Shown: positions 1 through 64,000 of the stretch, in pieces
Numbering within the stretch: the stretch's first letter is position 1
Layout of the letters: each line of letters starts with the position of its first letter
Assembly: GCF_018780585.1 (NCBI RefSeq)
Contig: NZ_JADMJL010000035.1
Span: forward strand, 1 to 64,000
Direction: 5' to 3'
Origin: Methyloversatilis discipulorum
GTDB taxonomy: Bacteria > Pseudomonadota > Gammaproteobacteria > Burkholderiales > Rhodocyclaceae
Length of the DNA stretch: 64,000 bases
Made by a program: the position numbers and the translations under genes
The notes under the pieces: model-generated
The model's input: the letters and a program-made list of their open reading frames with translations, nothing else
The model's database searches: none
What the model was told of the DNA's origin: nothing

Positions 1-33
1 CGAGGTGCCCCTCGGGAGGTAAAGACAATACAA

Positions 34-230
34 GGAGCGGTCTTCTGACCGCGACACGGCCGCAGCAGTCCGCCGGCTTCGATCCACGCCGCTGCCCGGG
101 TCAGAAGGCCTCTCCCACAGAACCCCGTCCCGAGCTCAGGTCTTGGATAGGGCGCAGCACCCCTGTGGGAGCGGTCTTCTGACCGCGACGCGGCCGCTGC
201 AGTCCGCCGGCGTCGATCCACGCCGCTGCC
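34..230. repeat. REP-like direct repeat pair with hairpin
   Basis: Two copies of a 63-bp sequence (34-96 and 168-230) differ at only three positions. Each opens with a GCGGTC-TTCT-GACCGC hairpin (37-52 and 171-186). Copy 2 is preceded by CTGTGGGAG, the same head seen in the repeat at 40499-40588. A degenerate inverted copy of the head lies at 98-120. Together with the terminator at 302-330 this fills the gene-free stretch 1-346. It resembles REP/BIME elements of Pseudomonas and related Proteobacteria. No REP-associated transposase is in the window. Confidence 0.75.
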
Positions 231-301
231 GACGAACTCATGTGTCGAACGGCAGCCGAAAGCGGGAGTTGCGCACTCACGTCGCCCGCGATGGACAAAA
301 A

Positions 302-330
302 AAAGCCCGCTGGTCAGCGGGCTTTCTCTT
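302..330 (-). terminator. Rho-independent terminator of the cytochrome c gene
   Basis: Read on the minus strand, GCCCGCTGACCAGCGGGC is followed directly by a run of eight T residues. It lies 17 bp after the stop codon of the cytochrome gene at 347-934. Confidence 0.88.
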
Positions 331-346
331 TGCAGCGGTACTGCGC

Positions 347-934
347 TTACTTCTTCTCTTCGTAAGCCGGCGCCGCAATGGCCGCGGCTTCGACCGGCGC
401 CGCCGGGGCAGCGGCTGCATCGGCAGCCGGCGCTTCGGCCGCGTCGGCGACCTTCGGTTCGGCGAAGCTGGCGCCCGACTTGTTGCCCATGTAGGCCACG
501 GCGCGGGTGATTTCGTCGTCGCTCAGCGAGGCGTTACCGCCCTTGGCCGGCATCGCGCCCTTGCCGTTGATCGCCGACTTCACCAGTGCATCGAGACCGG
601 TGGCAATACGGCTGGACCAGGCAGCGCTGTCGCCCAGCTTCGGCGCGCCGGCCATACCGGCGTCGTGACAGGCGGCACAGGCGCCCTTGTAGATCTGCTC
701 GCCCGTCTTCGGGCCCTTGGCTTCCGGCTCGCCCAGAGCGAGTTGTGCAACCGGCTGGATCGCACGCGACACCACTTCCGGATCGGGATTGCTGGCGCCC
801 TTGTAACCGGACGACACGTACTGGGCCACCAGCACGCCCAGACCGACAAACACCACAAATGACAGTACGACCACCGCGATCAGCTGTTGCGGCGTCTTGA
901 TGAGAGTTTCGTGCTCTTCGTGCGCGTCCGACAT
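347..934 (-). CDS. Membrane-anchored c-type cytochrome (cytochrome c5 family)
   Basis: A 195-residue electron-transfer protein. It has one N-terminal membrane segment (about residues 18-40) and a single class I heme site, CAACH at 86-90, with the likely axial methionine at M128 in GAMPAKGG. The last 35 residues are a low-complexity Ala/Pro/Glu tail. The start ATG at 934 is chosen because AGAGGAAGG lies just upstream; the open frame runs on to 1171 but would overlap the tRNA gene. The family carries electrons between membrane complexes and terminal oxidases; the partner here is unknown. The gene stands alone, with its own terminator and a -10-like TATAAT on the minus strand at 989-984. Confidence 0.87.
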
Positions 935-983
935 GGTGCCTTCCTCTGATGACCTGGATAGGGTTGGAAAAACAGAACGCGCC

Positions 984-989
984 ATTATA
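984..989 (-). promoter_or_regulatory. Candidate -10 box for the cytochrome c gene
   Basis: The minus strand reads TATAAT here, about 50 bp upstream of the ATG at 934. No convincing -35 box is seen at the right distance, so this is only a candidate. Confidence 0.4.
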
Positions 990-1093
990 GCGGCAGCCGG
1001 CGCCGCCTGCGTCCCGGACCTACCACCCGCATGGACGCGCAGGCGCAAAGCGGCTATCCTTCGCCGCCTGCGGGGTGTTTCACCGCCCGCAAT

Positions 1094-1170
1094 GCGCCCG
1101 TAGCTCAGCTGGATAGAGTACTGCCCTCCGAAGGCAGGGGTCGTGCGTTCGAATCGCGCCGGGCGCGCCA
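1094..1170 (+). tRNA. tRNA-Arg (anticodon CCG)
   Basis: A 77-nt cloverleaf. The acceptor arm GCGCCCG pairs with CGGGCGC near the 3' end. The D arm starts at TAGCTCAGC. The anticodon stem CTGCC/GGCAG encloses the loop CTCCGAA, giving CCG. The T-loop is GTTCGAATC and the encoded 3' end is CCA. A terminator follows at 1181-1210. Confidence 0.96.
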
Positions 1171-1180
1171 ATTCTCCGAA

Positions 1181-1210
1181 AGGGCCGGATCACCTCGATC
1201 CGGCCCTTTT
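1181..1210 (+). terminator. Terminator after tRNA-Arg
   Basis: AGGGCCGGAT and ATCCGGCCCT form a 10-bp stem followed by TTTTG, 10 bp after the tRNA. Confidence 0.85.
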
Positions 1211-1311
1211 GTTTTGGGCCGACCGGCTACCCGCGAGCCGTTTGAACCTGACTGACGGGAAGCGTCGCGATACGCAGCCGGCGGAGGCCAGTGCCCTTCT
1301 TCACACCTGCC

Positions 1312-2481
1312 TTACGAGGCTTCGGCGGCGGGATCGAGGCAGCGGCGCACCTTGGCCAGCAGGCGCGCCTGGTCGACCGGCTTGACGATGAAGTCGAGCG
1401 CACCGGCCTCCTTCGACTGGATCACGATGCCGCGCTCGCTGTGCCCGGTCATGACGAGAATCGGGATGGCCGCGAGTTGCTCGACCGACTTGATGTGGCG
1501 CATGGCCTCGATGCCGCTCAGACCCGGCAGTTCGAGATCCATCAGGATGAGATCCAGATGATGCCTGCGCACCATGCCCAGCGCCTCCGGTCCGGAGGCG
1601 GCGAACAGCGCCTGCATGTCGTTCCTGATAAGCCAGTCGCCGATCAGCTTGCGCTGAAACTCGTCGTCATCGACGATCAGCACGACCGGGCGAAGCTGAC
1701 TGATCACCTCGGACAAGACCTGCGCCGATTTCAGTTGCGGCGACAGCGCCTGCCTGTATTCAGTCGCCCATTCCACTGCCTGCCCCATCGTTTCGGTGGC
1801 GCTGCGCAACTGCAGGTCGATGCCTTCGCTACGCAGTTGATCGACCTCTTGCGCGACCTTCGGGATGTCGCCCGCCTGAATGACCGATCTGTCGGCCAGC
1901 GTTTTCGGGAATCGCGCCAGCGCGGCACCGATGCGGTCTCCTGCCTCGTCCAGCGAGCGCCTGACCTGACTCATCTGGTCCTGTCCGCGCGACATGTAAC
2001 GTTCGAGCGTCGTCTCCAGTTCCGCGATGCGCCGCACGTGCTCGGCAAGCTCGCTCTGGCTGATCGGCAGCGAACGCTCGAACTCGATCTGGCGCATCGC
2101 GTGAAACACCGACATCGGCAGACGCGGCGTATCGTGGGTCAGCGGCCAGAACAGGATGTAGTCGTCGAAATACTCGCGCTTGCACAGTTCGTAGACACGC
2201 TTCAGGTCGTCCTTGTCACAGAGGATGACGGTGCGGTGGGGAATCGCCTGCACCACGGTGCTCAGGCGATAGAGACCGAGGTAGTAGCGCTCGGCTTTCT
2301 CCAGCGAGTTGAACGCGAGCAGCAGCACGTCGGGCTTGATCCGCTCGAAATCCTCGATGCTGCGGTCGGGGTCGGTCGACATGAATATCTTCTCGAACTC
2401 GTCGCGCAACAGCCTGCGCACCAGTTCGGCGTCGCTGACGATATCGCTCGCCACCAGAATGCGTAGGTCTTCCTTGTTCAT
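1312..2481 (-). CDS. Response regulator with a degenerate and a true receiver domain
   Basis: A 389-residue protein with no DNA-binding or enzymatic output domain. The C-terminal receiver (about 266-385) has the acidic pocket VDDDE, the phosphoacceptor D315 in LILMDLELPG, and the conserved Thr and Lys (LVMTG, FIVKPV). The N-terminal 120 residues have a receiver-like layout but a hydrophobic residue where the phosphoacceptor should be (DVLLLAFNS), so that copy is probably a pseudo-receiver used for binding. The middle (about 145-260) is helical and charged. The ATG at 2481 overlaps the upstream stop as ATGA, so it is translated with the REC-EAL gene and the giant kinase. It could act as a phosphate sink or an adaptor of that phosphorelay. 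Confidence 0.82.
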   Translation of the reverse strand: MNKEDLRILVASDIVSDAELVRRLLRDEFEKIFMSTDPDRSIEDFERIKPDVLLLAFNSLEKAERYYLGLYRLSTVVQAIPHRTVILCDKDDLKRVYELCKREYFDDYILFWPLTHDTPRLPMSVFHAMRQIEFERSLPISQSELAEHVRRIAELETTLERYMSRGQDQMSQVRRSLDEAGDRIGAALARFPKTLADRSVIQAGDIPKVAQEVDQLRSEGIDLQLRSATETMGQAVEWATEYRQALSPQLKSAQVLSEVISQLRPVVLIVDDDEFQRKLIGDWLIRNDMQALFAASGPEALGMVRRHHLDLILMDLELPGLSGIEAMRHIKSVEQLAAIPILVMTGHSERGIVIQSKEAGALDFIVKPVDQARLLAKVRRCLDPAAEAS

Positions 2482-3680
2482 GCCGTGTTCACCAGGAGCG
2501 TTCTTCGGGCTTCCCACTCGGCCATCCATTCCGGCAGGCGATCGGCAGGCATCGGTCGTGCGATGAAATAGCCCTGTGCGACGTCACAGCCCAGATCACG
2601 CAGGCACGCCCAGTCACCCGCCGTCTCGACGCCCTCTGCCACACTGCGCAGACCAAGCTGGCGGGCCATGTCCAGATTCGCGCGCAGAATGGCCAGCAGC
2701 TCCGCGTTCTCGCCGGCGCCACGCACGAAGCTGCGGTCGAGCTTGAGTTCGTCGAACGGAATGTCCCGCAGCTGCGCCAGCGACGAGAAGCCGGTTCCGA
2801 AATCGTCGATCGACAATCCGATGCGCTTCAGACGCAGCCGCGACACGATGTCGAGCAAGGACGGCGTATCGTGCATCAACTGACTCTCGGTCACTTCCAG
2901 CACCAGCTGCGCGATCGGCACGCCAGCGCGCGCAGCGGCGCTGGCCACCCGGTCGGGGAAGTCCAGCGCAACCAGGTTGTCCATCGACACATTGATCGCG
3001 CAGCGCAGCTCGAGCCCGCTCTCGTTCCACGAGCGCGTGTCGCGCAGCGCAACGTGCAGCACGGCATCGGTCAACTCTTCGATGACGCCGCCGCTCTCGG
3101 CTGCCGCAATGAACTGGTCAGGAAACACCAGCCCATCCTGCGGATGCGCCCACCGCACGAGCGTCTCCACGCCTACCACCCTGGCATCGGAAAAGGCGAC
3201 CTTCGGCTGATAGTGATTGACGATCTGTCCTTGCCGCACGGCTTGGCCCAGTTCCGCCGCCTCATACCGTTTGCGGAACTCGGGTTCGCTCCCGGACCGT
3301 GCACCGTCCGCGGCTGGCTGCAGCAGCGCGCGGATCGATTCCAGCGCCACCGGCTTGCGCAGCGTGCCCCACACCTGCAGTTGGCGTGCGGTCGCCAGAC
3401 GACGGACCGAATCGAGCACGCGCACGTCCTCGCCGCTGATCAGAACGAGGCCGCCCCGATAGCCGTGCCGCGACAGATGGCGCAGGAACTCGACACCATC
3501 CATGCCCGGCATGTTGAGGTCGCAGAACAGCACATCCACGCTGTCGATCTGCCCGTCTATCAGCGTCAGCGCGGCACTCGCGCTCTCACAGGCAAGCACG
3601 CCATCGACACCCAGCTGGGTCAGCTGGCGTGTCAGCAATCGCAGCGTGAAGCGGTCATCGTCGACGATCAGCACCCTCAT
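2478..3680 (-). CDS. Receiver-EAL response regulator (c-di-GMP phosphodiesterase)
   Basis: A 400-residue protein. An N-terminal receiver (1-120, phosphoacceptor D54 in LFCDLNMPG) is followed by an EAL domain (about 140-385). The signature reads ETL at 172-174 rather than EAL, keeping the essential Glu. The other catalytic elements are present: NVS, VTES, DDFGTGFSSL, LKLDRSF, EGVET and QGY. Such proteins hydrolyse c-di-GMP to pGpG, with activity set by phosphorylation. It overlaps the kinase gene at its start and the double-receiver gene at its end by 4 bp each, so the large kinase is the obvious phosphodonor. Active catalysis is likely but inferred from motifs. Confidence 0.88.
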   Translation of the reverse strand: MRVLIVDDDRFTLRLLTRQLTQLGVDGVLACESASAALTLIDGQIDSVDVLFCDLNMPGMDGVEFLRHLSRHGYRGGLVLISGEDVRVLDSVRRLATARQLQVWGTLRKPVALESIRALLQPAADGARSGSEPEFRKRYEAAELGQAVRQGQIVNHYQPKVAFSDARVVGVETLVRWAHPQDGLVFPDQFIAAAESGGVIEELTDAVLHVALRDTRSWNESGLELRCAINVSMDNLVALDFPDRVASAAARAGVPIAQLVLEVTESQLMHDTPSLLDIVSRLRLKRIGLSIDDFGTGFSSLAQLRDIPFDELKLDRSFVRGAGENAELLAILRANLDMARQLGLRSVAEGVETAGDWACLRDLGCDVAQGYFIARPMPADRLPEWMAEWEARRTLLVNTA

Positions 3681-6600
3681 GCCTGCGGCCTCCCCGAAAG
3701 TGTGTCGTCGAGGTGATTGCGTATTGCCTCTTCGGCGCGAGCCTGGATCGAATCCAGTCGCTTCACGCCCTGCTTGAGGTAAGCGATGCGCCCGCTCCTC
3801 GCCGCCCGTTCAAAGGTACCGCAGCACTCGGCCAGCTCGAGCGCACCGACCGAGCGGGCAGACGATTTCAGCTTGTGCGCAACGTGTGCCGCCCGGGCGC
3901 AGTCACCCACTTCGCAGGCCTGACGCAGCTCGCCCCACTGCGGCAAGGTCGTATCGAGATAGAAGGCGAGCAGCTCGCGTATCGACTCGTCGTCGTCGCC
4001 GATGATGGCGCGCATCGCATCCACGTCGAACACCGGCAGGTCGACCGGCTGATCCGATGCCGGCTCGGTACCCACAATGACCTGTTCGATCGCCACACGC
4101 AACTGTTCAAGCTTGAGTGGTTTGGTCAGATAGTTGTCGAAGCCCACCGCCCGTGCGCGCTCGTGTTCCCCGCGCAGTGCGTTCGCGGTCAGCGCGATGA
4201 TGGGCATGCGCCCTCCTTGCGCATCTCGCCCCGCCGCGGCCTCTTCGGCACGGATCGCACGCACGAGCGCATAACCATCCATCTCCGGCATGTGCAGATC
4301 GGTCAGCAGCATCGCGTAACGCGAACGCCGCCACATCGCCAGTGCCTCTGCGCCGTTCTGCGCGATTTCGGCCGTTCGCCCGAGCAATGCCAGCTGCTGC
4401 AGGATGACCTTGCGGCTGGTCGCATCGTCCTCGGCCACCAGGATGAGCTCGCCGCTGGCACGCGCCTGCTCGACCGTCGGCGCAGCCGGTGCGTCGGGAA
4501 CGTCGCTTGCGTGCTGCTCGTGCAGCACCTCGGCCGACTCCCGGCCGGTGGCTATCGCCACCGCCTGCAACAGCGAGCGCCGGCGCAGCGCCGAGTAGTC
4601 GAGACTCACCTTGTCGGCATCCGCAATGCGCGCGCGACGACGACGACCGCGGGTGATCAGGAGCTGCCGCACCTTCGTCTTCGTACCGTCGCCGACGTCC
4701 AGTGGAAGGGTCGCTCGCTCGACCGCCCGGATGACCACCACGTCCAGCCCGCCATCGCGCGCCCGGAGCACGGCCTCGGATTCGTCGGCCACGTCGTCGA
4801 CCCGGGCCCCGGCATGCAGAAGATAGTCGGCGAAACCGGGATCGTTCAGCACCCGGTCGACAACGATGCAGTGCGTGCCGCGCAGGTCCGGATAGTTCGG
4901 CGCCGGCATCTCCGGCGGCAGTGGGAAGGGAAGATGGGCAACGAAGGTCGAGCCCCGACCGGGTGCGCTGACCACCTGGATGTCGCCACCCATCAGCTCG
5001 ATCAGTCGCCGGCAGATGGTCAGACCCAGACCGGTCCCACCGTAGCGGCGCGAGGCCGAGTTCTCGCCCTGGTTGAACGGGCGGAACAGCAGCTGAAGCG
5101 TTTCCGGGGTCATGCCGATGCCATTATCGATCACGGTGAACGCCAGCCGCAGCGGCGACGCCTCCGCCCGCGTCACCCGCAACGCGACCTGCCCCTGCGG
5201 CGCACTGCGGCCAGCCGAGAACTTGATCGCATTACCAACGAGGTTGTACAGCACCTGGCGCAGGCGCACCGCATCGCCGAGCACGCACTCGGGCACCTCT
5301 GGCGAGACGATCACGCGCAGCTCGACGCCAGAGCGTTCTGCCAGCGGCAGCAGGGCGTCGCACACCCCCTCCGCGAGATCGATCACTGACAGCGGTTCGG
5401 ACAGAATCTCCAGCCGCCCCGCCTCGATCTTCGAGAAATCGAGGATGTCGTCGATCAGCCCCAGCAAGGTCTGGCCGGACTCGCGTGCAGTGCGGATCAT
5501 GTCGGCCTGCTGCGCCGTGAGCGGGCTGTGCGCCATCACCTCCAGCATGCCCAGCACACCATTCATCGGTGTGCGGATTTCGTGGCTCATGTTGGCGAGG
5601 AAGGCGCTCTTTGCCCTGCTTGCCTCCTCCGCCTGCTGCTGGGCGATGCGCAGTTCGGCGGTCCGGGCGACCACCAGCTCTTCCAGATGATCCTTGTAGC
5701 GGAGCACCTCGTTCTCGGCCTCATGCCGGCTGGTCACGTCGGTCCACGCGCCGACGATGCGCATCGGTTCGCCGTCGGGGTCTCGTTCCACCCGCATGTG
5801 ATCGTTGATCCAGATCCACCGTCCGTCGGCACCGCGGAAGCGGTACTCGTGCACGACGTGACCGGTGCGCAGCACCTCGCGCGTGTGGGCGATGGCGGCG
5901 TCGAGATCGTCCGGATGCACATTACTCCGCCACCAGTCCGGCGTGCGGGTCTGCTCGACCGGGTAGCCGAACAGCCACTCGATGTTGTCACTCACCCACT
6001 CCGGCTGTACCCGCTCACCTTCGACGGCCAGCGCGTAGGTCACGCCCGGGCTCACGCTCAGGTAATGGCTCAGGCGCGTGGCGACGGTGCGCAGCTCGTC
6101 CTCGACGCGCTTGCGCTCGCTGATGTCCGTCATGCCTCCCAGCATGCGCGTCGGCTGACCGTCCGGATCGCGGATGACGTAACCGCGGTCGACGACGTAG
6201 GCATAGCTGCCGTCGAGGCGGCGGAAGCGGTAGCTGTCCGACCACTGCTCACCGCCGTCGTCGATCACACGATGAATGCCTTCGGTCACCCGGTCGAGGT
6301 CGTCCGGGTGAATGCGCGAAGTCCACGACGAGATGGTCTTCTCGATGGTCAGCAGGTCGTAGCCGAACAGCTTCTCGAAACCATCGTTCCACCAGAGCGT
6401 GTCGTAGCGAAGATCCCAGTCCCAGATGGCGTCGTTGGTCGCGCGTGTCAGCCGACGGAAGCGCTCCTCGCTGTCGCGCACCGCCTGCTCGGCCACCTTG
6501 CGCTCGGTGATGTCGCGCTCTATCGCCAGCCAGTGCGTGTAGAAGCCGTGTTCGTCGGTGATCGGCACGATGTCCAGCTCGAGCCAGATCACCTCGCCGT

Positions 6601-9313
6601 TCTTGCGGTAGTTGATCACCTGCTCGCGCGCCGGCTGCCACTGCGCCAGCGCATCGCGCAGACGGCTCCGCACCTCGGGCTGGGTGGCCGGTCCCTGCAG
6701 CATGCGCGGCGTCATGCCGAGCGCCTCTTCGCGCGTGTAACCGGTGATGCGTTCGAAGGCCTCGTTGACGAAGTGGATGCGCGGCCCGTCCGGCGTGCCT
6801 ATCCCATCGGTGCCGGTGATCATGACAATGTCGCCCATGCGCGCGATGCACATCTCGAGCAGGCGCAACTGCTCCTCGTCCTTGTGCCGCTGCGACACGT
6901 CGAAAATGACGCCCTCGATGCTTCGCACCTGGCCGTCGGCATCGCGTATCCCCTGCCCGCGTTCCCACACCCAGCGTTCGCCGCCATCGGCGGCAAAGAT
7001 GCGGTAGGTCAGCTCGAACGCCCGGCGCTCGTCCAGCGCGCGCGACACGTCCTGTTGGACCCGCAGGCGGTCGGCCGGGTGTATCAGTTCAACGTAACGC
7101 CTGTGCTCGATGCCGACCAGTTCGGACGGCGCATAACCGGTCAGCGCATGGGCACCATCGCTGACGAATTCCATTGTCCAGCCGGCATCGGGTCGGCAGC
7201 GATAGACCATGCCGGTCAGGTTGCTCATCAGCGTCAGCATCTCGCGCCGGCTTTCCTGCAGCGCTTCGTCCGCCCGCTTGCGCTCCGAAATGTCCTGGAA
7301 GGCGCCCTGCACACGCACGATCTCACCGCGCTCGTTACGCACTGCCTCACCTATCGTGCGCACCCAGAGTACCTGCCCGTCGCGGCCGGCCGCCTGCAGC
7401 TCGACGTCGAACGGCACGCCGGTCTGCATACAGCGCTCGAATACCTCGCGGATCCACGGCTGGTGCTCGGGCACGTAGAGCTTCAGCCCCTCGGCCGCCA
7501 CCGGCATCTGCGATGACTGCAGTCCGAACAGGTCGCGCGCCTCGTCCGACCAGGTCATCGCAAGGCCCGGCACATCTATCGTCCACGCGCCCATCCGGCT
7601 GACGCGTGAGGCCATCGCCAGCAGGGCCTGGCTCTGCCGCAGCCGCGCCTCGGCTTCGCGCTGCTGTGTGATGTCCTCCGCGACGCCGATGATGCTGCGC
7701 GCAGTGCCGTCCGTGTCGCGCTGCATGGACACGCTCATACGCACCCAGACGATGCGGCCATCGGCGGCGATGCAGCGCTTCTCCGTGACGAAGCTGTCAC
7801 GCGCGCCACGATGAACCTCGTCCATCAGCGCACGATTGCGCGCCAGATCGTCGGCGTGCGTGATCGACAACAGCGTGCGCGCCTGCAGTTCCTCCTCGCC
7901 GTAACCCAGCATGCGCCGGTATGCCGCATTGGTAGCGATGAAGCGGCCTTCCAGCGTGGTGATCGCGATGCCGGTCGCGGCGTCCTCGAACACCTTGCGG
8001 AATCGCGCCTCGGTCGCGGCGATCGCCTCGCGCGCACGCTCCCGCTCGGTGATGTCCATCACCATGCCAAGTCGGCGCTCGGGACAGCCTTCGACGTCGA
8101 AGAGCACCTTGCCGCGCTCGTACATCCAGCGGATTTCGCCATCGGGGCGCCGGATGCGATAGGTGTTCTCGATCACCGGCGCTTCGGGCGTCACATCAGT
8201 GTTCGCGCAGGCCACGCGCGCACGGTCTTCTGGCAACACCATGTCGAGGAAGGCATCCATCGTCCCGGCAAACGCCTCCGGTTCGATGCCAAACAGCCGG
8301 CAGGTCTGCTGCGTCCAGGTCAGGCGGCCACTCGCCAGGTCAAAATCCCAGCTGCCCATGGAGGCGATCGCCTGCGCCTCGTCGAGTTGCGCGCGCATGC
8401 GCTCCGCCTGGCGCTGCGCACACTTCTGAGCGGTGATGTCGGTATGCGTGCCGACCATGCGCAGCGGCTTGCCGTCGGCGTCGCGCACCATCACCTTGCC
8501 GCGGCCGAGTATCCAGCGATCGCTGGCGTCGCTTGCCCGCATCCGGAACACGGCTTCGTAGAAAGGCGTGCGGCCCGCCAAGTGCTCGCGTACGCAGTGC
8601 AGCGTCTGTTCGAGATCGTCCGGGTGCACGCGCGACGACCAGGCATCCAGCGTGTGCGGAATGTCCGCCGGCGCGTGGCCGAGCATGGTGCACCAGCGAT
8701 CGGAGAAGAACACCTCGTCGGTCAGCACGTTCCAGTCCCACACGCCCTCGTCGCTCGCGTCGAGGGCGAACTGCCAGCGCTCCTCCAGCGCCTTCAGGGC
8801 GGCCTCGGTCCGAGCCTGCAAGTGCAGCTGGCGGCGCAACCGCATCTGCGTCATCACCTGGTCGGCCAGCGTGCGCAGTGCACGCCGCTGACGGTCATCC
8901 AGACTGCGGGGCGTCCAGTCGATCACACACAGCGTACCCAGCACCTCGCCATCGGGCGTGAGCAGCGGAGCGCCCGCGTAGAAACGGATGCCCGGCTCGC
9001 CGGTGACCAGCGGATTGTCGGCAAAGCGCGGATCGAGCGTCGCGTCCTTGACCTCCAGCAGATCGGGGGCATGCAGGGCATGGGCGCAGAACGCCACGTC
9101 GCGCGAGGTATGCGTGACCTCGATGCCAATGCGCGACTTGAACCACTGGCGCTTACCGTCGACCAGCGACACGAGTGCGACCGGCGTCCCGCACAGCTCA
9201 GCGGCCAGGCGCGTAATGTCGTCGAACGCCGCCTCAGGAGGCGAATCGAGGATATCGAGCTCGCACAGCGCACGGATGCGCGCCGGCTCGTTGGCGGGAA
9301 AGGCTGCTTTCAT
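3677..9313 (-). CDS. Giant hybrid sensor histidine kinase: GAF, eight PAS, HisKA, HATPase, REC, HPt
   Basis: A 1878-residue cytoplasmic kinase with no membrane segment. In order: a GAF domain (about 10-165), eight consecutive PAS/PAC modules (about 175-1210), HisKA ([10 protein letters not shown]), a HATPase domain ([25 protein letters not shown]), a degenerate receiver-like stretch (about 1480-1580), a receiver (about 1625-1750; [21 protein letters not shown]) and a C-terminal HPt domain with its histidine near 1813 ([10 protein letters not shown]). The chain suggests His-Asp-His relay to a separate receiver. The next two genes, REC-EAL and double REC, overlap it in series and supply such receivers. 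The signals are unknown; the many PAS modules suggest several inputs. It is unusually long for the family. Confidence 0.92.
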
Positions 9314-9578
9314 CGGTCAGTAAGGCAGATGCGTGCGACGGCCACGGAGTGAACGGACGGAACCCCCTGATGAATGCAGACACTACGCCAAGACGACAGG
9401 GCCATCATGAACATGTGCGAACCGCAAGCATTTGCGGTCCATCGAGCGTCGCTCCCTGGCCTGACGCGATTTACGGCGTATCCCGTCCGAACTTTGTCAG
9501 CGACTGTGTCCGCCCGCCGCCGGTCCCGGCGACGGACAGGTCGGCCCGACGGACACGGGCGGCGCAGGCGATATTCGG

Positions 9579-11588
9579 ATGTACTTCGATTCATGCACGA
9601 ATTGCGCTTGCGCTACCATCCGGTCGACACGTAGATCGAACGGAGTCGGAACGGGGAAGAACGGCGGCCACAAGCGCCCTGCAGTGTTGCGATGGATAGT
9701 GCTTGCGCTGTTCGTGCTCGCCGTTCTCGACATCCGCCTGTTCATGTTCGTCGACGCGGCACGCACGGAAACGCTGGAGCGTGCGCGCGACACGCTGCAT
9801 GTGAGCGTCGACGTCGTCGCGCAACGCATGGACCAGCACCTGGCGACCTATGACCGGCTGCTGTCCGGCATTGGCGAGGGCGTGCGGCTTCACGGCGGAA
9901 TTTCGGCCGCGCCGGATCTGACCCTGCACCGTCTGCTGGTCCGCCGACACGCACTCAACCCGGAACTACAATCGCTCTTCCTGGTGCGCCACGACGGCAC
10001 CCTGGCGGCGACGTCGCTCAGCTCTCCGCCCCCGGCGCTGGATGTATCGACACGGGACTATTTTCTGGCGCAGTCCGGATCGGGCGCCGACGAGCACCGG
10101 CTCTTCATCGGGCCGGCGATCGTCAGCAAACTGACCAACAGATACATCTTCCCGCTGAGCCGGCGGGTCGAGAACGACGGCAACCGCTTTCTCGGCGTGG
10201 CCGCAGCGGCCGTCGATCCGGAGCAGCTGACGACCCTGCTGAGCGAGCAGGGTCTGCCCGCTGCATACACGCTGTCCGTGTTCCTGCGCGACGGGCATCG
10301 GCTGGCCTGCCTGCCCCGCAGATCCGATTGCCTCGAAGGCACGGCCGGCGACATGCCCTTGTTCCGCACCCTGCTGCCCGCAGCCGCCGACGGCCTGTTC
10401 GCGCGCCAGGGCCTGCTCGACGAGCGTCCGGGCCCGGCCGCCTACGCAACATCCGACGCTTATGGCGTCGTCGTCACCGCCACTGCGGACGAAGGCATGC
10501 TGCTGCAGTCCTGGCGACGCAACCTTGGCGGTTACGTTGCCATGGCGGTGGCCAGCAACCTCGCGTTCGCGGGGCTGGCCTGGTTCGCCTTCCGCCAGGT
10601 GCAGCGCCGCCGGCTGGCTCTGCAACAGCTGGCCGACGCAAACCAGGAACTGGAGAACCGCGTCGCCCGCCGCACCGATCAGCTGCGGCGCAGCGAGGAC
10701 CGTGCGCGGACCTTCATGAACACCGCGCGCGACGCGGTGGTCGTCGTCGACAGCAACAGCTGCGTCGTCGAGTTCAATCGCGCGGCCGAAGTGCTGTTCG
10801 GCTACAGCGTCGACGAGGTCGCCGGGCGGCGGCTCGATATGTTGATGCCGCCATCCGAAGCGGCGACGCATCGACGCCATGTACAGGCAGCCAACGCCTC
10901 AGCCGAGGCACGCGCAATGAGCAGGGGGCGCGAGGTGACGGCCCGGCACAAGGACGGCCGAGAGTTTCCGATCGACGTCACCGTCGGCAGTTCGGGCGAC
11001 GGGGCGCAGAGTTTCCACGTCGGCATCATTCGCGACATCAGCAAGCGCAAGCGCCTCGAACTGGAACTGCAGCGGCAGGCGTCGACCGACGGTCTGACCG
11101 GCGTGCTCAACCGCCGCGCCTTCACCGCCGAAAGCGAGCGGCTGATATCGGTCGCGTTGCGCCACGGGCGGCCGCTGAGCCTGATGGTGATCGACGCCGA
11201 CCACTTCAAGAAGGTGAACGACGTGTTCGGCCATCCGACCGGCGACGCCGTGCTGAAAGCCCTTGCGCTCACGCTCGGGCAGGCGCTGCGCACCAGCGAC
11301 GTGCTCGGCCGTCTCGGCGGCGAGGAGTTCGGCATCGTGCTGCCGGAAACCGATGCGACCGGCGCGCGCGAGGTCGGCGAGCGACTGCTGCAGGCGGTGC
11401 GCGAGCGCCGGATCGAACACGACGGCCACACGCTGAACATCACCGTGAGCATTGGTGCGACCGTGCTCAGCGCCGGCGACGACAGTTTCGAATCGGCCTT
11501 CCTGCGCGCCGACCGGGCTCTTTACGAGGCGAAGCACGGAGGACGGGATCGCGTCGTGCTGGCGCTTGGCGAGCAGGCAACGGTGTGA
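9579..11588 (+). CDS. Membrane-bound Cache-PAS-GGDEF diguanylate cyclase
   Basis: A protein of up to 669 residues that makes c-di-GMP. A membrane segment (about 37-57) precedes a periplasmic Cache-like sensor region (about 65-305), a second membrane segment (about 312-335), a short coiled coil, a PAS domain (about 370-490) and a GGDEF domain. The active site GGEEF is intact at 580-584, and an RxxD inhibitory site (RTSD, 571-574) lies five residues before it, so product feedback is expected. The start is uncertain: no strong ribosome site precedes the ATG at 9579, and the first 35 residues look unlike the rest, so translation may begin later. It is divergent from the giant kinase gene, with a 265-bp gap holding nothing I recognise. 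Confidence 0.87.
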   Translation: MYFDSCTNCACATIRSTRRSNGVGTGKNGGHKRPAVLRWIVLALFVLAVLDIRLFMFVDAARTETLERARDTLHVSVDVVAQRMDQHLATYDRLLSGIGEGVRLHGGISAAPDLTLHRLLVRRHALNPELQSLFLVRHDGTLAATSLSSPPPALDVSTRDYFLAQSGSGADEHRLFIGPAIVSKLTNRYIFPLSRRVENDGNRFLGVAAAAVDPEQLTTLLSEQGLPAAYTLSVFLRDGHRLACLPRRSDCLEGTAGDMPLFRTLLPAAADGLFARQGLLDERPGPAAYATSDAYGVVVTATADEGMLLQSWRRNLGGYVAMAVASNLAFAGLAWFAFRQVQRRRLALQQLADANQELENRVARRTDQLRRSEDRARTFMNTARDAVVVVDSNSCVVEFNRAAEVLFGYSVDEVAGRRLDMLMPPSEAATHRRHVQAANASAEARAMSRGREVTARHKDGREFPIDVTVGSSGDGAQSFHVGIIRDISKRKRLELELQRQASTDGLTGVLNRRAFTAESERLISVALRHGRPLSLMVIDADHFKKVNDVFGHPTGDAVLKALALTLGQALRTSDVLGRLGGEEFGIVLPETDATGAREVGERLLQAVRERRIEHDGHTLNITVSIGATVLSAGDDSFESAFLRADRALYEAKHGGRDRVVLALGEQATV

Positions 11589-11644
11589 GGCCCGCCGGCC
11601 GCAGCCAGGCGCCGCGAGCCGCGCGGCAGAGAATCAGGTAGTCG

Positions 11645-13465
11645 TCAGGCGCGGAAGCCGGAGGCGGCGCGCAGGGGCGCCGCGGCGGACGGATGGGTTT
11701 CCGCCGGCATCGGGTCGGTGGCCCCCATCCGTGCGGCGATCCATTGCGTGGCGGCCTGCGCGGTCAGCGGACGCGACCACAGGTAGCCCTGCCCCTTGTT
11801 GCAGTCCAGCGTCGCCAGCAGCGCCGCCTGACCTTCGGTCTCGATGCCTTCGGCGGTCGTGCTCATGCCGAGGCTGCGAGCAACGCGCACGGTGGCTTCT
11901 ATCAGTACCCGCTTGTGCAGATTGCTCTCGGCGTCGGCGACGAAGGAGCGATCGATCTTGACTGTGTCGATCGGCAGCTGGCCGAGACAGGCCAGCGAGG
12001 AATAGCCGGTGCCGAAATCGTCCAGCGCGAGCGCGAGGCCGAGCGCTTTCAGTTCGAGCAGGCGGGCGCGGATGTCGTCGCCCTGCGCCGCCATGCTTTC
12101 GGTCAGTTCCAGCTGCAGTGCCTGCGCCGGCAGGCCGCTCGATTCGAGCACGCGCGCGACCTGGTCGGTGATGGCGGCGTCCTGCAGTTGTGCACGCGAC
12201 AGGTTGACCGACACCATGCCGGGCGCCTGCGCGCCAAAACGGCGCTGCCACGCCGCCAGCTGTCGGCAGGCCGAATCGAGCACGAATTCGCCGACCGCGC
12301 CGATCAGGCCGCACTCCTCGGCAATCTCGATGAATTCGACCGGCGACACCAGACCGCGCTGCGGATGCTGCCAGCGGACCAGCGCCTCGAAGCCGGCGAC
12401 GCGACCGTCGGACAGCTCGACGATGGGCTGGTAGACGACGAACAGTTCGCTCTGTTCGAGCGCCCGCCGCAGTTCCACTTCGAGTGCGCCGCGGCGGGTC
12501 GCGATGTCCTTGATCGACGGCGTGAACAGCACGTGGCGTCCGCCGCCGGCGCGCTTCGCCTCCTGCATGGCGAGGCTCGCGTCCTGCAGCACGGCATTCG
12601 CTTCGGCCGCGGCATGATTTCCGGCGACGACGCCAATGCTGGCGGAAATATGAACCTCGACGCCGTCGATCAGATAGGGGCGGGACAGCGTGTCGATCAG
12701 CCGTTGCGCGATGCTGTGCACGTCCTCGCTGCCACGCAGGCCATCGAGCAGTACGACGAATTCGTCGCCGCCGAGGCGGGCCGTTGTATGCAGCGGCTCT
12801 CGCGCAGGGCCGACGGCATCGCGCTGACGCACGGTGCCATTCAGCCGCTCGGCCACCATGCGCAGCAGCCGGTCGCCACCGGCCTGCCCGAGCGTCAGAT
12901 TGACGCGATTGAAGCGGTCGCAGTTGATAAACAGCACGGCAAAGGTGGGGGCACCGCTGGCGTCAGGGCGCGCCAGCGCCTGCTGTATGCGCTCCAACAC
13001 GGCGGAGCGGTTGGGCATCAGCGTCAGGCTGTCGGTGCGCGAGGCGTCGCGCATCCGCGACGCCAGACGCTGTTGCTCCAGTTCGACCTCGTGCGTCACG
13101 TCATTGACGCAGCCCATGATGGTGTGGGCGTCGAGCCGCAGCAGACTGATGCCGAGCACGCGCCGGCCACCGGCCGTCGACCGCACCGGCATGCGCAGCC
13201 CCTCGCACACCAGCGCACCCGGCTCGATGGCGGCGTCGGCCATGGCGCGCAGATCCGGCGCCACCTCGTCCAGCACCTCGAACAGGTTGTCGAGATTGCC
13301 CTGCCGCGCCAGCGGCATCAGCAACTGCGCCGAGCGCGGATTCATCATCGTCACCGTGCCGTCGGGCCGGATCTGCAGCAGGCCGATCGGCGCCTGATAG
13401 AGGAACTGGATCAGCGCCTCATAGGCGGGCGGCTGCAGATCCTCTGGGTCGCTGTCCGGCTTCAT
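11645..13465 (-). CDS. PAS-GGDEF-EAL protein, probably a c-di-GMP phosphodiesterase
   Basis: A 606-residue cytoplasmic protein: N-terminal PAS-like domain (about 12-125), GGDEF domain (about 140-300) and EAL domain (about 315-590). The EAL half has all expected motifs (FEALVRW, NLSRAQ, LTES, DDFGTGYSSL, VKIDRSF, EGIET, QGY). In the GGDEF half the GGDEF box at 232-236 is intact, but the first metal-binding Asp of the usual DxD motif is Asn (N181 in FINCD) and no RxxD site is seen, so cyclase activity is doubtful. The start ATG overlaps the stop of the upstream GGDEF gene (ATGA), which also settles the start over a longer open frame running to 14134. Last gene of the PYP cluster. Confidence 0.88.
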   Translation of the reverse strand: MKPDSDPEDLQPPAYEALIQFLYQAPIGLLQIRPDGTVTMMNPRSAQLLMPLARQGNLDNLFEVLDEVAPDLRAMADAAIEPGALVCEGLRMPVRSTAGGRRVLGISLLRLDAHTIMGCVNDVTHEVELEQQRLASRMRDASRTDSLTLMPNRSAVLERIQQALARPDASGAPTFAVLFINCDRFNRVNLTLGQAGGDRLLRMVAERLNGTVRQRDAVGPAREPLHTTARLGGDEFVVLLDGLRGSEDVHSIAQRLIDTLSRPYLIDGVEVHISASIGVVAGNHAAAEANAVLQDASLAMQEAKRAGGGRHVLFTPSIKDIATRRGALEVELRRALEQSELFVVYQPIVELSDGRVAGFEALVRWQHPQRGLVSPVEFIEIAEECGLIGAVGEFVLDSACRQLAAWQRRFGAQAPGMVSVNLSRAQLQDAAITDQVARVLESSGLPAQALQLELTESMAAQGDDIRARLLELKALGLALALDDFGTGYSSLACLGQLPIDTVKIDRSFVADAESNLHKRVLIEATVRVARSLGMSTTAEGIETEGQAALLATLDCNKGQGYLWSRPLTAQAATQWIAARMGATDPMPAETHPSAAAPLRAASGFRA

Positions 13466-14772
13466 CGCACGGCCGCCGACTGAAGCGCCGGCTGCCAGCG
13501 CTCTACCCGGTTGCGGCCGCCGGCCTTGGCCGCATAGAGCGCCTCGTCGGCACGCTGCATCAGGGCATCGAAATCGCTCACGTCCGCATCCATCGTCGCA
13601 ACGCCGGCGCTGATCGTGTAGCGCACGGCCTGCCCGCCGACCTCCACCGCCTGCGACGCGAGCAGCTGGCACAGGCGCTGGGCGACGATCTCTGCGCCCT
13701 CCAGCGTGGTGTCCGGCAGCAGCACGACGAATTCCTCGCCACCGAAGCGCGCCAGCACGTCCATCGCGCGGAAGGTCGCGGTCATGCCGGCGGCGAGATG
13801 GCGCAGTACGGCGTCGCCGGCGGCATGTCCGTACTGGTCGTTGATGCGCTTGAAATGGTCGGCGTCTATCATCACCAGCGACAGCGGCCGCGGGAAGCGC
13901 GCCCAGCGCTGCATCTCCAGCTCGACCGCCTCGACGAAGGCGCGGCGGTTCAGCAGGCCGGTCAGGTGATCGCAGGACACCGCCTTCAGCAATGCTTCCG
14001 CCGCCTCGCGCCGGTCTGACACGTCGCGGATGATGAGGCTGTAGGCATGTTCGTCCGTCAGCGCGTCGTCGCGGTCGTGCAGCGGGGCGATCAGGCAGCT
14101 GCCCCAGTAGCGACCGGCATCGGCGCGCACGCACCAGCCCTCGTCCAGGCTCCAGCCGGTGCGGTCGGCCTCGTGCAGCCGGTCGAGCACACGCTGTTCG
14201 GAAATCGCGTCTTCAGGGTAGAACATCGACAGGCTGCGACCGATCACCTGGTCCTCGGTGAAGCCGGTGATGCGGGCGATGCTCGGGTTCCAGTCCTGCA
14301 CGCAGCCATGGTGGTCGAGCGATACCAGGGCGTAGTCGGTCAGGCCGATCGCCAGCGTGTTGATCCAGGCCTGGCTCTGGCGCAGTTCGCGGTCCCGGCG
14401 GACCGACTGCGTCACGTCGGAAATGACGGCCATCAGTCGCTCGGCGTCGAGCTTGAGCAGTGTCAGCGCCAGCACCTGGCTCTGTCTGCGGCCGGGCTGG
14501 CCGGTCGCGATGGGCACCTGCAGCGCGTCGCACACCGTGCCGTGCACGTCCGGAAAATCCTGCACCCGCTGTCGCAGGTCGGGCACTACGGCTTCCAGCG
14601 CGGTGAACAGATTGGCCAGCTGGCCGTCCGGGGAGAGCGGCATCAGCAGCTGTGCGCACAGCGGATTGATCATCGTGATCTCGCCATCCGCCAGCGTCTG
14701 TACAAGGCCTATCGGCGCCATGTACATGAACTGCAGCAGCGCTTCGTATTCCTCTTCTACCGGTGCGCTCAT
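13462..14772 (-). CDS. PAS-PAS-GGDEF diguanylate cyclase downstream of PYP
   Basis: A 436-residue cytoplasmic protein. The first PAS-like domain (about 8-125) is clearly paralogous to the N-terminus of the next gene (shared YEALxQFxYxAPIGL and NPxxAQLLMPL). A standard PAS domain follows (about 140-265), then GGDEF (about 270-430) with intact DADHFK metal site, GGEEF at 344-348 and an RxxD inhibitory site (RAMD, 335-338). It should make c-di-GMP. It starts 12 bp after the PYP stop codon and overlaps the EAL gene, so light receptor, cyclase and phosphodiesterase are probably on one transcript. Direct contact between PYP and the shared PAS domain is my inference. Confidence 0.9.
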   Translation of the reverse strand: MSAPVEEEYEALLQFMYMAPIGLVQTLADGEITMINPLCAQLLMPLSPDGQLANLFTALEAVVPDLRQRVQDFPDVHGTVCDALQVPIATGQPGRRQSQVLALTLLKLDAERLMAVISDVTQSVRRDRELRQSQAWINTLAIGLTDYALVSLDHHGCVQDWNPSIARITGFTEDQVIGRSLSMFYPEDAISEQRVLDRLHEADRTGWSLDEGWCVRADAGRYWGSCLIAPLHDRDDALTDEHAYSLIIRDVSDRREAAEALLKAVSCDHLTGLLNRRAFVEAVELEMQRWARFPRPLSLVMIDADHFKRINDQYGHAAGDAVLRHLAAGMTATFRAMDVLARFGGEEFVVLLPDTTLEGAEIVAQRLCQLLASQAVEVGGQAVRYTISAGVATMDADVSDFDALMQRADEALYAAKAGGRNRVERWQPALQSAAVR

Positions 14773-14784
14773 GCGTGCTCCGGC

Positions 14785-15177
14785 TCAGGTCTGGCGGTGG
14801 ACCAGCACATAGCGCAAGTCGCTGCCGGGTCGGGCGAGCAATCTGAGCTTCACCTTGACCGGGCGCATGCGCAGGGTCAGCACGTAGTCGATGGTGTCGT
14901 CGAGCACACTGCCGTCCTGCTGCGCGTCCTCGAAGCGCTGGGCAACCATGAAGTTGTTCATGCACGGCGCCACCACGGTGAACAGCGCGTGCCCGATCAC
15001 CCGATCGGGCGACAGGCCGGCGGCGGCCGATTCGAAGCGGTTGTAACGTCTGACCTGGGTTGCGTCGTCCATGCCGATGACGCCGAAGTCGAGGCTGTCG
15101 AGCTCGGCATCGCTGGCGCGGTCGAGATAGTCAAACAGTGCTGCATTGGAGAACGAGAGGGTCTGTTCCGTATTCAT
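14785..15177 (-). CDS. pyp: Photoactive yellow protein (PYP) blue-light receptor
   Basis: A 130-residue PAS-fold protein matching PYP along its whole length (family size about 125). C72 in VVAPC matches the chromophore-bearing Cys69 of Halorhodospira PYP; Y45 and E49 match Tyr42 and Glu46, which hold the p-coumarate phenolate. Y98 and M104 likely match Tyr94 and Met100. Thr50 and Arg52 are replaced by A53 and L55, which may shift colour or photocycle speed. The start ATG at 15177 is chosen for the AGGGAGC just upstream; an earlier in-frame start at 15207 lacks one. Chromophore genes lie directly upstream and c-di-GMP enzymes directly downstream. Confidence 0.93.
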   Translation of the reverse strand: MNTEQTLSFSNAALFDYLDRASDAELDSLDFGVIGMDDATQVRRYNRFESAAAGLSPDRVIGHALFTVVAPCMNNFMVAQRFEDAQQDGSVLDDTIDYVLTLRMRPVKVKLRLLARPGSDLRYVLVHRQT

Positions 15178-15260
15178 GGTGCTCCCTGGGTCGGTATCAA
15201 CGGACACCTTGAGGTGCGCCGGATGGCAATGCGGAGGCAGCGGACACTCCGGACAACGGA

Positions 15261-16514
15261 TCAGTTATCGGGAGTGCACCCGCGAACTTGAGGAGGCAAC
15301 GAGGGCGCGATCGGCCAATCGACCAGCTTGCCGCGGGCGTCTACCGGCAACTGGTCACCGAACGACCAGGCGCGTGGACATTCGGGTGCCGACAGGCGTT
15401 CCCTCACCCACGCTTCAAGTGCGGGCAGCAGCGCCGCCGGGGTGGCGCCTGCGTGCGGCACGACGAAGGCCTTCAGGCGTTCGCCCTCGGTCGGCGACAT
15501 GCGGCGTACCGCGCACGCCTCGACGAGCGGGTGTTCGAGCAGCACGTCGCGCACCCGCGCCGGAAACACGTTGATGCCCGCCACCTGCACCGCTTCGTCG
15601 CGTCGCCCGGCCAGGCGGAAGCGCCCGTCGGGCAGCCACTCGATCACGTCCTGCAGCACAGCTCGAAGCTCGCCACCGTCCGCCGTCGAGCGCACCAGTG
15701 CCGCGTCGTCGGCCACCGCGCGGCGCCAGTGCGGCATCAGCGCGTAGGGCGCGCCAGCGGCGTCGCGCCAGCCGATGCCGGCCGTCTCCGAACTGCCATA
15801 GATCTGCAGCAGACGCGCCAGCCCCTGCGCGCACAGCGCATCGGCCAGCGCATCCGGGCAGGGCGCGGTAGAGCTGCTACCGATGATGTCGGCAGGCAGC
15901 TGCGGACCGAAGCGGGCGAGCAGCGACCAGTGCGCCGGATGGCTCACCAGCAGATCGCCCGGCTGCAGCCGGGCGGCCAGCGCCTGCGGCGGCAGCGGCC
16001 GCACATCGACGACATCGTGCGTGCCCAGCCGGGGCGGCAGCAGGACGCCGAAGATGAAGCCATAGATGTGATGGACCGGCACCGCGACCAGCACCCGCCG
16101 GCGCGGCCCGATGTGGGCGGCCAGCGCATCGGCCTCCTCCTCCAGCATTGCCAGCGCGTGTGCGCACGCCTTCGGCATGCCGGTGCTGCCGGACGTGCGG
16201 AAGGTCAGGCGGCGGCCATCCTGCGCGAGGCCTTCGCGGGCCAGCGCGCAGTACTGACCGAAAGTACTCGCCGCCGGCAGCGCATCGATCACCGTGCTGT
16301 CGTGCAGCTGCAGCAGTTCGGCGATGGCGGCGGCCAGCGTATAGCGCTCCAGCGAATCGAGCCCGAAACCGCTGTCGTCGAACGCCATCGACGCCGACCA
16401 CGGCTGCGGCGGCAGCGGTGAGCCGCCGGGCCGCAGCCGTCGCACCTCGTCGGCGATCAGGTCGGCGAGCACGCGTTCCAGCGCCGGGCCGTCGGCGTGC
16501 CAAGGGGCGCTCAT
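15261..16514 (-). CDS. pcl: p-Coumarate-activating enzyme (4-coumarate-CoA ligase-like) for PYP chromophore
   Basis: A 417-residue AMP-binding enzyme. The adenylation core has the P-loop FRTSGSTGMPKA, YGSSETAG, the hinge GRRDEAVQVAGINVFP and the terminal catalytic Lys in DARGKLVDW. It should activate p-coumarate for attachment to PYP. It is much shorter than plant 4CL (about 540). The first 90 residues look like an acyl-carrier domain: a helix (11-28), then DSGFGLDSLE with S54 at the pantetheine position. The product could therefore be tethered rather than released as CoA ester; that is a hypothesis. Its ATG overlaps the ammonia-lyase stop (ATGA). The specific substrate is inferred from the PYP context. 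Confidence 0.85.
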   Translation of the reverse strand: MSAPWHADGPALERVLADLIADEVRRLRPGGSPLPPQPWSASMAFDDSGFGLDSLERYTLAAAIAELLQLHDSTVIDALPAASTFGQYCALAREGLAQDGRRLTFRTSGSTGMPKACAHALAMLEEEADALAAHIGPRRRVLVAVPVHHIYGFIFGVLLPPRLGTHDVVDVRPLPPQALAARLQPGDLLVSHPAHWSLLARFGPQLPADIIGSSSTAPCPDALADALCAQGLARLLQIYGSSETAGIGWRDAAGAPYALMPHWRRAVADDAALVRSTADGGELRAVLQDVIEWLPDGRFRLAGRRDEAVQVAGINVFPARVRDVLLEHPLVEACAVRRMSPTEGERLKAFVVPHAGATPAALLPALEAWVRERLSAPECPRAWSFGDQLPVDARGKLVDWPIAPSLPPQVRGCTPDN

Positions 16515-18073
16515 CCGTCCGACTCCAGCACGTCTGCTGCGCTGCCTGTGCGCAGCACGCCCACCAGCCGGGTCAGTTCATGGTCCAGCGCGCGGTCCTC
16601 GACCACCAGCGGAATGCAGGACTCGAGCCACGACTGGGTGTGCGCCAGCACCGGCGGCAGCGCACCGGCGTCGATGCGGCCGCGCAGCGCGACCGCCTGC
16701 CGGGCCGACACCAGCATCGCCGCCAGCACCTGTTCGCCCAGTTCGAGCACGCGCAGGCAGTCGCGCGCGGCGATCGTGCCCATGCTCACCTTGTCCTGGT
16801 TGTGGCATTCGGTCGAGCGCGAGAACACCGACGCCGGCAGGGTGGTCTTCAGCGCCTCGGCGGTCCACGCCGACACGGCGATCTGCAGCGCCTTCAGGCC
16901 GTGGTTCAGTGCGCCACGTTCGCCGGTGGCGGCGGTCAGGTTGTCGGGCAGGCCGTGGCTGAAGCGGCTGTCCACCAGCAGCGCGAGCTGGCGGTCCAGC
17001 AGGTCGAGCACATTGGCGACCGCGGCCTTCAGGCTGTCCATCGCGAACGCGACGTGACCGCCGTAGAAATGTCCGCCATGCAGCACGCGCCCGCTGTCCG
17101 GGTCGATCAGCGGATTGTCGTTGGCGCTGTTCAGTTCGTTCTCGATCAGCGTCCGCGTGAAGGGCAGCGCGTCTTCGAGCACGCCGATCACGTGCGGCGC
17201 GCAGCGCAGCGAGTAGCGGTCCTGCAGCCGTGCCGGATTGCGTGCCGTGCCGGCGTCGCAGGCGAGGTCGCGACGCAGCCGGCGGGCCACCGCCTGCGGT
17301 CCCGGATGCGGCTTGGCGGCGAACAGCAATGCGTCGAAGTGGTGCGGGTTGCCGGCGGTCGCGAACACGTTCAGCGCGGTCAGGCGGGTGGCGACCCGGC
17401 TGCAGCGGCGTGCCCGCTGCCAGGCGAGACAGGCCAGCGCGGTCATGACGGCAGTGCCGTTCATGATGGCGAGTCCCTCCTTCGGCTGCAGCGACAGCGG
17501 CTGGATACCGGCTTCGGCCAGCGCCTCGCGCGCCTGCATGCGCCGCCCTCGCCACAGCACGTCGCGCTCGCCGCACAGCGCGGCGGCGACGTAGGACAGC
17601 GGCGTCAGATCGCCGCTGGCGCCGACCGACCCTTCGGCTGGAATGCAGGGCAGGATGTCGTGCTCCAGCAGCGCCGCCAGATGCTGCAGCAGTGCGTAGC
17701 GCACACCGGACATGCCCTGGCACAGCGAGGCCAGCCGCGCGGCCAGCACCGCGCGCGTCTCGTCGGCCTCCAGCAGGCGTCCCATGCCGACGCCGTGATA
17801 GGTGTAGAGGTGGTGAGGCAGCTCCGCCACCTGCGCGGCGGGCACCGCCACTGTGCACGAGTCGCCGTAGCCGGTGGTGACGCCGTAGATCACGCCGTCG
17901 TCGGCGAGCAGCTGCAGCACGACGCGGGCGCCGGCGTCGATGCGGGCGCGGAAGGCTGTCTCGGTCGACAGTACGGCGCGACGCCTGCCGTCGGCGATGC
18001 CGGCGATCGCCTCGATGTCGAGCGGGCGACCGTCGAAAACGACGTCATCGTGTTCCGGTGCGGCAGCGGTCAT
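16511..18073 (-). CDS. tal: Tyrosine ammonia-lyase (HAL/PAL family), p-coumarate synthesis
   Basis: A 520-residue MIO-dependent lyase that would convert tyrosine to p-coumarate. The prosthetic group forms from Ala-Ser-Gly in VGASGDLTPLSY. The active-site loop IYGVTTGYGD is present. The selectivity position reads HHL (ELPHHLYTYHG), as in bacterial tyrosine lyases where His-Leu favours tyrosine, rather than the phenylalanine or histidine types. The start at 18073 is supported by AGGGATC upstream; the frame is open to 18148. It overlaps the ligase gene by 4 bp. Histidine ammonia-lyase is the main alternative, but no hut genes are nearby and PYP follows. Confidence 0.9.
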   Translation of the reverse strand: MTAAAPEHDDVVFDGRPLDIEAIAGIADGRRRAVLSTETAFRARIDAGARVVLQLLADDGVIYGVTTGYGDSCTVAVPAAQVAELPHHLYTYHGVGMGRLLEADETRAVLAARLASLCQGMSGVRYALLQHLAALLEHDILPCIPAEGSVGASGDLTPLSYVAAALCGERDVLWRGRRMQAREALAEAGIQPLSLQPKEGLAIMNGTAVMTALACLAWQRARRCSRVATRLTALNVFATAGNPHHFDALLFAAKPHPGPQAVARRLRRDLACDAGTARNPARLQDRYSLRCAPHVIGVLEDALPFTRTLIENELNSANDNPLIDPDSGRVLHGGHFYGGHVAFAMDSLKAAVANVLDLLDRQLALLVDSRFSHGLPDNLTAATGERGALNHGLKALQIAVSAWTAEALKTTLPASVFSRSTECHNQDKVSMGTIAARDCLRVLELGEQVLAAMLVSARQAVALRGRIDAGALPPVLAHTQSWLESCIPLVVEDRALDHELTRLVGVLRTGSAADVLESDG

Positions 18074-18202
18074 GAGATCCCTATCGAAGTGGGCACGGAG
18101 GCGAAGCATGGCAGCGGACGGCCGGGCTGCGCAGTGTTGCCCGGGCACCGGGCCGAAGCGAAGACAGCGGCCGGGCGACGTGGTTTCACGCGCGTCGGTG
18201 GT

Positions 18203-19279
18203 TCAGCCAGCGCAGCGCCGTTCGACCTGGCGATGGAACAGCGCACCGGCCGCCACGCTGGCCGCCCACGCGAAGACAAGCGCCGCTGGCGCAGTGTCCG
18301 GCGTGGCGCCCCACAGACGGGTGACGACGGCGTTCACCAGCATGGCCACCGGGTAGTGGATCAGGAAGACCGAGAACGAGATCCGGCCGAGGAAGGCGAG
18401 CGCCGGAATGTCGGGCCAGCGCGCCAGCAGCCCGCTGCGCAGGCCGCCCCACAGCAGCAGTGCCACGCAGCCGGCGAAAGCCACGCGTTCGCGGTGTTCG
18501 AGGGTCAGCGCCAGCAGCACGGCGGCGGCGACCGCCACGCCCCACAGCAGCGAGCGGCCCGGTCTGGACAACCAGCAGGCGGCAGCCCCCAGCGCATAGA
18601 CACCGAAATAGTAAGGGCCGGCCACGTCCCAACCGGTATTGCGATTGATCACGAACAGCGACGCGGCGGCAACGCCGGCGGTGATCGCGGCGAGCACGAC
18701 GGCGTGGCGCGTCGGGCCGGTGCGCGAGGCCAGCCAGACCAGCAGCGCCGCCATCGCGTACAGCTGGAAATCGATCGCCACGTACCAGACGCCGGCCGAC
18801 AGCGCCTCGACGCCGACGATGTCCTGCAGCAGCAGTGCGTGCGCGAGCAGCTGACCGACGGAAGGCGTACCGGGCAGGCTGGGGTCGTCGATCAGGGCGC
18901 GGGCAATCGCGGCGCAGACGACGCTGATCAGCACGGCCGCCATGCAGGGCAGTGCCAACCGGCGATAGCGCTTCCACAGCACCGCCGGCAGCGACAGCGG
19001 TCGCGGCTGCAGCGCCGGCGCCAGCGCACGGGCCGCGAGGAAGCCACCGATGACGAAGAACACCTGAACCGCCAGCCGCCCGTCGTAGTAGAGCCAGTCG
19101 GACAGAGCAGGAAAGCGGCTGCGGAAGGCCTCCGCCAGCGGACCGTAGGCGACCAGGTGATGCAGCACGATGAGCTGCGACGCGACTGCCTTCAGCGTGT
19201 CGAATATCGCGAGGCGCGAAGCGACGTCGTGCCGGTCGGCGCGGGAGAGGGCATCGGTGCCGACCGTCGGCGCATGCAT
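18203..19279 (-). CDS. Membrane acyltransferase 3 family protein
   Basis: A 358-residue integral membrane protein with about ten hydrophobic segments. It has the family's N-terminal pattern (IFDTLKAVASQLIVLHHLV) and VFFVIGGFLAARAL. Members O-acylate sugars of surface polysaccharides or antibiotics; the substrate here is unknown. Two start codons are possible (19309 and 19279), neither with a clear ribosome site. It lies 129 bp upstream of the tyrosine ammonia-lyase on the same strand and may head the same transcript, which could link light sensing to modification of exopolysaccharide, but the gap could hold a separate promoter. Confidence 0.8.
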   Translation of the reverse strand: MHAPTVGTDALSRADRHDVASRLAIFDTLKAVASQLIVLHHLVAYGPLAEAFRSRFPALSDWLYYDGRLAVQVFFVIGGFLAARALAPALQPRPLSLPAVLWKRYRRLALPCMAAVLISVVCAAIARALIDDPSLPGTPSVGQLLAHALLLQDIVGVEALSAGVWYVAIDFQLYAMAALLVWLASRTGPTRHAVVLAAITAGVAAASLFVINRNTGWDVAGPYYFGVYALGAAACWLSRPGRSLLWGVAVAAAVLLALTLEHRERVAFAGCVALLLWGGLRSGLLARWPDIPALAFLGRISFSVFLIHYPVAMLVNAVVTRLWGATPDTAPAALVFAWAASVAAGALFHRQVERRCAG

Positions 19280-19346
19280 TGCGGGGGATTCCAGTGCGAG
19301 GCCCCGCATTGTGCATGCCGCTGGCCCGAATTCAAGGCCGGCCGCG

Positions 19347-20000
19347 TCAGCCCTCGCCGCGCGCCACTTTTGCCTCGTAGGTGGCGAGATCCAGCAGACC
19401 TTCCTGCATCGCCTGCCGGCGTTCGTGCTCCGGCAACACGTCCTGCACCATGTCTAGCCGCTTCCACGAGGCAAGCGGCGTCGTACATTCCGCCTTCGGC
19501 ACGTACTTCGACTGTTCGAGCTTGCGGTAGCGATGGACGTAGCGCGGACAATTCACCCAGATCTTGCTGACCGTTACGCGCACCAGATACTTGGCTTCGT
19601 CGTAGTCCGCCAGCAGCGGATCGTCGGCGAGGAATTCGGCGCTGCCCTGCACCCGCACGCGGTGCGGGTTCTCGAAATCGATGAACAGCAGGCCGACGCG
19701 CGACTGGCCGACGATATTGCCCACCGAGTAGAACATGCCGTTGCCGTCGTAGCCCGGGAACACCAGCGTGTGCGCGTCGAGCACCTTGACAAAGCCGGTG
19801 GGGCCGCCCTTGTACGACACCGTGGGATTGCCGTCGGGATCGACCGTCGACAGGAAGAACATGTCGCGCGACGTGATGAAGGCGCGCTCGTCGTCCGAAA
19901 TCTGCTCATGCACCCACCCGGTGTCGAGCATCTCGGCCAGGCCGGTGGTGCCGTAGGCCTGTTGCAGTGCGCGATGGTGGTCTGAATACAGGGAAGACAT
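19347..20000 (-). CDS. Pyridoxamine 5'-phosphate oxidase-like FMN-binding protein
   Basis: A 217-residue soluble protein of the PNPOx-like split-barrel family. The core TSRDMFFLSTVDPDGNPTVS and the following FVKVLD, NGMFYSVGNI and VGLLFIDF strands match flavin-binding members. The C-terminal part (about 135-217) is an extension with KIWVNCPRYVHR. A good ribosome site (GAGGAG) precedes the ATG. Not the vitamin B6 enzyme itself; members reduce or bind various flavins and cofactors, so the substrate is unknown. It stands alone, downstream of polA on the same strand. Confidence 0.8.
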   Translation of the reverse strand: MSSLYSDHHRALQQAYGTTGLAEMLDTGWVHEQISDDERAFITSRDMFFLSTVDPDGNPTVSYKGGPTGFVKVLDAHTLVFPGYDGNGMFYSVGNIVGQSRVGLLFIDFENPHRVRVQGSAEFLADDPLLADYDEAKYLVRVTVSKIWVNCPRYVHRYRKLEQSKYVPKAECTTPLASWKRLDMVQDVLPEHERRQAMQEGLLDLATYEAKVARGEG

Positions 20001-20123
20001 GGCGGTTCTCCTCGGCTGGATTGCAGCGAGCGAAGCGAACCGGCTCGCCGGCGCATCGACGGGTGCGCGTGAACCAGCATAGGGAGAGCCGTGCGGGCAA
20101 GGTGCCCGCCGCGCTGCGGCGCC

Positions 20124-22850
20124 TCAGTGCGCCTCGTCCCAGTTGCGGCCGACGCCGGCTTCGACCTTGAGCGGCACCGACAGCTGCGCCACGCCTTCCA
20201 TCAAGGCCGGCACGCGCTCGCGCACCAGTTCCAGTTCGGCTTCGGGCACTTCGAGCACCAGCTCGTCGTGCACCTGCAGGACGAGCCGCGTCTTCAGCCC
20301 ATCGGCCGTCAGCCAGCCATCCACCGCGATCATCGCCAGCTTGATCAGGTCGGCCGCCGTGCCCTGCATCGGCGCATTGATTGCCGCGCGCTCGGCACCC
20401 TGGCGGCGGCCGACCTGCTGGGCGCGGATGTCCGGCAGTTGCAGCCGGCGACCGAACACGGTTTCGACATAGCCCTGCTCGCGCGCCAGCGCACGCGTCT
20501 CGTCCATGTAGCGGGCCACCCCCGGGTACTGCGCGAAGTAGCGGTCTATCCAGCTCTGTGCGGCGCTGCGCTCGATGTCCAGATTCTTCGCCAGGCCGTG
20601 GGTGCTCATGCCGTAGATCAGGCCGAAGTTGATCACCTTGGCATAGCGGCGCTGTTCGCTGCTCACTTCGTCCGGCGGTACGCCGAACACTTCTGACGCA
20701 GTGGCGCGGTGCACGTCCTCGCCGTCGGCGAAAGCCTGCAGCAGGCGTGCGTCCTGCGACAGGTGGGCCATGATGCGCAGTTCGATCTGCGAATAGTCGG
20801 CGCTGACCAGCACGTGGCCCGGCGGTGCGATGAAGGCGGAGCGGATGCGCCGGCCCTCTGCCGTGCGCACCGGAATGTTCTGCAGATTGGGATCGACCGA
20901 GGACAGCCGGCCGGTCACCGCCACCGCCTGGCCGAAACTGGTGTGCACGCGACCGGTGTCGGCACGCACCATGCGCGGCAGCTTGTCGGTGTAGGTGCCC
21001 TTGAGCTTGGCCATGCCGCGGTATTCGAGAATGAGGGCCGGCAGCGGGTAGTCCAGCGCCAGCTGCGACAGCACTTCCTCGTCGGTCGACGGCGTGCCGG
21101 ACGGCGTCTTCTTGATCACCGGCAGCTTTTCGCGCTCGAACAGGATTTCCGCCAGCTGCTTCGGCGAATTGATGTTGAAGGGCTGCTTGGCGGCGGTGTG
21201 CGCACGCTGTTCCAGTTCGAGCATCTTCTGGCCCAGTTCGTTGCTCTGCGCGGCGAGCGACGCGCTGTCGAGCAGCACGCCGGTGCGCTCCATGCGGAAC
21301 AGGATGTCGGACACCGGCAGTTCGATGTCGCGATATATATATGCAAGCTTGCTGTCTGCCTGGATGCGCGGCGCCAGCACCTCGTGCACGCGCAGCGTCA
21401 CGTCGGCGTCCTCGGCGGCGTAGGCAGAAGCGCGGTCGATCGCTACCTGTTCGAAGCCGATGCGCGCCGCGCCCTTGCCGGTGACTTCGTCGTAGCTGAT
21501 CACCTTCAGGCCGAGGTGGCGGGTGACCAGGGTGTCGAGGTTGTGGTTGCGGTCGGCTTCCAGCACATAGCTTTCGAGCAGCGTGTCATCGACCACGCCG
21601 GCCAGCCGGATGCCGTGGTTGGCGAACACGTGCCGGTCGTACTTCAGGTTCTGGCCGAGCTTGCCGTGCGTCGCCGATTCGAGCCAGGGCTTGAGCTTCG
21701 CCAGCACCTCGTCGCGCGGCAGCTGGGCCGGTGCGTCCGGATAGACGTGGGCCAGCGGCAGGTAGGCGGCTACGCCCGGCGCCAGCGCGAAGCTCATGCC
21801 GACCAGCTGCGCCTCCATCGGCTCCAGGCTGGTGGTTTCGGTGTCCAGCGACACCACCTGCGCCGCCATCAGCTTCGCGTGCCAGCGGTCGAAGGCGGCC
21901 CAGTCGAGCAGGGTTTCGTAGTCAGCACGGTGGCTGCCCTCGGGCGCGGTCGAGGGCACGGCGTCCTCGGCCGGCGCCGGTGCGTTGACCGTCTTGCGCG
22001 GGCCCTTGGCCAGATCGTCGAGCAGGCCCTTGAAACCGTAGCGCTCGTACAGCGGGCGCAGCGCATCGGCGTTCTCGCCGTCGGAGGTGAGCGATTCCAG
22101 CGGCTGCGGCAGATCGACATCGCATTTCACGGTCAGCAGCTTGCGCGCCAGCGGCAGGAAATCGAGGTGAGCGCGCAGGTTCTCGCCGACCTTGCCGCCG
22201 ATGTCGGCCGCATTGGCGACCACCGAATCCAGCGTGCCGCCGTACTGCTGCAGCCACTTCACCGCGGTCTTCGGGCCGCACTTGTCTACGCCGGGCACGT
22301 TGTCCACGCTGTCGCCGATCAGCGCGAGGTAGTCGACGATGGCCGACGGCGGCACGCCGAACTTGGCCAGCACGCCGGCTTCGTCCAGCTTTTCCTCGCT
22401 CATCGTGTTCACCAGCGTCACGTGCTTGTTCACCAGCTGGGCGAGGTCCTTGTCGCCGGTCGATATGACGCAGTCGATGCCGCGCTCGGTCGCCTGCGCG
22501 GCCAGCGTGCCGATCACGTCGTCGGCCTCCACGCCCTCGACCATCAGCAGCGGCCAGCCGAGCGCGCGCACGGCCTCGTGGATCGGCGCGATCTGCGCCG
22601 CCAGGTCTTCGGGCATCGGCGGGCGATGGCCCTTGTAGTCCGGATACCAGTCGTCGCGGAAGGTCGGGCCCTTGGCGTCGAACACGACAGCGCGATAGTC
22701 CGCCTTGTAGTCGCTTGCCAGCCGCCTTAGCATGTTGATCACACCGCGCAGCGCGCCGGTCGGCTCGCCCTTTGCATTGCGCAGGTCCGGCATCGCGTGG
22801 AAGGCGCGGTAAAGATAGGACGATCCATCGACGAGCAGCAGCGTGGGCAT
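20124..22850 (-). CDS. polA: DNA polymerase I
   Basis: A 908-residue repair and Okazaki-fragment polymerase with all three domains. The 5' nuclease (about 1-290) includes VEGVEADDVIGTLA and STGDKDLAQLV. The 3'-5' exonuclease is intact (LDTETTSLE, NLKYDRHVF, YAAEDADVTLRVHE). The polymerase domain has SADYSQIELR, the O-helix region YAKVINFGLIYGMS and QVHDELVLEV. The start ATG at 22850 (MPTLLLVDGSSYLYRAF) is the usual family start; the frame is open to 23003. It is divergent from the LOG-family gene. Confidence 0.97.
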   Translation of the reverse strand: MPTLLLVDGSSYLYRAFHAMPDLRNAKGEPTGALRGVINMLRRLASDYKADYRAVVFDAKGPTFRDDWYPDYKGHRPPMPEDLAAQIAPIHEAVRALGWPLLMVEGVEADDVIGTLAAQATERGIDCVISTGDKDLAQLVNKHVTLVNTMSEEKLDEAGVLAKFGVPPSAIVDYLALIGDSVDNVPGVDKCGPKTAVKWLQQYGGTLDSVVANAADIGGKVGENLRAHLDFLPLARKLLTVKCDVDLPQPLESLTSDGENADALRPLYERYGFKGLLDDLAKGPRKTVNAPAPAEDAVPSTAPEGSHRADYETLLDWAAFDRWHAKLMAAQVVSLDTETTSLEPMEAQLVGMSFALAPGVAAYLPLAHVYPDAPAQLPRDEVLAKLKPWLESATHGKLGQNLKYDRHVFANHGIRLAGVVDDTLLESYVLEADRNHNLDTLVTRHLGLKVISYDEVTGKGAARIGFEQVAIDRASAYAAEDADVTLRVHEVLAPRIQADSKLAYIYRDIELPVSDILFRMERTGVLLDSASLAAQSNELGQKMLELEQRAHTAAKQPFNINSPKQLAEILFEREKLPVIKKTPSGTPSTDEEVLSQLALDYPLPALILEYRGMAKLKGTYTDKLPRMVRADTGRVHTSFGQAVAVTGRLSSVDPNLQNIPVRTAEGRRIRSAFIAPPGHVLVSADYSQIELRIMAHLSQDARLLQAFADGEDVHRATASEVFGVPPDEVSSEQRRYAKVINFGLIYGMSTHGLAKNLDIERSAAQSWIDRYFAQYPGVARYMDETRALAREQGYVETVFGRRLQLPDIRAQQVGRRQGAERAAINAPMQGTAADLIKLAMIAVDGWLTADGLKTRLVLQVHDELVLEVPEAELELVRERVPALMEGVAQLSVPLKVEAGVGRNWDEAH

Positions 22851-22936
22851 GGCGGATTCCGCGTGGGGACATTCGGTCGGCCCGCGATTATCGCCGCACC
22901 CGCCCTGATCGGGCACTTTCACCGGATACTTTTCCC

Positions 22937-23665
22937 ATGAGCGCGAAAGACAAACTGCCGGGCATGATCGACCCCGGTGAAGCGGCACGCACCAGCAGCG
23001 CACGCGAGGCCTGGCGCATCTTCGGCATCATGGCCGAGTTCGTCGAGGCGACCGAGCGGCTGCAGCAGATCCGGCCGGCGGTCAGCATCTTCGGCAGCGC
23101 CCGCACACCGGTCGATCATCCGTACTACGCCCTGACCGAGCGGGTCGCGCGCGAGCTGTCGGACGCCGGTTTCTCGGTCATTTCCGGTGGCGGCCCGGGC
23201 ATCATGGAAGCGGCCAACAAGGGCGCCTTCCACGGCAAGTCGCCCAGCGTAGGGCTGAACATCCAGTTGCCGATGGAACAGCACGCGAACGTCTATCAGG
23301 ACATATCGCATTCCTTCGAGCACTTCTTCGCCCGCAAGTACATGTTCGTGCGCTTCGCCGCCGCCTACGTCGTGATGCCCGGCGGTTTCGGCACGGTGGA
23401 CGAACTGATGGAGGCGCTGACGCTGATCCAGACGCGCAAGAGCCGCAGCATTCCCGTCATCCTGGTGCACGCGCCGTTCTGGGCCGGCCTGATCGACTGG
23501 TTCCGCAACACGCTGGTGGCCGAAGGCATGATTTCGCCGGAGGACATGGACCTGGTGCAGATCATCGACGACCCGGCGCAGATCGTGGATGCGATATTCC
23601 GGCACTACGAGAACCGCAGCTTCATGCCGCTGCCTGAGGAACACGAGGCGATGTTGAATCTTTGA
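22937..23665 (+). CDS. LOG-family protein (TIGR00730), nucleoside monophosphate phosphoribohydrolase-like
   Basis: A 242-residue Rossmann-fold protein. GGGPGIMEAANKGAF and PGGFGTVDELMEAL are the family signatures; the second was long mislabelled lysine decarboxylase. Relatives hydrolyse cytokinin ribotides or AMP to release the base and ribose 5-phosphate. The N-terminal 45 residues (SAREAWRIFGIMAEFVEATERL) are typical of the longer bacterial type. The start ATG at 22937 matches the conserved family start; the longer open frame begins opposite polA. Confidence 0.88.
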   Translation: MSAKDKLPGMIDPGEAARTSSAREAWRIFGIMAEFVEATERLQQIRPAVSIFGSARTPVDHPYYALTERVARELSDAGFSVISGGGPGIMEAANKGAFHGKSPSVGLNIQLPMEQHANVYQDISHSFEHFFARKYMFVRFAAAYVVMPGGFGTVDELMEALTLIQTRKSRSIPVILVHAPFWAGLIDWFRNTLVAEGMISPEDMDLVQIIDDPAQIVDAIFRHYENRSFMPLPEEHEAMLNL

Positions 23666-23670
23666 GAGGC

Positions 23671-23770
23671 AGGGGCTGGGGACTAGAGGCTAGGGGGCTA
23701 GTGAAGATCTCGCGCGGCGACCGCCGCGCCTGTTCGCTAGCCCCTCATCCCTAGCCCCTAGCCTCTCCCC
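23671..23770. repeat. Imperfect inverted repeat of GGGGCTAG units
   Basis: The arm at 23671-23701 (GACTAGAGGCTAGGGGGCTAG core) is mirrored by 23737-23770, rich in CTAGCCCCT. Between them a smaller perfect hairpin, GCGCGGCGA and CCGCCGCGC arms, lies at 23712-23729. It follows the LOG-family stop by a few bases and could end its transcription, although there is no T run. Confidence 0.6.
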
Positions 23771-23822
23771 GCTGCCCCCCGCCCTGCCTCTGTTAAACTG
23801 CCGGAATTACGAAGGATTTTCG

Positions 23823-24179
23823 ATGCGTCCGCTACTTTTTGCAGCAGTTCTCGCAGCCGCGCTGGGCAGTGTGGCGCCTGCGGTGTATGCCCAGGCCGGC
23901 CGTCCGCCCGACCTGCAGCCGATTCCCGAACCGCCGCCGCCGCCCGAGCCGCTGGAAGGCGAAGTGGCCGTCGAGCCGCAGATCACCATCATCCAGCGCG
24001 GTGAGGAGACGGTGGAAGAGCACCGAGTGAACGGCAAGCTCTACATGATCAAGGTGACGCCGCGTCACGGCGTGCCCTACTACCTGATGGACGAGAACGG
24101 CTCCGGCGCGATGACGCGCTACGACGATCTCGATTCGGGCCTGCGCGTGCCGAAGTGGGTGATCTTCTCGTTCGACTGA
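23823..24179 (+). CDS. DUF2782 family periplasmic protein
   Basis: A 118-residue protein with a cleavable signal peptide (1-24, ending VYAQA) and a short Pro/Glu-rich stretch (30-46). The remainder (ITIIQRGEETVEEHRVNGK, GVPYYLMDENG, VPKWVIFSFD) matches DUF2782, which sits between polA and thrB in many betaproteobacteria. Its function is not known. A ribosome site (GAAGGA) precedes the start. Confidence 0.85.
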   Translation: MRPLLFAAVLAAALGSVAPAVYAQAGRPPDLQPIPEPPPPPEPLEGEVAVEPQITIIQRGEETVEEHRVNGKLYMIKVTPRHGVPYYLMDENGSGAMTRYDDLDSGLRVPKWVIFSFD

Positions 24180-24223
24180 CCCGCGCGCGCCGCCGGCGCG
24201 TGCCCAACCATCCGTTCTGACTC

Positions 24224-25180
24224 GTGTCCGTCTTCACCACCGTCACCGCAGATGAGCTGCGCGACTGGCTGAAGAATTACTCCATCGGCCATCTGGTGTC
24301 GCTGGAGGGAATTCCGGCCGGCATCGAAAACACCAACTACTTCGTCGACACCTCGCACGGTCGTTACGTGCTGACGGTGTTCGAGAAGCTGACGCGCACC
24401 GAACTGCCGTTCTACGTGCACCTTATGGCGCATCTGGCGCGTCACGGCATTCCCTGTCCGGCGCCGATCGCCGACCGCGACAACGAATACCTCGGCACGA
24501 TCCACGGCAAGCCGGCCATGCTGGCCACCCGCCTCGCCGGCCGCTCGCAGATGGAACCGGGCGCAGCGCACTGCGCCGCCATCGGCGGCATGCTGGCCAC
24601 CATGCACGTGGCCGGCCAGAGCTACGGCCGCCGCTTCGACAACCCGCGCGGCTACGGCTGGTGGCTCGAAACAGCGCCGAAGCTGCTCGGCTTCCTGCCG
24701 GACGACGAGCGCACGCTGCTCGAAACCGAAATCGCCTTCCAGCGCGAAGCGCGCGAACAGGGCCTGTGCCGCGACCTGCCCTTCGGCGTCGTGCACGCCG
24801 ACCTGTTCCGCGACAACTGCCTGATGGATGGCGAACGCATCGGCGGCATCATCGATTTCTATTTCGCCGGCGACGACTACCTGCTGTTCGACCTCGCGGT
24901 GACGCTGAACGACTGGTGTTCCGACGCCTCCGGCGAACTGATGGCTGACCGGGCCGACGCGCTGATCAAGGCCTACCACGCCGAACGGCCGCTGTCCGAC
25001 GCCGAGCATCGCGCCTGGCCGGCGATGCTGCGCGGCGCGGCGCTGCGCTTCTGGATGTCGCGGCTTTACGACTTCCACATGCCGCGCGGCGGCGAGATGG
25101 TGCACACGCACGATCCGGCCCGTTTCCGCGACGTGCTGCGCGCGCGCATCCGCGCCGGTGACGCGCTGCCATGGCGGTGA
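24224..25180 (+). CDS. thrB: Homoserine kinase (APH-fold type)
   Basis: A 318-residue kinase that phosphorylates homoserine for threonine synthesis. It belongs to the aminoglycoside-phosphotransferase fold: NTNYFVDTSHGRYVLTVFE near the N-terminus, catalytic loop GVVHADLFRDNCLMDG and metal-binding IIDFYFAGDDYLLFDLA. The start is GTG with a weak ribosome site. It overlaps the next membrane-protein gene by 10 bp, beginning a tight plus-strand run that continues to rng. Confidence 0.92.
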   Translation: MSVFTTVTADELRDWLKNYSIGHLVSLEGIPAGIENTNYFVDTSHGRYVLTVFEKLTRTELPFYVHLMAHLARHGIPCPAPIADRDNEYLGTIHGKPAMLATRLAGRSQMEPGAAHCAAIGGMLATMHVAGQSYGRRFDNPRGYGWWLETAPKLLGFLPDDERTLLETEIAFQREAREQGLCRDLPFGVVHADLFRDNCLMDGERIGGIIDFYFAGDDYLLFDLAVTLNDWCSDASGELMADRADALIKAYHAERPLSDAEHRAWPAMLRGAALRFWMSRLYDFHMPRGGEMVHTHDPARFRDVLRARIRAGDALPWR

Positions 25181-25947
25181 GCCTGCAGGCGCGCACGCTG
25201 CCCGCGCTCGCCGGCTGGTCGTGGATCAGCGGCGGCTTCGCGCTGTTCCGCCGCAATCCGCCGCTGATGACGGCGCTCACCATGACCTATCTGCTGGTCA
25301 TGGTGTTCCTCAACATCGTGCCGCTGCTCGGTCCGGTGCTGGTGGCGGTGTGCCTGCCGGTGATGTCGGTCATCGTGTTCAACGGTGCGCGCATCCTCGA
25401 CGAGAAGCGCGACATCGACGCCGCCGGCCTGAAACAGGGACTGATGGCGAACGCGCGCACGCTGGTGCAGCTGGGCTTCGTGCACCTTGGCGGATCGCTG
25501 GTGGTGGTGCTGATCCACACGCTCATCTTCCAGATGCCGGAAGGCGCCGCGGTCGACGCCGACGAAGAGCTGTTCATGCGCACGCTGATGCAGCTGCTGC
25601 CGCTGGTGCTGCCGCTCATCCTGATCATGTGGTTCCCGCCCTACCTGATCGCGACCCAGAACATGCCGCTCGGCAAGTCGCTGTTCTTCGGCGCGGTGGC
25701 CGTGCTGCGCAACGCCGGCGCCTTCATCGTCTATTTCGCCGGCGTGGCCTTGCTCGGCGTCGGTCTGCCGATGCTGGTGGTGCAGGTGCTCGGCGGCGAC
25801 GGCAGTCTGGCCAGTGCGCTGCGTTTCCTGCTGCGCATCGCGCTGCTGTTCGTGCTGGTGCCGACGCTGGCGGCCAGCCTGTACGTGAGCTTCCGCCAGG
25901 TGTTCGCGCCGGGCGAGGAGCCGGCGCCCGAGCCCGCCGATGAATGA
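25171..25947 (+). CDS. BPSS1780-type integral membrane protein
   Basis: A 258-residue protein with about six membrane segments and an acidic Pro-rich tail ([13 protein letters not shown]). GWSWISGGFALFRRNPP at the N-terminus and the repeated FxNIVPLLGPVL pattern are typical of the BPSS1780 family of betaproteobacteria, which has no known function. It is translationally coupled to thrB before it and to nadD after it by overlaps. Confidence 0.8.
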   Translation: MAVSLQARTLPALAGWSWISGGFALFRRNPPLMTALTMTYLLVMVFLNIVPLLGPVLVAVCLPVMSVIVFNGARILDEKRDIDAAGLKQGLMANARTLVQLGFVHLGGSLVVVLIHTLIFQMPEGAAVDADEELFMRTLMQLLPLVLPLILIMWFPPYLIATQNMPLGKSLFFGAVAVLRNAGAFIVYFAGVALLGVGLPMLVVQVLGGDGSLASALRFLLRIALLFVLVPTLAASLYVSFRQVFAPGEEPAPEPADE

Positions 25948-26590
25948 AGCGCTGCCGCTCGGCGTGTTCGGCGGCACCTTCGACCCGGTGCATGTCGGCC
26001 ACCTGAGACTGGCGGAAGAGGCGCGCGAAGCACTGCAGCTCGGGCGCGTGCGCTGGATCCCGGCGGGCCAGCCCTGGCACCGCGCGGCGCCGCAGACTTC
26101 GCCGGCGCACCGGCTGGCCATGGTCGAGGCGGCCGTGGCGTCGAACGAGGCGTTCGAGGTCGACGGCCGCGAGGTCGCGTCCGGCCGGCCGAGCTACACG
26201 GTCGATACGCTGACCGCGCTGCGCGCCGAACTGGGCGACGCGCTGCCGCTGGTGCTGATACTGGGCACCGACGCATTCAGCCTGCTGCACACCTGGCACC
26301 GCTGGCGCGAGCTGTTCGCGCTGGCCCACATCGGCCTGGCGACCCGGGCCGGCCAGGCCGCCGACGCCGCGGCGCTGGACCCAGCGCTGGCAGCCGAACT
26401 GGCGGCACGCGGCGGACGTGATGCGCAGGCCTTGCGCGAGCGCCCGTCCGGCGCCATCGTACGTTTCGACATGACGCCGCTGGCGGTGTCGGCCACCGAC
26501 ATCCGGGCACGGCTGGCGCGCGGCGAGCGCTGCCGCTACCTGCTGCCCGACGAAGTATTCGAATACATCCGCCTTAACCGGCTCTACTGA
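25940..26590 (+). CDS. nadD: Nicotinate-nucleotide adenylyltransferase
   Basis: A 216-residue enzyme that adenylates nicotinate mononucleotide in NAD synthesis. The nucleotidyltransferase motif [12 protein letters not shown] opens the protein; [15 protein letters not shown] and the C-terminal [12 protein letters not shown] motif are as expected. It overlaps the preceding membrane-protein gene by 8 bp and lies 9 bp before rsfS. Confidence 0.95.
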
Positions 26591-26599
26591 AGGCTTTAC

Positions 26600-26980
26600 A
26601 TGGATATCAATGCACTGCAGGCGCTGGTCATCGACGCGCTGGAAGACATCAAGGCGAAGGACATCGAAGTGATCGACACCTCGAAGTTCAACGCGCTGTT
26701 CGACCGCCTGGTCATCGCCAGCGGCGACTCCAACCGGCAGACGCGCGCACTGGCGCGCAACGTCCAGGAGAAGGTGAAGGAAGCCGGCGGCACGGTGATC
26801 AGCGTCGAGGGCGAGGACACCGGCGAGTGGGTGCTGGTCGACCTCGGCGACCTGGTCGTGCACGTGATGCAGCCAGCGGTACGCGCCTATTACAACCTCG
26901 AAGAGCTGTGGTCCGGCTCGGCCAAGCCGTCGACCGACAAGTCGGCCGCGGCCCGCGCACGCGGAACGGCGGCGCGTTGA
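26600..26980 (+). CDS. rsfS: Ribosome silencing factor
   Basis: A 126-residue protein of the RsfS/Iojap family, which binds ribosomal protein L14 and blocks subunit joining in starvation. Typical stretches are [52 protein letters not shown] and YYNLEELW. Its stop overlaps the rlmH start as TTGA. Confidence 0.95.
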
Positions 26981-27447
26981 AACTGCTGGTGATCTGCGTC
27001 GGGCACCGTATGCCCGACTGGGTCGATGCTGGCGTGCAGGAATTCGCCCGCCGCATGCCGCGCGACTCGGCCATGCAGATCGTCGAAGTGAAAGCCGAAC
27101 CGCGCACCCAGGGCAAGCCGGTCGAGGTGCTGATCGAAGCCGAACGGGCGCGCATCGAACAGGCCATCCCGCCGCGCGCCCGCATCGTGGCGCTCGACGA
27201 GCGTGGCGACGACCTGACGACCGTCGCGCTGACCGCGCGGCTGCGTCGCTGGCGCGCCGACGGTGACGACGTCGCGCTCCTCATCGGCGGGCCGGACGGC
27301 CTGTCGCCGGCGCTGAAGTCGCGCGCGCACGAGCTGATCCGCCTGTCGAGCCTGACGCTGCCGCACGCGCTGGCCCGCCTGCTTCTGGCCGAAGCGTTGT
27401 ATCGTGCGGTGAGCCTTGAAGCCAATCACCCCTATCACCGAGAATGA
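26977..27447 (+). CDS. rlmH: 23S rRNA (pseudouridine1915-N3)-methyltransferase
   Basis: A 156-residue SPOUT methyltransferase of normal family length. [37 protein letters not shown] and the C-terminal ANHPYHRE are signature stretches. The start is TTG at 26977, overlapping the rsfS stop; it restores the conserved N-terminus (KLLVICVG), whereas earlier ATG or GTG codons in frame would add about 50 unrelated residues. Confidence 0.94.
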
Positions 27448-28070
27448 GCCTTTCGAACACCGTTCCGCCCGTCCTCTATCTCGCCTCGCGCAGCCCGCGC
27501 CGGCGTGAACTGCTCACCCAGATCGGCCTGAGTTTCCTGATGCTGCCCTTCCGCGGACTGCCGCGCGAGGACATCGACGTATCTGAAGACGTGCGCGACG
27601 GCGAGGACGCCGAAACCTATGTCGTGCGCGTCGCACGCGCCAAGGCGCTGGGCGGCGAACAGCGCCTGGCCTGGCGGCGCATGTCGGCCGGGCTGGTGCT
27701 GTCGGCCGACACCACGGTCGAGATCGACGGCGACATCCTCGGCAAGCCGGCCGACGCCGCCGACGCCACCGCGATGCTCACCCGCCTGTCCGGCAGCACG
27801 CACCGCGTGCTCACCGCGGTCGCCGTCAGCGACGGCCGGCGGCTGGAGCACGCGCTGTCCATTTCCACCGTGCGCTTCGCGAAACTCGAGCCGCGCGACA
27901 TCGAACGCTACGTGCTCAGCGGCGAACCGATGGACAAGGCCGGTGCCTACGGCATACAGGGCCGCGCCGGTGCCTTCGTCGAACACGTCGAAGGTTCCTA
28001 CACCGGCATCGTCGGCCTGCCGCTGAACGAAACCTGGCAGCTGCTGCGCCGCTTCGGCATGGACATCTGA
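27444..28070 (+). CDS. maf: Maf-family nucleoside triphosphate pyrophosphatase
   Basis: A 208-residue enzyme expected to remove dTTP/UTP or modified nucleotides from the pool. [17 protein letters not shown] is the family's N-terminal signature, and [16 protein letters not shown] carries the catalytic acidic residues. [19 protein letters not shown] is near the C-terminus. It overlaps rlmH by 4 bp and precedes rng by 28 bp, an order shared with many betaproteobacteria. Confidence 0.93.
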
Positions 28071-28098
28071 TCCGACTTCCCACTTTCCGGTCCGCACC

Positions 28099-29553
28099 AT
28101 GAACGACCAGTTCCTCATCAACTTCACGCCGCAGGAAACGCGCGTCGCCCTGCTGCAGCAGGGCGCGGTGCAGGAACTGCACATCGAGCGCAGCAGCGCG
28201 CGCGGCATCGTCGGCAACATCTATCTGGGCCGCGTCGTGCGCGTGCTGCCCGGCATGCAGTCGGCCTTCATCGACGTCGGCCTCGAACGCACCGCCTTCC
28301 TGCACGTCGCCGACATCTGGGAAGCGCGCCAGAACGGCGAGCCGCCGAAGCCGATCGAACGCATCCTGACCGAAGGGCAGAGCGTGCTGGTGCAGGCGCT
28401 GAAGGACCCGATAGGCACCAAGGGCGCGCGCATGTCGACGCAGATCAGCATCGCCGGCCGGCTGCTGGTACATCTGCCGCAGGACCGTCACGTCGGCATT
28501 TCGCAGCGCATCGAATCGACCGAGGAGCGCGAGGCGCTGCGCGCGCGCATCCACGCGCTGCTGCCGCTGGAGGACCCGGGCGGCTACATCGTGCGCACCA
28601 TGGCCGAATCGGCCAGCGACGAGGAGCTGGCGGCCGACATCGCCTACCTGCGCAAGACCTGGCAGGAAATACGGAATCGCGCGAAGACCGCCAAGCCGCC
28701 CACGCTGGTGTTCGAGGATCTGACGCTGGCGCAGCGCGTGCTGCGCGACCTCGCCTGCGCCGACACGCAGAGCATCCAGGTCGACTCGCGCGAGAACTAC
28801 GTGAAGCTGCGCAGCTTCGCCGAGGAATACATGCCGCAGCTGACCAAGCTGCTGGAGCACTACACCGGCGAGCGCCCGCTGTTCGAGCTGCACAGCGTCG
28901 AGGAGGAAATCGAAAAGGCGCTGGCGCGCCGCGTCGACCTGAAGTCCGGCGGCTACCTGATCTTCGACCAGACCGAGGCGATGACGACGATAGACGTGAA
29001 CACCGGCGGCTTCGTCGGCTCACGCAATTTCGACGAAACCATCTTCAAGACCAATCTCGAAGCGGCGCACCAGATCGCCCGCCACCTGCGGCTGCGCAAC
29101 CTCGGCGGCATCATCCTGATCGATTTCATCGACATGGAAAGCGAGGAACACCGCGCGCAGGTGCTGGCCGAACTGCACAAGGCGCTGGGCCGCGACCATA
29201 CGAAGATTTCGGTCAGCGGTTTCACCTCGCTCGGCCTGGTCGAAATGACGCGCAAGCGCACCCGCGAATCGCTTGCCCACGTGCTGTGCGAACCCTGCCC
29301 GACCTGCGGCGGCCGCGGCGAAGTGAAGACCGCGCAGACCATGAGCTTCGACATCCTGCGCGAACTGCTGCGCGAAGCACGCCAGTTCAGCGCCCGCGAA
29401 TTCCGCATCCTGGCTCACCCCAAGGTGGTCGACCTCTTCCTCGAAGAAGAGTCGCAGGCGCTCGCCATGCTGTCGGACTTCATCGGCAAGCCGATTTCGC
29501 TGCACGCCGAGTCGAGCTATTCGCAGGAGCAGTTCGACATCGTGCTGCTCTGA
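28099..29553 (+). CDS. rng: Ribonuclease G
   Basis: A 484-residue endonuclease that matures 16S rRNA and starts mRNA decay. The S1 domain is near residues 30-130 (GNIYLGRVVRVLPGMQSAFIDVG pattern). The catalytic domain includes TTIDVNTGGFVGSRNF and IILIDFIDM with the metal-binding Asp residues, and the Zn-link cysteines in CPTCGGRGE. Length is normal for RNase G; it lacks the long C-terminal tail of RNase E. Confidence 0.95.
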   Translation: MNDQFLINFTPQETRVALLQQGAVQELHIERSSARGIVGNIYLGRVVRVLPGMQSAFIDVGLERTAFLHVADIWEARQNGEPPKPIERILTEGQSVLVQALKDPIGTKGARMSTQISIAGRLLVHLPQDRHVGISQRIESTEEREALRARIHALLPLEDPGGYIVRTMAESASDEELAADIAYLRKTWQEIRNRAKTAKPPTLVFEDLTLAQRVLRDLACADTQSIQVDSRENYVKLRSFAEEYMPQLTKLLEHYTGERPLFELHSVEEEIEKALARRVDLKSGGYLIFDQTEAMTTIDVNTGGFVGSRNFDETIFKTNLEAAHQIARHLRLRNLGGIILIDFIDMESEEHRAQVLAELHKALGRDHTKISVSGFTSLGLVEMTRKRTRESLAHVLCEPCPTCGGRGEVKTAQTMSFDILRELLREARQFSAREFRILAHPKVVDLFLEEESQALAMLSDFIGKPISLHAESSYSQEQFDIVLL

Positions 29554-29621
29554 GCCAGAGGCCCTGGCCGTTGTGTGACAGTACTTGGCTGACGGACAAG
29601 GCGTTTTTGTGGTTTGATTGA

Positions 29622-30038
29622 ATGCAAATCGATCACAACAAATTGCAGGCCATCATGACCGGATCCGGACTGAAGGAGCGCATACGCGCGATCAAGCTTG
29701 AAGTGATGGCGCTTGCCGTCGCCGCGCAGGACACGCGCACGCCGCGCCGCGCCAAGATCCTGCTGCTCTTCCTGCTCGCCTACGCGGCCAGCCCGATCGA
29801 CCTGATTCCGGACTTCATCCCGGTGCTCGGCATGCTGGACGAAGTGGTGCTGCTGCCGCTGGGCATCTGGCTGGCGGTGCGCATGATCCCGCCCGACGTG
29901 ATGGAAGCGGCGCGCGCCCGCGCCCGTGCCGGCAAGCTGCCGGCCAACTGGGCGGCTGGCATCTTCATCCTGCTGCTGTGGGCGGCGTCGATCGCCGCCA
30001 TCGCCTGGTGGTGGATGAACCGAAGCCCGGCAGCGTGA
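29622..30038 (+). CDS. DUF1232 membrane protein (YkvA-like)
   Basis: A 138-residue protein whose core (LLLFLLAYAASPIDLIPDF and LDEVVLLPLGIWLAVRMIP) is the DUF1232 signature. A C-terminal membrane segment lies at about 110-132. Function unknown. A longer linker (RIKLEVMALAVAAQDTRTPRRAK-like region) precedes the core. It follows rng by 68 bp. Confidence 0.82.
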   Translation: MQIDHNKLQAIMTGSGLKERIRAIKLEVMALAVAAQDTRTPRRAKILLLFLLAYAASPIDLIPDFIPVLGMLDEVVLLPLGIWLAVRMIPPDVMEAARARARAGKLPANWAAGIFILLLWAASIAAIAWWWMNRSPAA

Positions 30039-30156
30039 CAGGCTGCGCCTGCCTGCGCTGACACAATTCCTTGCAATCCCGTCAATGACTTACAATCGGG
30101 CCGCAATCAGAGCGGCCCCGCAAGAGGCCGCGGCAAAAAACTGACCGGTGCCTGCG

Positions 30157-31029
30157 ATGGGACTCAGACTCAAATTCAACCTCGTGCTGATCGGCGTGTT
30201 CGCGATCGGCCTCGCCGCCTGTGCGGCGCTGTCGCACCGGCTGCTGCATGACAATGCACGCGCCGAGGTCGAGCGCAACGCCCGGCTGATGATGGAAACC
30301 GCGCTCGCCATCCGCGCCTACACGGTGAGCCAGATCAAGCCCCACCTCGATCCGATGCTGGCCGAGCAGTTCCTGCCACAGACGGTGCCGGCCTACGCGG
30401 CGACCGAAACGCTGAACGAGCTGCGCAAGAACCACCCGGAGTACGCCTACAAGGAAGCGACGCTGAACCCGTCCAACCCGCGCGACCGCGCGTCGGACTG
30501 GGAAGCCGACCTGGTGGCCAGCTTCCGCAACGCGATGGACGTGAAGGAGCTGACCGGCGAACGCGACACGCCGACCGGTCGCCACATGTATATCGCGCGG
30601 CCGATCCAGATCACCAATCCGGCCTGCCTGGCCTGTCACAACACGCCGGCGACCGCGCCGCCGAGCATGGTGAAGGTGTATGGCGAAGCGAACGGCTTCG
30701 GCTGGAAGATGAACGAAATCATCGGCGCCCAGGTGGTGTCGGTGCCGATGACGGTGCCGGTGAGCAACGCCGACCGCGCCTTCACCACCTTCATGGCCTC
30801 GCTGGTGGGTGTATTCGTGTTCGTCATGGTGGCGCTGAACCTGATGCTGGAATGGCTCATCATCCGCCCGGTCGCGCGCATGTCGGCCGCCGCCGACCGC
30901 ATCAGCACCGGTGATTTCTCGGTGCCGGAATTCGGCGACGGCGGGCGCGACGAGGTGTCGGTGCTCGGCGCCTCCTTCAACCGCATGCGACGCAGCCTGG
31001 AAACGGCGATGCGCATGATCGACAGCTGA
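30157..31029 (+). CDS. Heme-binding sensor-like protein (DUF3365/Tll0287-type domain plus HAMP)
   Basis: A 290-residue membrane protein: membrane segment (about 7-27), periplasmic Tll0287-like PAS domain (about 35-205) with one c-type heme site CLACH, second membrane segment (about 210-235) and a HAMP domain to the end (IRPVARMSAAADRISTGDF). There is no kinase or methyl-accepting domain after HAMP, so it must signal through a partner. The adjacent Ser/Thr kinase gene starts 8 bp downstream and is the natural candidate. Such domains are thought to sense redox state or gases. GTG at 30148 is an alternative start. Confidence 0.83.
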   Translation: MGLRLKFNLVLIGVFAIGLAACAALSHRLLHDNARAEVERNARLMMETALAIRAYTVSQIKPHLDPMLAEQFLPQTVPAYAATETLNELRKNHPEYAYKEATLNPSNPRDRASDWEADLVASFRNAMDVKELTGERDTPTGRHMYIARPIQITNPACLACHNTPATAPPSMVKVYGEANGFGWKMNEIIGAQVVSVPMTVPVSNADRAFTTFMASLVGVFVFVMVALNLMLEWLIIRPVARMSAAADRISTGDFSVPEFGDGGRDEVSVLGASFNRMRRSLETAMRMIDS

Positions 31030-31036
31030 GCACGGC

Positions 31037-33115
31037 GTGACCTCCACTCCTTTCGGCGACGACGACGAGGCGTTCACCGAAGACAGCGTCAATTCCGACG
31101 TGCTGGCCGGCAGCGGCTTCCTGCCCACGGCCAACGCCAGCCCCGGTGCGCTGCCGGTCGGCTGGGCACTGAACGAGTACCGCATTGAATCGCTGCTCGG
31201 CGGCGGCGGCTTCGGCCTGACCTATCTGGCGCACGACACGCTGCTCGACTGCAAGGTCGCGGTTAAAGAGTTCCTGCCCACCGACATCGCGGTGCGCGGC
31301 GACGCGCAGCGCGTGCTGCCGCGGGCCGGCCCGGCGGTCGAGATGTTCGAGCAGGGCCTGCGCCGTTTCCTCGACGAGTCGCGTGCACTCGCCACCTTCC
31401 GCCATCCCAACATCGTGCGCGTCAGCCGCTTCTTCGAAGCCAACGGCACCGCCTACATGGTGATGGACTATGTGCAGGGGCGCACGCTGAACCAGTGGGT
31501 GCGCGAGCGCAACGACGCGATCGACCGCACGACGCTGCTGGCCATCGTCAAGCCGCTGCTCGACGGCCTGCAGGTGGTGCATGACGGCGGCTTCCTGCAC
31601 CGCGACATCAAGCCGGCCAACATCTGCATCCGTGACGACGGCACGCCGGTGTTGCTCGACTTCGGTGCGGCGCGCCGCTACCTCGACACCGAGCACACGC
31701 TGACCGCCATCGTGACGCCCGGCTTCGCACCGTTCGAGCAATACCACTCGCACGGCAATCAGGGGCCGTGGACCGACATCTACTCGCTGGCCGCCGTCAT
31801 GTACTGGCTGGTGACCGGACAGCGCCCGGTCGAATCGGCCGCCCGCGTGCACAACGATCCGCTGCGGCCGGCCGCCAAGGCCGCCGATGCGGCCATCTTC
31901 GGCGCCTCGCTGCTGCGTGCCATCGACTGGGCGCTCGAACCGCACGAAACCCGGCGCCCGCGCAGCGTGGCCGACTTCCGTCGCGTGTTCATGCCGGTGC
32001 CGGCGGCGCGCGGCCCGCTCGCGTCCGGCACGCCGCCGGCGCCCGCGGTACGCGCCAGCGGCGCATCGGAGGAGCGGCGCACCATCGTCTGCAGCGTGCT
32101 GTACGCGCAGATAGACCGCAGCGTCGATCTCGACACCGCGCAGCGGCTGGCCTGCAAATCGGAACTGGACGACGCCCTGGCGCGCGCCGCACGCTCGGTC
32201 GATGCCGACAGCCGGCTCATCCACGACACCGAGGACGGCGCCGCGCTGTGCCTGCTCGGCCAGCCCGAGGACGCCTGCGTGGTGGCGCAGCGGCTGCGCG
32301 CGCTCGATCTCGGCGACGAGGGCGGCGGACTGCGCCAGGGCATCAATCTGGGCCCGGTGCGGGTGACCCGCGCCGGCACCGGCGCGCTCGACGTGCACGG
32401 CGACGGCCTCGACGCCGCGCGCACGCTGGCCAGCCTGGCGCGCGCCGGTCAGGTGCTGGTGTCGCGCGCCTATTTCGAAACCGTGTCGGCGCTGGGCAGC
32501 GGCGCACCGGTCGGACTGCACGCCACCGGCCAGCGCGCGGAAATCGCCTCGCGCAGTCAGGAGGTGTTCGAACTGGATGCGCGCAGCGGTATCACCCGCC
32601 GCGTCGACGATGCCCAGCCCGGCCTGGCGCAGGATGCGCTGACGCCAGTGCTCGAAGCGCTGCTCGCCCGCCACATAGGGCCGATGGCGCGCGTGCTGGT
32701 GACGCGCATCGGACCCAAGGTCGCCAGCCCGGCCCTGCTGATCGAGCAGCTGGCGACGCACATTCCGGGCGACGCGCAGCGCGCCGGTTTCCTGATCGAG
32801 GCCAAGCGGCACATCGCCGGAACCACCGGTGTGTCATCGACCGTGCGCAGTGCGTCGATCGACACGGTCAGCGCTTCGCGCCGCAGTGCGCCGCTCACCG
32901 CCCCGTCGCGCAGCGGTGCTTTCGGCCCGCGACCGCTGGACGACGCGCTGATCGCCGACATCGAGCACCGGCTGGCCCGGCGCATCGGGCCGATGGCGCG
33001 CATCCTGGTCGGCCGCGCACTGAAGCGGGTGAGCGACGAACAGGCCCTGCTCGACGAGCTGTCGCGCGACATTCCCGACCCGGTGCAGCGCGCCGCCTTC
33101 CTCGCCGGCAAGTGA
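31037..33115 (+). CDS. Serine/threonine protein kinase with degenerate cyclase-like domain and C-terminal repeats
   Basis: A 692-residue cytoplasmic protein. The kinase domain (about 48-315) is complete: GGGGFG at 55-60, K77 in VAVKEF, HRDIKPANI and LLDFGAAR. A class III nucleotide-cyclase-like fold follows (about 345-515; RRTIVCSVLYAQID, GINLGPVRV, DVHGDGLDAARTL) but without recognisable metal-binding Asp pairs, so it is probably regulatory. The C-terminus carries two related copies of a helical module (about 535-595 and 635-692; RHIGPMARVLV and RRIGPMARILV), seen elsewhere at the end of bacterial kinases. The start is GTG, 8 bp after the heme-HAMP gene, suggesting a sensor-kinase pair. Confidence 0.87.
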   Translation: MTSTPFGDDDEAFTEDSVNSDVLAGSGFLPTANASPGALPVGWALNEYRIESLLGGGGFGLTYLAHDTLLDCKVAVKEFLPTDIAVRGDAQRVLPRAGPAVEMFEQGLRRFLDESRALATFRHPNIVRVSRFFEANGTAYMVMDYVQGRTLNQWVRERNDAIDRTTLLAIVKPLLDGLQVVHDGGFLHRDIKPANICIRDDGTPVLLDFGAARRYLDTEHTLTAIVTPGFAPFEQYHSHGNQGPWTDIYSLAAVMYWLVTGQRPVESAARVHNDPLRPAAKAADAAIFGASLLRAIDWALEPHETRRPRSVADFRRVFMPVPAARGPLASGTPPAPAVRASGASEERRTIVCSVLYAQIDRSVDLDTAQRLACKSELDDALARAARSVDADSRLIHDTEDGAALCLLGQPEDACVVAQRLRALDLGDEGGGLRQGINLGPVRVTRAGTGALDVHGDGLDAARTLASLARAGQVLVSRAYFETVSALGSGAPVGLHATGQRAEIASRSQEVFELDARSGITRRVDDAQPGLAQDALTPVLEALLARHIGPMARVLVTRIGPKVASPALLIEQLATHIPGDAQRAGFLIEAKRHIAGTTGVSSTVRSASIDTVSASRRSAPLTAPSRSGAFGPRPLDDALIADIEHRLARRIGPMARILVGRALKRVSDEQALLDELSRDIPDPVQRAAFLAGK

Positions 33116-33116
33116 T

Positions 33117-33497
33117 ATGGCAGCCATGAACCGCTGCCCGCACTGCGGGCGGGACACCATCGCGCGCCTGATCAAGCTGACTGCCCGCGCCAAGGCGCCG
33201 GCCGTGTGCCCGGAATGCGGCGGGCGCTCATGCACCGGCATCACGCCGCTGTCGCTGTTCGGCTACTTCGCGCTCATCCTGGTCTGCGGCACGCTGCTGC
33301 GGCTGGCCGCGCGCACCGGCAACCGCTGGTCGCTGCTGGCCGTGCTGGCGCTGTTCGGTGGCGGCTTCCTCTACATTTCCTACCGCACGCCGCTGGTGAA
33401 GCTGGAGCGCTACCCGCTGCAGCGGAACATTGCCATCGCCGTCGTCGTCGCGGTTTTCGCGGCGGGCGGCTGGTGGTGGTTCAGCAGCGGCGTCTGA
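33117..33497 (+). CDS. Small zinc-ribbon membrane protein, unknown function
   Basis: A 126-residue protein with an N-terminal zinc ribbon (CPHCG and CPECG, 21 residues apart) and about three membrane segments filling the rest. It begins 2 bp after the kinase stop codon, so it is probably translated with it. I do not recognise a specific family. Confidence 0.7.
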   Translation: MAAMNRCPHCGRDTIARLIKLTARAKAPAVCPECGGRSCTGITPLSLFGYFALILVCGTLLRLAARTGNRWSLLAVLALFGGGFLYISYRTPLVKLERYPLQRNIAIAVVVAVFAAGGWWWFSSGV

Positions 33498-33517
33498 GTC
33501 GCCGGTCGAGCAGTCTG

Positions 33518-34981
33518 TCAGCAGCGCGCCTGGTCGCAACTTGAGGTCGCGGCCGGCTCGCCGCTCGGGCCGCCCTGCTGCGCCTGCAGCGTGCGCGGCA
33601 TCCGTTGCCAGTCGGCGGCCATCGCGTCGAGCCGCGCCTTGATCGCTTCGCCGACTGCGATCTGCGGCTCCGACGCCTCCAGCCCCTCCGCCGCCTCCCG
33701 CGTGCCGACCGCTGCGCGCGCACGGGCGAAGGCTTCGGTGAAGGACGGCGTGGCACGCAGTGCCTCGTCGAAGAAGGCGCGGCCGAAGAAGGTCCAGTCG
33801 GCTTCGTGCGAACAGCCGTGCGAACTGCGGTCGGCACGGGCGGCCGACATGACCAGCGTGTCCGGCCCGGCGAGCGGCGCGATGAAGCCGCCCGAATAAC
33901 AGGCCGACACCAGGATGACGCGGTGGCGGATGCCGGCCGCGTCGAGCAGGGCGCCCAGGCGTTGCGGCGTCAGCTGTTCCAGTTCCCACGGCCACAGGCT
34001 GAGGTCGAAGCGGTGGTCTTCGGCGCCGTGCGAGGTCAGGAACACGAACAGCACGTCCTCGTCGCGGTTCATCCGTTCGCCCAGCGCGCGCAGGCTGGCT
34101 TCCATCGCGCTGACGGTGGCCAGCGGCCGGTCGAGCACGGTGGCCGGGTTGTTGGCCAGCACGATGCTGCGACCGCCGGTGTCGAAGCGCTCAGCGAACA
34201 GGCGTTCGACCTTGTCCACCTCGCGCAGGAACACGTCTTGTGCGCCGTGGCCGGCGATGGCCAGCAGGAACAGCTCCGGCCGACCTGGTTCGCCCGGCTC
34301 GACCCGCGCGATCGCCTCGGTCAGCAGCAAGGGCTGACGATAGATCAGCGCCTCGCTGCGGGCAGCCTGCCAGCGCGCCGTTTCACCGTCGTCATCGGTC
34401 TGCGTGGCCACCCACAGCGGCATCTGCGTACCCAGCATCGTGGTCGGCAGCAGGTAGCACAGGCCGACGATGGCGAGCATGCCGAGGCGCCGCGCCGGTC
34501 TGGCCTCGAATACCTCTCCCAGCAGCACGGCAGAGGCGATCAGCCCCCAGGCCGCGGGCGCCCACCAGACGAGATCGACCGCGTCGCCCAGTTCCGCCCA
34601 CACCTCGGCCGGCAGCAGCGCGAGCGCATTCCACAGCAGCGACAGCCATATCCACAGCGCCGCCATGCCGACCACGCCGCGCAGCCAGGCCTCTGGCCGG
34701 CCGGCCAGACGGGCCGCCGCCCACACGGCGAGCATGAGCCAGGGCAGGTGGAACAGCTTGCCGGCCAGCGCATCGGCCATGAACTGGCCATCCGGCCCAG
34801 CGCGCGCGAAGTCGAAGCCGAAATCGAGCGCCAGCGACAGCAGTTCGAGTGCTATCCAGGCCGCCGCGCCGGCGCGCAGGGCCGGGGCGGCCTTCCACAG
34901 CAGCAGGGCGCGCAGACCGGCACCCAGATTGCGGGCGAGGTCGGCCAGAGGCGAGCGGGGTGGCGTCGGTTCCAGTTCCAT
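33518..34981 (-). CDS. Membrane-bound C13 (legumain/caspase-like) cysteine peptidase
   Basis: A 487-residue protein. The N-terminal 210 residues hold about five membrane segments. The C-terminal domain is a C13-type peptidase with the catalytic dyad visible: H318 in FLTSHGAED and C361 in VSACYSGGF. Peptidase C13 proteins in bacteria are poorly studied; relatives act in protein maturation or GPI-anchor transfer in eukaryotes. The start at 34981 (MELEPTPP) is the likely one; the open frame runs to 35080 across the upstream region. It is convergent with the zinc-ribbon gene and divergent from ahcY. Confidence 0.84.
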   Translation of the reverse strand: MELEPTPPRSPLADLARNLGAGLRALLLWKAAPALRAGAAAWIALELLSLALDFGFDFARAGPDGQFMADALAGKLFHLPWLMLAVWAAARLAGRPEAWLRGVVGMAALWIWLSLLWNALALLPAEVWAELGDAVDLVWWAPAAWGLIASAVLLGEVFEARPARRLGMLAIVGLCYLLPTTMLGTQMPLWVATQTDDDGETARWQAARSEALIYRQPLLLTEAIARVEPGEPGRPELFLLAIAGHGAQDVFLREVDKVERLFAERFDTGGRSIVLANNPATVLDRPLATVSAMEASLRALGERMNRDEDVLFVFLTSHGAEDHRFDLSLWPWELEQLTPQRLGALLDAAGIRHRVILVSACYSGGFIAPLAGPDTLVMSAARADRSSHGCSHEADWTFFGRAFFDEALRATPSFTEAFARARAAVGTREAAEGLEASEPQIAVGEAIKARLDAMAADWQRMPRTLQAQQGGPSGEPAATSSCDQARC

Positions 34982-35096
34982 CGTCGGATGCCGTAAATCG
35001 TGCGGAGGTCGGGAACGGATTATCCGTTGCCGCACTCTGTAGCGGGCGCCGATCATGAAACCGGGTGCTTCACCCGGCAAATGAGGGGCGCGACGC

Positions 35097-35102
35097 TATA
35101 AT
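35097..35102 (+). promoter_or_regulatory. Candidate -10 box for the SAH riboswitch-ahcY transcript
   Basis: A consensus TATAAT lies 7 bp before the riboswitch, which fits transcription starting at its 5' edge. No clear -35 box is seen; activation or an extended element is possible. Confidence 0.55.
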
Positions 35103-35108
35103 CCAAAG

Positions 35109-35204
35109 CTTCCGAGGAGCGCTGCAAGGTGCCGCAAGGCCCCCAGGCTCGGACCCCGCCAGACCGCCACGGTCGCGGGCACTTTTGCAACGGCGCTCAC
35201 CTGA
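35109..35204 (+). ncRNA. SAH riboswitch
   Basis: The conserved core of the S-adenosylhomocysteine riboswitch is plain: CCGAGGAGCGCTGCAA, then CCCAGGCTCGG pairing back with CCGAG, and at the 3' side TGCAACGGCGCTCACC, which pairs AGCGC to form the pseudoknotted fold. It sits 75 bp before the ahcY start. The family turns gene expression on when SAH builds up, which suits the SAH-degrading enzyme encoded next. Confidence 0.95.
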
Positions 35205-35278
35205 ACCCGCCGCCCGGGCAGCAGTCCGGCCGCGGATGGCAGGTGAGAGACCGCCTGCCGCATCAAAAGGAGCCCGTA

Positions 35279-36688
<1,410 letters not shown>

Positions 36689-36734
36689 GTATTCGGTTCG
36701 CGGTTGGCGCGGCCCGCAGGGCGCGCCAATGAAA

Positions 36735-36762
36735 AAGGCCATCCCGCGGGATGGCCTTTTTT
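36735..36762. terminator. Bidirectional terminator between ahcY and carbonic anhydrase
   Basis: AAGGCCATCCC and GGGATGGCCTT pair perfectly, with T6 on the plus side and five A residues before the stem on the other. It can end both convergent transcripts. Confidence 0.9.
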
Positions 36763-36775
36763 GCGCCCGCGCGCT

Positions 36776-38293
36776 TCAGCGCGACTGCTTGATCAGCCGG
36801 CTATTGGCCGCCTGCACCGGCCGCGCATTGTTGCGGTAGAGGTGGCCGAAGATGCCGATCTGTTCCGGCGACAGCTGCAACGGCTCCTTCATCACCAGCC
36901 AGGTCACGCCTTCCGAACAGGGCGGCGTCGTCAGCGAACCCATATAGGTGTAGTAGTCGCGCTTCTCCGGCAGCAGTTTCGCCAGATCGATGCTCACCTC
37001 CGGGCGCGACTCGACGTTCTTCTGCAGCGGCAGATAGGCCCACAGCGTGTTGAACAGCGGATGTTCGGTGCCGCGGTCAAGCAGCACGGCCACGACAGCC
37101 AGATTGCCGTCCAGATCCTTGTGCACCAGGTGGGCGACCATGTCGTAGGTCTTGCCATTCACGCGCTCTTCGGCCGGCTTGTGGAAGTGGAACTGCACCA
37201 GTTCGTAGCGCTTGCCGACCAGCGTGATCGTGCTGCCCTCGCCGACGTTCACCTGCACCGTGTGACCGTTGTCGACGACGGTGAAGTAGGTGGTGCGGTA
37301 GTCGAACTGTATCGGCGGCAGGTCGACCTTGATGCCGTCGCGGATGTCGATCGGCGATTGCGTCTGGCCGGTCGCGCATTTCGTCCACTCCGGCTTCAGC
37401 CTGCCCCAGTTCTGCGGACCGAATTCGCCCTCGTAGCTCCAGTGGATGTCGCCGTGCGCATGCGCGACGGGCGCCGCCTCGAGCGCCGGTTTCTTCGGCG
37501 CAGCGTGGGCGGCCGGCGCGACGGCGGCCTGCATGACCGGGCGCGGCCGCGGCTTCGGCGCCGGTGGCGGCAGCGGGATTTCGCTGCGCATCGCCGGCGG
37601 CTTGGTCACCGCAGGGGCAGCGTCGTGGGAGTCCGGCTTCTTCGCGCCGGCATCGGCCACCTTGGCCGGCTCGGCCTTGCCGGCCTCAGCCTTCGCTGCC
37701 TCCGGCTTGCCCGCCGAGCCGGCTGGCTTCTTCGCGCTGCTCATTTCCTCGCGCGCCTGCGCCGCGGCTTCGCGCAGATCGGGCTTAATGTTCACCATTT
37801 CGGTGCGCTCGACCTTGCCGAGATCGCCTGCATTGGCGGCGGTGCGCGCAGCACGGCCGGCCTGTTCGGCCACCTGACGGAGTTCTTCGGCGGCCGGCGG
37901 CTGACACACTTCGCGGAACAGCTTTTCGTCCAGCGTGCCGGGCAGCAGCGAAATTTCGCTGTCCGAGCCGGTGCGCTCCTCGCGCAGGATTTTCTGGTTG
38001 GCGTCCAGATAGACGCGCTTGATGGTGGCGAAACGCAAGCTCTGGCAGTCGTAGCGATTCAGGGCCTGCACCATCGCGTAGCCGGTCTTTTCGGCGTCGG
38101 CCTCGGTCAGCACCAGCCGGCCCCAGGCCACTTTCTTTCCGCCTTCGGCACGCAGCACGCTGTCGCGGTCGATTTCGATCTTCTTGCCGCGGTCGGTCGA
38201 AATCGTGTGCCAGTCGGCCGCCTGCACCGCGCCACAGGCGCAGCCGATCGCTAGCGCGATCAGGGTCGGTCGGAAGATGGAAAGCTGCGTCAT
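36776..38293 (-). CDS. Periplasmic alpha-carbonic anhydrase with N-terminal extension
   Basis: A 505-residue exported protein. Signal peptide (1-25), an N-terminal domain (about 26-130; ADWHTISTDRGKKIEIDRDS) resembling surface-adhesin E-type modules, a long Ala/Pro/Lys linker (about 135-285), then an alpha-carbonic anhydrase domain (about 290-495). Zinc ligands are visible as HFH and the His of MVAHLVHKD; the proton-shuttle His is in DNGHTV and the Thr of SLTTPPCSEG is kept. The Glu that usually supports the third zinc ligand is Val or Met here, a variation that may lower activity. It would convert CO2 and bicarbonate in the periplasm. Confidence 0.88.
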   Translation of the reverse strand: MTQLSIFRPTLIALAIGCACGAVQAADWHTISTDRGKKIEIDRDSVLRAEGGKKVAWGRLVLTEADAEKTGYAMVQALNRYDCQSLRFATIKRVYLDANQKILREERTGSDSEISLLPGTLDEKLFREVCQPPAAEELRQVAEQAGRAARTAANAGDLGKVERTEMVNIKPDLREAAAQAREEMSSAKKPAGSAGKPEAAKAEAGKAEPAKVADAGAKKPDSHDAAPAVTKPPAMRSEIPLPPPAPKPRPRPVMQAAVAPAAHAAPKKPALEAAPVAHAHGDIHWSYEGEFGPQNWGRLKPEWTKCATGQTQSPIDIRDGIKVDLPPIQFDYRTTYFTVVDNGHTVQVNVGEGSTITLVGKRYELVQFHFHKPAEERVNGKTYDMVAHLVHKDLDGNLAVVAVLLDRGTEHPLFNTLWAYLPLQKNVESRPEVSIDLAKLLPEKRDYYTYMGSLTTPPCSEGVTWLVMKEPLQLSPEQIGIFGHLYRNNARPVQAANSRLIKQSR

Positions 38294-38413
38294 GTCCGGT
38301 CTCGTTCAGGCTCTGCCCTCGTCGGGCGATGACCGGTCTACGGCAGAGGGGCGCGTTGGCTTGAACGGCACGCCTTGCGCTCGCGTCGCGGGCGGGTTAC
38401 CGTGCTCATGCAC

Positions 38414-40481
<2,068 letters not shown>

Positions 40482-40864
40482 GGCGGAGAGCCGCCTCTCT
40501 GTGGGAGCGAGCTTGCTCGCGATGCTGCGGTGATCGAAGGCACCGACTCCGCTTCGGGCTGCTATCGCGAGCAAGCTCGCTCCCACAGAATCAGGCGCCG
40601 GCAACGGATAGGGCACGATCCTTGTGCGAGCGGCCTTGGCCGCGGCAAGCCGCAGGCCTCGGTCCAAACCAGCGTCGCGAGCACAGCTGGCTCCTGCGGC
40701 GCCTCGTGACAAGCGCGGCAATCTCGCCGTAGAACGCGACTGATCGAGCCTTCGCAACCACGAGCTTCGTCGCACATCGCGCACGTCCACGTCGGTACGG
40801 CTCGCGCGGTTACCATAGCGCCCTGCGGCCCGACGTGCGGGTCAACTTTCTGTGGGGCAGTCTG
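40482..40864. repeat. Gene-free stretch with REP-like elements
   Basis: Two 25-bp arms, perfectly inverted, lie at 40499-40523 and 40564-40588. Each starts (on its own strand) CTGTGGGAGCGAG and contains a GCGAGC/GCTCGC hairpin. A third relative at 40622-40643 has a GCGGCC-TT-GGCCGC hairpin. The same head is found at 164-186 of the window. The rest up to proC (40644-40864) holds nothing I recognise. The paired layout is that of a BIME and may also end the thiC transcript. Confidence 0.85.
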
Positions 40865-41677
40865 ATGCGGATCACTTTCATCGGCGGCGGCAATATGGCC
40901 AGCGCGCTGATCGGCGGCATGTTGAAGCGCGGCGCCATCGCCGCCGACATCGCCGTGGTCGAACTCCAGGCCGACGGCCGCGACCGGCTGGCGCGCGAAT
41001 TCGGTGTACGTGCGGTCGAGGCGCTGGACGCCAGTGCGGCCGGTTGCGATCTGCTGGTGCTGGCGGTCAAGCCGCAGCAGATGCGCGAAGTGTGCGCCAG
41101 CATTGCGCCCTTGATCGACGGGCAGACGGTACTGAGCATCGCCGCCGGCCTGCGCGCGAGCGACATCGGTCGTTGGCTCGGTGGCCGCGCGCGCATGGTG
41201 CGTGCTATGCCAAACACGCCGGCGCTGATCGGGCGCGGCGTGACCGGCCTGTACGCCGATGCGTCGGTCGGTGCCGCCGAGCGCGCCCGCGCCGAGGAAC
41301 TGCTGTCGGCGGTCGGCCGCACGGTGTGGGTGGACGACGAGAAGCTGATCGACGCGGTCACCGCGGTGTCCGGCAGCGGCCCGGCCTACGTGTTCTATTT
41401 CATCGAGGCGATGGTGCGCGGTGGCGAGGCGCTGGGGCTCACCGCCGATCAGGCGCGCGAACTGGCGATCGCCACCTTCACCGGCGCGTCGGCGCTGGCG
41501 GCACAGAGCCCCGAATCGCCGGCCACGCTGCGCGAGCGGGTCACGTCGAAGGGCGGCACCACCGAAGCGGCACTGAAGTCGATGAATGCCGACGCGGTTG
41601 GCGACGCCATCGTGCGTGCGCTGGCCGCCGCCGCCGCGCGCGGCGCGGAACTGGGCGACCAGCTCGGCGCCGCCTGA
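40865..41677 (+). CDS. proC: Pyrroline-5-carboxylate reductase
   Basis: A 270-residue enzyme that completes proline synthesis. The Rossmann motif FIGGGNMASALIGG opens the protein. RAMPNTPALIGRG, VSGSGPAYVFYFIEAM and VTSKGGTTEAAL are family signatures. The ATG at 40865 gives the conserved N-terminus; a start at 40835 would add ten unrelated residues. It is followed after 52 bp by yggT, as often in proteobacteria. Confidence 0.96.
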   Translation: MRITFIGGGNMASALIGGMLKRGAIAADIAVVELQADGRDRLAREFGVRAVEALDASAAGCDLLVLAVKPQQMREVCASIAPLIDGQTVLSIAAGLRASDIGRWLGGRARMVRAMPNTPALIGRGVTGLYADASVGAAERARAEELLSAVGRTVWVDDEKLIDAVTAVSGSGPAYVFYFIEAMVRGGEALGLTADQARELAIATFTGASALAAQSPESPATLRERVTSKGGTTEAALKSMNADAVGDAIVRALAAAAARGAELGDQLGAA

Positions 41678-41729
41678 ACCGGCGCCCGGCCACCACTGTC
41701 TTCACGCGATACGACAACGACACGAACCC

Positions 41730-42296
41730 ATGCTGACCGACCTGACCCTGCTCGTCCTCAACGCCGTCGCCAGTTTCATCACCACGCTGCTGCTGGCCCG
41801 CTTCTATATGCAATGGGCGCGCGTGAGCTTCCGCAACCAGATCGGTGCCTTCGTGATACAGACCACCGACTGGGCGGTACTGCCGGCTCGGCGCGTGATA
41901 CCGGCCATGTTCGGACTGGACATGGCGACGCTGGTGGTCGCCTGGCTGATCCAGGTGGCGCTGATCCTGGTGGGTGCGCTGCTGCATGGCAGCATCGGTG
42001 CCGACGGTCTGGTAACGCTCGCGCTGCTGCGCGGCGTGATCGAGATCGCGCGGCTGTCGGTGTGGTTCCTGATCATCGTGCTCATCATTTCCGCGGTGAT
42101 GAGCTGGATGTCACCGGGCAATCCGATCGGCAGCATGATGAATGCGCTGACCCGTCCCTTCCTGCAGCCTATACAGCGCGTGATGCCGCCGATCGCCAAC
42201 GTCGACCTGTCGCCGCTGGTGCTCATCCTCATCCTGCAGATCGTGCTCTACCTGATCGACGCGCTGTCGCGGCAGCTGTTCGGCCTGCTGGTCTGA
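41730..42296 (+). CDS. yggT: YggT family membrane protein
   Basis: A 188-residue integral membrane protein with two related halves, each with a YGGT signature (ARFYMQWARVSFRNQIGAF and SPGNPIGSMMNALTRPFLQP). The family sits with proC and is linked to osmotic or cell-division roles, without a settled function. The chosen ATG follows the proC stop by 52 bp. Confidence 0.88.
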   Translation: MLTDLTLLVLNAVASFITTLLLARFYMQWARVSFRNQIGAFVIQTTDWAVLPARRVIPAMFGLDMATLVVAWLIQVALILVGALLHGSIGADGLVTLALLRGVIEIARLSVWFLIIVLIISAVMSWMSPGNPIGSMMNALTRPFLQPIQRVMPPIANVDLSPLVLILILQIVLYLIDALSRQLFGLLV

Positions 42297-42312
42297 CGCC
42301 GCCGCCTGCCGC

Positions 42313-43359
42313 TCAGACGCTCAGATCGACCTGGCTGACGGTACCTGTGCTGCCGTCCTCGCGCAGGTAAATGCCGGTCGCGCGCATTTCGCCCAGTGTT
42401 TCGTTGGCGGCGTTGCGCAGGCTGAACGGCGTGTCGACGCGGCCGAGGTAGAAGGCGCCGGCGTTGGCCTGTTTCATCGTCTGCAGCGTGCCGGCGCCTT
42501 CTGCGTCCGGGCGCCACAGCCGCAGCTGCGCGAAACCGCTGTCGGCTTCATCGACCCAGCCGTTGCCGTCCTCGTCCAGCGCGGCCAGTTCCTCGAAGCC
42601 GTTGCCGGTGGTCGGTCCGAACAGTTCGCGGCCGTCGTCGATGCGGCCGTTGCCATTGCGGTCGAACGCAAGCATGCCGCGTCCGCCGGCCAGCGGCACC
42701 TGTTCCTTGCGGCCATCGGCATCGAGATCGAAGGCGAAGCGGACGTCGGACAGCGCCGCCGCCGGACCGGCGAAGTCCAGCATCAGGGGGTCTTTCAGCA
42801 CCGCGTCGCCGGCACGGAAGGATTCGCTGACGCTCATGCTGAAGCTGCGCGACATCTCGCTTTCGAGCTTGAAGGCGATCTCCCGCCCGTCGGCGGTACG
42901 CACCGTGCCTTCGGCGGCGAAGCGCGTGGTTTCCGATTCGCTGTATTCGGCGCGGTAGTCGTACTCGATGCCCCAGCCGGCACGCTGCGGCGCCTGGGGC
43001 TGCGCCTGCGCGGCGGAGCCGGACGACGCGGGCGGCGCCTCGGTCGGCATGTCCACGCTGCGCAGCCAGCGCACGGGCTGACCGGTGATCTTCTCTATCA
43101 TCATGATGAGCAGCGACAGCCGGGGATCGTTGCGCACGGCCTCCTCGATCCCGTCCGGCGCCTCGACGGGGTCGGCCTGCTGCGCGGCCAGTGCCGCTGG
43201 CGACAGGCTGATGCGCGCTTCGCTGCGCGACGGGGGTGGACTGTCGGTGGCCGGGCGGCGACGCTCGCCCGTCCACATTTCAAGCCGTTCGGATACCTGC
43301 AGACGCCGTGATTCGGCGTGCGAGGACTCAAGCTGTACGGTGCTGGCGGCGACCTTCAC
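42313..43359 (-). CDS. Protein with EF-hand-like calcium-binding repeats, unknown function
   Basis: A 348-residue protein without a signal peptide. The second half has several Asp/Asn-rich loops of calcium-binding type: DLDADGRKEQ, DRNGNGRIDDGRELFG and DEDGNGWVDEADSGF. The first 100 residues are charged and look flexible. The middle has an alternating beta-like stretch (YDYRAEYSESETTRFAAEG). The GTG start at 43359 is chosen for the strong AGGAGG just upstream; the open frame continues to 43650 with no support. Relatives exist as hypothetical proteins in proteobacteria. Localisation and role are unclear; leaderless export is possible. Confidence 0.75.
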   Translation of the reverse strand: MKVAASTVQLESSHAESRRLQVSERLEMWTGERRRPATDSPPPSRSEARISLSPAALAAQQADPVEAPDGIEEAVRNDPRLSLLIMMIEKITGQPVRWLRSVDMPTEAPPASSGSAAQAQPQAPQRAGWGIEYDYRAEYSESETTRFAAEGTVRTADGREIAFKLESEMSRSFSMSVSESFRAGDAVLKDPLMLDFAGPAAALSDVRFAFDLDADGRKEQVPLAGGRGMLAFDRNGNGRIDDGRELFGPTTGNGFEELAALDEDGNGWVDEADSGFAQLRLWRPDAEGAGTLQTMKQANAGAFYLGRVDTPFSLRNAANETLGEMRATGIYLREDGSTGTVSQVDLSV

Positions 43360-43685
43360 GGTTCTGTGCCTCCTGGGTTCTGACCTCGATGAACCCACCC
43401 GGAAAGTGAAGCGCGCGCACGTGCCCACGTGCAGTCGGCGACGCATGCAGGCGGGCCTGCATGCGTCCGTACCGACCATCGGGCGGCTTGGCAGCGTCGC
43501 ACCTGACAGCGAGTCGGGCGGTGTCGCCGCACCCTGCGCGAGGCAGGGCGTCAGCCGCGCGTGCGCTTCACTTTCCGGGCGGATATGCAGGTTTACGACG
43601 TGGGAAGCGGTGTTCCACAGGGTTAGACGCCATGCAGGGCGGATTGGCACCCGCTGCCGGGCGACACGCTGCGGAAGCCGCGCAT
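43360..43685. other. Gene-free stretch with a 17-bp inverted repeat
   Basis: A 17-bp sequence, CCCGGAAAGTGAAGCGC, at 43398-43414 recurs inverted and perfect at 43563-43579. A short palindrome, GCATGCAGGC/GCCTGCATGC, lies near 43443-43463. No gene, RNA or promoter is recognised otherwise. Confidence 0.65.
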
Positions 43686-44132
43686 TCAGTGGGTCAGCGC
43701 GGGGGCTGCAATGAAGGTGTTGCTGCCGCGGCTGAGGTCCAGCGTGCCGCGGGCGAGGCGACGGCTGTCGACGTCGATGTCGTTGGCGACCCAGGTTTCG
43801 CGGTCCTTGGACACCAGATAGATGAGCACCACGTCGCGCGTGGCCGGCGGCGCCTCAGGCCTGTCGTCGTCGAACTCGGCCAGCCGCAGCACGCAGCTCA
43901 GGCCGATCACATCGATGCCCGGCTCGGCGATGGTTTCCTGCACGAAACGCACCACCGACGCCTCGTCCAGCATGTCCATGCGGGCCAGCGCGGCGTCGGT
44001 GATGCGCCCGTGATCCAGCTGCGCCATCAGCGCAGTCGGTCGCGGCGGGCTGCCGCACGCGAGCATCGCGTCGGCGTGATCTTGGCAGGCGCGCAACACA
44101 GCGCGGAAACACGCTTCCTCCGTTGGCAGCAT
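43686..44132 (-). CDS. Conserved hypothetical protein, 148 aa
   Basis: A small acidic soluble protein. The ATG at 44132 has GGAGGAG six bases upstream. It looks alpha-helical at the start (EACFRAVLRACQDHADAMLACG) with beta strands after residue 100 (ATRDVVLIYLVSKDRETWVANDIDVD). No family recognised, no neighbour that suggests a role. Confidence 0.6.
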   Translation of the reverse strand: MLPTEEACFRAVLRACQDHADAMLACGSPPRPTALMAQLDHGRITDAALARMDMLDEASVVRFVQETIAEPGIDVIGLSCVLRLAEFDDDRPEAPPATRDVVLIYLVSKDRETWVANDIDVDSRRLARGTLDLSRGSNTFIAAPALTH

Positions 44133-44278
44133 GGTTGTCTCCTCCACATGTGTGGGTCGCGTCCATGTGCGCGCCTGATGTGAAAGCTAGACCTGTGCGG
44201 AAAGGAAGTCATGACGCGCTGCCATGGCGGCAGTGCACCAAGTGGCGCGGGTTTGCCGGGTGGTTTGCGGGCGAAAGC

Positions 44279-44572
44279 TCAGGCCGTGGCGGCTTGCGTG
44301 AAGTCGTGCAGTGCGGCGTCGGCCTCTGCCGGCGACACGATGCATGCGTCGACACGGGCGGCCGGCGGGCCGGTCTCGGCCCACGCCACCAGCGCATCGA
44401 GTGCCGCCGGACGACCGACGGCATAAGCCTCGACCGAGCCGTCGCGGCGATTGCGCACCCAGCCGGTCAGTCCGAGGCGACGCGCTTCCTCGACCATGGA
44501 CGCGCGGAAGAACACCCCCTGCACGCGACCGCTGATCGCAAAATGCAGCGCTTCGACCTCGCTCTCGTCCAT
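44279..44572 (-). CDS. acyP: Acylphosphatase
   Basis: A 97-residue enzyme that hydrolyses acyl phosphates. The catalytic loop [12 protein letters not shown] carries the key Arg, and [17 protein letters not shown] holds the catalytic Asn. ATG at 44572 gives better spacing to AAGAAG than GTG at 44578. It lies 13 bp after metG on the same strand and may share its transcript. Confidence 0.92.
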
Positions 44573-44585
44573 CGCCACGCGCTTC

Positions 44586-46736
44586 TTACTTGACGCGCAT
44601 GCCCGGCTGCGCGCCGGAATCCGGCGACAGGATGAACAGGCCCGGCACCTCGCCCTTGTCGTCGGAGGCGGCCAGCACCATGCCTTCCGACATGCCGAAC
44701 TTCATCTTGCGCGGCGCCAGATTGGCCACCATCACGGTCAGCCGACCGACCAGCAGCGCCGGGTCGTAGGCCGACTTGATGCCGGCGAACACCTGACGCG
44801 GGCGTTCTTCGCCGATGTCCAGTTGCAGGCGCAGCAGCTTGTCCGCGCCCTCGACGTGGTCGGCGGCGACGATTTTCGCGATGCGCAGTTCGACCTTGGA
44901 GAAATCGTCGATCGAAATGTGGGCACCGGCATCGGCGGCCGGGGTTTCAACCTTCTTCGGTGCTTCGGTCTTGGCCGGCACGGCGGCAGGGGCTTGAGTG
45001 CTCACCAGGGATTCCTTGTTGGCGTCGACCAGCGCGACCACCTGCTTGGGGTCGATGCGGGTCATCAGGTGCTTGTATTCGTTGATGGTGTGGCCGGCCT
45101 TGAGGGTCGAGCCGAAATCGTCCCAGCCCAGCGGCGCGATGTTCAGGAAGCGCTCGACCTCGGCGACCAGATGCGGCAACACCGGCTTGAGCAGCACCGA
45201 CAGCTGGCGGAACAGTTCGAGCGCGGTGCTGCATACCGACTGCAGTTTCTCCTCCTGACCGTCCTGCTTGGCGAGCACCCACGGCGCGTGGTCGTTCACG
45301 AACACGTTGGCCTGGTCGGCGCAGGCCATCACCTCGCGCAGCGCGCGGGCGTAGTCGCGCGACTCGTAGGCGTCGCGGATCGACGCCTCGTGCCAGTGGA
45401 ACGGTACGGTGGGTGCCGACAGCGTGCCGCCGAAGCGCTTGCTGATGAAGCCGGCGCAACGGCTGGCGATATTGATGTACTTGCCGATCAGATCCGAATT
45501 CACCCGCGCGACGAAGTCGTCGAGGTTCAGATCGATGTCTTCCATCGAACCGTTCAGCTTGGCGGCGTAGTAGTAGCGCAGCCACTCCGGATTCAGGCCG
45601 AGGTCGAGGTAGCTCTGCGCGGTGATGAAGGTGCCGCGGCTCTTGCTCATCTTCTCGCCGTTTACGGTCAGGAAACCGTGCGCGTTGATCTGGGTCGGCG
45701 TGCGATAGCCCGAGTGCTCCAGCATGGCCGGCCAGAACAGCGCGTGGAAGTACAGGATGTCCTTGCCGATGAAATGGACCATTTCGGTGCCGGCCGCTTT
45801 CGCGGCCGCGGCGTCGAGGAAGTCCGCTTCGCTGATGTCGTGGCCCAACGCCTTCTGCTTCGCGACGTAGTTGCGGAAGCTGCCGAAATAGCCGACCGGG
45901 GCGTCCAGCCAGACATAGAAGAACTTGTTGTCGGTGCCCGGGATGCGGAAGCCGAAATAGGGCGCGTCGCGCGAGATGTCCCAGTCGGACAGGCGGTTGT
46001 CGCCCGGCTCGCCCAGCCATTCCTTCATCTTGTTGGCCGCTTCCGGCTGCAGCCGGTTCGAGCCCTGGGTGAAGTCGCGCAGGAAGTTCTCGCACTGCGG
46101 TGCCGACAGCCGGAAGAAGTAGTGCTCGCTGGCGCGCCGCTCCGGCGCCGCGCCCGACACCACCGAGTAGGCGTTCTTCAGCTCGGTTGGCGCATAGGTG
46201 GCTCCGCACACTTCGCAGGAGTCACCGTACTGGTCCTTGGCCGAACACTTCGGGCACTCGCCCTTGATGAAGCGGTCCGGCAGGAACATTTCCTTCACCG
46301 GGTCGTAGAACTGCTCGACCGAGCGCTGGGCGATCAGGTCGCCCGCCTTCAGCTTGGCGTAGATGTCTTCGCAGAAGGCGCGGTTCTCGTCGGAATCGGT
46401 CTGGTGGTAGTTGTCGAAACTGACCAGGAAGCCGCCCAGTTCGCCGGCACCCTTCCTCCACGCGGCCTGCACGTCGAGGCCGCCGAAGAAGTCGCGGGCG
46501 TGTTCGTGCAGCACGCGCTCGACCAGCTGGCGCGGCGTGATGCCTTCCTTCTCGGCGCGCAGCATGATGGGCGTGCCGTGCTGGTCGTCGGCGCCGACGT
46601 AATGCACCTCGTGCCCGCGCATGCGCTGGAAGCGCACCCAGATATCGGTCTGGATGTATTCGACCAGATGGCCGAGGTGGATGGCGCCGTTGGCGTAAGG
46701 CAGGGCGCTGGTGACGAGCAGGCGGCGGCGGGACAT
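44586..46736 (-). CDS. metG: Methionyl-tRNA synthetase
   Basis: A 716-residue class I synthetase. [20 protein letters not shown] holds the HIGH-like motif, KMSKSRGTF is intact, and the knuckle cysteines ([18 protein letters not shown]) bind zinc. The last 110 residues form a tRNA-binding/dimerisation domain ([27 protein letters not shown] region). The ATG at 46736 gives the conserved [14 protein letters not shown] start. Confidence 0.97.
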
Positions 46737-46825
46737 GATGGAGGGCGAAATGACGGCCAGAGCGGGGAAACCCGCAATTCTACTGCCCGCACGCGGCTGC
46801 GCCACGGGGCGCGGGTGTATCGGTT

Positions 46826-46850
46826 ATACTTTAGTAAATTAATCGGGTAT
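46826..46850 (+). promoter_or_regulatory. IscR type 1-like binding site upstream of apbC
   Basis: A 25-bp stretch (ATACTTTAG ... CGGGTAT) matches the Escherichia coli IscR type 1 consensus at 22 of 25 positions by my count, including both outer ATA/TAT ends and the GGGTAT half. It overlaps a -10-like TATACT at 46825-46830 and lies 57 bp before apbC, an iron-sulfur cluster carrier. Regulation by cluster-loaded IscR fits the gene; no iscR lies in this window. Confidence 0.65.
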
Positions 46851-46906
46851 TCCGCGACAGGCGCGCACGAGGCGCGACGGCGGCTGCCCAGCGTACGGAG
46901 TTGTCC

Positions 46907-47995
46907 ATGTCCATCACCGAAGCCCAGGTCCAGAGCGCGCTCAAGGAACTGATAGACCCGAATACCGGCAAGGATTTCGTCAGCACGCGCAGTGCGCGGA
47001 ACATCCGCATCGACGGCGCCGACGTGTCGGTCGATATCGAACTGGGCTATCCGGCGAAAAGTCAGATGGACCACCTGCGCCGCCTCGCCATCGCCTGTCT
47101 GCGCGCGATTCCGGGTGTCGGCAACGTCAGCGTCAGCGTGACGCAGAAGATCGTGTCCCACGCGGTGCAGCGCGGCGTGAAGCTGCTGCCCGGCGTCAAG
47201 AACATCATCGCCGTCGCCTCCGGCAAGGGCGGCGTCGGCAAGAGCACCACCGCAGTAAATCTGGCGCTGGCGCTGGCCGCTGAAGGTGCGACCGTCGGCC
47301 TGCTCGACGCCGACATCTACGGCCCGTCGCAGCCGCAGATGCTGGGCATCACCGGCCGCCCGGAGTCGCCGGACGGCAAGTCGCTGGCACCGATGACCGC
47401 CTACGGCATCCAGGCCATGTCGATCGGCTTCCTGATCGACGTCGAGACGCCGATGGTGTGGCGCGGTCCGATGGTGACCTCGGCGCTGGAACAGCTGCTG
47501 ACCGAAACCCGCTGGGACGAGGTCGACTACCTGGTGATCGACATGCCGCCGGGCACCGGCGACATCCAGCTGACGCTGGCGCAGAAGGTGCCGGTGACCG
47601 GTGCGGTCATCGTCACGACGCCGCAGGACATCGCGCTGCTCGACGCGCGCAAGGGTCTGAAGATGTTCGAGAAGGTGGGCATTCCCATCCTCGGCATCGT
47701 CGAGAACATGAGCCTGCACACCTGTTCCAAGTGCGGCCACGAAGAGCACATCTTCGGTGAGGGCGGCGGCGCACGCATGGCGGCCGACTACGATCTGGAG
47801 GTGCTCGGTTCGCTGCCGCTGGCGATGCAGATCCGCGAACAGGCCGACTCCGGCAAGCCGACCGTCGTGTCCGACCCGGATGGCCGCGTCGCCGAAATCT
47901 ACCGCGACATCGCGCGCAAGGTTGCCGTCAAGATCGCCGACAAGGCGAAGGACATGACCGCCAAGTTCCCGAGCATCGTCGTGCAGAACACCTGA
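46907..47995 (+). CDS. apbC: Iron-sulfur cluster carrier ApbC/Mrp (P-loop NTPase)
   Basis: A 362-residue protein: an N-terminal MIP18/DUF59 domain (about 5-80), then a P-loop ATPase with deviant Walker A ASGKGGVGKST, VGLLDADIYGPSQP and VIDMPPGTGD. The cluster-binding CxxC is CSKC near residue 270. It transfers Fe-S clusters to apoproteins. Ribosome site GGAG before ATG 46907. The upstream region holds an IscR-like box. Confidence 0.95.
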   Translation: MSITEAQVQSALKELIDPNTGKDFVSTRSARNIRIDGADVSVDIELGYPAKSQMDHLRRLAIACLRAIPGVGNVSVSVTQKIVSHAVQRGVKLLPGVKNIIAVASGKGGVGKSTTAVNLALALAAEGATVGLLDADIYGPSQPQMLGITGRPESPDGKSLAPMTAYGIQAMSIGFLIDVETPMVWRGPMVTSALEQLLTETRWDEVDYLVIDMPPGTGDIQLTLAQKVPVTGAVIVTTPQDIALLDARKGLKMFEKVGIPILGIVENMSLHTCSKCGHEEHIFGEGGGARMAADYDLEVLGSLPLAMQIREQADSGKPTVVSDPDGRVAEIYRDIARKVAVKIADKAKDMTAKFPSIVVQNT

Positions 47996-48033
47996 TCGAG
48001 CCGCCCGCCGGGCGGTCGCGTGGGAGAGTCCGG

Positions 48034-48339
48034 ATGAAGCTGCTGAAACTGTGTGTACTTGCATCCTGTAGCGCGCTGCCCGCCTCTCTGCAGGCAGCCG
48101 ACCCGGTCAAGGGCGGAGAACTGATGACCGAAGCGCAGTGCGAAAGCTGCCACGACGATCGTTATGGCGGCGGCGACGGAACCCAGATCTACCTGCGCAG
48201 CGACCGCCGCGTCAATTCACTGGCGCAGCTGGCCACCCAGGTCAGCGTATGCAATTCGCAACTCAATACCGGCTGGTTTCCGGAAGACGAGGCGCACGTC
48301 GTCGCCTATCTGAACAAGCGCTTCTACAAGTTCAGGTAG
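48034..48339 (+). CDS. Small periplasmic c-type cytochrome
   Basis: A 101-residue protein with a signal peptide (1-21) and one heme motif CESCH at 36-40. The rest is short, with WFPEDEAHVVAYLNKRFYKF at the end, and lacks an obvious methionine ligand. Similar small cytochromes accompany respiratory or thiosulfate enzymes. Its stop overlaps the convergent methyltransferase gene by 8 bp. Confidence 0.83.
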   Translation: MKLLKLCVLASCSALPASLQAADPVKGGELMTEAQCESCHDDRYGGGDGTQIYLRSDRRVNSLAQLATQVSVCNSQLNTGWFPEDEAHVVAYLNKRFYKFR

Positions 48340-48979
48340 GGTCAGTCAGTTCGCCGGGCGCCGGGCGCCGGCAGTAGCAATAGACGAACTGCTGCACGGC
48401 GCCGCCCGGCGTATGGTGCGTTTCGCGGCCGTATTCCAGCAATTCGAAGGGCGCGCCGAATTCGGCGTGCAGCGTGTCGGCGCCGTAGCGCATGACCGGC
48501 AGCCCGCTGCAGCGATCCGGCCCGTCTTCTGCGAAGGTGGCGACGATGACGTGACCGCCCGGCCTCACCGACTGCAGAACCCGTTCGACATAGGCGTGTC
48601 GCTGCGCCGCATCGGTCAGGAAATGGAAGACCGCGCGGTCGTGCCACAGGTCGTAGCGCTGGCGCGGCAGATCGACCGCGGTAATGTCCGCCTCGACCCA
48701 GCTCACCCGTCGCGCTTCGTCGCCGAGCCGCGCCTGCGCCGCATGCAGCGCGGCCGCGGACAGATCGAGTACGGTGAGGTCGTGATAGCCACGCGCCAGC
48801 AGATCGTCGACCAGCGTCGATGTGCCGCCGCCGACGTCGATGATCGCCGCATCGCGCGCAAGGCCGGCGCGGGCGATCAGCGCCAGCGAGTGCTCGGCAT
48901 GCGGCTGGAACCAGCTCACGACATCGGGCGCCTTGTGCGTGTAGATGTTTTCCCAATGCGATTTGGTGACGTCGTTCAT
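48332..48979 (-). CDS. Class I SAM-dependent methyltransferase at the end of the sox operon
   Basis: A 215-residue soluble methyltransferase. The SAM-binding motif is IIDVGGGTSTLVDDLL, followed by VLDLSAAAL and the acidic EADITAVDL. The region YDLWHDRAVFHFL is typical of thiopurine or small-molecule methylases. The ATG overlaps the stop of the thioredoxin-fold gene (ATGA), so it belongs to the sox transcript. A role in methylating sulfide or a thiol is possible but unproven. Confidence 0.8.
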   Translation of the reverse strand: MNDVTKSHWENIYTHKAPDVVSWFQPHAEHSLALIARAGLARDAAIIDVGGGTSTLVDDLLARGYHDLTVLDLSAAALHAAQARLGDEARRVSWVEADITAVDLPRQRYDLWHDRAVFHFLTDAAQRHAYVERVLQSVRPGGHVIVATFAEDGPDRCSGLPVMRYGADTLHAEFGAPFELLEYGRETHHTPGGAVQQFVYCYCRRPAPGELTDPT

Positions 48980-49461
48980 CGCGCGGCAGCCTTCAGCCCG
49001 GTGGCGATCGCATCGTCCAGGTAGGCGCCGTAGAAATCCGCCTTGCCGGCGCCTATCAACGGCGAAGCGACCTGCTGGCCCCGCGCGTCGAGGAACAGCA
49101 CGGTGGGTGCAAACTGCACCTTGAGCCGTCTGGCAAAGGCCGCCTGCGTGGTCGATGTGCCGTCGAAATCGGTCAGCGCGCGTGCGCTGTTCAGGTCGAT
49201 CTCGCGCACCACCAGCCGGCCACGATTGGCCGCGTCGCGCGCCAGCGGCGCCAGGTAGTGGCTGCGCACCTCTTCGCAGTAGTGGCAGCCGGGCAAGGAG
49301 AACAGCACGACGAATACCACGCCCGGATTGGCCGCCTCGCGCGCGTCGTTCGCCGCGTGCACCAGCACTGGCAGCGCCGTGCCGGCCGTGCGCGCAGGCT
49401 TGGCGGCCAGCGCCGGACAGACGACCAGTGCAGCGGCAGCGATGAGGGCGCGCCAATTCAT
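48976..49461 (-). CDS. Periplasmic thioredoxin-fold protein (SoxW-like)
   Basis: A 161-residue exported protein with a signal peptide (1-20) and a thioredoxin-type CxxC, CHYC, in LFSLPGCHYCEEVRSHY; the cis-proline is in FAPTVLFLD. In other sulfur oxidisers SoxW and related thioredoxins keep SoxY or other Sox cysteines reduced. It overlaps the SoxH-like gene and the methyltransferase by 4 bp on either side. No ccdA/soxV reductant donor is seen in the window. Confidence 0.82.
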   Translation of the reverse strand: MNWRALIAAAALVVCPALAAKPARTAGTALPVLVHAANDAREAANPGVVFVVLFSLPGCHYCEEVRSHYLAPLARDAANRGRLVVREIDLNSARALTDFDGTSTTQAAFARRLKVQFAPTVLFLDARGQQVASPLIGAGKADFYGAYLDDAIATGLKAAAR

Positions 49462-50423
49462 TTGCCGAGCGCCTCCTGTTCCATGCGCAGGAAGGTTCCA
49501 TAGGCATTGATGCGGTTGGCGGCATCGAAGGCCGGCATCTTTTCCCAGCGGCTCCAGTCGGTGCGCGCGTAGGCCTCGTCGAAGGGCATGAACTCGGCGA
49601 CGGCGCGGCCCATCTGCTCGCGCAGGTAGCCGATGTAGTCGCGGGTCATGCCGAGATCGCGTGACGGGTCGGTCGAGGCCGGGCCGTGACCGGTCACCAG
49701 CGTGCCCGGTTTCATCGCCAGCAGCTGCTCCATCGTGACCAGCCAGCGCTTGCTGTCGGCGTCGCCGACGAAGGGGATGCGTCCAATGAACAGGATGTCG
49801 CCCGAATAGATGACGCGGTCCTCGCGCACGACGATGACCATGTCGTCCGGTGCGTGCGCCGGGCCGAGGTAGACCAGCTCGAAAGTGATGTCGCCCATGC
49901 GGAAGCTGGTATCGCCCTCCAGCCACACGTCGGCGCCGACCAGCCGCGTGTTGGCGTCGACCCAGGGGTCGAGGTCGCGCCGACGCTGTTCGAGCCGCGC
50001 GCGCCCCTCTTCGCCTTCGATGTATTCGCGCCCTGCGCGGTGTGCCCACACATCGGCGCCGACAGCCTTGAAGGCCTGCAGGCCGTAGAAATGATCGGCG
50101 TGGTAGTGGGTGACCAGCACGCGCCTGATCGGCTGATCGGTCACCGTGCGGATCGCGGCGATCAGCGCCTGGCCCAGCGCGGGCGTGCCGAGCGCGTCGA
50201 TCACCACGACGCCGTCGCCGGTTACGACGAAGCCGGCATTGGAGTTGAACGCCTCGTTGGCGAGGCTGGCCGGGCCCGATTCGCCCTGCACGAACCAGCT
50301 GTGGGGGCCGACCTGTACCGGCTTCAGCGGTGCGCGCAAGGCGGGTGCGTCGCCCGCTGCTGCGAACTGCGCGAGGAGGAGTGCGCAGGCGGCAAGCAGC
50401 AGGCGACGCAGGAGGGGGCGCAT
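49458..50423 (-). CDS. soxH: SoxH-like metallo-beta-lactamase-fold hydrolase
   Basis: A 321-residue periplasmic protein with a signal peptide (1-23). Zinc motif THYHADHFYG and the distal ligands in YLGPAHAPDD, YSGDILF and TGHG mark the metallo-beta-lactamase fold. Homologs follow soxB in several sox clusters (SoxH) or belong to quinoprotein relay hydrolases; the substrate is not known and SoxH is dispensable for thiosulfate oxidation where tested. It follows soxB by 2 bp. Confidence 0.82.
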   Translation of the reverse strand: MRPLLRRLLLAACALLLAQFAAAGDAPALRAPLKPVQVGPHSWFVQGESGPASLANEAFNSNAGFVVTGDGVVVIDALGTPALGQALIAAIRTVTDQPIRRVLVTHYHADHFYGLQAFKAVGADVWAHRAGREYIEGEEGRARLEQRRRDLDPWVDANTRLVGADVWLEGDTSFRMGDITFELVYLGPAHAPDDMVIVVREDRVIYSGDILFIGRIPFVGDADSKRWLVTMEQLLAMKPGTLVTGHGPASTDPSRDLGMTRDYIGYLREQMGRAVAEFMPFDEAYARTDWSRWEKMPAFDAANRINAYGTFLRMEQEALGK

Positions 50424-50425
50424 GG

Positions 50426-52150
50426 TCAGGCCATCCCCGGGTTGCCGGCTACGCCCTGCAGTTCGGGCAGGTTGAGCTTGATCGGCTTCACCGTCTTCAC
50501 GTCCTTCAGGTAACGCGCCATCAAGTCCCAGATCGGTTCGCCGCCGGCGTTTCTCGCCTCTTCCGACACCGGCGCCCAGCCGGCGACGCGGTAGGTCTTC
50601 GCCGCCTCCAGCGGCTTGCCGTTGAGCGTCATGCCGCTGATGCGGCTGCCCATTTTCGCGGTCGGATCGCAGCGGTACTGCAGCCCGCCGACGCGCACCA
50701 TGTCGCCGCCCTGCTGGTAGTACGGATCGGGGTTGAACAGGTTGTCGCAGACGTCTTCGAGCACGGTCTTGATGAACTCGCCGGTCATCGGCGTCAGCGT
50801 CGTGTACGGGTAGGTGATGGCGGTCTGGTCGAGCAGGTTCTCCATCGTGATGGCATCGCCCGGCAGCAGGCTGGTGCCCCAACGGAAACCCGGCGAGAAC
50901 GCGATCTCGGCGTCCTTCATCTTCATCAGCCCGTCGAGGATGAGCTGGTCGAAGCTGCCGTTGAAGTTGCCGCGGCGATACAGCAGGCCCTCGGTCACCG
51001 CCAGCTTCTCGTTCAGCTTCGCCTCGTGCGGCGCGCGCATCTTCGTCACCAGCGCCGTCATGTCGGCGTCGGCCGGAATCAGGTTGGAGAACACCGGCAG
51101 CAGGTGGTAGCGGAAGTCGCTCACCATGCCGCCCTTGACGTCGAAATCCAGCACGCCGAGGAACTTGCCGTTGGAGCCGGCGTTGGTCACCAGCGTCTGG
51201 CCGCCGCCGTTCTTCACGACGACCGGTGCCGGCACGCCGTCGTGCGTGTGACCGCCCATGATGGCGTCGATGCCGCGCACGCGCGAAGCCATCTTGATGT
51301 CGACGTCCATGCCGTTGTGCGACAGCACGACCACCACCTGCGCGCCCTTCGCACGGGCGGCATCGACGTGTTCCTGCATCGACTCGTCGTTGATGCCGAA
51401 GCTCCATTCCGGCGTGAAGTAGCGCGGATTGGCGATCGGCGTGTAGGGGAAGGCCTGACCGACGATGGCCACCGGCACGCCATTGATCTGCCTGATCACG
51501 AAGGGCGGGAACACCTGGTCGCCGAAGTCGGTGGTCTTCACATTCTGCGCAACGAAGTCGATCTTGCCGGCGAAGTCGCCATCGACGATCTGCTTCACGC
51601 GCTCGGCGCCGTAGGTGAATTCCCAGTGGCCGGTCATCACGTCGACGCCGAGCAGCTTGCAGGCATCGACCATGTCCTGCCCCTTCGTCCACAGCGAAAG
51701 ACCGGATCCCTGCCAGGTGTCGCCGCCGTCGAGCAGCAGCGCGCCGGGCCGGCTGGCCTTCATGCGCTTGACCAGCGTCGCAAGGTGAGCGAAGCCGCCG
51801 ACCTTGCCGTAGGTCTTCGCCGCCTGCGCGAAGTCGAGGTAGGTGAAGGCGTGTGCCTGCGGCGTGCCCGGCGCGATGCCGAACTGCTTCAGCAATTTCT
51901 CGCCGACCAGATGCGGCGCGCGACCGGCCATGTCGCCGATGCCCAGATTCACGTCCGGCTCGCGGAAGTAGATCGGCATCAGTTGCGCATGACAGTCGGT
52001 CATATGCAGCAGGCTCACATTGCCGAAGCGCGGCAGTTCGTACATCTGCCCGGCCGCTGCCGCGGCGCGGGCAAAGTCGCTGTGCAAGGTCATTCCGCCG
52101 GCGCCGGCCAGCGCCAGCAGCTGCAGGAACTCGCGGCGGTGCATGCTCAT
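50426..52150 (-). CDS. soxB: SoxB, sulfate thiol esterase
   Basis: A 574-residue di-manganese hydrolase that removes sulfate from SoxY-cysteine-S-sulfonate. The 5'-nucleotidase-like fold has LLHMTDCHAQL, LLDGGDTWQGS, GHWEFTYG, VVLSHNGMDVD and MGGHTHDG. A Tat-type signal (HRREFLQLLALAGAGG) directs it folded to the periplasm. GGAG stands upstream of the ATG. The gap to soxX is 7 bp. Confidence 0.96.
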   Translation of the reverse strand: MSMHRREFLQLLALAGAGGMTLHSDFARAAAAAGQMYELPRFGNVSLLHMTDCHAQLMPIYFREPDVNLGIGDMAGRAPHLVGEKLLKQFGIAPGTPQAHAFTYLDFAQAAKTYGKVGGFAHLATLVKRMKASRPGALLLDGGDTWQGSGLSLWTKGQDMVDACKLLGVDVMTGHWEFTYGAERVKQIVDGDFAGKIDFVAQNVKTTDFGDQVFPPFVIRQINGVPVAIVGQAFPYTPIANPRYFTPEWSFGINDESMQEHVDAARAKGAQVVVVLSHNGMDVDIKMASRVRGIDAIMGGHTHDGVPAPVVVKNGGGQTLVTNAGSNGKFLGVLDFDVKGGMVSDFRYHLLPVFSNLIPADADMTALVTKMRAPHEAKLNEKLAVTEGLLYRRGNFNGSFDQLILDGLMKMKDAEIAFSPGFRWGTSLLPGDAITMENLLDQTAITYPYTTLTPMTGEFIKTVLEDVCDNLFNPDPYYQQGGDMVRVGGLQYRCDPTAKMGSRISGMTLNGKPLEAAKTYRVAGWAPVSEEARNAGGEPIWDLMARYLKDVKTVKPIKLNLPELQGVAGNPGMA

Positions 52151-52157
52151 CGGTGCA

Positions 52158-52796
52158 TCACTCCGCGTTGACCGGCGACTTCGGGTCGAGCAGCAGGGCC
52201 ACGATGTGGCGGATCTGCTGCTCGTCGAGGATGGCGTGCGCACCGAAGCGCGGCATGTTGGTACACGCGGTGTAGGCGTTCGGGTTCCAGATCTTGCCCC
52301 ACACGTACTTCTGCGTCGCCTCGGTGTTGCCGTGCAGCTTGCCGTACTGGTAGAGGCTGGGGCCGATGGTGCCGAAGGAAATTTCCTTCTTCGTGATGCG
52401 GTGGCAGTTGTAGCAGTTGCCGCCGTTGGGATCGCCCGCCTTGTCGCTCCAGGTCAGGCCGCGACCGCTCTGCGCGATCTTCTCGCCTTCCTTCCAGTCG
52501 CCGAGATAGTTGCCGTCGGACGGCCACTTGATGGCGGCCATCGCACTTTCCTGGATGCGGTCGCGCAGATCGTCGTCGATCGCATGGCCGTGCTTGGAGC
52601 AGGCCGCCATCACTTCGTCCTGCTGCAGGCGGTCGGTCTTGACGATGCCCTGTTCGCGGAACGAACGTGCCATCACTTCCGCGGTGTCGCGGTCATATGC
52701 CGCCTGCTGTTCGGCACTCGGGCGACCGCCGGCACAGCCGGCGACGGTGGCGAGGGTGGCCAGTGCGAGTGCGGTATTGCGCAAGGTGCTGTTCAT
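52158..52796 (-). CDS. soxX: SoxX, monoheme cytochrome subunit of SoxXA
   Basis: A 212-residue cytochrome. The heme motif is CYNCH (GGNCYNCHRITKKE) and the axial Met is in NMPRFG near the C-terminus. It has a lipoprotein-type signal (TVAGC) and an N-terminal extension of about 75 residues (QGIVKTDRLQQDEVMAACSKH), as in the Starkeya-type SoxXA. With SoxA it oxidatively joins thiosulfate to SoxYZ. It lies 11 bp after soxA. Confidence 0.92.
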   Translation of the reverse strand: MNSTLRNTALALATLATVAGCAGGRPSAEQQAAYDRDTAEVMARSFREQGIVKTDRLQQDEVMAACSKHGHAIDDDLRDRIQESAMAAIKWPSDGNYLGDWKEGEKIAQSGRGLTWSDKAGDPNGGNCYNCHRITKKEISFGTIGPSLYQYGKLHGNTEATQKYVWGKIWNPNAYTACTNMPRFGAHAILDEQQIRHIVALLLDPKSPVNAE

Positions 52797-52807
52797 GTGT
52801 CGTCTCC

Positions 52808-53623
52808 TCAGCGCTTGATCGCGGGCGCGGTGCTCTCGCCGGCACCGTTGGCGGTCACACCCAGATAGGTCGACAGCGCGATGGTCACGTCCGACCCGTA
52901 GAGCGGATAGGGGAAGCGCTGCTGGCGGAAGCAGTCGTTGAGCCGGCGCTGCATGCTCCACAGTTCGCCGCTGGACACGCGGTAGGCCGGCCACGCGCCG
53001 AAGCCGCGCGCGGCGTCCGGGCCCTTGGTCAGGTTGGGCAGATCCTGCAGGCGGATGCGCTTGCCGTCCTCGCCATGACAGGTGACGCAACCGAAATCGT
53101 GCGTGCCGCCACGGTAGTTGAATGCGCGCTTGCCGATCTCGTACATGCGCTTCTCTTCCGGATGCGACGTGGGCACGTTGAACTTCATGCCGCGCGACTC
53201 GGCGGAAATCCACGCCACCAGCGCCTCGATGCTCTTCTGCTCGCCCTTGCCGAAGGGCGTCTTCGCGACCTCGTCCGCAGGAATGCCCTGCAGCGTTTCC
53301 ATGCAGGTGAGCAGGCGGGATTCGAGGTCCTGCACCCGCTTGGTGTCGGCGAAGTAGCGCGGCAGCGTGACGAAGGCGCCCTTCACCACGCCCGGGCCCT
53401 GGCCCAGGTCGCACTTCTCCAGCGAGGCGTTCTTCGGACCGCGCGCGGTGCGCCACAGCTCCTCGCCCTGCATCTCCCACAGTTCGGCGGGGTTGCCGTC
53501 AGCCAGTGCCTCGCGGTACTTGGCAATGCCTTCGGCGGTGGCGTCAGCGCCTGCCGGCATCGCCGGCAGCATCAGCGCCAGAGCCGATGCGGCAACGCAT
53601 GCGGCGTATCGGGTGCCTTTCAT
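52808..53623 (-). CDS. soxA: SoxA, monoheme cytochrome subunit of SoxXA
   Basis: A 271-residue exported cytochrome with a signal peptide (1-27). There is one CxxCH motif, CVTCH, in the C-terminal half; the N-terminal site of the diheme form is replaced by separate cysteines (EKCDLGQG, LLTCMETL). The Cys that ligates the active heme is in NDCFRQQRFPYP. This matches the type II, one-heme SoxA. A strong ribosome site GGAGGAAG precedes the ATG. Confidence 0.94.
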   Translation of the reverse strand: MKGTRYAACVAASALALMLPAMPAGADATAEGIAKYREALADGNPAELWEMQGEELWRTARGPKNASLEKCDLGQGPGVVKGAFVTLPRYFADTKRVQDLESRLLTCMETLQGIPADEVAKTPFGKGEQKSIEALVAWISAESRGMKFNVPTSHPEEKRMYEIGKRAFNYRGGTHDFGCVTCHGEDGKRIRLQDLPNLTKGPDAARGFGAWPAYRVSSGELWSMQRRLNDCFRQQRFPYPLYGSDVTIALSTYLGVTANGAGESTAPAIKR

Positions 53624-53735
53624 ATCTCTTCCTCCAGTCCTGCGTGTAATGACTCGACTGTGTGCGGGACTGACCTTCGTGAGGTCGTCCTGTCTCTTTG
53701 GTGGAGTGCGCCGGCGCTGCACGCCGGTCGGGGCG

Positions 53736-54050
53736 TCAGGACACGACGACTTCGTCGGTGCGCTTCTCGCCCTTGTTGTCCACCCAGCTCACGCTCACCT
53801 TGTCGCCCTTGGCCCCGCCCTTGAACTTGAACTGCAGGTAGGGGTTCTTCGAGACCGCCGGGCCGAACTGACCGGCCAGCACGACGCGGCCATTGTGGGT
53901 GGCGGTGATTTCGGTGATGTGGTGCGCCGGAATCAGGGCACCAGACGCGTCCTTGCGCTGGCCGGTCTCCATGTCGTGGCTCATCAGGATCTTCACTTCG
54001 GTTTCGGTGCCATTGCTGGCGGCGCGGATGCGCATCGGACCTGCTGCCAT
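53736..54050 (-). CDS. soxZ: SoxZ, sulfur-carrier complex subunit
   Basis: A 104-residue beta-sandwich partner of SoxY. ILMSHDMETGQRKD, IPAHHITEITATHNG and YLQFKFKGGAKGD are typical. It has no signal peptide and is exported with SoxY's Tat signal. It follows soxY by 42 bp and precedes soxA by 112 bp. Confidence 0.96.
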   Translation of the reverse strand: MAAGPMRIRAASNGTETEVKILMSHDMETGQRKDASGALIPAHHITEITATHNGRVVLAGQFGPAVSKNPYLQFKFKGGAKGDKVSVSWVDNKGEKRTDEVVVS

Positions 54051-54092
54051 GTCTTGCTCCTTGAATGTACGGGTGTCGGGGAAGTGCGGGGC

Positions 54093-54560
54093 TCAGCCGC
54101 CGCAACCACCCAGCGTCACCTTGATTTCCTTGGTGGTCATGTAGAAGCTGCCGCCGGCCTTGACCAGCGCGAACACGTTCGAGGTCTGACCCATCTTGAC
54201 GCGCGTGCTGACGTCGGCGGCCGTGCCCTCGGGGAGCGTGAAGCTGGCAGCCAGCATGCTCGGGTTCTTCTCGATCAGGATGGCGATGAACTCGGTGCCC
54301 GGCAGCGTGCTCTTGACGGCGACCGGCACGACGGCGCCGTTCTCGGCGATGTCGGGCGCATTGATCTGCACGTCCTTCGAGTCGGCCGGTTTGCCTGCGC
54401 CGAGCGCCTTGAGCGCGTCGTCCATCGTCTTGGCGTCGAATGCCGCCTTGTCCCATGCTGCCTGCGCCACTTCCGGCGTGATCAGGCCCGCGGCAACCAG
54501 CACGCCGAACAGGCCCAGTGCGCCCCCGGACTTCAGGGCTTCTCTTCGCTGCGAGTTCAT
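54093..54560 (-). CDS. soxY: SoxY, sulfur-carrier protein
   Basis: A 155-residue protein ending in the mobile GGCGG arm whose Cys carries the sulfur substrate. The N-terminus has a Tat signal (SQRREALKSGGALGLFG). With SoxZ it presents the bound sulfur to SoxXA, SoxB and SoxCD in turn. The soxD stop-soxY order places it third in the operon. Confidence 0.97.
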   Translation of the reverse strand: MNSQRREALKSGGALGLFGVLVAAGLITPEVAQAAWDKAAFDAKTMDDALKALGAGKPADSKDVQINAPDIAENGAVVPVAVKSTLPGTEFIAILIEKNPSMLAASFTLPEGTAADVSTRVKMGQTSNVFALVKAGGSFYMTTKEIKVTLGGCGG

Positions 54561-54571
54561 CTACTTCCTCC

Positions 54572-55591
54572 TCAGTTTTCGGGCGAACCCGACAAGATCC
54601 ATTTCACCAACGCGCTGACGTCGGCATCGCTGACCTGCGATTGCGGCGGCATCGGGACGTCGCCCCAGGCGCCGCTGCCGCCATTCCTGATGCGGGCGGC
54701 GAGACCGGATTCTGCACCCTTGTCGTCCTTGTAGCGCTGCGCAACGTCGCGGAAGGCTGGGCCGAGTATCTTGCTGCCGACACCGTGGCAGCCGCTGCAG
54801 CCGTGCTTCTTCATCAGCTCGAGCGCCGGATGCGGCTTGGCGGCGGGCGCTGCAGCAGCGCCAGTCTTCTGGCCGCGCACCGGGCCGACCACACGGTTCT
54901 GCTCGGCCAGATTGCCGTGCGCATCGCGGGCGTAGTCGGGCAGGCTGGAACCCAGAGTGATCTGCGTCTTGCAGTTCTTCATGCAGGCGACGTTCTTCAC
55001 GTCCGGCTTGCCTTTGACGTCCCACAGCCCGTGCTTCGTCGTCATGCCGTTGCGGTTGGGCATGCGCTTCTGTACTTCGGCGATGTTCTTGTCCGACAGC
55101 ACATAATCGGCCGGCACGATCTCACCCAGATTCAGGATGTAGGCAAGCACGGCGTAGGTGTCATCGGCGCTGAGCGACTTCGGTGCATTCCACGGCATCG
55201 CACGGTGAATGTAATCCCACAGCGTGGATACGGTGGCCACTTTCATCAGCGTCGTGCGCTGCGGCGCGTCACCGCGGATATAGGCGCCGACGCGGCCCTT
55301 CTCGATGTCTTCCTTCGTCGTACCGCCGACGATGGGCGTGAACACCTCGTTGCTCTCGCCGAAGGTACCGTGACAGGAGGCGCACTTGCTCTCCCACACC
55401 TCCATGCCACGATCGACCGAGCCGGAACCGGGCGGCAGACCGGTGAAGTCGGGGCGTACGTCGATATCCCAGGCCTTCACCTCGGCCGGCGTAGCGCTGC
55501 GACCGATGCCTTCGTACTTGCCGGCGGCAAGGGTGGCGCCCGCGCTCAATGCGAGTGCGGCAGCGAGGGCGAGTTCAGTAAACCTGGACAT
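54572..55591 (-). CDS. soxD: SoxD, diheme cytochrome subunit of sulfane dehydrogenase
   Basis: A 339-residue exported cytochrome with a signal peptide (1-23) and two heme sites, CASCH (N-terminal half) and CSGCH (C-terminal half). An extra Cys pair (VACMKNCKT) lies between. It accepts electrons from SoxC during oxidation of SoxY-bound sulfane sulfur. Its start overlaps soxC by 17 bp. Confidence 0.95.
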   Translation of the reverse strand: MSRFTELALAAALALSAGATLAAGKYEGIGRSATPAEVKAWDIDVRPDFTGLPPGSGSVDRGMEVWESKCASCHGTFGESNEVFTPIVGGTTKEDIEKGRVGAYIRGDAPQRTTLMKVATVSTLWDYIHRAMPWNAPKSLSADDTYAVLAYILNLGEIVPADYVLSDKNIAEVQKRMPNRNGMTTKHGLWDVKGKPDVKNVACMKNCKTQITLGSSLPDYARDAHGNLAEQNRVVGPVRGQKTGAAAAPAAKPHPALELMKKHGCSGCHGVGSKILGPAFRDVAQRYKDDKGAESGLAARIRNGGSGAWGDVPMPPQSQVSDADVSALVKWILSGSPEN

Positions 55592-56906
55592 TGCTCACGT
55601 CTCCGCTTTCCGCCAGCTTCCACGACTGGATGGCGTTGTTGTGATAGATCGAGCGCGTGCCGCGCACCTCGCGCAGTTGCGCGTAGTTCGGCTGCACATA
55701 GCCGGTGTCGTCCATCGCGCGCGACTGCAGGATGGCCGGACTGCCGTCCCACACCCAGTCGATGTTGAAGCGGGTGAGCGCCTTCGACAGCACCGGTGTT
55801 TCCAGCCGGGCGGTGCGCCAGTTGCGGCCGCCGTCGGTCGATACATCCACCCGCTTGATCTTGCCGCGGCCCGACCAGGCGAGGCCGGAGATGTTGTGGA
55901 AGCCGCGGTCGAGCAGGGTCTGCCCGCCCGACGGCGTGGTGATGACCGACTTGCACTCCTGGATCGACGTGTACTGGCGGTGGGTGCCATCCGGCAGCAG
56001 GTCGATGTAGTGGATGGCTTCGTCCTTCGCCGCCCACGGCTTGTCGCCCACTTCGATGCGGCGCAGCCACTTCACCCAGGACACGCCCTGAATGCCCGGC
56101 ACCACCAGGCGCAGCGGGTAGCCGTTCTCCGGACGCAGCATTTCGCCGTTCTGACCCCAGGCGACGAGCACATCGTCGAGCGCGCGGTCGAGCGGGATGG
56201 TGCGCGTCATGCTCGAACCGTCGGCGCCTTCGGCCAGCACGAACTTCGCACGCTTCATGTCGATGCCGCAGTCGTCGAGCAGCACCGACAGCGGCACACC
56301 GGTGAATTCCGAACAGGACAGCATGCCGTGCGTGTACTGCACGGTGGGCACCGCAACATTGCCCCATTCCATGCCGGTATTGGCACCGCACTCGATGAAG
56401 TGGATGCGCGACACCGAGGGCAGACGCATCAGGTCGTCCATCGTGTAGACGCGGGCTTCCTTCACCAGACCATTCACCATCAGGCGGTGACGGGCCGGGT
56501 CGATGTCGTGCCAGCCCTGGTGATGGCGTTCGAAGTGCAGGCCGGACGGCGTGATGATGCCGAACAGGCCCTGCAGCGGCGCGAACGACACCGAGGCGGC
56601 GGCGACCCGGGTCAGGCCCGGGCTCTCGCGGCGCTTCAACCCGGATTCATACTGCGACGGTGTGCCGTAAGGCCGCTCGGCCACCGGGCGGCCCAGCGTG
56701 GTGCTGTGCTCGGGTAGCGTCAGGATGGCCGGGTCGCCCTCGGCGGCGCGCGCGACACCGGTGCCGGCCGCCACCGCAGTCGCGGCGACGAACGCGTTGC
56801 GCAGGAAATCGCGCCGACCGGCGGCGACCTCGCCTATCTGTTCAGGTGTAAGAAAGCCTTCGGGTGCGCGACGGATGCGCCCCGGACGGACGGGTGGCTG
56901 GGACAT
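55575..56906 (-). CDS. soxC: SoxC, molybdenum subunit of sulfane dehydrogenase
   Basis: A 443-residue sulfite-oxidase-family protein. The molybdenum-ligand Cys is in FIECGANTGMEWG. A Tat signal (AGRRDFLRNAFVAATAVAAG) gives periplasmic export. The C-terminal dimerisation domain follows (TDGGRNWRTA). Its presence means thiosulfate can be oxidised fully to sulfate without sulfur globules. It starts 13 bp after the ArsR-family gene. Confidence 0.95.
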   Translation of the reverse strand: MSQPPVRPGRIRRAPEGFLTPEQIGEVAAGRRDFLRNAFVAATAVAAGTGVARAAEGDPAILTLPEHSTTLGRPVAERPYGTPSQYESGLKRRESPGLTRVAAASVSFAPLQGLFGIITPSGLHFERHHQGWHDIDPARHRLMVNGLVKEARVYTMDDLMRLPSVSRIHFIECGANTGMEWGNVAVPTVQYTHGMLSCSEFTGVPLSVLLDDCGIDMKRAKFVLAEGADGSSMTRTIPLDRALDDVLVAWGQNGEMLRPENGYPLRLVVPGIQGVSWVKWLRRIEVGDKPWAAKDEAIHYIDLLPDGTHRQYTSIQECKSVITTPSGGQTLLDRGFHNISGLAWSGRGKIKRVDVSTDGGRNWRTARLETPVLSKALTRFNIDWVWDGSPAILQSRAMDDTGYVQPNYAQLREVRGTRSIYHNNAIQSWKLAESGDVSNVQVY

Positions 56907-56919
56907 GTCTTCTCCGTGA

Positions 56920-57297
56920 CTATTCGGACGCGATTTCGAGCGCGCGGCCGACCTTCTTCAGCGAGGCCTTGCTGGGTTTGCTGGGCAGATTGAGCGCGCT
57001 GCCCGACGCGATCTGAATGCAGACGGTGCGGCAGATCGACGGGAAGTTGGGGTCGATCAGCTTGTAGAAGACCATGCTGCCGTCCTTGCGGCGGCCGACG
57101 ATGCCGGCGCGGTACAGCATGTTGAGATGGCGGGACGTGTTGGTCTGGCTCAGACCGGACTGGCTGACGACGTCGGCGACAGAGCGCTCGCCATCGCACA
57201 GGCAGTGCAGGATTTTCAGCCTTGCCGGCTCGGCCAGCAGTCCGAAGTAATCGGCCACCGACTCGAATACCTTGTCCAGCTCCGGATCGTGTTCCAT
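56920..57297 (-). CDS. soxR: ArsR-family repressor, SoxR-like, heading the sox operon
   Basis: A 125-residue winged-helix regulator: LLAEPARLKILHCL, then recognition helix region QSGLSQTNTSRHLNML and wing GRRKDGSMVFYKL. Cysteines at C32, C34, C89 and C93 could form a persulfide-sensing pair, as in SoxR, BigR and SqrR, but exact alignment to those pairs is not certain. No CVC metal site of the ArsR type is seen. It is the first gene of the minus-strand sox operon and diverges from fccAB across a palindrome, so it probably represses both until reduced sulfur appears. Confidence 0.87.
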   Translation of the reverse strand: MEHDPELDKVFESVADYFGLLAEPARLKILHCLCDGERSVADVVSQSGLSQTNTSRHLNMLYRAGIVGRRKDGSMVFYKLIDPNFPSICRTVCIQIASGSALNLPSKPSKASLKKVGRALEIASE

Positions 57298-57323
57298 CGC
57301 TGCTCCTCATATCGTTTGAATTG

Positions 57324-57352
57324 AGCATATGCGCGATTGCGCATATCTGCAA
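57324..57352 (-). promoter_or_regulatory. Promoter of the soxR-sox operon
   Basis: On the minus strand TTGCAG (57352-57347) and TATGCT (57329-57324) are separated by exactly 17 bp. The spacer is filled by the palindrome at 57327-57346, as expected for an autoregulated repressor promoter. Confidence 0.65.
57327..57346. promoter_or_regulatory. Palindromic operator between soxR and fccA
   Basis: ATATGCGC-GATT-GCGCATAT: perfect 8-bp arms around a 4-bp centre. Size and AT-ended symmetry suit an ArsR-family dimer. It covers the soxR promoter spacer and lies 25 bp upstream of the candidate fccA -35 box. Confidence 0.75.
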
Positions 57353-57371
57353 GAAAAAATTTATCGATCTT

Positions 57372-57402
57372 TTGACTTGAGGGTGCGCGTTTTTTTGTCT
57401 AG
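57372..57402 (+). promoter_or_regulatory. Candidate fccAB promoter
   Basis: A good -35 box TTGACT at 57372-57377 is followed, about 19 bp on, by a weak -10 region (GTCTAG at 57397-57402), 83 bp before the fccA start. Confidence 0.4.
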
Positions 57403-57484
57403 CGTGTCGATAGTCCGCAACGAGCGCCTGCGCCAGAACGGACGCAATGGAACCCCAGTGCAGATACCGAGGAGGAAAAGAATC

Positions 57485-57805
57485 TTGAACAAGACATTGC
57501 CAGGGCTGACTCTGGCACTGCTGTCGCTGAGCGCGACGGCGGTGTACGCGGCGGATCCGAATCTCGGCCGCAATCTTGCGGCAACCTGTGCCAACTGCCA
57601 CGGCACCGACGGCAACAGCGTCGGTGGCATGGAAGTGCTGGCGGGCATGCCCAAGGGCAAGATGCTCAATTCGCTGAAGGCTTTCCGCAACGGCGAGAAG
57701 CCGGCAACCATCATGCACCAGATCTCGAAGGGCTATACCGAGGCTCAGCTCGAACTGATCGCAGACTATTTCTCGTCGCGCACGCCGACCGGAGGTGGCA
57801 AATGA
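57485..57805 (+). CDS. fccA: Monoheme cytochrome subunit of flavocytochrome c sulfide dehydrogenase
   Basis: A 106-residue exported cytochrome with signal peptide (1-23) and one heme, CANCH at 35-39 (ATCANCHGTDGNS); the axial Met is probably in VLAGMPKGK. The start is TTG at 57485, supported by GGAGGAAAAG upstream and by giving a normal signal peptide; the open frame reaches back to 57329 across the promoter. It overlaps fccB by 4 bp. Electrons from sulfide pass from FccB's FAD to this heme. Confidence 0.9.
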   Translation: MNKTLPGLTLALLSLSATAVYAADPNLGRNLAATCANCHGTDGNSVGGMEVLAGMPKGKMLNSLKAFRNGEKPATIMHQISKGYTEAQLELIADYFSSRTPTGGGK

Positions 57806-59073
57806 GCATCGGACGTCGCGGTTTCATACAGGGCACGCTGGGCGTGTCGGCCATGGCGGCGCTCTACGGTTGCGCCGGTGCCGGCAAGGGCAAGGGTCAC
57901 GTGGTGGTGGTCGGTGGCGGCTACGGCGGCGCCACTGCAGCCAAGTACATTTCGATGTGGAGCAATGGCGGCATCCGCGTGACGCTGGTCGAGCGCAACG
58001 CCGCCTTCGTTTCGTGCCCGATCTCCAATCTGGTGCTGGCTGGCGAGAAGCAGCTGTCGGACATCACGGTGGGCTACGAAGGTCTGGCCAAGTACGGCAT
58101 CAAGGTGGTGCAGGACGAAGTGACCGCGGTCGATGCCGACAAGCGCGTGGTCAAGCTCGCCAAGGGCGGCGACCTCGCTTACGACAGGCTGGTGCTGTCG
58201 CCGGGCGTGGACTTCATGTACGACGGGCTCCCCGGGCTGCAGTCGGCCGCAGCGCAGCAGGCCATCCTGCACGCCTGGAAGGCCGGTCCGCAGACGGTGG
58301 CGCTGCGCAAGCAGCTCGAAGCGATGCCGGATGGTGGCGTGTTCGCGATGACCATTCCGAAGGCGCCCTATCGCTGCCCGCCCGGACCGTACGAGCGAGC
58401 CTGCATGGTGGCGCACTACTTCAAGACGAAGAAGCCGAAGTCCAAGGTGCTGGTGCTCGATGCCAACGAGGAGATCGTGTCGAAGAAGGGCCTGTTCCTG
58501 AAGGCCTGGGCCGACAACTACAAGGACATCATCGAGTACCGCCCGCAGAGCGAGCTGCGCGACGTCGATGCCGGCAACCGTACGGCCATCCTCGAGTTCG
58601 ATCAGGTGAAGGCGGACGTGCTCAACGTGGTGCCGCCGCAGCGCGCCGGCGACATCGCCGCGAAATCGGGGCTGAAGCTGATCAACAACCGCTGGGTGGA
58701 CATCAACTGGCTGACGATGGAATCGACCAGCACGCCGAACATCCACGTGCTCGGCGACGCCATCTTCCCGGCGCCGACCATGCCGAAGTCGGGCCATATG
58801 GCGAACCAGCACGCGAAGCTGGCTGCCGCCGCCATCGTGAACCTGATGGCCGGTCAGCCGCCGTCGGACTCGCCACTGGTGATGAACACCTGCTACAGCT
58901 TCGTCGATGCGACCAACGTCGTACACGTGGCGTCGGTGCACGCCTACGACCCGGCCACCAAGCAGGTGCAGCCGGTCAAGGGCGCCGGCGGCCTGTCCGC
59001 GGGCCCGACCGAGATGGAAGGCAAGTTCGCGCTGGCCTGGGCGAAGAACATCTGGGCCGACATGCTGGTCTGA
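57802..59073 (+). CDS. fccB: Flavoprotein subunit of sulfide dehydrogenase (FccB/SoxF)
   Basis: A 423-residue periplasmic flavoprotein. Tat signal (GRRGFIQGTLGVSAMAA), FAD-binding VVVVGGGYGGATAAKY, and the two redox cysteines expected for the family, in YRCPPGPYERA and MNTCYSFVD. GDAIFPAPTMPKSG is the second FAD contact. It oxidises sulfide (or polysulfide) and passes electrons to FccA. A strong terminator follows. Confidence 0.94.
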   Translation: MSIGRRGFIQGTLGVSAMAALYGCAGAGKGKGHVVVVGGGYGGATAAKYISMWSNGGIRVTLVERNAAFVSCPISNLVLAGEKQLSDITVGYEGLAKYGIKVVQDEVTAVDADKRVVKLAKGGDLAYDRLVLSPGVDFMYDGLPGLQSAAAQQAILHAWKAGPQTVALRKQLEAMPDGGVFAMTIPKAPYRCPPGPYERACMVAHYFKTKKPKSKVLVLDANEEIVSKKGLFLKAWADNYKDIIEYRPQSELRDVDAGNRTAILEFDQVKADVLNVVPPQRAGDIAAKSGLKLINNRWVDINWLTMESTSTPNIHVLGDAIFPAPTMPKSGHMANQHAKLAAAAIVNLMAGQPPSDSPLVMNTCYSFVDATNVVHVASVHAYDPATKQVQPVKGAGGLSAGPTEMEGKFALAWAKNIWADMLV

Positions 59074-59093
59074 TTGCGCCGTCTTTTCCGCCC

Positions 59094-59130
59094 AGGGCGG
59101 CTCTCCGACAAGGGGAGCCGCCCTTTTTTC
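59094..59130 (+). terminator. Terminator after fccAB
   Basis: GGGCGGCTCTCC and GGGGAGCCGCCC arms are followed by TTTTTTC, 21 bp after the fccB stop. The OmpW-type gene that follows therefore probably has its own promoter. Confidence 0.92.
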
Positions 59131-59320
59131 ATGTCTGCGCGTCGGCCCCGACCCCGCTATTGACCGGGTAGAAACCCTCGATACCGGCCGTGCTCGTCCG
59201 GATTTTCCCCGCCCTCCTCGCCGCGTAGAACTGTCGCTGTCATGCGATGCGCCCGCAACGGTGCACGCACGACGGACAACAAGGCAGTCATGCCCACAAC
59301 AAGGACAAGGAGGAAGAAGG

Positions 59321-59917
59321 ATGAGCCGTGTACTCAAGCGGACGGTGACGGTATTCGCACTTGCGCTGCCGGTGGCGGTGCAGGCGGCGGCAGGTGACTG
59401 GGAGCTCAGTCTGGGACTGATGTCGGTCAACGCGGACATGGATTCACCGGTGCTGGGCGTCGACGCATCGGACCGGGTGACGCCGGTGATCAACGCAAGC
59501 TATTTCCTGACCCGTCAGATCGCGCTGAATACCGCGGCCGGCATTGCGCGTCACCGCTTCAGCCTCGGCGGTGCCACGCTGGGCCGGGCTTCGATGGCGC
59601 CGCTGAACCTGGTGGCGCAATGGCATTTCCTGCCTGAAGGGCGCTTCCGTCCCTATGTCGGCGTCGGCGTCCACCACACGCTGTTCTTCGACCAGGAAGG
59701 ACCGGTCTTCGACCAGCTCGCCCGCTTCAAGTCCGATACCGGTCTCGTGCTGCAGGCAGGTGTCAGCTGGTCGGTGTCGGAGCGCTGGTTCATCAACCTG
59801 GACTACAAGAAGTTCTACCTCGAGACCGACGTGCGCTTCTCCGGAGCGCCCGCCCGTGTGGAACGCATCGGTCTGGATCCCGACGTGTTCAGCCTTGCAT
59901 TCGGCATGCGCTTCTGA
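59321..59917 (+). CDS. OmpW-family outer membrane beta-barrel protein
   Basis: A 198-residue protein with a signal peptide (1-23) and alternating beta strands ending in a C-terminal Phe (FSLAFGMRF). GRFRPYVGVGVHHTLFF and INLDYKKFYLETDV match OmpW-type barrels, small channels for hydrophobic compounds. An ideal ribosome site (AAGGAGG) precedes the ATG. Placed between sulfide genes it may help sulfur compounds cross the outer membrane, which is only a guess. Confidence 0.85.
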   Translation: MSRVLKRTVTVFALALPVAVQAAAGDWELSLGLMSVNADMDSPVLGVDASDRVTPVINASYFLTRQIALNTAAGIARHRFSLGGATLGRASMAPLNLVAQWHFLPEGRFRPYVGVGVHHTLFFDQEGPVFDQLARFKSDTGLVLQAGVSWSVSERWFINLDYKKFYLETDVRFSGAPARVERIGLDPDVFSLAFGMRF

Positions 59918-59932
59918 GCGGCGACGGTGGCC

Positions 59933-60190
59933 ATGCAGGATGACCCTCCAGTGCCTGGTGGCGTGGCCGTCGTCGTCGATGCGCGCGGCAGCCATTGCCC
60001 GGGCGCGCTGATGGAACTGATCGTGGCGCTCAAGCACGCGCGGCGCGGAGAGTTCCTGCTGGTGCTGGCAGACGACCCCGGTTCGGCTCGGGAGATTCCC
60101 GAGTGGCTGGCCAAGGTGGGTCAGCGTCACGTGTCCACCCGCAGCGAGCAGGGGGTTCTGCACATCATGGTCGAGAAGACGCGTGGCTAG
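59933..60190 (+). CDS. TusA-like sulfur-carrier protein
   Basis: An 85-residue protein with the TusA signature: VDARGSHCPGALMEL, Cys at position 22 as the sulfur carrier, followed by the DDPGSAREIPEWLAKVG half that resembles the second part of the family. TusA-like proteins pass persulfide sulfur in the cytoplasm. It precedes the SQR-like gene by 24 bp. GTG at 59927 is an alternative start. Confidence 0.83.
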   Translation: MQDDPPVPGGVAVVVDARGSHCPGALMELIVALKHARRGEFLLVLADDPGSAREIPEWLAKVGQRHVSTRSEQGVLHIMVEKTRG

Positions 60191-60214
60191 GCCCATGCCG
60201 GAGGAGCGGACATC

Positions 60215-61348
60215 ATGCGCATCATGATCGTCGGCGCCGGTATCGGTGGCACGATACTGGCCAACAGGCTGGCAAGGCTGCTGGCGCCGGAGCTGCAGCG
60301 CGGCGAGGTGGATGTGGTGGTGCTCTCCGCGTCTCCAAGACATCTCTACCAGCCCGGCCTGCTGCATCTCGCACTCGGACAGACCACGGTGGATGCCTTG
60401 TATCGCGACCAGCGCACGCTGCTCGATCCGCGCATCGCGCTGCTGATCGACGAAGTGGTCGCCTTTGCGCCGGACTCGAAGCAGGTGCGCGGAGCCAGCG
60501 GCAATGCCTACAGCTATGACTGGCTGGTCATCGCCACCGGCTCGCGGGTGACGCCGGAAGAGGTGCCGGGCCTGGCCGAAAATGCGCACGGCTTCTACAC
60601 CGAGGCGGCGGCACTCAGGCTGGCACAGGCACTGCAGGCGTTCGACGGTGGCCGCGTCGTCGTCACCACCGGCGTCCCACACAAGTGCCCGATGGCACCG
60701 CTGGAACTGACCTTCCTGCTGCAGGACCTGTTCGTGCGCCGGGGTATCGCGCCGCGGGTCGATCTGCTCTACACCTATCCGATCGGCCGCCTGCATTCGA
60801 TCGAGGCGGTGGCCGAGTGGGCGCGCATCGAGTTCGCCCGCCGCGGCATACGCAGCGCGACCTACTTCAACATCGCAGCGGTCGATGGTGCCACGCGCAC
60901 GGTGCACAGCGAGGAGGGGCTGAGCGTCGATTACGATCTGCTGATCGCCATTCCGCCGCACCGTGGCGCGGATGCGATCGAACGCAGCGGTCTGGGGCCG
61001 CGCGGCTGGGTGCCGACGCATCGACGGCTGCTCACCATGCAGGGGCGCGACGACGTGTTCGTGCTCGGCGACACCACCAATCTGCCGGTGAGCAAGGCGG
61101 GTTCGACGGCCCGTTTCCAGGCCGAGGTGATCGCCGCGAACCTGGCCTCCCGCGTACGCGGCGGCGGCGACACCCATGGCTATGACGGCAAGGTGTTGTG
61201 CTTCATCGAAACCAGCCGTGACCGCGCCACCTACGCCGCCTTCAACTACGCCGAACCGCCGCGCCCGCACGCGCCCAGCCGCGCGATGCACATGGCGAAG
61301 ACCTTCTATCACCGTCTCTACTGGTCGTCGCTGAGAGGTTTTCCGTGA
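60215..61348 (+). CDS. Sulfide:quinone oxidoreductase-like flavoprotein
   Basis: A 377-residue two-dinucleotide-fold flavoprotein. It opens with IVGAGIGGTILANRLA. The redox cysteine C158 is in GVPHKCPMAPLE, and C329 in VLCFIETSRD could complete the pair. GDTTNLPVSKAGSTA is the FAD contact near the end. It has no signal peptide; SQRs are membrane-attached on the cytoplasmic or periplasmic side and reduce quinone. It differs from FccB in having no Tat signal. Overlaps the next gene by 4 bp. Confidence 0.87.
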   Translation: MRIMIVGAGIGGTILANRLARLLAPELQRGEVDVVVLSASPRHLYQPGLLHLALGQTTVDALYRDQRTLLDPRIALLIDEVVAFAPDSKQVRGASGNAYSYDWLVIATGSRVTPEEVPGLAENAHGFYTEAAALRLAQALQAFDGGRVVVTTGVPHKCPMAPLELTFLLQDLFVRRGIAPRVDLLYTYPIGRLHSIEAVAEWARIEFARRGIRSATYFNIAAVDGATRTVHSEEGLSVDYDLLIAIPPHRGADAIERSGLGPRGWVPTHRRLLTMQGRDDVFVLGDTTNLPVSKAGSTARFQAEVIAANLASRVRGGGDTHGYDGKVLCFIETSRDRATYAAFNYAEPPRPHAPSRAMHMAKTFYHRLYWSSLRGFP

Positions 61349-61887
61349 CGGCCCGCGCAGAGGACTGGCGTGCGCTGGAGGACTGGTGCGAACGCGCCGG
61401 ACTGACCGAGGCGCCGTGCGTGCTGGCGGATATGGCGCGGAGCGGCGCGCTCGACCGCCTGGCCGCCGACGCGATCCGCGCCTGGAAACTGCATGAGGCC
61501 CGGCGCAGCGGTGACGGCGCGCCGGCCGCAGCGGAGACGGACGGTCTGCAGCGGGTGTTCGAACTGATTGAGGATGGCTTTACCCCCGACATGGTGTCCG
61601 ACGCTGCGGATCTCGCCGGCGGTGCGCTGCGCCTGCTGCGTCTGCTGAACAGTCCGGGCGTGGCCCGTCTGCTCGATCGTCTTGAGCGCGCGGCATCGCG
61701 CGACGACGGGCTGGAGCGCTCTGCGCTGCTGACGCTGCTCCAGGCCCTGAACGACGGGTCGGCGCGCGCCGCCGGCACTGCGTCCTCCGGTGGAGCGGCT
61801 TCGCTGTTCCGGCTGCTGATGCGACCGGACACTCAGGATGCGCTGCACTGGCTGGCCGCGGTGGCGCGCGGTGCGCGCGGCGGCTGA
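61345..61887 (+). CDS. Helical hypothetical protein coupled to the SQR-like gene
   Basis: A 180-residue protein, all helical by appearance, with a short Ala-rich linker near 135-150. It resembles DUF1641-type proteins that accompany SQR or formate-dehydrogenase-like flavoproteins (ALRLLRLLNSPGVARLLDRLE), though I am not sure of the family. The 4-bp overlap with the SQR-like gene indicates joint translation and perhaps a complex. Confidence 0.65.
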   Translation: MTARAEDWRALEDWCERAGLTEAPCVLADMARSGALDRLAADAIRAWKLHEARRSGDGAPAAAETDGLQRVFELIEDGFTPDMVSDAADLAGGALRLLRLLNSPGVARLLDRLERAASRDDGLERSALLTLLQALNDGSARAAGTASSGGAASLFRLLMRPDTQDALHWLAAVARGARGG

Positions 61888-61889
61888 AC

Positions 61890-62495
61890 TCAGCGCCCGC
61901 CGAGACCGAGCGCGGCTTCGGCGTAAGACCGGAACTGCGCCAGCGCCCGCGCGATCGCGACGGCGGGGTCGCGGACGCGGCCCATGACCAGCGCGCCCTC
62001 GATCACCACGAGCAGGTGCTCGGCCAGATCTTCGGCACGCACCGGAGGTGGCGTGTCCAGCAGCGCGATGATCTGCGCGAACTGCGCGCGGGCGCCCTCC
62101 ATCCAGCGTTCCAGCGCGGCGGCGCAGGCCCGCCGCAGCGGAGAGGACGGATCAGACGACTCGTAGGCGAGGATGGCGAACAGGCAGCCTTCGCGAAAGC
62201 GCGCGTCTTCGCCGTACATGTCGCCGAGCAGGTCGAGGTAGGCGTGCAGCTGGCTGCGTGCGCTGCGCTTGCGCAGCGGCAGATGGGCCTGCATGCGCAG
62301 CCGACCCTCCTGTTCGAAATGGTCGAGCAGGGCCAGGCCGAACCCTTCCTTGTCGCTGAAGTGATGGAAGAAGGCGCCCTTCGTCATCTGCGACAGCGTG
62401 CAGATCTCATCCACCGACGTCGCCGAGAAGCCCTTGCGCATGACAAGGTCGCGAGCAGTGTCGAGCAGTTCGTTCTTGCGGGAAGGGCGGCTCAT
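61890..62495 (-). CDS. TetR-family transcriptional regulator
   Basis: A 201-residue regulator. The N-terminal helix-turn-helix is standard (RDLVMRKGFSATSVDEICTLSQMTKGAFFHHFSDKEG-type region, about 12-52). The C-terminal ligand domain is of the common 150-residue kind (REGCLFAILAYESSD). It is convergent with the SQR-linked gene, 2 bp away. Ligand unknown. Confidence 0.9.
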   Translation of the reverse strand: MSRPSRKNELLDTARDLVMRKGFSATSVDEICTLSQMTKGAFFHHFSDKEGFGLALLDHFEQEGRLRMQAHLPLRKRSARSQLHAYLDLLGDMYGEDARFREGCLFAILAYESSDPSSPLRRACAAALERWMEGARAQFAQIIALLDTPPPVRAEDLAEHLLVVIEGALVMGRVRDPAVAIARALAQFRSYAEAALGLGGR

Positions 62496-62592
62496 GCTGG
62501 CGGCGCGGACGGAGTGGACAACCGCTTTCTAGCACGAGGCGCGACTGCGTGGCGGGGTCGGTCGCACGACAGATGCCGCGGTGAAAACAGGG

Positions 62593-62624
62593 GCGTGCGC
62601 CATCGGAGGCGATATGGCGCACGC
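62593..62624. repeat. Perfect 11-bp hairpin upstream of tetR
   Basis: GCGTGCGCCAT (62593-62603) and ATGGCGCACGC (62614-62624) pair perfectly around a 10-bp centre. It lies between the TetR gene start and the end of the response-regulator gene, both on the minus strand, and could be the TetR operator or a terminator without T run. Confidence 0.6.
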
Positions 62625-62792
62625 GCCGCGGAAGTTTCCCCTTCTTCCCGGTCGAGATGCGACACCACGCGGGGGCTGCGCGGTGCGCGATGCGGTGCGG
62701 TCGACCGGCAGGTGCGGGCACGCACCGGAGCCGCGACTCTTGTGCCCACGACCGGCGCGGAGGGCCGGGCGCTCGGTCGCGGGATGTCGCCA

Positions 62793-63515
62793 CTATGGCC
62801 GAGCGGCACGGGAGGCGGAAATCCGGTCGATTCCCTGTTCCGCCAAGGGGTTTCCCGCGCGGCCGTGCGGCATGCTCGTGCCGGTGCCGATCCAGCCGGA
62901 GTCCGGCGACTGGATGCACAGCGACTGCTTCACCAGTTCGGTCAGCGAGCGCGCAGCCATCTTTTCCATCACGTGCGCGCGGTGCGCCTCCACCGTCTTG
63001 CTCGACAGGCCGAGCACCTGCGCGATCACCTTGTTCGGCCGGCCCTCGACCACCAGATCCATCACCTCGCGCTCGCGTGGCGTCAGGCTGGCGTAGCGGT
63101 CGAGCAGCGCTGCGCGGGCGCTGCGGCAACGGCGCGTTTCACTGTTGAGCCCGATCGCCTGCTGTACGCGGTCGAGCAGGGTCTGGTCGTCGAAGGGCTT
63201 CTCCAGGAAGTCGAAAGCGCCGGCCTTGATCGCCTTCACCGCGTTGGCCACGCCACCGTGACCGGTGATGAAGATGACCGGCAGTCCGACATCGCGATCG
63301 CGCAGCCGCTGCTGCAGCTCGAGGCCACTCATGCCAGGCATGCGTACATCGAGCACCAGACAGCCCCACGGATCGGCGTCCATCGCGGCGATGAAGTCGA
63401 GCGCGTTGCGGTAGGTCCGGACGCGGAGCCCGATGGACTCCAGCAACCAGGACAGCGACGACGACACCGCGTCGTCGTCGTCAACCACGTAGACCGTCGG
63501 TTCCGTTCCGTCCAT
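62793..63515 (-). CDS. FixJ/NarL-type response regulator
   Basis: A 240-residue regulator. The receiver (about 5-125) has VDDDDAV, phosphoacceptor in CLVLDVRMPGMSG, FITGHG and EKPF; a LuxR-type helix-turn-helix follows (LTPREREVMDLVVEG; SSKTVEAHRAHVMEKM). GGGGGAG precedes the start. The last 40 residues (CIQSPDSGWIGTG and on) are longer than usual. It overlaps the sensor kinase gene by 35 bp, its obvious partner. Confidence 0.92.
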   Translation of the reverse strand: MDGTEPTVYVVDDDDAVSSSLSWLLESIGLRVRTYRNALDFIAAMDADPWGCLVLDVRMPGMSGLELQQRLRDRDVGLPVIFITGHGGVANAVKAIKAGAFDFLEKPFDDQTLLDRVQQAIGLNSETRRCRSARAALLDRYASLTPREREVMDLVVEGRPNKVIAQVLGLSSKTVEAHRAHVMEKMAARSLTELVKQSLCIQSPDSGWIGTGTSMPHGRAGNPLAEQGIDRISASRAARP

Positions 63516-64000
63516 GCAGTGTCTCCCCCGTTTGCAGCGTGAACCGGAAGGTCGCGCCGTCGTTGTCGTTCTTTGCGAGCCAGAGTTGTCCGCCGTGTGC
63601 TTCGATGATGGAGCGGCTGATCGGCAGACCCATGCCCATGCCTTCGTCCTTGCTGGTGAAGAAGGGCTGGAAGATGCGCGACGGGTCGGCGCCGTCGATG
63701 CCGGGCCCGGAGTCGGCGATGTCCACGAAGGCGTAGCCGTCGTGTCCGTGCCCGGTGGATACGCGGATCTCACGGCAAGGGGATGCGGCGGTCGTCATCG
63801 CCTCGATCGCGTTGCGCATCAGGTTCAGCAGCACCTGCTCCACCTCGATGCGCGATCCGCGCGCCGGCGGCAGGTCGGCGGCCGGCGAGAACAGGATGCT
63901 CACGCCGTGCGCGCGCGCTTCCGAGCCGATCAGCGCGCTGGTGGCCTGCACGATGTCGTTGAGGTCGAGCGCAGTGAGCGCCGGTTCACGCTTGCCGAGG
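63481..64000 (-). CDS. Sensor histidine kinase, C-terminal part (cut by window edge)
   Basis: The visible part is the ATPase domain of a FixL-type histidine kinase: QVLLNLMRNAIEAM (N box), DSGPGID (G1), FFTSKDEGMGMGLPIS (F and G2). The frame continues beyond 64000, so the sensor and dimerisation domains are not seen. It precedes and overlaps the response regulator gene. Confidence 0.9.
   Translation of the reverse strand, partial: LGKREPALTALDLNDIVQATSALIGSEARAHGVSILFSPAADLPPARGSRIEVEQVLLNLMRNAIEAMTTAASPCREIRVSTGHGHDGYAFVDIADSGPGIDGADPSRIFQPFFTSKDEGMGMGLPISRSIIEAHGGQLWLAKNDNDGATFRFTLQTGETLHGRNGTDGLRG

Follow-up and report, generated by a model that had tools for sequence, protein, structure and literature searches.

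Photoactive yellow protein (PYP) is among the best-studied photoreceptors, and according to the passages of Xing et al. (2022, PMC9664959) no signalling partner had been found for the first PYP; an abstract from 2026 (PMC13250908) still gives that partner as not found. In the same passages of Xing et al., clade C PYPs are described as often adjoining GGDEF proteins, with EAL proteins named there too, and in those of Dohmen et al. (2025, PMC12826048) 113 pyp operons are tallied, with GGDEF in 29, EAL in 22, pCL in 42 and TAL in 7. Idiomarina loihiensis has a single-domain PYP of clade A thought to act on an adjoining GGDEF protein, and blue light lowers its biofilm (passages of PMC12826048). 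The H. halophila pyp-pcl-tal operon joins the receptor with the pigment genes (same passages), whereas in Ppd of Thermochromatium tepidum PYP is coupled to c-di-GMP enzymes within one PYP-phytochrome-GGDEF/EAL polypeptide.

The window analysed here, a stretch of 64,000 nucleotides from Methyloversatilis discipulorum, contains at positions 11645..18073 a cluster of five genes on the minus strand, in the order tal, pcl, pyp, PAS-GGDEF and GGDEF-EAL. This locus resembles the clade C loci of Xing et al. (2022) in receptor clade, neighbours and proposed output, and adds tal and pcl in one run; the passages of that work do not describe the N-terminal domain (NTD) shared by the two output enzymes, and those of Dohmen et al. 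(2025) describe neither all five genes on one strand nor the shared domain. Unlike the I. loihiensis protein, its PYP is of clade C type; unlike the H. halophila operon, which has three genes, no c-di-GMP genes and a PYP of another clade (PMC12826048), it includes c-di-GMP enzymes; and unlike Ppd, it encodes separate proteins.

The five-gene cluster and its products

The features of the cluster are as follows:

16511..18073, minus strand: tal, predicted tyrosine ammonia-lyase (520 aa; PF00221 Lyase_aromatic, 519.9 bits; GASGD)
15261..16514, minus strand: pcl, predicted p-coumarate-CoA ligase (417 aa; AMP-binding and AMP-binding_C; TIGR02372, 328.6 bits)
14785..15177, minus strand: pyp, photoactive yellow protein, clade C type by its key residues (130 aa; TIGR02373, 80.8 bits)
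13462..14772, minus strand: NTD-PAS-GGDEF protein, predicted diguanylate cyclase (436 aa; Pfam GGDEF, 156.9 bits, and PAS)
14392..14772, minus strand: NTD copy 1, in the cyclase, unmatched in Pfam but with a PAS fold by prediction; putative receiver for PYP
11645..13465, minus strand: NTD-GGDEF-EAL protein, predicted c-di-GMP phosphodiesterase (606 aa; EAL, 241.8 bits; GGDEF, 109.4 bits)
13067..13441, minus strand: NTD copy 2, in the phosphodiesterase, similar to copy 1

Two pairs of genes overlap by 4 bp with the sequence ATGA, tal/pcl (16511-16514) and the GGDEF/EAL genes (13462-13465); pcl and pyp are spaced by 83 bp, and a gap of 12 bp (14773-14784) lies 3' of pyp. Every coordinate of the original prediction for gene order, strand, overlaps and gap was right, and its gene identities stand as predictions, on the basis of Pfam and NCBIfam matches and kept motifs. 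A genome search returned a single pyp in the source genome. Order and single strand of the five genes are kept in seven of the 13 genomes of the genus, namely those with clade C pyp, and because the five-gene order recurs in this way the arrangement is not due to chance. A consensus promoter scan found no promoter, and a terminator scan was likewise uninformative.

The original prediction also regarded the direct coupling of pyp to a cyclase/phosphodiesterase pair as new and as the notable feature of the cluster. We rejected the novelty, since the link of pyp to GGDEF and EAL is already in print (passages of PMC9664959 and PMC12826048). The comparison of pyp neighbourhoods that it had proposed showed the cluster recurring within the genus, and among the 80 clade C loci described below, a link to GGDEF, EAL or a kinase is the rule. 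The unusual part of the Methyloversatilis cluster is tal, which is present in only 5/80. Light-controlled c-di-GMP is retained as a prediction, and the domain common to both output enzymes, which had been missed, is more informative.

The tal product shows the Ala-Ser-Gly of the MIO group (GASGD) together with the aromatic lyase family match, and is the only aromatic lyase of its kind found in the source genome. Its best NCBIfam match is the tyrosine ammonia-lyase model, although the TAL and HAL models are near equal (408 vs 397 bits) and both under cut-off. In an alignment it has a His in common with tyrosine aminomutase, which we take to be a residue bearing on tyrosine specificity. The pcl product falls 6 bits short of the TIGR02372 (4-coumarate-CoA ligase) cut-off of 334.7 bits, its next-best NCBIfam family reaching only 85 bits. 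The tal and pcl products likely make the PYP pigment.

In the window PYP, Tyr42, Glu46, Cys69 and Met100 are kept in the alignment, with Phe92 replaced by Ile and Phe96 by Leu. Loss of both phenylalanines with retention of Met100 marks clade C PYPs (passages of PMC9664959), and by these key residues we assign the protein to the clade C type. Loss of Trp119 is a further clade C criterion; the window protein has no Trp near its end, but the alignment column for position 119 was off by one. Stretches specific to clade C span residues 73-81 and 100-114 of the window PYP. Tyr42, Glu46 and Cys69 are present in 82/82 aligned clade C PYPs, the window protein included, Cys69 being part of the pattern by which these were selected. 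The TIGR02373 score, obtained over 125 of the 130 residues, is under the cut-off of 143.05 bits; this model takes in about 20% of PYP homologs (passages of PMC9664959).

The translation of the window NTD-PAS-GGDEF protein contains a GGEEF active site and an RxxD inhibition site (RAMD), and the EAL motif of the NTD-GGDEF-EAL protein is intact, consistent with their predicted roles as diguanylate cyclase and c-di-GMP phosphodiesterase, respectively. Across the clade C loci, the EAL motif is found in 61/61 and GGEEF in 59/65.

The shared N-terminal domain and its linkage to clade C pyp

The NTD, of about 125 aa, is N-terminal in both the predicted cyclase and the predicted phosphodiesterase; the two copies are 46% identical over 121 aa, and they are the only two in the source genome, both adjoining pyp. 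Among 30 NTDs searched with Pfam, none gave a significant match, PAS_4 being reached by one at E 0.094. A PAS fold is nevertheless predicted by AlphaFold2 (pLDDT 88.9), and the PDB matches of the predicted structure listed by Foldseek are for the most part PAS proteins. The domain stands at the N-terminus of cyclases, phosphodiesterases and histidine kinases alike, the one domain that these three output kinds have in common. The passages of PMC9664959 and PMC12826048 do not mention a shared NTD, and in the papers searched PYP was not found together with Methyloversatilis or Massilia.

The NTD is tightly linked to clade C pyp. An NTD-bearing frame lies 3' of clade C pyp in 80/80 named loci, with 0-180 bases between the end of the pyp frame and its own start; these are the best 80 of 94 relatives of a clade C query, so that this count covers clade C only. 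The PYP matches at these loci are each of clade C or H. halophila type, the domain classes were assigned with profiles built from these same loci, and 26/80, some near contig ends, have a single NTD-bearing frame after pyp. Within Methyloversatilis (13 genomes), NTD and clade C pyp are both present in seven genomes and both absent from six. In a second genus (g61, 62 genomes), 53 have both, eight neither and one, on a cut contig of 3,683 bases, the NTD alone (Fisher's p = 2.7e-9, a value that overstates the evidence because the genomes are related); in a third (g36, 12 genomes), both occur in four, neither in seven and a relic in one. The PYP query was a single sequence for g36 and a profile for g61, Methyloversatilis and a phylum sample, with at most 14 first-look candidates scored per genome in phylum samples. 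When plasmids were searched starting from the NTD, pyp was present in 11/11 NTD records, directly before the listed NTD in ten.

In the genomes searched, the NTD is almost confined to the neighbourhood of clade C pyp. For H. halophila-type PYPs, the next gene encodes an NTD in 0/9, pcl being the next recognised gene, and no NTD lies within 20 kb of any of the eight second PYPs of g61 (three of the eight were inspected, all H. halophila-type). The NTD appears specific to clade C PYP loci. The exceptions are a 68% complete genome (G164) with an intact NTD-PAS-GGDEF and no pyp in the 12 kb inspected, in which the PYP adjoining an NTD kinase has neither Tyr42 nor Glu46; a relic in G193; and a plasmid (CP099603) encoding a clade C-like PYP without NTD, in which the conserved Pro68 is changed.

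Proposed signalling route and alternatives

We propose, with a probability of roughly 0.6, that PYP signals through the NTD heading both the predicted cyclase and the predicted phosphodiesterase. TAL would convert tyrosine to p-coumarate and PCL would activate it for attachment to Cys69 of PYP; blue light would then isomerise the chromophore and change the PYP surface, and PYP would bind or release the NTD on the two enzymes, with opposite effects on their activities; net c-di-GMP would in this way be set by a single pool of PYP. As to the direction of the effect, the biofilm response of I. loihiensis leads us to guess that light may lower c-di-GMP. To a broader statement we would give even odds: that the NTD is the missing partner of single-domain clade C PYP, a PAS-fold light port found almost only behind pyp, on cyclases, phosphodiesterases and histidine kinases, through which one soluble receptor drives two opposed c-di-GMP enzymes. 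The NTD is a concrete candidate binding partner, and a domain tied to one clade on varied outputs could serve as a marker when PYP pathways are annotated in genome sequences; if it binds PYP, the pair would make up a small switch of two parts through which blue light could control c-di-GMP or kinases.

Two results did not support the NTD as receiver. In a model of PYP and NTD as one joined chain the domains were good, but the pTM was 0.58 and the docking not confident. Over 47 loci, the correlation with PYP distances was lower for the cyclase NTD (0.61) than for GGDEF (0.68) and the second PAS (0.68), the resampled differences excluding zero (-0.12 to -0.01 and -0.17 to -0.01, respectively); in the phosphodiesterase, the values were 0.61 for the NTD vs 0.55 for EAL, with an interval that spans zero.

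The cyclase correlations would fit control of the adjacent enzymes by PYP, in line with the published reading, but via the second PAS, GGDEF or EAL, with the NTD only shaping dimers, a role in keeping with the frequent dimerisation of PAS domains. We consider this unlikely, since Pfam scans found no second PAS in the window phosphodiesterase, and no second PAS, GGDEF or EAL in three histidine kinases, and the NTD alone is common to the three output kinds. Somewhat less likely still, the NTD could link cyclase and phosphodiesterase as a hetero-oligomer, a bifunctional complex in which PYP is not its ligand, as its presence on both enzymes and the 4-bp overlap of their genes might suggest; however, the domain is still present in the loci with one NTD frame, and it comes and goes together with clade C PYP in three genera. 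That joint presence and absence would also be compatible with cassette inheritance only, PYP having its target elsewhere, for instance in transcription, and the NTD sensing a ligand of its own, and among 955 candidate proteins of about 354-1127 aa, screened for a clade C PYP joined to some further domain, one AraC-PYP fusion did turn up. This explanation seems to us improbable, a little more so than the hetero-oligomer, since the output domains vary (GGDEF, EAL, kinase) while PYP and NTD remain together.

A PYP that is light-insensitive here, either through a lyase that is not a tyrosine ammonia-lyase or through a receptor that is not loaded, would agree with the scores of lyase and PYP under their NCBIfam cut-offs and with a lyase specificity that is not readable from sequence alone. 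It is nonetheless highly improbable: the TIGR02373 model takes in about 20% of PYP homologs (passages of PMC9664959), pcl adjoins pyp, and the three key residues are kept throughout the aligned clade C PYPs.

The cluster and its published background

Translation of the window and domain scans placed the five genes on the minus strand, exactly where the original prediction had put them:

18073-16511, minus: tal, predicted tyrosine ammonia-lyase
16514-15261, minus: pcl, predicted p-coumarate-CoA ligase
15177-14785, minus: pyp
14772-13462, minus: NTD-PAS-GGDEF, predicted cyclase
13465-11645, minus: NTD-GGDEF-EAL, predicted phosphodiesterase

Here NTD denotes the N-terminal domain common to the cyclase and the phosphodiesterase. 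Both gene overlaps have the sequence ATGA, and pyp is flanked by gaps of 83 bp upstream and 12 bp downstream. The genome search returned a single pyp and a single lyase of the tal kind. A cyclase carrying the name Methyloversatilis sp. matches that of the window with full identity across the 130 residues compared, which places the window in a Methyloversatilis genome. The window PYP keeps Tyr42, Glu46 and Cys69 in the alignment (H. halophila numbering), the lyase carries an Ala-Ser-Gly triad and has a putative preference for tyrosine, and the ligase scores 6 bits under the curated coumarate-CoA ligase cut-off and far over other families. In the translations, the window cyclase has GGEEF and RAMD motifs, and the EAL motif of the phosphodiesterase is intact. 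Across the loci compared, EAL is intact in all 61 NTD-EAL frames. The 65 cyclase frames divide into 59 with GGEEF, one with GGDEF and five that the search pattern did not match; of the 60 that it did match, 55 have RxxD. The phosphodiesterase GGDEF is intact in 31 of 61, altered in 17 and unmatched in 13.

Several c-di-GMP genes are grouped next to the cluster: a response regulator with EAL (2478-3680, minus), a hybrid histidine kinase of 1,878 aa (3677-9313, minus) whose domains include GAF, receiver, Hpt and many PAS, and a dCache-PAS-GGDEF cyclase (9579-11588, plus).

According to PMC9664959, PYPs split into clades A, B and C, the last hosted mostly by Proteobacteria, especially Burkholderiales; clade C has lost the conservation of Phe92, Phe96 and Trp119, keeps Met100, and had no characterised member at that time. 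The window PYP matches clade C at the Phe92, Phe96 and Met100 positions of the alignment. The same paper describes GGDEF proteins as often adjoining clade C PYP and also names EAL proteins, and PMC12826048 counts, in 113 pyp operons, GGDEF in 29, EAL in 22, pCL in 42 and TAL in 7. Since both sources report GGDEF/EAL genes beside pyp, the coupling to c-di-GMP genes that had been singled out as notable was already published: the cluster is real and conserved, and its kind is already known. Within the literature searched, the shared NTD and its tight linkage to pyp appear to be new, and through this domain the old question of which partner the soluble PYP binds is now directly testable.

The shared N-terminal domain

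Over their first ~125 residues, the cyclase and the phosphodiesterase are 46% identical (121 aa). None of 30 NTDs had a significant Pfam match (best E 0.062). The fold predicted by AlphaFold2, at a good confidence level (pLDDT 88.9), is that of a PAS domain, and the known structures resembling this model in Foldseek are mostly PAS proteins. In the loci compared, clade C pyp is followed by cyclases, phosphodiesterases or histidine kinases. Pfam detected no second PAS in the window phosphodiesterase or the kinases scanned, and neither GGDEF nor EAL in these kinases. The NTD is what the three kinds of protein still have in common; we propose that it is the receiver of PYP, an explanation to which, as a whole, we give a probability of about 0.6. 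When the NTD of a kinase was used as query, 76 proteins were retrieved, of which we counted 20 as having histidine kinase domains. NTD histidine kinases lie behind clade C pyp as second gene in loci L058 (11152-12570) and L071 (11151-12539), and as first gene in L105 (1195-2442) and L152 (5202-6467); the L152 PYP has lost Tyr42 and Glu46.

Linkage counted from pyp and from the NTD

Starting from a clade C pyp, a scan of named genomes found 94 relatives and listed 80 of them. Among these 80, the nearest named pyp loci are those of Methyloversatilis (82-86%), and an NTD frame starts 0-180 bases past the pyp frame in every case (80/80). NTD-GGDEF followed by NTD-GGDEF-EAL is the arrangement in 47; the sole NTD protein is NTD-GGDEF in 15 and NTD-GGDEF-EAL in 8, NTD-GGDEF-EAL precedes an NTD histidine kinase in 2, and such a kinase stands alone in 1. 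Of the remaining 7, two have frames with two NTDs and in two the first gene lacks GGDEF; the other three are a set with broken frames, a locus in which the pyp-NTD module is doubled and one with a second NTD-GGDEF frame. Within reach (flanks of up to 9 kb, shorter near contig ends), 5 of the 80 loci have a lyase gene and 17 have one for a ligase. NTD-PAS frames without GGDEF occur in L079 (9391-10224) and L083 (9132-10202), and frames with two NTDs ahead of a single GGDEF-EAL in L087 and L106; all four are possibly natural deletions between both NTD genes. Clade C modules also lie on contigs labelled Pseudohongiella (L074), Gemmatimonadaceae (L078) and Archangium (L105), for which horizontal transfer and misbinned contigs are suggested as alternatives.

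Within Methyloversatilis (13 genomes), clade C PYP is present in 7, the same 7 having two NTDs each, and neither is present in 6, counting G746, whose PYP match reaches just 27.7 bits. The gene order, from tal and pcl through pyp to cyclase and phosphodiesterase, recurs in 7/7 of the PYP-bearing genomes; the flanking genes of the window are common to 3 of these clusters (window included), and neither of the two was found in the stretches fetched for the other 4. Genus g61 (62 genomes) has both in 53, neither in 8 and the NTD alone in one, G729, where a 3,683-base contig ends inside the NTD; 102 of its 104 NTD places are at most 1,437 bases from a same-strand pyp, and G729 accounts for the remaining two. 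Genus g36 (12 genomes) has both in 4, neither in 7 and a relic in 1.

Counted from the NTD, the order sample contains the domain in 12 of 399 genomes, that is, 11 with a PYP match (E <=1.9e-32) and G193, which has a short broken NTD piece. By their coordinates, 22 of the 24 NTD places adjoin a PYP match. The other two are the G193 piece and, in G164, an NTD-PAS-GGDEF gene that is intact. G164 is the poorest fit: the PYP next to its NTD kinase is without Tyr42 and Glu46, and a second copy is broken. In the same sample, the NTD is absent from G363, G024 and G125, all with weak PYP matches. G125 has four PYP-like matches in a row (C1 133926-137361; L012, L017, L019, L020) beside a pcl-like frame, and the conserved Pro before Cys69 is missing in both that were aligned. 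In the phylum sample (299 genomes), the two genomes with clade C PYP are also the two that match the NTD strongly; in five more, the NTD score is 21-28 bits, which general PAS similarity would give. All 11 plasmid records with NTD have pyp, the listed NTD directly following the listed pyp in 10; in NZ_CP071131, where the NTD is found at two places, the listed copy is 1.5 kb beyond pyp. PYP without NTD occurs in two further plasmids. In one it is of H. halophila type; in the other, CP099603, the clade C-like PYP (244627-245013; L154) has Pro68 replaced by Val, no NTD neighbour and a BLUF gene nearby. In public records, the PYP genes of plasmid matches H12-H15 and H22 are annotated as phosphonate transporter.

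Apparent clade specificity, tests of coupling and possible origin

The NTD appears to be particular to clade C. For nine H. halophila-type PYPs encountered incidentally (L052, L062, L121, L145-L147 and L155-L157), the first downstream gene recognised by our profiles is pcl (~1.2 kb on in L121), and the NTD is the next gene in 0/9. No NTD was found within 20 kb of the eight second PYPs of g61, three of which (L145-L147) are also among the nine. Compared with these nine, clade C PYPs are distinguished by two invariant segments, residues 73-81 and 100-114 of the window PYP, where we would first search for a possible binding face.

PYP and NTD were folded as a single chain, with the intervening stop read as Gly and an alignment of 15 paired and 20 unpaired rows. 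This gave two good domains with a pTM of 0.58, and because of this value we make no docking claim. Over 47 loci, PYP distances correlate at 0.61 with the cyclase NTD versus 0.68 with both its GGDEF and its second PAS, both differences being below zero on resampling, a result that goes against the NTD in the cyclase; the phosphodiesterase NTD gives 0.61 versus 0.55 for EAL, with a resampled interval that spans zero. Such correlations mostly reflect shared descent and do not single out the NTD.

L062, L157, L052 and L156 are two-receptor clusters: an H. halophila-type pyp with pcl, accompanied by tal in three of the four loci, lies close to a clade C pyp and the NTD protein that goes with it. 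In L062 (Methylibium MAG), tal is followed by clade A-type pyp, pcl, clade C pyp, cyclase and phosphodiesterase; in L157 (Indioceanicola plasmid), clade A-type pyp and pcl precede the lyase, which is followed by clade C pyp and NTD-GGDEF. Judged by these gene orders, the version in Methyloversatilis may have arisen from such a cluster by loss of the clade A pyp. Protein P0121 (509 aa) fuses an AraC-type regulator to a clade C PYP and is possibly a direct light-controlled transcription factor.
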